A stretch of DNA of 20,378 nt, taken from a virus. The stretch is from IMG/VR virus record IMGVR_UViG_3300030107_002353, positions 1 through 20,378 of that record; one strand, 5' to 3'. The notes below the pieces were generated by a model. That model was not told the origin of the DNA. It was given only the letters and a program-made list of their open reading frames with translations, and made no database searches. Below are positions 1 through 20,378 of this stretch, in pieces. Within the stretch, counting starts at the first letter, position 1; each line of letters opens with the position of its first letter. The position numbers were made by a program, and so were the translations under genes.

Positions 1-1108
1 GAGTTGGTAAGGTTCCAGAACTTGCAGTCGTTGTAATATTTGCAATTGCACTAGGTTGAATAACAGGAGTAACGTTCCAAAAACCTAGCTTTTGACCTGT
101 TGCAGTACCTATCTTTGTCCCTGTGCTTGTATTTAAAGCAATGTCAACAGCATCGCCAAGAGTTAATAAGTTTGCATCAATAGAAAACTGAGTTGTTAAT
201 GTCCCTGCATCTTGTACTTTGAAATTAATCTGTCCATCTTCTGTTCCATCGCTTGCATCAATTATTTTTGTCTCAATCGCTGAATAGTCAACATCAGCAG
301 GTGTCCCGTTATCGTTTTTCCCTCTGTAATAAATAGTGCTAATAATGTCATTGTCTTGTCCTGCTGCTGTATTTCTATGGTGATAAAGAGTTAGATCACC
401 ACCACTTGCCGAATCATTAGCATTACATTCAAGCCTAAAAGCTGTACTTGTTAACGAAGTTGTTAAATGTAAAGGATAAGCAGGAGTTGATTCACCTATC
501 CCAACGTAAGAACTATATAAACGAATACGACTTGCAATCGAACCATTATTAGAACTCATTAAGTCTAATATTCCATCTTCTGAGGAATTTGTTGGATCGA
601 TAATTGAAGAGGTTATCTGTGCATAAGCGTGAGTATTGCCAACATGATCTTCACCTCTAAATTCTATATTTCCTAGATTGTCATTTGCAGCAGGTGAAGC
701 ACTATTTCTAAATAAAACAAGATCAGGAGCAGTATCAGTACCCGTATCTGAGTTTTCTATAATAACTTGATCGGTTGTATCTGTACTAAATAAATGTAAT
801 TGAGCCGCAGCCGTTCCAGTTCCTAATTTAAAACCAGTAGCACTGAAAGCACCTTTATAGGTAGAAGAAACTGAAAAGCCTACTTCATTTGCTGCTGTCC
901 TATAAATTCCAGTCGTTCCACTATCAGATAAAAACCCAAGCGTAGGTGTTCCAGCAGAACCATCGTGGCTTTTATTTAATAACGTAGAAAGAGTAATTTT
1001 CTTATTTTTATTCGCATCAGCACTTTCGCTAACATCTAAGATTGGCAAGGTGTCACCGCTTGCAGGTGTTGTTAATTCGGTACACGCCGATATTTTTTTG
1101 TCAGCCAT
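1..1108 (-). CDS. Tail fibre protein, 3' end outside the window (partial)
   Basis: I translated this by hand from the ATG at 1108. The frame stays open to the left edge, giving 369 visible residues. The N-terminus (MADKKISACTELTTPASGDT, then LPILDVSES and KKITLSTLL) is of a kind common on marine-phage fibre proteins and probably attaches the fibre. The middle holds two copies of a loose repeat, FRGEDHVGNTHAYAQI...DPTNSSEDG and YRGKNDNGTPADVDYSAI...DASDGTEDG. Near the visible end is GTKIGTATGQKLGFWNVTPV, a motif I recall from many phage fibres. The ATG shares one base with the stop of the small gene upstream (TAATG), so translation is probably coupled. The role inferred is host recognition at the tail tip. 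The receptor-binding end lies outside the window. Confidence 0.8.
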   Translation of the reverse strand, partial: MADKKISACTELTTPASGDTLPILDVSESADANKNKKITLSTLLNKSHDGSAGTPTLGFLSDSGTTGIYRTAANEVGFSVSSTYKGAFSATGFKLGTGTAAAQLHLFSTDTTDQVIIENSDTGTDTAPDLVLFRNSASPAANDNLGNIEFRGEDHVGNTHAYAQITSSIIDPTNSSEDGILDLMSSNNGSIASRIRLYSSYVGIGESTPAYPLHLTTSLTSTAFRLECNANDSASGGDLTLYHHRNTAAGQDNDIISTIYYRGKNDNGTPADVDYSAIETKIIDASDGTEDGQINFKVQDAGTLTTQFSIDANLLTLGDAVDIALNTSTGTKIGTATGQKLGFWNVTPVIQPSAIANITTTASSGTLPT

Positions 1109-1269
1109 TAGTCAGCAGCTTGAGGAGTATTGCCAGCTTTAACCCATTCTAAGTATTCTTGATAAGATGGATTAGAAGGATCTTGTGGAATAAAAGCACC
1201 ATCGCTTAACCTTTTTATTGGTACTCCTTTATCAGTTGTTTTAACTGAAGAAATTAGTTTATAGGACAT
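1108..1269 (-). CDS. Small fibre-associated protein with DPSNPSYQEYLEWVKAGNTP motif (53 aa)
   Basis: A 53-residue protein lies between two fibre genes. Its second half, IPQDPSNPSYQEYLEW followed by VKAGNTPQAAD, matches a short block that I know from many phage tail-fibre accessory proteins and fibre C-termini (the general form is DPxNxxYxxYLxWxxxGNTP). It starts two bases after the stop of the 390-residue fibre gene and ends in a TAATG overlap with the next fibre gene, so it sits firmly inside a translationally coupled array. A role in fibre assembly or as a small fibre cap is inference. It is easy to miss because of its size, but frame, overlaps and motif agree. Confidence 0.75.
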   Translation of the reverse strand: MSYKLISSVKTTDKGVPIKRLSDGAFIPQDPSNPSYQEYLEWVKAGNTPQAAD

Positions 1270-1271
1270 AA

Positions 1272-2444
1272 TTAAAGCTCAGCATCTGCTGTAAAGGCAA
1301 TCCGCCAATATGTAGCGGATAGATTGGTGTCTGTATTATCAATAATGGTTTTCATTTCTGTTACACCAAAGGCTCTTGCATTTGAACTATCAGACGTATT
1401 TGAACCCCATTGACCTGCTGTTCCTCCAGGTCTAGGATTGTATAAAGTTACATCTGGAGCATGATTCATTGGACGAGGGAAATAGAAATTTTCTTGTGGA
1501 TCGCCTGGAGCTGCATTAGCATTTAAAAGATGTTGAATCTCTCCATTATGCTCTAAACCGTTTGCAGGTGTAGTTCCTTGGTTAAAGGTTTTAAAATAGT
1601 ATCTTTGACATTTATCTAAAGTTTCTGCATAACTTTCGTGCATATATTCTGACGCTGTAGGCCCAACTTCTAGTTGAACACCTGTGATTTCAAAGGTTGA
1701 ATTATCAGTTGTGTACCAAGTAGATGTAGAATCTGGAGTCCTAGTCCCAGATGCATAAGTAGCCCATGCATTTAATGTGACACCAGAAGCTGTATAATCA
1801 GTACCCCAAAAAGCCGATATATTAATTTGGAATCCTTGTTCAGAATTAAGATCAAATTGTAAATCTGCATGCCCAGTAATTGTTTTAGTAATTTTTGTCC
1901 AAGTATCAGCAGTCAAAGAACCAGTTTCAAAAGGATATAGTTTTTGTGTTCCGTCTAAGGATTTTAGGAATCCATAAAAATTTTGAGCAACACTTGATTT
2001 AACCCAGAAAGATAAAGTTATTTTACTAGAAGTATTTGTATAATCCCAACCAGAATAAGCTATATCTTGTGCTTCTAATCTAATCTGTGCACCTATATAA
2101 TCGGCTGCTCCTGCTCCACCTGTTTGATTACCATTTGTTATATGGAAAGAGTTTCTAAATCCTTTTGCCCAAGGCCCAGTATCGCTAGAAGTTAAAGCGT
2201 GTTGTGCTTGTGTTGGTGCTTCATCTGTTCCACCATGAATACATTTCCATCTATCTACACTTCCATATCCTGAAACTGTAGAAGTCACGCCTCTTTGGGC
2301 AACATTCATAGCCCCATTCTGAACCAAATTCTGCGCTCTTAGACCATTTCCATTAATAGCTGTAACACCACTAGAAGAATTTAGTGTTATCGCATCAGAA
2401 GAACCTGATGTGGAACGGATGGCATTAACTTTAACTGTACTCAT
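1272..2444 (-). CDS. Tail fibre protein with carbohydrate-binding-like middle domain (390 aa)
   Basis: The N-terminal part (residues 1-40) is low-complexity and typical of fibre attachment regions. It is followed by LVQNGAMNVAQRG and then a long beta-rich stretch (about 55-270) including SKITLSFWVKSS and WTKITKTITG, the pattern of jelly-roll or galactose-binding-like domains seen in phage fibres. That domain ends with FEITGVQLEVGPTASEY and ETLDKCQRYYFKT, a block I recognise from many phage tail fibres. The last 100 residues are a variable tail, probably the receptor-contacting part. The ATG overlaps the stop of the preceding 123-residue gene (ATGA), and no separate ribosome site is obvious, so translation is probably coupled. 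Tail-fibre identity is fairly sure; the ligand is unknown. Confidence 0.8.
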   Translation of the reverse strand: MSTVKVNAIRSTSGSSDAITLNSSSGVTAINGNGLRAQNLVQNGAMNVAQRGVTSTVSGYGSVDRWKCIHGGTDEAPTQAQHALTSSDTGPWAKGFRNSFHITNGNQTGGAGAADYIGAQIRLEAQDIAYSGWDYTNTSSKITLSFWVKSSVAQNFYGFLKSLDGTQKLYPFETGSLTADTWTKITKTITGHADLQFDLNSEQGFQINISAFWGTDYTASGVTLNAWATYASGTRTPDSTSTWYTTDNSTFEITGVQLEVGPTASEYMHESYAETLDKCQRYYFKTFNQGTTPANGLEHNGEIQHLLNANAAPGDPQENFYFPRPMNHAPDVTLYNPRPGGTAGQWGSNTSDSSNARAFGVTEMKTIIDNTDTNLSATYWRIAFTADAEL

Positions 2445-2812
2445 GATTTAGGATTAGCCTCCTTTACAGCTTTAATGTGCTTGGCCCATTCGCCATTCGT
2501 ATCCAATTTACCTGCAACGATGTCTTTATACAGCAAATCTAATTGATCTCCTAAACTATTATATGCTTTACGTCTTTTCCTTCTAACTGCATGATTAGTT
2601 TCTAACTTTGTTGCTTCTGTATTAGCTGCGGTTAATTGACTGTTTGTAGGCTTTGTTATTCCTGAAACGTTCCAAGTTGAAATTTTTGGTCCTGATCCGT
2701 TATCAATTAATTCTATTTCAGCAGGTTCATTAGCAAAGAAGGCTGCTGACTCTTCTTCTGTTTTACCTTTGCTTATTAGATAAGCTTTTACTTGCCAACT
2801 TAGAGATGCCAT
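2441..2812 (-). CDS. DQLD-type small tail protein, probable fibre accessory or chaperone (123 aa)
   Basis: This 123-residue basic protein ends in a block (about 76-123) with the pattern R-x-x-Y-x-S-x-x-DQLD-x-L-Y followed by W-x-x-x-I-K and a PK end. The same pattern ends the 98-residue protein at 3420-3716, so the two are paralogues with different N-termini. I know this DQLD block from small proteins next to phage tail fibres, where a fibre accessory or chaperone role is usually presumed. The gene starts two bases after the 202-residue fibre stop and ends in an ATGA overlap with the 390-residue fibre. Which neighbour it serves cannot be read from the sequence. Confidence 0.7.
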   Translation of the reverse strand: MASLSWQVKAYLISKGKTEEESAAFFANEPAEIELIDNGSGPKISTWNVSGITKPTNSQLTAANTEATKLETNHAVRRKRRKAYNSLGDQLDLLYKDIVAGKLDTNGEWAKHIKAVKEANPKS

Positions 2813-2814
2813 AA

Positions 2815-3423
2815 TTAATCCGAGGTTTTATAACCGTAAAAATTTGTATAATAAGTTCCTATATCTGAAGTGCTACCTGTGATCGCAATTATATAGAAAG
2901 AAACCGTATCTCCAGCATCGACCTCAACAAGTTGCGTGTTATTCAACCATGCGTATTGATTAGAGTGGTGGGAATACATTTTATTACGGTATCTCCAAAA
3001 CCTATTAGCATGAGCGCCATTTAAGTACAACCTTGCGTCTGCTGTGTCGTCTGTATCTATATCATAAACTCTTGCGTTGTAGCCGAAGAGATAACGACCA
3101 CCCATCCCTGCTGGAACTGTAAAAATCCCAGTTGTTCCGTCATAACCACTTCCAACGTTCATTTGAACGTTATTGCAAATGATTTTCGTAAGAGTATCAT
3201 CATTAATAGTTTGGCCTACCGTCATATTTGCACCGAAACAAACTTGAGAAGCAGGAGTCTCACCAAATTCAAGTGTACCGGGTGTGGAGCTATTCTTTAA
3301 AAATTGACCAGCAGTACCAACGGCTACAGGCAATGTCAGAGTGAAATCTGCTGAACCTGTTGTTGATGCTGGAGCGTCTACAGAAACCGAACCAGCACTA
3401 GACCCTGTTAGTTTTAAACTCAT
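2815..3423 (-). CDS. Short tail fibre with C1q-like C-terminal domain (202 aa)
   Basis: The N-terminus (MSLKLTGSSAGSVSVDAPAS and the following TTGSADFTLTLP) is a common phage fibre attachment segment. From about residue 85 the sequence looks like a C1q/TNF-type beta sandwich: YDGTTGIFTVPAGMGGRYLFGY, then RLYLNGAHANRF, then VEVDAGDTVSFY and a final TNFYGYKTSD. This is the classic order of C1q conserved blocks (GIFTVP, Y-x-F, NG, L-x-x-GD-x-V, F-x-G). C1q-like tips trimerise and can bind host surface sugars, which suits a receptor-binding fibre. The start codon overlaps the previous stop (ATGA). Confidence 0.75.
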   Translation of the reverse strand: MSLKLTGSSAGSVSVDAPASTTGSADFTLTLPVAVGTAGQFLKNSSTPGTLEFGETPASQVCFGANMTVGQTINDDTLTKIICNNVQMNVGSGYDGTTGIFTVPAGMGGRYLFGYNARVYDIDTDDTADARLYLNGAHANRFWRYRNKMYSHHSNQYAWLNNTQLVEVDAGDTVSFYIIAITGSTSDIGTYYTNFYGYKTSD

Positions 3424-3716
3424 GGTTTAGGATATTTATCTTTAGTTGTTTTGATAGTAGCCTTCCACGAATCAATGCCTTTATTATATATCTCGTCTAA
3501 TTGATCAACAATAGAAGGATATTCGGCTGCTCTATCTCTTTGATATTTGTTATTATCATAAGCTGTTTTTAGTTCTGCTAGTTTTGCCTCTATTGCAGAA
3601 TTAGAAGGCTTTGTGTCTCCATTTGCTTTAACAAATTCTAATACGCCTCCTCTGATAACAAATTCAGCTTTAGGACATAATGCTCGTATAGCATCAAATT
3701 TAGTGACTTCATTCAT
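3420..3716 (-). CDS. DQLD-type small tail protein, probable fibre accessory or chaperone (98 aa)
   Basis: A 98-residue protein carrying the same C-terminal block as the 123-residue protein at 2441-2812: R-x-x-EYPSIVDQLDEIYNKG, then W-x-x-x-I-K and a final YPKP. The N-terminal half differs. The ATG shares one base with the preceding stop (TGATG) and has a good ribosome site, GGAGA about seven bases upstream and inside the upstream gene. The gene ends in an ATGA overlap with the C1q-like fibre. The role in fibre folding or attachment is inferred from position and from the general association of the DQLD block with fibres. Confidence 0.7.
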   Translation of the reverse strand: MNEVTKFDAIRALCPKAEFVIRGGVLEFVKANGDTKPSNSAIEAKLAELKTAYDNNKYQRDRAAEYPSIVDQLDEIYNKGIDSWKATIKTTKDKYPKP

Positions 3717-4276
3717 CAGGCTATCTCCATTATTGTAATCATTGAAGCAAGACTATTCTTTTGAAGCTCTACTTTACCGCTATTACTACTATGATGTAAG
3801 TCCACTTGAGTTTTATAAGTAGTGCTAGTACCTGCTGATATACCATGAGCATGTTTGCTAGCTAAATAAATATTTCCTCTCCAACTGACATTAGTAGCAC
3901 CATTAGCATATATATAAAATTGCCAGTCTTCAGTAGGTGTATATCTTGCTGTTGAATCTTGAAGCAATTTTAAACTAGCACCTTGACTAGTGGAAGCTCT
4001 AGAAAGGGAAATATGTTGATTAATAAGGACTAAAAATTCAGATCCACTTTTCAAAGGAGTGATTGCCTGACTTAACCCTGTATCAACAAATGAAGTAGTA
4101 GTACTTTCAACTTCAGTAGAGTATGTACCTTGAACTACTTGAAGTATTGCTCCTGCTCCTCTTTTAGGTGCGGTTACTGCCGCAGCCGCAATCATATCTG
4201 TATCTACTATTCCATCAGGCAAACCTCCTACTGAGATTCCTGTTATTGTTCCTGTTCCGTTAATAGTTATTGCCAT
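3716..4276 (-). CDS. Short tail fibre protein, MAITING type (186 aa)
   Basis: The ATG at 4276 is chosen because MAITINGTGTITGISVGGLP, followed by DGIVDTDMIAAAAVTAPKRG, is the usual start of this fibre family. It is two bases after the preceding stop. An ATG six codons earlier (4294) would overlap the upstream gene by 16 bases and adds nothing family-like. After the attachment segment the body (about 45-186) begins ILQVVQGTYSTEV and ends SMITIMEIA, a beta-sandwich fibre domain common in environmental phages. There is no clear ribosome site, so re-initiation from the upstream gene is likely. Identity as a fibre is good; the ligand is unknown. Confidence 0.75.
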   Translation of the reverse strand: MAITINGTGTITGISVGGLPDGIVDTDMIAAAAVTAPKRGAGAILQVVQGTYSTEVESTTTSFVDTGLSQAITPLKSGSEFLVLINQHISLSRASTSQGASLKLLQDSTARYTPTEDWQFYIYANGATNVSWRGNIYLASKHAHGISAGTSTTYKTQVDLHHSSNSGKVELQKNSLASMITIMEIA

Positions 4277-4278
4277 GA

Positions 4279-4830
4279 TTAAAGAATAACCCAAACACCG
4301 CCAGATGGCACTGTTACTGTAACTGATGAATTGATCGTTACAGGCCCAACACTGGAAGCATTTGTATCAGCAGGAATTGAATAATTGGTTGTAATTGTAT
4401 TCGAGTTCTGAACAAAAACCTGATCGGCTCCTCCTCCTGTTGCTCCACCTCCTAACGGTGCCCAAATAGAACCTGTATATCCTTCAAAACTAGATAAAGT
4501 TGTATTCCTTCTTATCTGCCCTTCACTTGGTGACGATGGCCTTTGAGCCGTTGTGCCAACAGGAATATCAATTGCTGCTGTTCCAGCTAGTGAAATACTT
4601 CCATCTGCGTTAACTGTTCCAATTGTCTTCCAAGCATCATTAGCACTGTTCCTTTGCTTGATAATTGGAGCAGTAGCCGTTGTAGTGTCTAACCAAATTT
4701 GATGAGCGTATTTCGTTCCGGGTTCAGAAGATCCTGAACTGTTACTGACTAATGCTTGTAGTGCGTTGTTTAAATCTGCACGGACAGCCGCACCAGAAGC
4801 ATTTGATATGGAAAAGTCGTTTTGTGACAT
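4279..4830 (-). CDS. Tail fibre or tail tip-attached protein (183 aa)
   Basis: The protein begins MSQNDFSISNASGAAVRADL followed by NNALQALVSNSSG and EPGTKYAHQIWLDTTT, an N-terminal domain that I recognise from fibre proteins encoded just after the J-like protein in many phages. A glycine-rich linker (about 127-135) leads to a C-terminal block, NYSIPADTNASSVGPVTINS followed by SVTVTVPSGGVWVIL, also common on phage and prophage fibre ends. The gene starts three bases after the J stop, with no strong ribosome site. By position this is the first fibre after the tip protein and may be the piece that joins fibres to J. Confidence 0.75.
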   Translation of the reverse strand: MSQNDFSISNASGAAVRADLNNALQALVSNSSGSSEPGTKYAHQIWLDTTTATAPIIKQRNSANDAWKTIGTVNADGSISLAGTAAIDIPVGTTAQRPSSPSEGQIRRNTTLSSFEGYTGSIWAPLGGGATGGGADQVFVQNSNTITTNYSIPADTNASSVGPVTINSSVTVTVPSGGVWVIL

Positions 4831-4833
4831 TGA

Positions 4834-7800
4834 TTAAGTCTCTTGTTTACCGTAACCAACGGCTTGATAAACAAAGTTTCGATCTACATTGCTACCTGAG
4901 CTATTCAGGAAGTTGATAGTGAAACCTGTTCGAGTCAAAGAACTGATTGCATAATAGTCTCCCGTTGCCAAATTTGCACTTGTAACTCCTACATTCGGAG
5001 TTTGATAGAAAGCATTTGTAAACGTCACAGCCTTGGCAGATGTCCCTGATGCGATTGTTGCGCTTGCTTCTGTTCTTGGTGATATATCAACGGTGTACCC
5101 TGCCTCACTAACAACAGGTGTTTGATCAATATGATTTGAAGTTAGTTGTACCTTAAATTGAAAAATACGTCCTTTATATCTTCCAGACTCTAAAGGAATC
5201 CAAGCACCATATAAAACATTATCTTCATACATAATCTTGTCACTATCTTCTTTTAATAATTTGTCGCCTGTTTCTAATAAATAATCATCATCAGTAATAG
5301 CAGAATCAGCCGTTCTGAAATACATCATTGCACTAACATCATCAGCATTTAACCCATCAATATCTGACCATCTGTCAATCAATTCTGATCTACCGTCCCA
5401 CAAATCAGAAGGATAAACACCAACAGCTTTTAGTCTACGTTTTAAATCAACACTAAATTTACCGCCTAAATCAAGAATATTTTTAAAGAAATATTCTCCA
5501 CTTTCTAAACGATCTCCAGTGAAATCAAAGGTAGGGATTAAATCAACATCTGCAATGGAATCAAATAGTTCATCACCATCTAAAACTAAGCCAACCATTC
5601 CTGAAGTATCGCTATAAAAAATATCATTATGTTGTCCATCAAAAGGCGGTGTGTCTGTATCTTCTCGATCAGTTTGAACAACAAATTTAGCAACAGGATC
5701 AGGTAAATCTATTGTTGCTGATTTTGCATTATCACTTTTTAAATTACTTGTTTTGTCTTCAAATTTTATTAAATATTCACCCTCAAGTAAATTCAATAAA
5801 GCATAATTCGTTACGGCTGAAACTTCAGTTAATTTCGTACTATTAGCCCATGTACCTGTTCCATCTGTTTCTGTTGCGTGTCTAATGATAGCAGTTAAGT
5901 TTTGAGGGTTAATTGTTCCTTTATCTGGTATATCCCAACGTAAAATAACTTCATCACCTGAAATCGCTTCAACAGTTACATTCTCAGGATCAGGAGGGGC
6001 TTTTTGGACTACTTCTACTGTCGTTTCTTCTCCTAATCCTGTTGTCGTAACAGGATCAACAACCGCAGCAATTGGAACTTCTATCTCTTTACCAATCCAG
6101 TTTGATTTTTTTTCAATCGGTACAGGCCCAATTGATCTAACTTGAAAAGTTAAAGTTGACCCCTCATTTAAACCGTCAATCTCATAAATTTCTTCATTAA
6201 CAAGAAATTTTTTCCAGTTACCTTTTCCAACCTTGTATCTAATTTCAAAACTAATCGTATTTCCATTTAATCCTCTTGACCATTCAGCCGTAATCCTATT
6301 AACGGTATTATCATTCTTCTGAACAAGAGAAGCTAACAGAGTTAAATCAATTGGCTTTGCAGGTGCTTCATCAAATCTTGTGACATCTTGAAATTCTAAT
6401 GTCTCATTTCCATCCGCTACGCCATAAATACTGTCGTTATGTTGTGCGCCAACAATCGTGAAAGTATTATTCCCATTATTTGAAACTGATACACACCTGA
6501 ATTTCTGTTCTTTAACTGTACTTGACGTTAAAATCCAAACAGATTGATCTTGTGGAACAGCAGAAAAAGCAGCCGTAAGATTAATTTGTGTACCAATAGC
6601 TTCACCGCCAGAAGCTCTTAATGTTTTTGATTCAACTGATCCATCTGGAAGCGTACAAATTAATGTTTGGTCACTGCCAGCCGGTAAGGTAATCGACTGA
6701 TCAACGTTAATAGCAGTTGTTGTTGATCCACTTGCTACTCGACCAGATAAACGAATACCTGCTCTAACTTCATCTGCTACAGCAAAAACTTGACCCGGTA
6801 AAACAACAGATCCATCTAATCCAGCACTAAAAGTAACAGTTTCACCGTCTAACTCCTCTGCTGCCATTAACCATTTACCCATCCTTTGTGCTTGCCATTT
6901 AGACGTAGCACCAAAAGCTAAAATCTCTTTTACTTGATACCCATAACGATCAATTAACTCGTAATTTTCAACAACAACCCAATTAGATTTATATAAGTTT
7001 TGTGGATCTTGATAACGAACCCGAACAGAAGAACTACGAGTTTTTAAAGATGTCCCTGAATATTCAAAAGCCCCATTGATAACATTTGAATTATTATATA
7101 AATGAACAGGAGAAATATCTGAACCATTATAATTTCCATGATCTGCCGTTGTTTGGATCGTATTAGAAGCCCAATACATCATTCCTCTAAAGACAGAAGA
7201 TAAATCTTGTAAACAAGAATAAGCATCTGTGGAATTACCAATTATGGTATTAATTGCAAAACGTGGTTCTCTTCCATCAGGTGTAGAAATTAATTGATTT
7301 GCATATTTAATTAAAGGATATAAATCAACCCAATTAATATTTGAAGTGCTTACAAATTGACCTGCCCCATATCTTTCATTCGTCAACATATCTATATAAC
7401 AGCAAACAGGGCATGTAGTCCATTTAGGCCCAATCAAATTACCGCTAAAAGCACCTTCAAAAGTTAAGTAGCCATCGCTTTGAACTGTTGCATTATCAGG
7501 GATTAAGACCTTTCTTCCCTTTACTTTATAAGCTCTTGTTGGAACGGATGAAAAGACTTTTGTTGATATTTCTAAACCTGCTACAGCCGTGTAAGGATAG
7601 GTATTGTAAAAGTCAACTTGCTCAACTAAAGAAGTCCAAAAAATACGATTGCCTCGTCCTTGTGCTAAAGATAATTTTCTAGCTTTTGTTTTTGATAAAT
7701 CCTTAAATTTAGTATATTTAATCTCAAAATCATTTTCACCATTTGTAATTTTTTTTACTCTTATATTCCACGGGCCGACACCTGAAAGTTTGATTTGTGG

Positions 7801-8331
7801 CGTTTGAAATTGATAATTATTTGTCGCTATACCTGTTAATTCTTTCTTGTAGACCTCATTAAATCCTTTACCTTTCGATTGCAAGGAAATTCTTATAGTA
7901 ACAGTTGCATTAAATCGTTGACCTTTTGCTAATCCTTCAACGGCTGTAGAAAATAAAGCAGGAACAGTAAAAAGACAAGAAAATTTATCAGCATCTAAAT
8001 CCGTAATCGAACGAACAAGTTCACCTCTTCCATACCTTCTTCTAATTACCTCGTTATCAGTATTTAAGTCTTCATTATAGTTTTCTCCTACTTCCTGATT
8101 AATATCGACAATATTTGATGCCCCTGCTCTGTTTTGTGGCAGGTCACTTTGTGTTCTTCCTCCTAATCTAAAATCATAGTCAACCTCATCTGTTGAATAA
8201 TTATCTGTATCATCTACTTTTAAAGGTGTCTCTTCTAAATAAATACCCTTACGACCTTTAACAAGCCCTTCAATTGGGCCTTCTGAAATAAGATCAACTA
8301 ATTTAATAACAGAAGTAGAATTTAAAGGCAT
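4834..8331 (-). CDS. J: Lambda J-like central tail tip and host-specificity protein (1165 aa)
   Basis: The length (1165 residues, close to lambda J at 1132) and the opening LVDLISEGPIEGLVKGRKGI followed by YLEETPL are diagnostic of the J family. The first 650 residues or so should form the hub and baseplate-like domains of the tip. Two fibronectin type III-like regions follow, at about 660-755 (ITAEWS, FEIRYK, LTFQVRSIG) and about 780-870 (VILRWDIPD, LLEGEYLIKF). The last 80 residues (TFTNAFYQTPNVGVT, TGDYYAISSLTRTGFTINFL, FVYQAVGYG) resemble a small receptor-binding beta domain. It lies directly after the I-like gene, as in lambda. The protein sits at the distal tail end and contacts the host surface. 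Confidence 0.9.
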   Translation of the reverse strand: MPLNSTSVIKLVDLISEGPIEGLVKGRKGIYLEETPLKVDDTDNYSTDEVDYDFRLGGRTQSDLPQNRAGASNIVDINQEVGENYNEDLNTDNEVIRRRYGRGELVRSITDLDADKFSCLFTVPALFSTAVEGLAKGQRFNATVTIRISLQSKGKGFNEVYKKELTGIATNNYQFQTPQIKLSGVGPWNIRVKKITNGENDFEIKYTKFKDLSKTKARKLSLAQGRGNRIFWTSLVEQVDFYNTYPYTAVAGLEISTKVFSSVPTRAYKVKGRKVLIPDNATVQSDGYLTFEGAFSGNLIGPKWTTCPVCCYIDMLTNERYGAGQFVSTSNINWVDLYPLIKYANQLISTPDGREPRFAINTIIGNSTDAYSCLQDLSSVFRGMMYWASNTIQTTADHGNYNGSDISPVHLYNNSNVINGAFEYSGTSLKTRSSSVRVRYQDPQNLYKSNWVVVENYELIDRYGYQVKEILAFGATSKWQAQRMGKWLMAAEELDGETVTFSAGLDGSVVLPGQVFAVADEVRAGIRLSGRVASGSTTTAINVDQSITLPAGSDQTLICTLPDGSVESKTLRASGGEAIGTQINLTAAFSAVPQDQSVWILTSSTVKEQKFRCVSVSNNGNNTFTIVGAQHNDSIYGVADGNETLEFQDVTRFDEAPAKPIDLTLLASLVQKNDNTVNRITAEWSRGLNGNTISFEIRYKVGKGNWKKFLVNEEIYEIDGLNEGSTLTFQVRSIGPVPIEKKSNWIGKEIEVPIAAVVDPVTTTGLGEETTVEVVQKAPPDPENVTVEAISGDEVILRWDIPDKGTINPQNLTAIIRHATETDGTGTWANSTKLTEVSAVTNYALLNLLEGEYLIKFEDKTSNLKSDNAKSATIDLPDPVAKFVVQTDREDTDTPPFDGQHNDIFYSDTSGMVGLVLDGDELFDSIADVDLIPTFDFTGDRLESGEYFFKNILDLGGKFSVDLKRRLKAVGVYPSDLWDGRSELIDRWSDIDGLNADDVSAMMYFRTADSAITDDDYLLETGDKLLKEDSDKIMYEDNVLYGAWIPLESGRYKGRIFQFKVQLTSNHIDQTPVVSEAGYTVDISPRTEASATIASGTSAKAVTFTNAFYQTPNVGVTSANLATGDYYAISSLTRTGFTINFLNSSGSNVDRNFVYQAVGYGKQET

Positions 8332-8334
8332 TGT

Positions 8335-9588
8335 TTAACTCGCTGTAAAGGAATTTTTATAACCCATTTTTGATACCTTTAAAGTGCAATTAGCCTCTGA
8401 ACGAGCATCAAGAATTTCTAATGTGATTTGATAATCATCCTTATGCTCAATCTTTGTAAAAGAAAATTCATGTGCCCATTTATAAATAGGTCTTGTGTTT
8501 TTTAAAAGCAATCCTTGAATTGTTGCTTGAATACTTCCCATTAAAGGCTTACTGTCATCATTTGTGTTTTTAACGGTTACTCGATAAGTAATAAAGCCAT
8601 CAACCAAGGTTGTTCCAACACCACTTGCATAATCAAATAAACCCTTTGGCAGTTCAAAAAATACTCTAAATCTATTTGATGGATATGTTGCATGGTCAGG
8701 CATTTCACCAGTAACCGTTCCTAATACTGTTGTAGCTCCTTCTCTTGGATGTAATGTTTTATTAACTGAATAAAGTGTCCCTCCTTTTGTATTTTTAAAC
8801 TTTCTTGTTTTTAATCCTGATAATTTCCGCATAGTATTATTTACCTGTTCCCCACCTATCCTGATAGTGCTTGGCCCCGGATCTTTAATGTATTTCAACA
8901 ATGGATCTGACTCATCAGCAACTTGAATCTGAGCAGATAAAAGATGACTTCCAGCTAAAACTTCACCGTAAACAACTGGAATTGTTGCACCAACACCAAC
9001 TGTATTAGCAGCCCCTTGGTATGAATAACTTTGTCTACCATCAGAACCCCTTGTTACAGATTGAGGGCCATCGGTTGCTAATGAAGCACCATCACCAAAA
9101 CGTTGAGCAAGTGGTTCAGGTTGAGGCGACAGCATTTGAGAAATGCCACCCAAAACAAGACTGACACCAATAGCACCAACAACCTTTCCTATAGAAATAC
9201 CTGCAATAGTAGCTCCACCGAATCCTCCAGCGAATCCAGCAGCAGCACCCGCACCAAATCCACCTGTTGCTACAACTGCCGCAATTAAAACAACACCTAC
9301 AACTACTTTTGTGACAGGATTGTCACCACTACCTGCAATGACAGGAGTAATAACCAAATCATTCTTTCCTAAAGGTAAAAATAAATCTTCTATTCCTAGA
9401 TATTCACCTGCCTGAACAACTGTATAAGCAACGCCGTCTTCATGGGACGTAGCTAGATGAGTTGCAAAATTCTCATTGTTAATACATAAAAGTTTTATTG
9501 CATCCGCAGGCGAACGCAAATTATGATAAATATGCTCTGAACCAAACTGCTCGCCTAATTCATCCAGCAGCACCACCTTTTGCTGCAT
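8335..9588 (-). CDS. I: Lambda I-like tail tip assembly protein (417 aa)
   Basis: The N-terminal domain (VVLLDELGEQFG, SPADAIKLLCIN) and the glycine/alanine-rich hydrophobic middle (about 95-155) ending in LGGISQMLSPQP match the lambda tail assembly protein I family. Position between the K-like and J-like genes agrees. At 417 residues it is nearly twice the length of lambda I (223). The extra C-terminal half (about 200-417) begins GATIPVVYGEVLAGSHLLSA, a segment found in longer homologues. The start overlaps the NlpC/P60 gene by 29 bases. The hydrophobic middle could be taken for membrane segments, but in this family it is part of the tip protein. Confidence 0.85.
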   Translation of the reverse strand: MQQKVVLLDELGEQFGSEHIYHNLRSPADAIKLLCINNENFATHLATSHEDGVAYTVVQAGEYLGIEDLFLPLGKNDLVITPVIAGSGDNPVTKVVVGVVLIAAVVATGGFGAGAAAGFAGGFGGATIAGISIGKVVGAIGVSLVLGGISQMLSPQPEPLAQRFGDGASLATDGPQSVTRGSDGRQSYSYQGAANTVGVGATIPVVYGEVLAGSHLLSAQIQVADESDPLLKYIKDPGPSTIRIGGEQVNNTMRKLSGLKTRKFKNTKGGTLYSVNKTLHPREGATTVLGTVTGEMPDHATYPSNRFRVFFELPKGLFDYASGVGTTLVDGFITYRVTVKNTNDDSKPLMGSIQATIQGLLLKNTRPIYKWAHEFSFTKIEHKDDYQITLEILDARSEANCTLKVSKMGYKNSFTAS

Positions 9589-9952
9589 AACGGAAAACTG
9601 AATGTGTACTCCTTACATAGTAATTGCTTAAAGGCTCAACGCATGAAAGAGAATTTCTTTTTTGATGCAAAATCATTTGATCGTCAACCAATATCGCAGC
9701 GTGCATTGGTGTTTTAGTTCCTAGCCTCATAATTAAAACATCATTAGGCAACCTAAAATTAAAATCAACTTGCTTAAAATTAAGCACATTTGCTTGATCT
9801 AAAAAAATACTTTCACATGTACCTAAATTGTCAGGTCTTTTATAATCAGGGAAATTGACACCTAATAACTTGTAGTAGTCACGAACCAAAGAGAAGCAAT
9901 CAAACAGCCCGTACTCCCATTGACGACCCACTAAGGATTGATAGTTAACCAT
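9560..9952 (-). CDS. NlpC/P60 peptidase, C-terminal half of a split lambda K (130 aa)
   Basis: The start at 9952 is chosen because GAGG lies five bases upstream. An in-frame upstream ATG at 10003 would add 17 residues with no family match. Family marks are YGLFDCFSLVRDYY with the presumed catalytic Cys19, PMHAAILVDD with His84, and a third polar residue, probably His96, in MILHQ. NlpC/P60 enzymes cut peptide links in peptidoglycan. In tails they open the wall during DNA entry or act in tip assembly. In lambda this domain is fused behind an MPN domain in K. Here it is a separate protein whose start overlaps the MPN gene by 22 bases. Confidence 0.82.
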   Translation of the reverse strand: MVNYQSLVGRQWEYGLFDCFSLVRDYYKLLGVNFPDYKRPDNLGTCESIFLDQANVLNFKQVDFNFRLPNDVLIMRLGTKTPMHAAILVDDQMILHQKRNSLSCVEPLSNYYVRSTHSVFRYAAKGGAAG

Positions 9953-10239
9953 TTGTCCTCTGGTACTAAATAAATATACCAAGGCAATTTTGTTCTTGCA
10001 CACGCTTTCTTATCAGCAAAACTTGGTTGCTGTCCTTCTGGATGCGAGTGAATAATTGCTTGTATTTTCCCTTTTGCTCTGGCTTTTAAATAATCTTTCG
10101 GATCTAAGATGAAATCATTATTAGGCTCATCTGCAAGATTACGACAAGGATAATATGTATTATTAACCAAGACACCACACGCCTCTTGAGGAGTTGCCTC
10201 AAGCGCATGTTTCTTCGCCTTACATTTGAAGTCTTGCAC
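9931..10239 (-). CDS. MPN/JAB metalloprotease, N-terminal half of a split lambda K (102 aa)
   Basis: The start is GTG at 10239, with GGAGG eight bases upstream. An earlier ATG (10323) would overlap gene L by more than 100 bases and adds a hydrophobic, non-family N-terminus. The zinc-site motifs of MPN/JAMM domains are present: Glu19 in PQEACGVLV and HSHPEGQQPSFAD (His64, His66, Ser73, Asp76). The His-to-Ser spacing is six residues, where the usual form has seven. Lambda K carries this domain at its N-terminus. Here it ends and a separate NlpC/P60 protein follows with a 22-base overlap. It probably acts in tail tip maturation. Confidence 0.82.
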   Translation of the reverse strand: MQDFKCKAKKHALEATPQEACGVLVNNTYYPCRNLADEPNNDFILDPKDYLKARAKGKIQAIIHSHPEGQQPSFADKKACARTKLPWYIYLVPEDKWLTINP

Positions 10240-10963
10240 CGGGAAATCCTCCGAACGGGACTTTTTTTTCGTTGTTTGTTTTAAATCTTTTAGTACAACT
10301 GCTATAACGATGACCACAAACATCTAATGATGCCTCAGTCACAGAAGCGTCATTAATATCAAAGTATTTCTTCCCTGTGTATCCACATTCTGCACCTCTA
10401 TATTTCCAAGGACATGTTTCAAGGATTTGTCTTCTTGGTAATTTTAAATTAGTAAGATTTAATTTCATCGTTAATTCAAACTCAACATATTGAGCATTTT
10501 CTCCACTAACTCGGTCTATATACCAAATATCATCTTCTTCAAAGATTGCGGAAGGATCAGCCGTTGCATTTCCAAATTCAAAATTTGCACCATCTAAAAA
10601 CTTCTTACAAGTTGTAATCCTTTTAACTTGAGCATTAAGCATACTTATTTTTTTACCATCATTATTTAAACTTGAAATTAAAGAAGATATAACACCATTA
10701 GCATTAGCAACTTTAAAAGTTGGTCTTGGCATTGTTCCTTTTGTACTTTTATCAAATCCATCAACCTCTACAGGAATGGCTGCATATGTTTTGCCGTTGA
10801 AAATAATGTCTGTTTTTAATTCATTTGTTCCTGCGTGGTAATAGTAAGTTTCATCAGCATCAACATTATTAACTTCTTTTGTAAGTGATAATTCAAATAA
10901 TTCAATAATTGCTGAAGGTGCAAGTTCTTGTACCGTTTTTTGAATACTGGTAGGTGCGCTCAT
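10220..10963 (-). CDS. L: Lambda L-like minor tail protein, probable iron-sulfur protein (247 aa)
   Basis: Family features include the N-terminal SAIIELFELSL, the central YIDRVSGENAQYVEFELTM and the C-terminal cysteine domain. Four cysteines (184, 193, 216 and 223) sit in ETCPWKYRGAECGYTG and DVCGHRYSSCTKRF, followed by PFGGFPGA. In lambda L the matching four cysteines hold an iron-sulfur cluster, and all four are kept here. The protein is part of the tail tip around J. The ATG overlaps the M stop (ATGA), and the 3' end overlaps the MPN start by 20 bases. Length is close to lambda L (232). Confidence 0.9.
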   Translation of the reverse strand: MSAPTSIQKTVQELAPSAIIELFELSLTKEVNNVDADETYYYHAGTNELKTDIIFNGKTYAAIPVEVDGFDKSTKGTMPRPTFKVANANGVISSLISSLNNDGKKISMLNAQVKRITTCKKFLDGANFEFGNATADPSAIFEEDDIWYIDRVSGENAQYVEFELTMKLNLTNLKLPRRQILETCPWKYRGAECGYTGKKYFDINDASVTEASLDVCGHRYSSCTKRFKTNNEKKVPFGGFPGARLQM

Positions 10964-11304
10964 GCTTCTGCTACCTCTTGAAATGATGCAGTTATAGTAG
11001 CCCTATTTAAATAAGGGATTGTTTTATTCCATTGAGTACAAATGAATTTAGAACTAGAACTTTCACCTGTTGGAGTGTAGTCAAAACTTTCTGTACCGCC
11101 TCTAGCGTCAAGGAAAGTTTCAATTTCGTCTGCGTTTGTTTCAGAAATATTAGTCCACTGAAAACTCCATACTTTTAAATTTTGATTGATTCCCATCGTT
11201 GTTCTTTGAGAATAGCCAGAGCCAAATTGTGCAATACGAACTTGAGGAGCACTTGCCTTAGAAGCTCCATAAGAAGGGTTAACAGTAGTAGGAAAAGAAG
11301 CCAT
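10960..11304 (-). CDS. M: Lambda M-like minor tail protein (114 aa)
   Basis: The sequence reads as a compact beta protein with the M-family pattern: VRIAQFGSGYSQR near residue 22, LKVWSFQWTNIS near 43, IETFLDARGGTESFDYTP near 61, and a final TITASFQEVAEA. The length (114) is close to lambda M (109). The position directly after the tape measure and before L is the conserved tail-tip order. It starts five bases after the tape-measure stop and ends in an ATGA overlap with L, so translation is probably coupled. It is a structural piece of the tail tip. Confidence 0.87.
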   Translation of the reverse strand: MASFPTTVNPSYGASKASAPQVRIAQFGSGYSQRTTMGINQNLKVWSFQWTNISETNADEIETFLDARGGTESFDYTPTGESSSSKFICTQWNKTIPYLNRATITASFQEVAEA

Positions 11305-11309
11305 AAATT

Positions 11310-13259
11310 TTAACCAAAGAGAAGGCCACCCGGCATTTTTTGTTTAACTAGCTCCGCTTGAACTGCTGCGGAGATTGCACTACCTAATTGTTTTGCTTTC
11401 TCTTCATCTCCTTCTACTTGGGAGTTACCTTTTGCATCTACATTAACAGTGACGTTAGAACCTCCTCCTAGTCGATGATTGGGAACAACCTCTCCGCTAC
11501 TGTGAGGTATAAATATTTCAGGGCCACGCTCTCCTACAATTCGAGGATTTCCACGCCCAATAGTTCCTCCTTGTGCTGATCCAAAAATCCCAGTAAACAG
11601 ACCTCCTAGCATCCCACCAGTTCCACTTGATCCCCATAAAGCCATATTTAAAGCAACATCCATAGCTTTGTCTGCGATGCTGCCCAAAATATTAGTCATT
11701 GATTGACCTAGTGATTGACCTCCTTTAATTGCTTCTTTTATTGAATTAGTTACATCTGATTTAATAGTGTCTCCGATTTCTTTCCATTTCTCTTTAATAT
11801 GCTCTGCATCTGTTTTTATTTTGTCTGTTACTTCAGGTGTCTTGTTTAATTCATTATTGGTTTTTTTAATATTATTAGCAGCACCTTCGGCATTATCAGC
11901 AATGTCTTTCATATCTTTTGCTGCTTTGCTTGCTGGTGTCTCTTCTTCTGCTTTAGCATCAGATACACCTAAAAATCTTTTCATCCATTCAGGCGTAGCA
12001 TCTACAACGGCTTTAATTGCCTTATGTATTTGATTTATAACCCATACAATATCTTTTAAAGTATCAAAAACAGGCTTTAATAATCGACCTATTGTTTTTA
12101 ATCCCCATGTTGCAAATTGGATTGTAGTTGTTAACAACTCACGAGTTTCATCACCTAAAGTAAAAGCATTTCCTATCCCTTTTGTTAACTCAGCCCATGC
12201 TCCTCCTATAGTTTGAGCCATTTCTCCTGCGGCTTCTGCTGCTTTACCTGTACTGTTTTCTTGATTTTTCAACATTTGTTCGTACTGTTCAAGATCTGCT
12301 AATACTGGCCCCATTGCAGCATGTCCTTCTCGACCTAATGCTTTGATTTGATCTCCTACAGGAACTTTTGATATTTTCCTAAGTGTTTCTAATAATCCAT
12401 CAGATTCAAGTGTTGCAGCATCAATTTCCATTCCTAATTTTTTACCTGCTTGTCCTCCTGCGATTTGGGCTAAAGCAGCATTTATCCCTGTGAAAGCTCG
12501 TTCAGCATTAACACCAGATTTAGTTGCTAGAGAAATTGAAGCATTAACTTCACTTAAAGGGATTTTTAACTGTGCTGCTGTTGTTGCAACCTTACCAATA
12601 TTAGAAGCGTACTCTGATATTTTTATTTTTCCATCTGCAACTGTTTGCTGCATTTTGTCAGCGACCATTGTGGCATCTTCACCGCTCAACTTCCATGCGT
12701 TTAAGACCGTAGTAACAGCATCACCTGTTGTTGCAATATCAGCCATTCCTGCTGAAGCTGCTTGAGCAGAAGCTTTTAAAACCATTGCTGCATCTGCCGC
12801 ATCGGTAAAGCCAGCAGAGGCAACATCGTAAGCTGCAACTGTTAATTCAGTAACGCTAAATTGATTTTTTAATTCATCAGAAAGACCTTTTAATTTTCCT
12901 TCTAAAGCAACAGAATCAACTCCTAATGTCCGAAGTGATGCGTTTGCTTTATCTTGTTCAGCCATTGCCGTGGCTGCTTTCGTAAATAATCCTATTCCTG
13001 CTGTAACTAAGGCAAGAGGAGCTAAAGCTGAATTAAGAGCAAGACCTAAACCAGCAACAGCAGGAGTAGCAACAGCAGCACCAGCACCAGCAGCCCTAGC
13101 TCCTGTACCAAATCCAAATAATCCTTTGCTTGTATTTTTTAGCGTTCCACCTGACTTCTGAATTGTTGTATTAAATTTTTTAGCTTGACCATCAACTACT
13201 TTTAAAGCCCTTACTGCTTGGCTCGAATTAATTCTTAGTTCGACGTTTGACTGAGCCAC
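11310..13259 (-). CDS. Tail length tape measure protein (649 aa)
   Basis: This is the largest helical protein in the module. The start is GTG at 13259 with an AGGA site five bases upstream. Residues 45-100 are alanine/glycine-rich and hydrophobic. Residues 140-300 carry the TP901-type tape-measure core (VAAYDVASAGFTDAADAAMV, GDAVTTVLNAWKLSGEDA, ASISLATKSGVNAERAFTGI). The C-terminus has RIVGERGPEIFIPHSSGEVV and a last segment AISAAVQAELVKQKMPGGLL like the end of lambda H. Tape measures set tail length, usually near 0.15 nm per residue, which would suggest a tail of roughly 100 nm. M and L follow immediately. The usual pair of frameshifted chaperone genes is not upstream. Confidence 0.9.
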   Translation of the reverse strand: MAQSNVELRINSSQAVRALKVVDGQAKKFNTTIQKSGGTLKNTSKGLFGFGTGARAAGAGAAVATPAVAGLGLALNSALAPLALVTAGIGLFTKAATAMAEQDKANASLRTLGVDSVALEGKLKGLSDELKNQFSVTELTVAAYDVASAGFTDAADAAMVLKASAQAASAGMADIATTGDAVTTVLNAWKLSGEDATMVADKMQQTVADGKIKISEYASNIGKVATTAAQLKIPLSEVNASISLATKSGVNAERAFTGINAALAQIAGGQAGKKLGMEIDAATLESDGLLETLRKISKVPVGDQIKALGREGHAAMGPVLADLEQYEQMLKNQENSTGKAAEAAGEMAQTIGGAWAELTKGIGNAFTLGDETRELLTTTIQFATWGLKTIGRLLKPVFDTLKDIVWVINQIHKAIKAVVDATPEWMKRFLGVSDAKAEEETPASKAAKDMKDIADNAEGAANNIKKTNNELNKTPEVTDKIKTDAEHIKEKWKEIGDTIKSDVTNSIKEAIKGGQSLGQSMTNILGSIADKAMDVALNMALWGSSGTGGMLGGLFTGIFGSAQGGTIGRGNPRIVGERGPEIFIPHSSGEVVPNHRLGGGSNVTVNVDAKGNSQVEGDEEKAKQLGSAISAAVQAELVKQKMPGGLLFG

Positions 13260-13281
13260 TGATTCCTATTTTTTCAACAGT

Positions 13282-13464
13282 CTACTTAAGTGTATCGTCA
13301 ATTATTAATTTTATAAGCTTAGTCTTATTCAAAGGCTTCTTTGTTCCTGCTAATTCTCGAAGCCACCAGTTAGGCATGGCTCTCAAACCCCAAGCAAAAC
13401 CTTCCATTTTTGACGGGGAACGATAAACAAAACCAGAGCCAAAAAAGTCAAGAATCTTTTTCAT
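13282..13464 (-). CDS. Unrecognised small protein upstream of the tape measure (60 aa)
   Basis: I do not recognise this protein. From the ATG at 13464 it reads MKKILDFFGSGFVYRSPSKM followed by EGFAWGLRAMPNWWLREL and a basic end. A GAGAG lies about ten bases upstream of that ATG. An ATG eleven codons earlier (13497) is possible but adds nothing recognisable. It sits 22 bases upstream of the tape-measure gene and is read in the same direction, so it may be the first gene of the tail transcript. It is too short to be a tail assembly chaperone of the lambda G/GT kind. A rightward gene begins only 45 bases away on the other strand. Confidence 0.55.
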   Translation of the reverse strand: MKKILDFFGSGFVYRSPSKMEGFAWGLRAMPNWWLRELAGTKKPLNKTKLIKLIIDDTLK

Positions 13465-13509
13465 TTTGAAATTTCTCTCTAGATTAAATAAAGACATTGT
13501 TTAAGCTTC

Positions 13510-13824
13510 ATGTCTAGTTATCAAAATCCGTTTGTCGATTGGTTGGCTATAAAGCACACCACTGAATCTGAATTAAAACTAGAACTGGAAACTCGGGAGA
13601 TTTTACACGCCGAAAATTTAAAAGAAATCCGTTGGCTTTGTGCAAGTCTCTATAAAGAAAATTGGGCCAAGGATCAGGTCATTAAGAACTGCCTTGGCCG
13701 CATTGGTGAGCTAGAAGCTCAATTAGTTGTTATTCAGATGGATCAAGAAAAATCTTGCTTCACCAAATTACTTAGAAAGGTAATTCCTCGGAAGACTGTG
13801 AAGGTTCAATCTTTTGAGGATTGA
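13510..13824 (+). CDS. Rightward coiled-coil protein of unknown function (104 aa)
   Basis: One of only two convincing rightward genes. I do not recognise a family. Residues 18-80 are rich in heptad-like Leu/Ile with charged residues (ELKLELETREILHAENLKEI, DQVIKNCLGRIGELEAQLVV), which suggests a coiled coil. The C-terminus is basic (LLRKVIPRKTVKVQ). The opposite strand has no competing gene over 13510-13771. The start lacks a clear ribosome site. The last 53 bases overlap the end of the leftward SSB-like gene tail to tail. It separates the recombination genes from the tail genes and is transcribed against both. Confidence 0.65.
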   Translation: MSSYQNPFVDWLAIKHTTESELKLELETREILHAENLKEIRWLCASLYKENWAKDQVIKNCLGRIGELEAQLVVIQMDQEKSCFTKLLRKVIPRKTVKVQSFED

Positions 13825-14110
13825 TATTTCCAAAGTCTCCATACTGTCCAGCTTTTCCTTTTGCATTGATCCAAACAACATCAATTTCTTTCTCTTCGTT
13901 GTTTGAAAAATCCCAAACTTTTCCGGGCTTATGCTTTGAAGTATCACCTTCAAGAGCCATCAAGTAGTTAATAAAATCAGGAATTGAATCAATGGGAATA
14001 GCTAAAGAAAGCTGTCTAGGATTTTTACCTGACTCGTCGTAGTTGTTCTCTGAAACTGTCCACTTGATTGGATTCCTGAGAGCAGGATTGAAGTCGAAAT
14101 TGCTTGGCAT
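13772..14110 (-). CDS. Probable single-stranded DNA-binding-like protein with SSB-type tip (112 aa)
   Basis: No clear family was recognised across the body, which is a mixed beta protein with several aromatic residues (IKWTVSENNY, KVWDFSN, IDVVWINAKGKAGQYGDFG). The last residues are PSQSSEELPF: a polar linker followed by an acidic, hydrophobic tip ending Leu-Pro-Phe, like the DDDIPF-type end by which bacterial SSB recruits partner proteins. The ERF annealing gene lies just upstream, and such modules often carry an SSB. AAGGA lies about eight bases before the ATG. The SSB role is inferred from tip, size and context, not from a clear OB-fold signature. The 3' end overlaps the rightward gene by 53 bases. 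Confidence 0.55.
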   Translation of the reverse strand: MPSNFDFNPALRNPIKWTVSENNYDESGKNPRQLSLAIPIDSIPDFINYLMALEGDTSKHKPGKVWDFSNNEEKEIDVVWINAKGKAGQYGDFGNINPQKIEPSQSSEELPF

Positions 14111-14180
14111 TTGATTGAGTCCTTTTTTTGAGTTGGTGGATAATTAATAAACCTGATTCGGTTGCTTGATCTGGAGACAT
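14025..14180 (-). CDS. Possible small gene coupled to the ERF stop (51 aa)
   Basis: An ATG at 14180 shares one base with the ERF stop (TAATG), the same arrangement as several accepted gene pairs here. It opens a 51-residue frame starting MSPDQATESGLLIIHQLKKR. The first 24 residues fill the otherwise unexplained 69-base gap between ERF and the SSB-like gene. The rest overlaps the SSB-like gene in another frame for 86 bases. There is no family match. It may be a small real gene, or only a reading frame that lets ribosomes reach the next start. Confidence 0.3.
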   Translation of the reverse strand: MSPDQATESGLLIIHQLKKRTQSNAKQFRLQSCSQESNQVDSFREQLRRVR

Positions 14181-14872
14181 TAGACGGCGGCTTTTTCTTT
14201 AACCATTTTGGCTAAATAATCGCCATGTGCTTTTGTCGTAATGTGATTTGGTGAGATTTCTTTAGCTGAAATTTTAAACTCCTTTTTAAAATCAGTTAAA
14301 ACCGTTTTTAATTGGTCAGAAGTTAAACCTCTTAAATCCTTTTCGATTTGAGATTTAAACGCTGGAGCTATAAAGTCAGGCGCACCCGTAGGAGGTGGAC
14401 TTGAAACTTGTTTTGGCTGAGTCGGAGTTCTAGAAATTCCTTTTCTTTGTTCGACTTTTTCTTTAGGTGCTGAACCTTCTGCGTCATCATCATCTCCTGC
14501 TAATCCATAGATTGCTAAGAGTCCATAACGTCTTGCATAAGTCGTAGCTGATCCTAAAGCTTGCATGATATTTCCTCTGTTGGGAACGAGATCAGGCAAG
14601 GGAAGTTTGCTGACTATTTCTTCTCCTGAAATATGCTTAAGAGTCGTAACCAAAATAGTTACAACTTTTCCTGATTCAGGTAAGACCATCGCATCAAATG
14701 TTTGCGTATGGCAAAGACCTAAATGTGTTGCTGGTTGAACTGCATTTAGTCCACCTGCAAGAGTTGTATAAAAACCATAATTGGCTTTTCCATCTTTTCC
14801 TGCTGCGTGGTGTTCCTGCTGGAACTGAACTAATGCTTCAGCTAAATTAGCTGGAGGCTTTGGCGAGGGCAT
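14180..14872 (-). CDS. erf: ERF-family single-strand annealing protein (230 aa)
   Basis: The ERF family pairs complementary single strands in phage recombination. The hallmark block is clear: ALGSATTYARRYGLLAIYGL at about 105-124, followed by the acidic run AGDDDDAEG. Upstream parts (GFYTTLAGGLNAV, THLGLCHTQTF, GKVVTILVTTLKHISGE) also follow the family pattern, and a charged C-terminal tail is normal. I chose the ATG at 14872 over an ATG six codons earlier (14890), because the shared leader CAAAAAACCACATG lies exactly there and family similarity begins after it. A dedicated promoter is at 14905-14933. It sits with the RusA-like and RecB-like genes in one module. Confidence 0.88.
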   Translation of the reverse strand: MPSPKPPANLAEALVQFQQEHHAAGKDGKANYGFYTTLAGGLNAVQPATHLGLCHTQTFDAMVLPESGKVVTILVTTLKHISGEEIVSKLPLPDLVPNRGNIMQALGSATTYARRYGLLAIYGLAGDDDDAEGSAPKEKVEQRKGISRTPTQPKQVSSPPPTGAPDFIAPAFKSQIEKDLRGLTSDQLKTVLTDFKKEFKISAKEISPNHITTKAHGDYLAKMVKEKAAV

Positions 14873-14883
14873 GTGGTTTTTTG
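14873..14883 (-). promoter_or_regulatory. CAAAAAACCAC leader directly before the ERF start
   Basis: Read leftward, the bases just before the ATG at 14872 are CAAAAAACCAC. The same leader precedes the starts at 18216, 19577 and 19910. No purine-rich ribosome site is present. It marks 14872 as the real start, since the alternative ATG at 14890 lies upstream of it. A role in translation initiation is inferred from position. Confidence 0.55.
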
Positions 14884-14904
14884 ATCCCATTTATGTACTC
14901 TTTA

Positions 14905-14933
14905 ATATTAATAAGAATAAATTAAAAAGTCAA
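14905..14933 (-). promoter_or_regulatory. Promoter P3 for the ERF gene
   Basis: On the minus strand, TTGACT (14933-14928) is followed by 17 bases and TAATAT (14910-14905). The spacer end and -10 region, ATTCTTATTAATATTAAAGA, match the other two promoters (19935-19973 and 18241-18279) almost base for base, including ATTAAAGAGTA shared with the 18241 copy. The -35 box lies inside the last codons of the RusA-like gene. About 32 bases separate the -10 box from the chosen start. Unlike the other two copies, the outer TAATCTTA/TAAGATTA arms are not kept. Confidence 0.7.
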
Positions 14934-15413
14934 TGAGTATGGCAATATATGAATGATTGCACCCGGATATTCGTTTCTTTCAACGTATTTTTTTACAGCA
15001 GTTAAAGACACTACAAAACTATCATCTTTTAGAACTATCCCTCCAGTTGTTACGGCGAGTCCATCAAGTGTGCTTCGGCATAGTTTATCAATATCTCCTA
15101 CTGCATGACTGGTCAAAAAATGAGGTGCGGAATCTTTTATTCTATCCTTGTTTTTTCCTGTTCCAAAATGTGATTTAGGACGAGGGAAAAGGAAATCAAT
15201 CTCAACATGACAAGGGCCATCAATCGGATCAAACTGATAAGACTCGAGAGAAGCGTGTCTAATATCTTGTCTCCAAGGTTGCACCTTTTTAGATGATTCA
15301 ATAAGAGATCCGTACCGAGTTAATCGTTTCGATCCCTGTGCGCCCGGAATCCCGATAACTCTAATAATAATCGGACTCAAAAACTCTCTCGTTTCGAGTT
15401 GAACTGCTCCCAT
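14922..15413 (-). CDS. RusA-like Holliday junction resolvase (163 aa)
   Basis: RusA enzymes cut Holliday junctions. The N-terminal IIRVIGIPGAQGSKR fits the family's first strand and loop. The acidic core is GDIDKLCRSTLDGL (Asp107, Asp109, Asp117) followed by VLKDDSFVVSL (Asp130, Asp131), the order of the metal-binding residues in E. coli RusA. The start is uncertain. The ATG at 15413 is given. A TTG at 15380, preceded by GAGAG and overlapping the nuclease stop, would give 152 residues and fits the family N-terminus equally well. The 5' end overlaps the nuclease gene by 37 bases. Its place between nuclease and annealing protein supports a role in processing recombination intermediates. Confidence 0.85.
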   Translation of the reverse strand: MGAVQLETREFLSPIIIRVIGIPGAQGSKRLTRYGSLIESSKKVQPWRQDIRHASLESYQFDPIDGPCHVEIDFLFPRPKSHFGTGKNKDRIKDSAPHFLTSHAVGDIDKLCRSTLDGLAVTTGGIVLKDDSFVVSLTAVKKYVERNEYPGAIIHILPYSLTF

Positions 15414-16078
15414 GAATCGTGCCAAGCTAAACGACAGGTTAATGGATCTTGATCCTCTCCAACAATGCACTTATTTGGTCTTGACCAAACAGTTTTACAA
15501 GCATCAACCACAATCTTATGGTGATTAGCTAAAGCTTCAACATAACTTCCAAGCTGTGCATCAGTGTTATAAATTTTTCTGTTTGATTTACTTTGAGTTT
15601 TAAGATCAATTAAAAGCAATTTACCTTCGTTATGGTCGTAACCTAAAACGTCAAATTGTCCTCCTACTGATTTATCTAAATCGGCAATCATATATTCAAC
15701 GGCCCACGTTTCAAAGTTTTCCCAAAATGGATCTGACAAAAGTGGATCTACCCAATCTTTATATTCTTTTGGATTGGGTTGTGCATCACCTAGTAGAAAT
15801 TGTTCAAGACAATAATGAACATGAACGCCCCGAGGTTCCCATATATGACGATACCGTTCAATATTTGCCATCTGTTCTGGCGTTTTATCGGAACCTGTTA
15901 CTCGAGTTGTCGAATAGGCAAGCCATTCTCCAGTTGGTTCCCAACAATACTGATGACGTGCTTCGTCACGATATATGGGAAGAGGCTGAAGCTTAAGTGA
16001 ACCCCAAGCTGGATTGCGTATAAGATTCGGATTGTTCCCTAACTGTTGGTAAGGCCCAGAGGTGTTCTCTTTTTCCAT
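15377..16078 (-). CDS. RecB/Cas4-type PD-(D/E)XK nuclease (233 aa)
   Basis: The motif order of the RecB-like nuclease family is complete: HVHYCLEQFL (His88, Glu92), GGQFDVLGY (Asp143), LLLIDLKTQS (Asp158, Lys160) and DAQLGSYVEALA (Gln175, Tyr179). Such phage enzymes are usually exonucleases that make single strands for an annealing protein, here ERF. I chose the ATG at 16078 because AAGGA lies close upstream. ATGs at 16123, 16099 and 16093 are possible and would lengthen the overlap with the winged-helix gene, already 86 bases. Its 3' end overlaps the RusA-like gene. Nuclease fold is sure; whether exo- or endonuclease is inference. Confidence 0.85.
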   Translation of the reverse strand: MEKENTSGPYQQLGNNPNLIRNPAWGSLKLQPLPIYRDEARHQYCWEPTGEWLAYSTTRVTGSDKTPEQMANIERYRHIWEPRGVHVHYCLEQFLLGDAQPNPKEYKDWVDPLLSDPFWENFETWAVEYMIADLDKSVGGQFDVLGYDHNEGKLLLIDLKTQSKSNRKIYNTDAQLGSYVEALANHHKIVVDACKTVWSRPNKCIVGEDQDPLTCRLAWHDSWEQFNSKRESF

Positions 16079-16319
16079 AGTTTCCTTTGACATAATCATT
16101 TGTTTTTTCGAGTTGTCCTTCATTAGATAAATTTGTCATTGCCCGTCTGATTGACGTAATTGGGCAATTGAGTCCTGATCGAGCAAGTACCATTGACGGG
16201 CTAAGAGGCTCGTCACAAGAATAAAAACAGTCAAGAATCTTTTCATTTTGAGTTTGAGCTTTTGCTTGAGACTCTGCAAGTTCTTCGGCTGTTTCATCAA
16301 TGGTGTTATAGAAGGTCAT
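15993..16319 (-). CDS. Winged-helix DNA-binding protein (108 aa)
   Basis: The start at 16319 has AAAGGA about seven bases upstream. A longer frame upstream belongs to the overlapping 48-residue gene's DNA. Residues 28-90 read as a winged helix: NEKILDCFYSCDEPLSPSMV, then ARSGLNCPITSIRRAMTNLS as helix-turn-helix with recognition helix TSIRRAMTNL, then NEGQLEK and GNYGKREHLWAL as the wing. The first 25 residues are acidic and helical, and the last 15 are polar. Similar folds occur in phage regulators and replication helpers. The specific target is unknown. It overlaps the nuclease gene by 86 bases. Confidence 0.7.
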   Translation of the reverse strand: MTFYNTIDETAEELAESQAKAQTQNEKILDCFYSCDEPLSPSMVLARSGLNCPITSIRRAMTNLSNEGQLEKTNDYVKGNYGKREHLWALPTVREQSESYTQSSLGFT

Positions 16320-16452
16320 TTTTAAATCCTTTGGTGGTTTTAGGTAATCGTTTTTTAGGAGCTTTAGGCTTAATCCTTTTTTTCGGCTTGTTGTAGTTGC
16401 GAAAGCTTTCAACGTCAAGGAGAAAGTGAGACTCGTTTTGATTCAAGATCAT
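16306..16452 (-). CDS. Small basic protein, coupled between two genes (48 aa)
   Basis: This 48-residue frame starts at 16452 in an ATGA overlap with the preceding gene's stop, and its end overlaps the winged-helix start by 14 bases. The protein starts MILNQNESHFLLDVESFRNY and turns very basic (NKPKKRIKPKAPKKRLPK), ending FKNDLL. I see no family. It fills the 130-base space between two genes that otherwise sit close together, and its codons read as protein more naturally than the longer overlapping frame. A nucleic-acid-binding role is suggested only by charge. Confidence 0.6.
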   Translation of the reverse strand: MILNQNESHFLLDVESFRNYNKPKKRIKPKAPKKRLPKTTKGFKNDLL

Positions 16453-16721
16453 GTTGCTAAATCCTTCGGGTCGATTATTTGCACCGATTCAGAAGGTGGA
16501 GTTTCTTCTCTTGCGAGATTCTTATGCCTTACACCTTGATACCCTCGAGGAAAAATAGCGAGGTTTGAATTGGCATCATCCATGCACCTTTGAAAACCCG
16601 GACTTGGTTTATCTAAATCTTGAAGAGTCCATAGAGGTTTGTCTGGATTCGATGGATTCGGGGAGGTAAGCCCTCTTTTAAGCAGTCTTATGATCGAAGC
16701 TTTGTCATATAAGGGTTCCAT
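16449..16721 (-). CDS. Unrecognised small protein (90 aa)
   Basis: No family recognised. The protein is proline-rich in two places (TSPNPSNPDKPLW, EETPPSES) with a central DLDKPSPGFQRCMDDANSNL segment. The start is firm: AGGGGG lies nine bases upstream, and the ATG follows the previous stop directly (TAAATG). The end overlaps the 48-residue gene (ATGA). It belongs to the transcript that leads into the nuclease and RusA-like genes, so a minor role in DNA metabolism or its control is possible but not shown by the sequence. Confidence 0.7.
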   Translation of the reverse strand: MEPLYDKASIIRLLKRGLTSPNPSNPDKPLWTLQDLDKPSPGFQRCMDDANSNLAIFPRGYQGVRHKNLAREETPPSESVQIIDPKDLAT

Positions 16722-17303
16722 TTATTCAAACCCCCTAGAGGCTGTAAACACTCTTTGAGCGGGATGTCCTGTTGTTGGTTCAGGATTCCAAGAAGGCGTT
16801 TTTGTTTTAGAAAAAGTTTCGTAATTCTTTTTGGTGATACTTTGCCATTCGTTAGCGATAGCGAGAGTCAATTGATCTTTTGTAGCGTCTTCACCGTATT
16901 CCTTCTTAATCCCTAAAAGACCTTTCTCACTCATAAGAAGATCAAAAGCTGCTTCTGTCTTTTTTCCTTTTTTGCTGTACCAAAAATCAGAGATCAAAGT
17001 CGATAAAGATTGAAGTTCAAAAGGAATTAAATCCTTACTGAATTTAAACCTCGTTTTTTTAAAATTTTCTTTTTCTTTATTTATACTATTAGATACTCTA
17101 TTTGTATTAGATAAAGTACCTTCACTTTTTTTTGTTTCTCTCTCTCTTTCGTTCGGTACTTTAAGGGTAACACTTGTGTCAAGGGTTGCAAGTCCTCTAG
17201 CAAGCATTTCATTGACAAAGGAAGTGGTGGAAGTCCATTCGGGTTTTCTGTCTCTACACTCTTGGAGTAATGACTTGTAGATTGGTGTGTTTTGTCTGGT
17301 CAT
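16722..17303 (-). CDS. Unrecognised protein, possible replication or regulatory protein (193 aa)
   Basis: The N-terminal 40 residues (IYKSLLQECRDRKPEWTSTT followed by SFVNEMLARGLATLD) could be a small DNA-binding domain. Residues 50-85 are a charged, low-complexity linker. The C-terminal part (SLSTLISDFWYSKKGKKTEA, LLGIKKEYG, QLTLAIANEWQSITKKNYET) looks like a compact helical domain of the sort at the ends of phage replication proteins of the O/DnaT kind, but I cannot assign it to a named family. It is the first gene of the recombination-side transcript, preceded by a 162-base regulatory gap, with no clear ribosome site. Replication role is inference. Confidence 0.65.
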   Translation of the reverse strand: MTRQNTPIYKSLLQECRDRKPEWTSTTSFVNEMLARGLATLDTSVTLKVPNERERETKKSEGTLSNTNRVSNSINKEKENFKKTRFKFSKDLIPFELQSLSTLISDFWYSKKGKKTEAAFDLLMSEKGLLGIKKEYGEDATKDQLTLAIANEWQSITKKNYETFSKTKTPSWNPEPTTGHPAQRVFTASRGFE

Positions 17304-17465
17304 TTAAAACACTATTAATGGTGGATAGATGGTTGTTTACTGTTTAATGTTGCCATATCTAGTGTTAAGGCGCAAGGTTTAACTGATATTTTTATTGATA
17401 TTAATGTTTCTCGTTTGCTACAGTGTGTATAATTAACTTGACCTGAAGCTCGGAGGCTGTTGCCG
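17304..17465. promoter_or_regulatory. Intergenic control region between divergent genes
   Basis: This 162-base AT-rich gap separates a leftward gene (start 17303) from a rightward one (start 17466). It has several short repeats: TGATATT twice, 12 bases apart (17384 and 17396); TTAATGTT at 17344 and 17401; and an inverted pair AACACTA (17308-17314) and TAGTGTT (17360-17366). A rightward TATAAT lies at 17428-17433. I found no convincing leftward promoter. Operator function is suggested by the repeats but could be chance in AT-rich DNA. Confidence 0.45.
17428..17433 (+). promoter_or_regulatory. Rightward -10 box TATAAT
   Basis: A perfect TATAAT lies 32 bases before the ATG of the rightward 64-residue gene, with GTGTG directly before it. 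No good -35 box is seen at 16-18 bases, so it may need an activator or the upstream repeats. GGAGG at 17452-17456, nine bases before the ATG, is the strongest ribosome site of this region. Confidence 0.5.
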
Positions 17466-17660
17466 ATGACCACTAGGATTCAACAAATCAAAGAAAGTCT
17501 TCAAACTTTCGGGGCTGATCCCTATCAAATCGCTGCTGAAGCAATAGAACGAGGTGATCGTTTAGCGGCTCACGTTAATCGGTTGCAAAAGGTTCTTGAC
17601 CAAGTGCCTGATGCAAAAGCTCACGAACAACAGTGCTTTGGCTTGTGTTCGTCTCGTTAG
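17466..17660 (+). CDS. Rightward small helical protein of unknown function (64 aa)
   Basis: The start is the ATG at 17466, nine bases after GGAGG. A TTG two codons earlier is only three bases from that site and is rejected. The protein reads MTTRIQQIKESLQTFGADPY, then QIAAEAIERGDRLAAHVNRL and QKVLDQVPDA, two or three amphipathic helices with no family I know. The last 86 bases run antisense to the end of the RHH gene. With its own -10 box and ribosome site on the opposite strand to nearly everything else, it could be a regulator, or its transcript could act against the RHH message. Confidence 0.65.
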   Translation: MTTRIQQIKESLQTFGADPYQIAAEAIERGDRLAAHVNRLQKVLDQVPDAKAHEQQCFGLCSSR

Positions 17661-17751
17661 CTATTTGAACAATTTGACTTTTAACTTTTGGGGTGACACT
17701 GACCTGAAGTATCTCACTCCATAGATCGCTGCCTTTAGATCTGTTCGGCAT
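17575..17751 (-). CDS. Ribbon-helix-helix (Arc/CopG-type) regulator (58 aa)
   Basis: The start at 17751 has AAAGGA seven bases upstream; a longer frame upstream would run through the terminator. Residues 12-50 fit an RHH domain: a short strand LQVSVTPKVKSQI, helix one KVKSQIVQIANETN, and helix two TSQSTVVRELLHQAL. RHH proteins bind DNA as dimers through the paired strands and often repress phage promoters at short repeated operators. The gene lies 34 bases past a strong terminator with no clear promoter of its own, so expression may depend on read-through. The 3' part is overlapped by a rightward gene. Confidence 0.8.
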   Translation of the reverse strand: MPNRSKGSDLWSEILQVSVTPKVKSQIVQIANETNTSQSTVVRELLHQALGQEPFATD

Positions 17752-17784
17752 TTCAAAATCCTTTAATAATCTCAATAATATAAG

Positions 17785-17821
17785 AAAAAACCCGAGAGGC
17801 TTCCACCTTTCGGGTCTTTTT
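17785..17821 (-). terminator. Rho-independent terminator, possibly working both ways
   Basis: A 10-base-pair stem, ACCCGAGAGG against CCTTTCGGGT with one G-T pair, and a 6-base loop lie at 17790-17815. Read leftward it ends in TTTTTT, and read rightward in CTTTTTG, so either strand could terminate here. It lies directly after the 67-residue gene (stop at 17823) and closes the short transcript from the promoter at 18241-18279. Confidence 0.88.
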
Positions 17822-17822
17822 G

Positions 17823-18026
17823 TTAGCGGTGCTTGTAGGTTTTTTTGAACCATTTTCTTTTTTCTTGATGATAATCAGACTCACAATCGGATAAAAATCT
17901 TTTTGCTTGTTTGATTCTCGCAAGATCACCAGTTGCGATTGCTAACTGGTAAGCGTGGTCGGCTAATTGAATATCAGCCGCCATGTCTGCTAGTAGCTGA
18001 TTTTGTTTGTAAGGTTTAAGTGGCAT
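17823..18026 (-). CDS. Unrecognised small helical protein (67 aa)
   Basis: No family recognised. The protein is mainly helical (LLADMAADIQLADHAYQLAI, LARIKQAKRFLSDCESDYHQ) with a basic end, KRKWFKKTYKHR. GAGG at the end of the preceding gene lies about nine bases before the ATG, and the two genes are only four bases apart, so they form a two-gene transcript with the 61-residue gene. A strong terminator follows the stop within two bases. Confidence 0.68.
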   Translation of the reverse strand: MPLKPYKQNQLLADMAADIQLADHAYQLAIATGDLARIKQAKRFLSDCESDYHQEKRKWFKKTYKHR

Positions 18027-18030
18027 TAAA

Positions 18031-18216
18031 TTAATCCTCTAAAGCAATTTCGACTTTTGATAAAAGGTCGTTGATTTCTTGATGCTGATCTACGAAGTTT
18101 TTAAACTCTTGTGACTCAGGATCTAAGCCTTGAGTTTGACTTTCGATTGCGATCAATGAATCCGAAAGAACTGCTTCTAAAGTTTCAAGTTCGGCCTGAT
18201 TAAACTCTTGAGTCAT
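18031..18216 (-). CDS. Unrecognised small acidic helical protein (61 aa)
   Basis: No family recognised. It is a strongly acidic, probably all-helical protein (FNQAELETLEAVLSDSLIAI, FVDQHQEINDLLSKVEIALE). Small acidic phage proteins sometimes act as inhibitors or DNA mimics, but nothing here proves that. It is the first gene behind promoter P2 with a leader of about 20 bases that lacks a ribosome site and instead has CAAAAACCACAA directly before the ATG. The 67-residue gene follows four bases after its stop. Confidence 0.68.
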   Translation of the reverse strand: MTQEFNQAELETLEAVLSDSLIAIESQTQGLDPESQEFKNFVDQHQEINDLLSKVEIALED

Positions 18217-18228
18217 TTGTGGTTTTTG
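18217..18228 (-). promoter_or_regulatory. CAAAAACCACAA leader before the 61-residue gene
   Basis: Read leftward this is CAAAAACCACAA immediately followed by the ATG at 18216. No purine-rich ribosome site is present. The same leader stands before the starts at 19910, 19577 and 14872. From the end of the -10 box to the ATG is 26 bases, exactly as in the 19910 copy. Confidence 0.6.
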
Positions 18229-18240
18229 TTGACTACTCTT

Positions 18241-18279
18241 TAATCTTAATAAGAATATCTAATATTGTCAATAAGATTA
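18241..18279 (-). promoter_or_regulatory. Promoter/operator block P2
   Basis: Read leftward: TAATCTTA, TTGACA (18271-18266), a 17-base spacer ending TATTCTTAT, and TAAGATTA whose first six bases (18248-18243) are the -10 box. The outer octamers TAATCTTA and TAAGATTA are perfect inverted repeats, 39 bases from end to end. TCTTATT occurs twice, 22 bases apart. The block is the same length and layout as the copy at 19935-19973. The stop codon of the 64-residue gene lies inside the first arm. Repressor binding is inferred from the symmetry. Confidence 0.8.
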
Positions 18280-18471
18280 ATTGCGTTTAACACAATTGTA
18301 ATAATATAAATATTCCTCTTTCGTAATCTCGGTCAGTAATTGATAGTCCTTTTCTGTCAACTTTAGCCCTTCTAGTGATTTACTTTGTTCTTCTTTCTCC
18401 CAACAAGAAATGAGGAGCTTTAACTCCTCAATTCTTTTCTTTGCGTATTCGATCTTTTCACTTGTCTTCAT
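18277..18471 (-). CDS. Unrecognised small helical protein (64 aa)
   Basis: No family recognised. The N-terminal half is a charged helix (SEKIEYAKKRIEELKLLISC), followed by LKLTEKDYQLLTEITKEEYL and a tyrosine-rich end YYYNCVKRN. The ATG lies 14 bases inside the end of the 207-residue gene, so it is the last gene of that chain. Its stop codon lies inside the inverted-repeat arm of promoter P2, and no hairpin terminator separates it from P2, so P1-side transcription may run into the next unit. Confidence 0.65.
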   Translation of the reverse strand: MKTSEKIEYAKKRIEELKLLISCWEKEEQSKSLEGLKLTEKDYQLLTEITKEEYLYYYNCVKRN

Positions 18472-19081
18472 TTTCAGCGTCTTCTATGTCTTGCAAATAG
18501 TCTAATTCCTCTTTTGTTCTTGGGTCTAATTCCTTATCTTCTCGATAACTAAACGCATTTTCTGGGGTATCTTCCTCTAAGAAAACGCCTTGGCCCGGAT
18601 CTTCTCGCCTTAAAAGCAGATGAACAGGAACATTATTGACATCTAAATAACTCCCTATCTTTAGAAATACCTCGGCGGGTAAATCCATTGAATCCTTCTC
18701 GTAATCGGGGTCATGTTTTTTCGATTCTGTGTACCAGAAGACAGAGCGAGTCCCTGAAGAATCAGTCCAAACTAAACGAGCTTTTGGCTCAAGATAATCC
18801 TGACTAAATTTTCTAACCCATTTATCAGCAGGTCTTTCAAAGTAAGTTCCTGCCTTATGCTCTGATCCAACGATTAGAACTTTCGGAAAAGGTTTTGTCC
18901 TGTGAACTCTCCATGACTGTTTAAGTTCCCACCACAAGCCTTCTTTTTCTCTTTTTTCAATTTGCTTTCTGGCTCTGGAGAGAACTTCTTCCATTGTTTC
19001 TCCATACATAATGCAATCTCCATAATGCACTTCCCACCTCGTTTCGGTTGGGACTGGATAAGCTGGATTTGTTGGGTTCAT
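18458..19081 (-). CDS. Unrecognised protein (207 aa)
   Basis: The largest gene of the early region; I recognise no family. The N-terminal part (TRWEVHYGDCIMYGETMEEV, then LSRARKQIEKREKEGLWWEL) is followed by a beta-rich middle with many aromatic residues (FPKVLIVGSEHKAGTYFERP, RLVWTDSSGTRSVFWY) and an acidic C-terminus (DPRTKEELDYLQDIEDAENE). The start overlaps the 88-residue stop (ATGA) and the end overlaps the 64-residue gene by 14 bases, so it is in the middle of a coupled four-gene chain. It is soluble, with no signal peptide or membrane segment. Confidence 0.7.
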   Translation of the reverse strand: MNPTNPAYPVPTETRWEVHYGDCIMYGETMEEVLSRARKQIEKREKEGLWWELKQSWRVHRTKPFPKVLIVGSEHKAGTYFERPADKWVRKFSQDYLEPKARLVWTDSSGTRSVFWYTESKKHDPDYEKDSMDLPAEVFLKIGSYLDVNNVPVHLLLRREDPGQGVFLEEDTPENAFSYREDKELDPRTKEELDYLQDIEDAENEDK

Positions 19082-19344
19082 GGTGCTTTTTTCTCTAGTA
19101 GTTTTTCGGCTTTCTTTTGGTTTATAAATCTTGTGTAATAACGATCAAATTCATCTGCGTCATTAATAAGCCTTTCGGCTTCGGAAATTAAAAACTTTTC
19201 AACTTCAATTAAAAGATTGTTTTTTGATTTTTCAGCCCCTTTCGTTAGGAGCTTTAGTTTATCTTCGTGACCGTCTGGACAAGTACCTGCGAGGACAAGG
19301 CTGATAATTGTTTCGACAGCCAATTTGTTTGCTGAGATATTCAT
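19078..19344 (-). CDS. Unrecognised small helical protein (88 aa)
   Basis: No family recognised. The sequence is mostly helical: NKLAVETIISLVLAGTCPDG, then NLLIEVEKFLISEAERLIND and a lysine-rich end. The first helix is fairly hydrophobic, but it is short and followed by a charged stretch, so I do not call a membrane segment. The ATG overlaps the preceding stop (ATGA), with GGAG nine bases upstream, and the end overlaps the next start (ATGA). Confidence 0.68.
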   Translation of the reverse strand: MNISANKLAVETIISLVLAGTCPDGHEDKLKLLTKGAEKSKNNLLIEVEKFLISEAERLINDADEFDRYYTRFINQKKAEKLLEKKAP

Positions 19345-19577
19345 GTGTAAGATTCTCCTTCAACGTGTTTTGTGCAGGAATATTTGAGGCCGTGTCTGAT
19401 CGCTTCAGAAACTAAAGCGTCTTTCTCTTCCTCTGAATAGGCGTAATCATCCCAATCTTTTTCAGTTACAACGTGCCAATAGTATGTTGGATTGTCTTCG
19501 TTGTATTTCTCCAACCTAGCTTGTAAATCAAGTTGCTCTAGGTGGCGATTGAGAGCGGTTTCGTGATAATCGGACAT
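19341..19577 (-). CDS. Unrecognised small acidic protein (78 aa)
   Basis: No family recognised. It is acidic and rich in Tyr, Trp and His (YNEDNPTYYWHVVTEKDWDD, then YAYSEEEKDALVSEAIRHGL). It is the first gene of a four-gene chain running to 18277. The ATG has no ribosome site but is preceded directly by CAAAAACCACA, the leader shared with three other genes. Upstream lies a palindrome flanked by direct repeats (19607-19654) and then the terminator of the previous gene. I see no promoter of the P1/P2 kind for it. Confidence 0.7.
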   Translation of the reverse strand: MSDYHETALNRHLEQLDLQARLEKYNEDNPTYYWHVVTEKDWDDYAYSEEEKDALVSEAIRHGLKYSCTKHVEGESYT

Positions 19578-19588
19578 TGTGGTTTTTG
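19578..19588 (-). promoter_or_regulatory. CAAAAACCACA leader before the 78-residue gene
   Basis: Read leftward this is CAAAAACCACA directly followed by the ATG at 19577. It is the only one of the four copies not preceded by the P1/P2/P3 promoter, which suggests that the leader has a function of its own at translation rather than being a by-product of promoter duplication. Confidence 0.55.
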
Positions 19589-19606
19589 CGAAGGAATAAA
19601 GATGCT

Positions 19607-19654
19607 GGACTAACTGCCTTCTTACATAGTTGAAACTATTGAGGACTGACTGCC
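19607..19654. repeat. 14-base palindrome flanked by 12-base direct repeats
   Basis: GGACTAACTGCC (19607-19618) and GGACTGACTGCC (19643-19654) are direct repeats with one mismatch, 36 bases apart. Between them ATAGTTGAAACTAT (19626-19639) is a perfect palindrome around GA. The block lies between the terminator of the 77-residue gene and the start of the four-gene chain, the place for an operator or promoter control site. No standard promoter boxes are obvious in it. Confidence 0.55.
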
Positions 19655-19657
19655 AGC

Positions 19658-19697
19658 AAAAAAAAATGAGCCTTGTCTAATAGTGACAAGGACTCAT
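19658..19697 (-). terminator. Strong terminator overlapping the end of the 77-residue gene
   Basis: Read leftward, ATGAG-T-CCTTGTC pairs with GACAAGGCTCAT, a 12-base-pair stem with one bulged T and a 7-base loop, followed by an unbroken run of T. The 5' arm encodes the last residues (MSPCHY) of the 77-residue gene, and its TAG stop falls at the loop. So the same bases serve as coding sequence and terminator. It ends the single-gene transcript from promoter P1. Confidence 0.9.
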
Positions 19698-19910
19698 TGT
19701 GCTGTTGAAGTCAAGCCAAGAATCATCTTGCTCTTCTTCGATTCTGATCTTTGCTTTTGTTTCGATCTCGGTGATCTCGTTGCAAAGAACCTTTTTAACT
19801 TCTGGGGTTGCTGTTCCTTGTTCGTTTAAGTAACCGATTGTTCTATAAAGAGCGGTAATCATTTCTGATTCGTACTCGGTTAAATAAGCGCTTTTTGGTT
19901 GGCTGTTCAT
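19677..19910 (-). CDS. Unrecognised small protein, single-gene unit (77 aa)
   Basis: No family recognised. The protein reads as two helices (YLTEYESEMITALYRTIGYL, VLCNEITEIETKAKIRIEEE) with an acidic end, DDSWLDFNS. It has its own promoter block P1 (19935-19973), a 20-base leader with CAAAAAACCACAA directly before the ATG, and its own terminator that begins inside the last codons. This makes it a self-contained early unit, probably strongly expressed. A regulatory or host-takeover role is possible but not shown. Confidence 0.7.
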   Translation of the reverse strand: MNSQPKSAYLTEYESEMITALYRTIGYLNEQGTATPEVKKVLCNEITEIETKAKIRIEEEQDDSWLDFNSTMSPCHY

Positions 19911-19924
19911 TTGTGGTTTTTTGG
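19911..19924 (-). promoter_or_regulatory. CCAAAAAACCACAA leader before the 77-residue gene
   Basis: Read leftward this is CCAAAAAACCACAA directly followed by the ATG at 19910. The leader from -10 box to ATG is 26 bases, the same as in the 18216 copy, and TCAAC precedes the A-run in both. There is no Shine-Dalgarno-like sequence. Confidence 0.6.
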
Positions 19925-19934
19925 TTGAACATCC

Positions 19935-19973
19935 TAATCTTAATAAGAATAATCCTTAATGTCAATAAGATTA
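19935..19973 (-). promoter_or_regulatory. Promoter/operator block P1
   Basis: Read leftward: TAATCTTA, TTGACA (19965-19960), a 17-base spacer ending TATTCTTAT, and TAAGATTA containing the -10 box (19942-19937). The outer octamers are perfect inverted repeats. It matches P2 (18241-18279) in length and in all blocks except the middle of the spacer. That pattern, conserved edges and free spacer, is what one expects if both polymerase and a symmetric repressor read the site. The RHH protein at 17575-17751 is a candidate repressor. Confidence 0.8.
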
Positions 19974-20033
19974 AGCTGGCTGTAATAATTGGGGTCTTAC
20001 ATGAAGAAAAACCACTAACTTCAAAGCCCCGAC

Positions 20034-20378
20034 CTAAAAGAGAGATTGCTGAGTGTGATTGTGGTCGCAGGGCTGTTTCTTTTTGACTTTCATTAGTTTG
20101 TTTCCCATTTGCCTAACCTCTGGGATAAACATTCCTGTTTCTTTTTCGATCCAATCTGCAACTAAATGTCTATGACAAAATTCACTAGGCTTGCACCAAC
20201 AAAGCAAAACAGGAATAACTTTTGAAGATTGCTCATCAGAATATCCTCGTCTGATCGCTCTTTCGTAGACCATTTTATTAGCCTTATTGACTATTTCAAA
20301 CGGATCTAATTTTGAAAGAAGCTTGGCATATTTTGGCCTGTATTCTGGCTCAGGATCGTTTTTAAACCCTCTAGGATT
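20034..20378 (-). CDS. DUF488-type protein, 5' end outside the window (partial)
   Basis: The frame is open from the right edge to the stop at 20034, giving 114 residues. An internal Met at 20273 is not the start, because family sequence continues upstream of it (PEYRPKYAKLLSKLDPFEIV). The block VIPVLLCWCKPSEFCHRHLV followed by ADWIEKETG is the conserved DUF488 end (LLC, CHR). The biochemical role of DUF488 is not well established; such genes occur in phages and bacteria. The C-terminus is KKKQPCDHNHTQQSLF. Its last five residues, QQSLF, match the sliding-clamp-binding pattern Q-x-S-L-F, which would place it at the replication fork. That reading is inference. Confidence 0.75.
   Translation of the reverse strand, partial: NPRGFKNDPEPEYRPKYAKLLSKLDPFEIVNKANKMVYERAIRRGYSDEQSSKVIPVLLCWCKPSEFCHRHLVADWIEKETGMFIPEVRQMGNKLMKVKKKQPCDHNHTQQSLF

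Follow-up and report, generated by a model that had tools for sequence, protein, structure and literature searches.

A recurrent sigma70-type promoter cassette with an operator-like palindrome and a candidate ribbon-helix-helix regulator in marine cyanosiphovirus-like contigs

The DNA analyzed here (the window) is the 20,378-base virus record IMGVR_UViG_3300030107_002353, whose minus strand carries small genes, an exonuclease, a RusA-like resolvase and an ERF gene, followed by tail genes. Three promoters of the form TTGAC(A/T)-N17-TAA(G/T)AT, all on the minus strand, stand before genes of this region (P1, P2 and P3), and the features associated with them are as follows.

19957..19973, minus strand: upstream copy of the operator-like palindrome at P1, TAATCTTATTGACATTA, with the -35 TTGACA (19965-19960)
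19935..19951, minus strand: main palindrome of P1, TATTCTTATTAAGATTA, with the -10 TAAGAT (19942-19937), 17-bp spacer
19912..19921, minus strand: leader element of P1, AAAAACCACA; ATG of the 77-aa gene at 19910
19677..19910, minus strand: 77-aa ORF behind P1, then a terminator-like hairpin (19691-19671)
19578..19587, minus strand: leader AAAAACCACA without a promoter box, before a 78-aa gene (ATG 19577)
18263..18279, minus strand: upstream copy of the operator-like palindrome at P2, TAATCTTATTGACAATA, with the -35 TTGACA (18271-18266)
18241..18257, minus strand: main palindrome of P2, TATTCTTATTAAGATTA, with the -10 TAAGAT (18248-18243), 17-bp spacer
18218..18227, minus strand: leader element of P2, AAAAACCACA; ATG of the 61-aa gene at 18216
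18031..18216, minus strand: 61-aa ORF behind P2
17767..17783, minus strand: single variant box, TTATATTATTGAGATTA, with no recognisable -35, 15 nt before the start of the ribbon-helix-helix gene
17575..17751, minus strand: 58-aa ribbon-helix-helix (RHH) protein, candidate repressor
14903..14919, minus strand: palindrome of P3, TATTCTTATTAATATTA, with the -10 TAATAT (14910-14905); -35 TTGACT at 14933-14928, 17-bp spacer
14872..14881, minus strand: leader element of P3, AAAAACCACA, overlapping the ERF start codon (14872-14870)
14180..14872, minus strand: ERF single-strand annealing protein, first gene behind P3

Compared with the sigma70 hexamers (TTGACA and a TATAAT-like box separated by 17 +/- 1 bp), P1, P2 and P3 match at 9-10 of 12 positions. 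All three leftward promoters that a sequence-only reading of this DNA had claimed, with TTGAC(A/T) and a 17-base spacer, lie where it placed them, and at a frequency far above chance: TTGAC-N11-ATTCTTATTAA occurs three times in the window versus 0.007 times per dinucleotide shuffle. The equal distance from the -10 box to the ATG at P1 and P2 (26 bases) was likewise confirmed. The -35 of P3 sits inside the final codons of the RusA-like gene, and at its leader CCAC runs directly into the ERF ATG at 14872, with a longer reading frame beginning upstream at 14890.

At the heart of the cassette is a conserved palindrome of 17 bp, TAATCTTA-T-TAAGATTA; the -10 lies in its right half. The spacer end ATTCTTAT and the -10 region TAAGATTA had been described as separate parts; both sequences are present, but together they make up one palindrome. 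A second, partial copy (TAATCTTATTGACAwTA) lies 22 bp upstream over the -35 in P1 and P2, while P3 has none, and the consensus for phages of the window's type reads TAATCTTATTGACATTA-N5-TAATCTTATTAAGATTA. The spacer of a promoter is not read by sigma70. In a set of cassettes picked by their -35 letters, and by a palindrome with no more than two mismatches, the left palindrome half, which falls in this spacer, is 84-100% conserved per position among 67 unique TTGA-type cassettes and 72-100% among 29 unique TGTACA-type cassettes. The palindrome is also retained where the -35 has changed. Because the left half is so strongly conserved despite its location in the spacer, the core of the cassette looks like an operator overlaid on a promoter and not like a bare promoter.

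By ERF-led, capsid-led, RHH-led and pattern-led searches, we found the cassette in more than 30 further contigs. These are related, marine and cyanosiphovirus-like, with up to about eight copies per phage on both strands. The cassettes precede otherwise unrelated small genes plus a DNA-recombination gene, and near-exact boxes are concentrated in the small-gene/recombination region. Thus, both further copies and conservation in relatives were found, at orthologous and at non-homologous genes, and since the cassettes stand before non-homologous genes, the earlier view that this is a reused control cassette and not gene duplication holds. Its companion proposal, that one regulator could serve the small genes and the recombination module together, is supported as well, with the small genes only presumed to be early. 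In several contigs an isolated box copy adjoins the scaffold gene.

Controls with the reversed pattern gave no match in 10 contigs, one in 39 contigs and none in 0.95 Mb. An exact scan of the viral contig collection for TTGAC-N11-ATTCTTATTAANATTA returned nothing, the pattern being too strict; looser and protein-led searches succeeded. Across 257 Gb of bacterial genomes, the combined -35 and box pattern matched twice (in Flavobacteriaceae and Melainabacteria assemblies), at chance level and in neither case with a qualifying promoter cassette, so that host or prophage carriers in bacterial genomes were set aside.

All box-bearing contigs are metagenomic, with no cultured member, and we found no near-identical DNA to the window among cultured phages. 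One related contig of 43.6 kb, G005, is probably a complete genome given its terminal repeat of at least 60 bases. Its major capsid protein shares 68-80% identity with its counterparts in siphophages infecting Synechococcus WH7803 and Prochlorococcus MED4, from which marine picocyanobacteria are the probable hosts of the cassette phages. The cultured relatives KBS-S-2A, S-H1, P-HS2 and MED4-117 do not have the box. As for a possible RNA element, an Rfam search of the window and G005 gave no match.

The second part of the cassette is its leader. AAAAACCACA adjoining an ATG occurs four times in the window, compared to 0.017 times per dinucleotide shuffle. One of these, at 19587-19578, has no promoter box, which makes the leader separable from the promoter; homologues of the 78-aa gene behind it do carry a promoter box in relatives. 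We counted 126 box promoters lying no more than 60 nt from an ORF; in 110 the leader contains [A/G]CC[A/G]C (exactly ACCAC in 104), versus ACCAC at 31 of 594 non-box genes, several of the 31 being box genes missed by the filter. The leader had been described as lying directly at the ATG; this fails as a general rule, for in relatives the gap from ACCAC to the ATG ranges over 0-15 nt and in some cases contains a GGAG Shine-Dalgarno. A general role of ACCAC in translation across these phages is not supported, as box-less relatives have it at 0-6 of about 57 genes.

The best candidate for a protein that reads the palindrome is the 58-aa RHH protein. Within its family, 13 of 17 members match the RHH_1 profile (best E 2.3e-7), the window member by itself falling just under the Pfam cut-off (18.3 vs 20.5 bits). 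The predicted structure has helices at residues 21-33 and 38-49 after a stretch that would be a strand in RHH dimers, so both the strand-helix-helix fold and the family profile point to an RHH-type protein. The best PDB matches of the AlphaFold model are mainly RHH proteins (VapB, CopG, AmrZ, AvtR and Arc), with Foldseek E-values that are weak (0.7 or above) because the protein is so short. Searching 2.9 million viral contigs by alignment, we identified the RHH protein in 22; every one of these has boxes, and the protein was not found in the box-less relatives searched. Wherever the region upstream of an RHH gene was checked, a box lies immediately before the gene, 15-46 nt from the ATG, with the left half degenerate in most phages. 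In the window, this variant box (17783-17767) comes directly after a terminator-like hairpin and is a probable autoregulatory site. Other genes of the same module likewise co-occur with the box, and co-occurrence by itself therefore does not single out the RHH protein as the box binder or prove binding. The 193-aa gene at 17303-16722 was considered as the binder and is less likely, having a homologue in the box-less KBS-S-2A. The promoters hold candidate sites of a form suited to RHH repressors, which bind palindromic or tandem operators overlapping their target promoters. The RHH protein is likely the master switch-off of the cassette set.

We also looked for other kinds of regulator. A search limited to the PF00589 integrase family found no match in 10 contigs including G005, and thus, by this marker, no sign in these contigs of a temperate immunity system as recognised by an integrase or lysogeny module. 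Integrase and sigma-factor matches were both absent from the seven largest box-bearing contigs searched, and a phage-encoded sigma factor as reader of the cassette was accordingly not found in the box phages searched. The only sigma-factor match was in the box-less G022, and the box-less KBS-S-2A is annotated with an RpoD-like protein; on these grounds, the early programme of box-less relatives may be of another kind.

The -35 divides the cassette phages into two types. In window-type phages the -35 of nearly all orthologous genes reads TTGAC or TTGA, the exceptions being TTTACA at the ERF gene of L010 and single differing sites in L147, L157 and G013. The other group (G002-G005, G007, G011, G012 and G041) mostly has TGTACA, TATACG or CATACG at identical spacing and keeps the palindrome and the leader. 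Neither -35 type is seen at some promoters of these TGTACA-type phages, for example those beside a ParB-like gene and one of those in front of the MGQ gene. Of 28 TGTACA copies in this group, 21 are at box promoters. Extended GGYRTACRRA sites number 10 in eight TGTACA-type contigs, each followed by a box, against a single one in 13 window-type contigs with no box after it. Upstream of TGTACA-type promoters, GCATCAA (20 vs 1.1 expected) and CAACGAA (13 vs 0.5 expected) are enriched, figures that are descriptive and not a test, the words having been picked after viewing the same promoters in related phages. On the ERF tree, the -35 label needs four changes, at least three of them forced by well-supported branches, and the -35 type thus goes with the phage and not with the ERF gene. 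A C5 DNA methyltransferase cluster is present in all eight TGTACA-type contigs and in none of 14 window-type contigs, about eight of the latter reaching the terminase gene; the C5 enzymes share 71-99% identity with the one in G005. A link between methylation and the -35 switch is possible, as a correlation within related phages.

Because most cassettes of the TGTACA type have had their -35 replaced while the palindrome and leader were kept, we tentatively suggest a concerted swap, in which the -35/upstream operator TAATCTTATTGACA would have given way to GGYRTACRRA-like sites (TGTACA, TATACG, CATACG) at the same distance, with GCATCAA/CAACGAA repeats farther upstream. Such a swap would imply a second factor acting in trans, either an activator or a change in polymerase specificity, which evolves together with the whole promoter set and is exchanged independently of the RHH operator. 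If true, these phages offer a natural experiment, a scattered promoter set with a changed -35 and a fixed operator, in which co-evolution of a regulon and its trans-acting factor is testable.

Overall, we consider it reasonably probable that the cassette combines a sigma70-type promoter with a built-in RHH operator, fires early and is then shut off, as a set and including the RHH gene itself, by the RHH protein. The direct observations are the sequence, the fixed geometry and conservation of the cassette, its co-occurrence with the RHH gene, the palindrome in front of that gene and, in the seven largest box-bearing contigs searched, no match to an integrase or a sigma factor. From these we infer that the genes are expressed early, that the RHH protein binds the palindromes, that it represses and does not activate, and that the ACCAC leader has a function. 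At entry, host RNA polymerase with the main sigma factor would fire all cassette copies together, producing short mRNAs, most of them lacking a Shine-Dalgarno, that would start with an A/C-rich leader containing ACCAC and encode single small proteins and the ERF recombination protein. As the RHH protein accumulates (its own gene having one weaker box), it would bind the palindromes cooperatively and block polymerase, shutting off the whole set and its own gene. The partial second palindrome, two helical turns upstream, covers the -35 in the window's group. Immediate firing with host sigma70 fits the TGTACA promoters, which have no consensus -35, less well.

These same promoters are what favors a different role for the palindrome, in which it is bound by an activator, or by a regulator of the host, that turns the promoters on in a particular host state, with the RHH protein doing another job. 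The missing good -35 and the upstream GCATCAA/CAACGAA repeats form an activator-like layout, and RHH proteins in general can activate as well as repress. However, the palindrome covers the -10, where a bound protein normally blocks polymerase, the full TTGACA in the window's group needs no activator, and the RHH gene is itself marked by a box; we regard this alternative as unlikely. That the cassettes are merely strong constitutive early promoters, spread by duplication or recombination with no dedicated regulator, would agree with TTGACA-N17-TAAGAT being near the sigma70 consensus and with cassettes travelling with different small genes on both strands, but we judge it improbable, as a bare promoter would not be expected to show conservation of the spacer half, a second copy at 22 bp, or a palindrome that survives replacement of the -35. 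Boundary or linker sequences have been proposed to promote module recombination in lambdoid phages. A main role of the repeats as such boundaries, with promoter activity secondary, would suit the ERF cassette, whose downstream half is near-identical and upstream half different between the window and G002/G003, and the three or more changes of -35 label on the ERF tree, but it is very unlikely, since the fixed 17-bp promoter geometry and the siting just before start codons indicate expression control, of which shuffling can be a by-product.

The proposed RHH-controlled cassette is of a known kind (SSV1 F55, the SIRV2 early promoters and cluster K ESAS), and its form in a bacterial virus is new; a limited literature search found nothing joining cyanophage, repressor, operator and early genes. 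If the reading is right, marine picocyanobacterial phages have a single-protein early regulon that can be read from DNA alone. F55 is an RHH regulator of the Sulfolobus virus SSV1 that binds repeated sites both at its own promoter and at several early ones (PMC5569661). The likeness extends to the small size of the protein and to two sites per early promoter with one at its own gene, as at P1, P2 and the RHH gene here, whereas F55 acts at archaeal promoters through tandem ATAGATAG repeats in lysogeny maintenance (PMC5569661). In the phage cassettes, by comparison, the promoters are of sigma70 type and the site is a 17-bp palindrome to which RHH binding is predicted, and the phages gave no integrase match. 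SIRV2 shares with our phages one control sequence before many unrelated single small early genes and a regulator gene, with shut-off by that regulator proposed; it differs in having an archaeal TATA/BRE promoter and, as the regulator associated with its common early sequence, Aca8, which is a predicted wHTH and not an RHH protein (PMC11065993). Known anti-defence genes lie behind the SIRV2 sequence (PMC11065993), while among the genes behind the cassette only ERF has an assigned function. If the cassette works as proposed, the box would predict small genes co-expressed at the start of infection, which are likely candidates for host takeover or anti-defence, and the same logic from box to candidate has worked in archaeal viruses (PMC11065993).

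Among bacterial viruses, cluster K phages have a Shine-Dalgarno-like SAS (AGGAG) and an ESAS of paired 17-bp repeats with a variable spacer (PMC3203893, PMC12699233). Like the cassette, this is a repeated element at the starts of non-structural genes, about half with upstream inverted repeats and some with the leader element alone (PMC3203893, PMC12699233). Unlike it, the cassette pairs an ACCAC leader that has no Shine-Dalgarno with a compact palindrome locked to the -10. The SAS is a 13-bp GGGATAGGAGCCC repeat, Shine-Dalgarno-like and 3-7 bp from starts, and the leaders here are of ACCAC type, with no AGGAG core and 0-15 nt from the ATG. The stoperators of cluster A (L5) resemble the cassette in that a single repressor site recurs many times, scattered over the genome of a phage; they lie mostly away from promoters, in one orientation, and stop elongation (PMC6550527). 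In place of asymmetric, off-promoter sites in one orientation, the phages studied here have palindromic sites at promoters on both strands. The P22 Arc and plasmid CopG repressors combine the RHH fold with operators overlapping promoter hexamers, as predicted for the cassette; they act at one or two promoters, whereas the cassette set would constitute a dispersed regulon.

A terminator-like hairpin lies directly 5' of the box (the 17-bp palindrome over the promoter -10) of the gene for RHH, the ribbon-helix-helix candidate repressor. Judging from this arrangement, transcription reading through from the upstream promoter P2 would be limited, so the gene encoding RHH may rely on a promoter of its own, predicted to be weak. 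A hairpin was also seen in some leaders, after the box and ahead of the ACCAC stretch, similar in position but changing in sequence.
Window 17816-17785: terminator-like hairpin
G001 10844; G002 6236; G004 11389; G007 16328; G018 37739: leaders with a hairpin between box and ACCAC

The scaffold-like gene in three related contigs has the leader cttGTGGTTTTT-ATG, and cttGTGGTTTTT is the reverse complement of AAAAACCAC, which could reflect antisense pairing with the early leaders or chance.
G004 3376; G005 36712; G011 308: scaffold-like gene leader

Two relatives that lack the box, G022 and the cultured KBS-S-2A, encode a sigma70-like factor, and capsid-related phages may thus follow one of two alternative early regulatory strategies.
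G022:29011-29157: sigma70-like factor (L131-L132)
KBS-S-2A 7779-8708: sigma70-like factor (L120)

GAATTC is absent from two pools of box-bearing contigs (197 and 176 kb), against Markov expectations of ~58 and ~56 sites, a strong signal of restriction-site avoidance.

Every phage with a mostly TGTACA-like -35 (G002-G005, G007, G011, G012 and G041) carries a stand-alone C5 DNA methyltransferase adjoining a ParB-like gene; in window-type phages, with TTGA(C) at -35, the same locus holds a ParB/amino-methyltransferase fusion, a different gene or nothing.
L024-L031, L033, L034, L129: examples for the C5 methyltransferase/ParB-like locus
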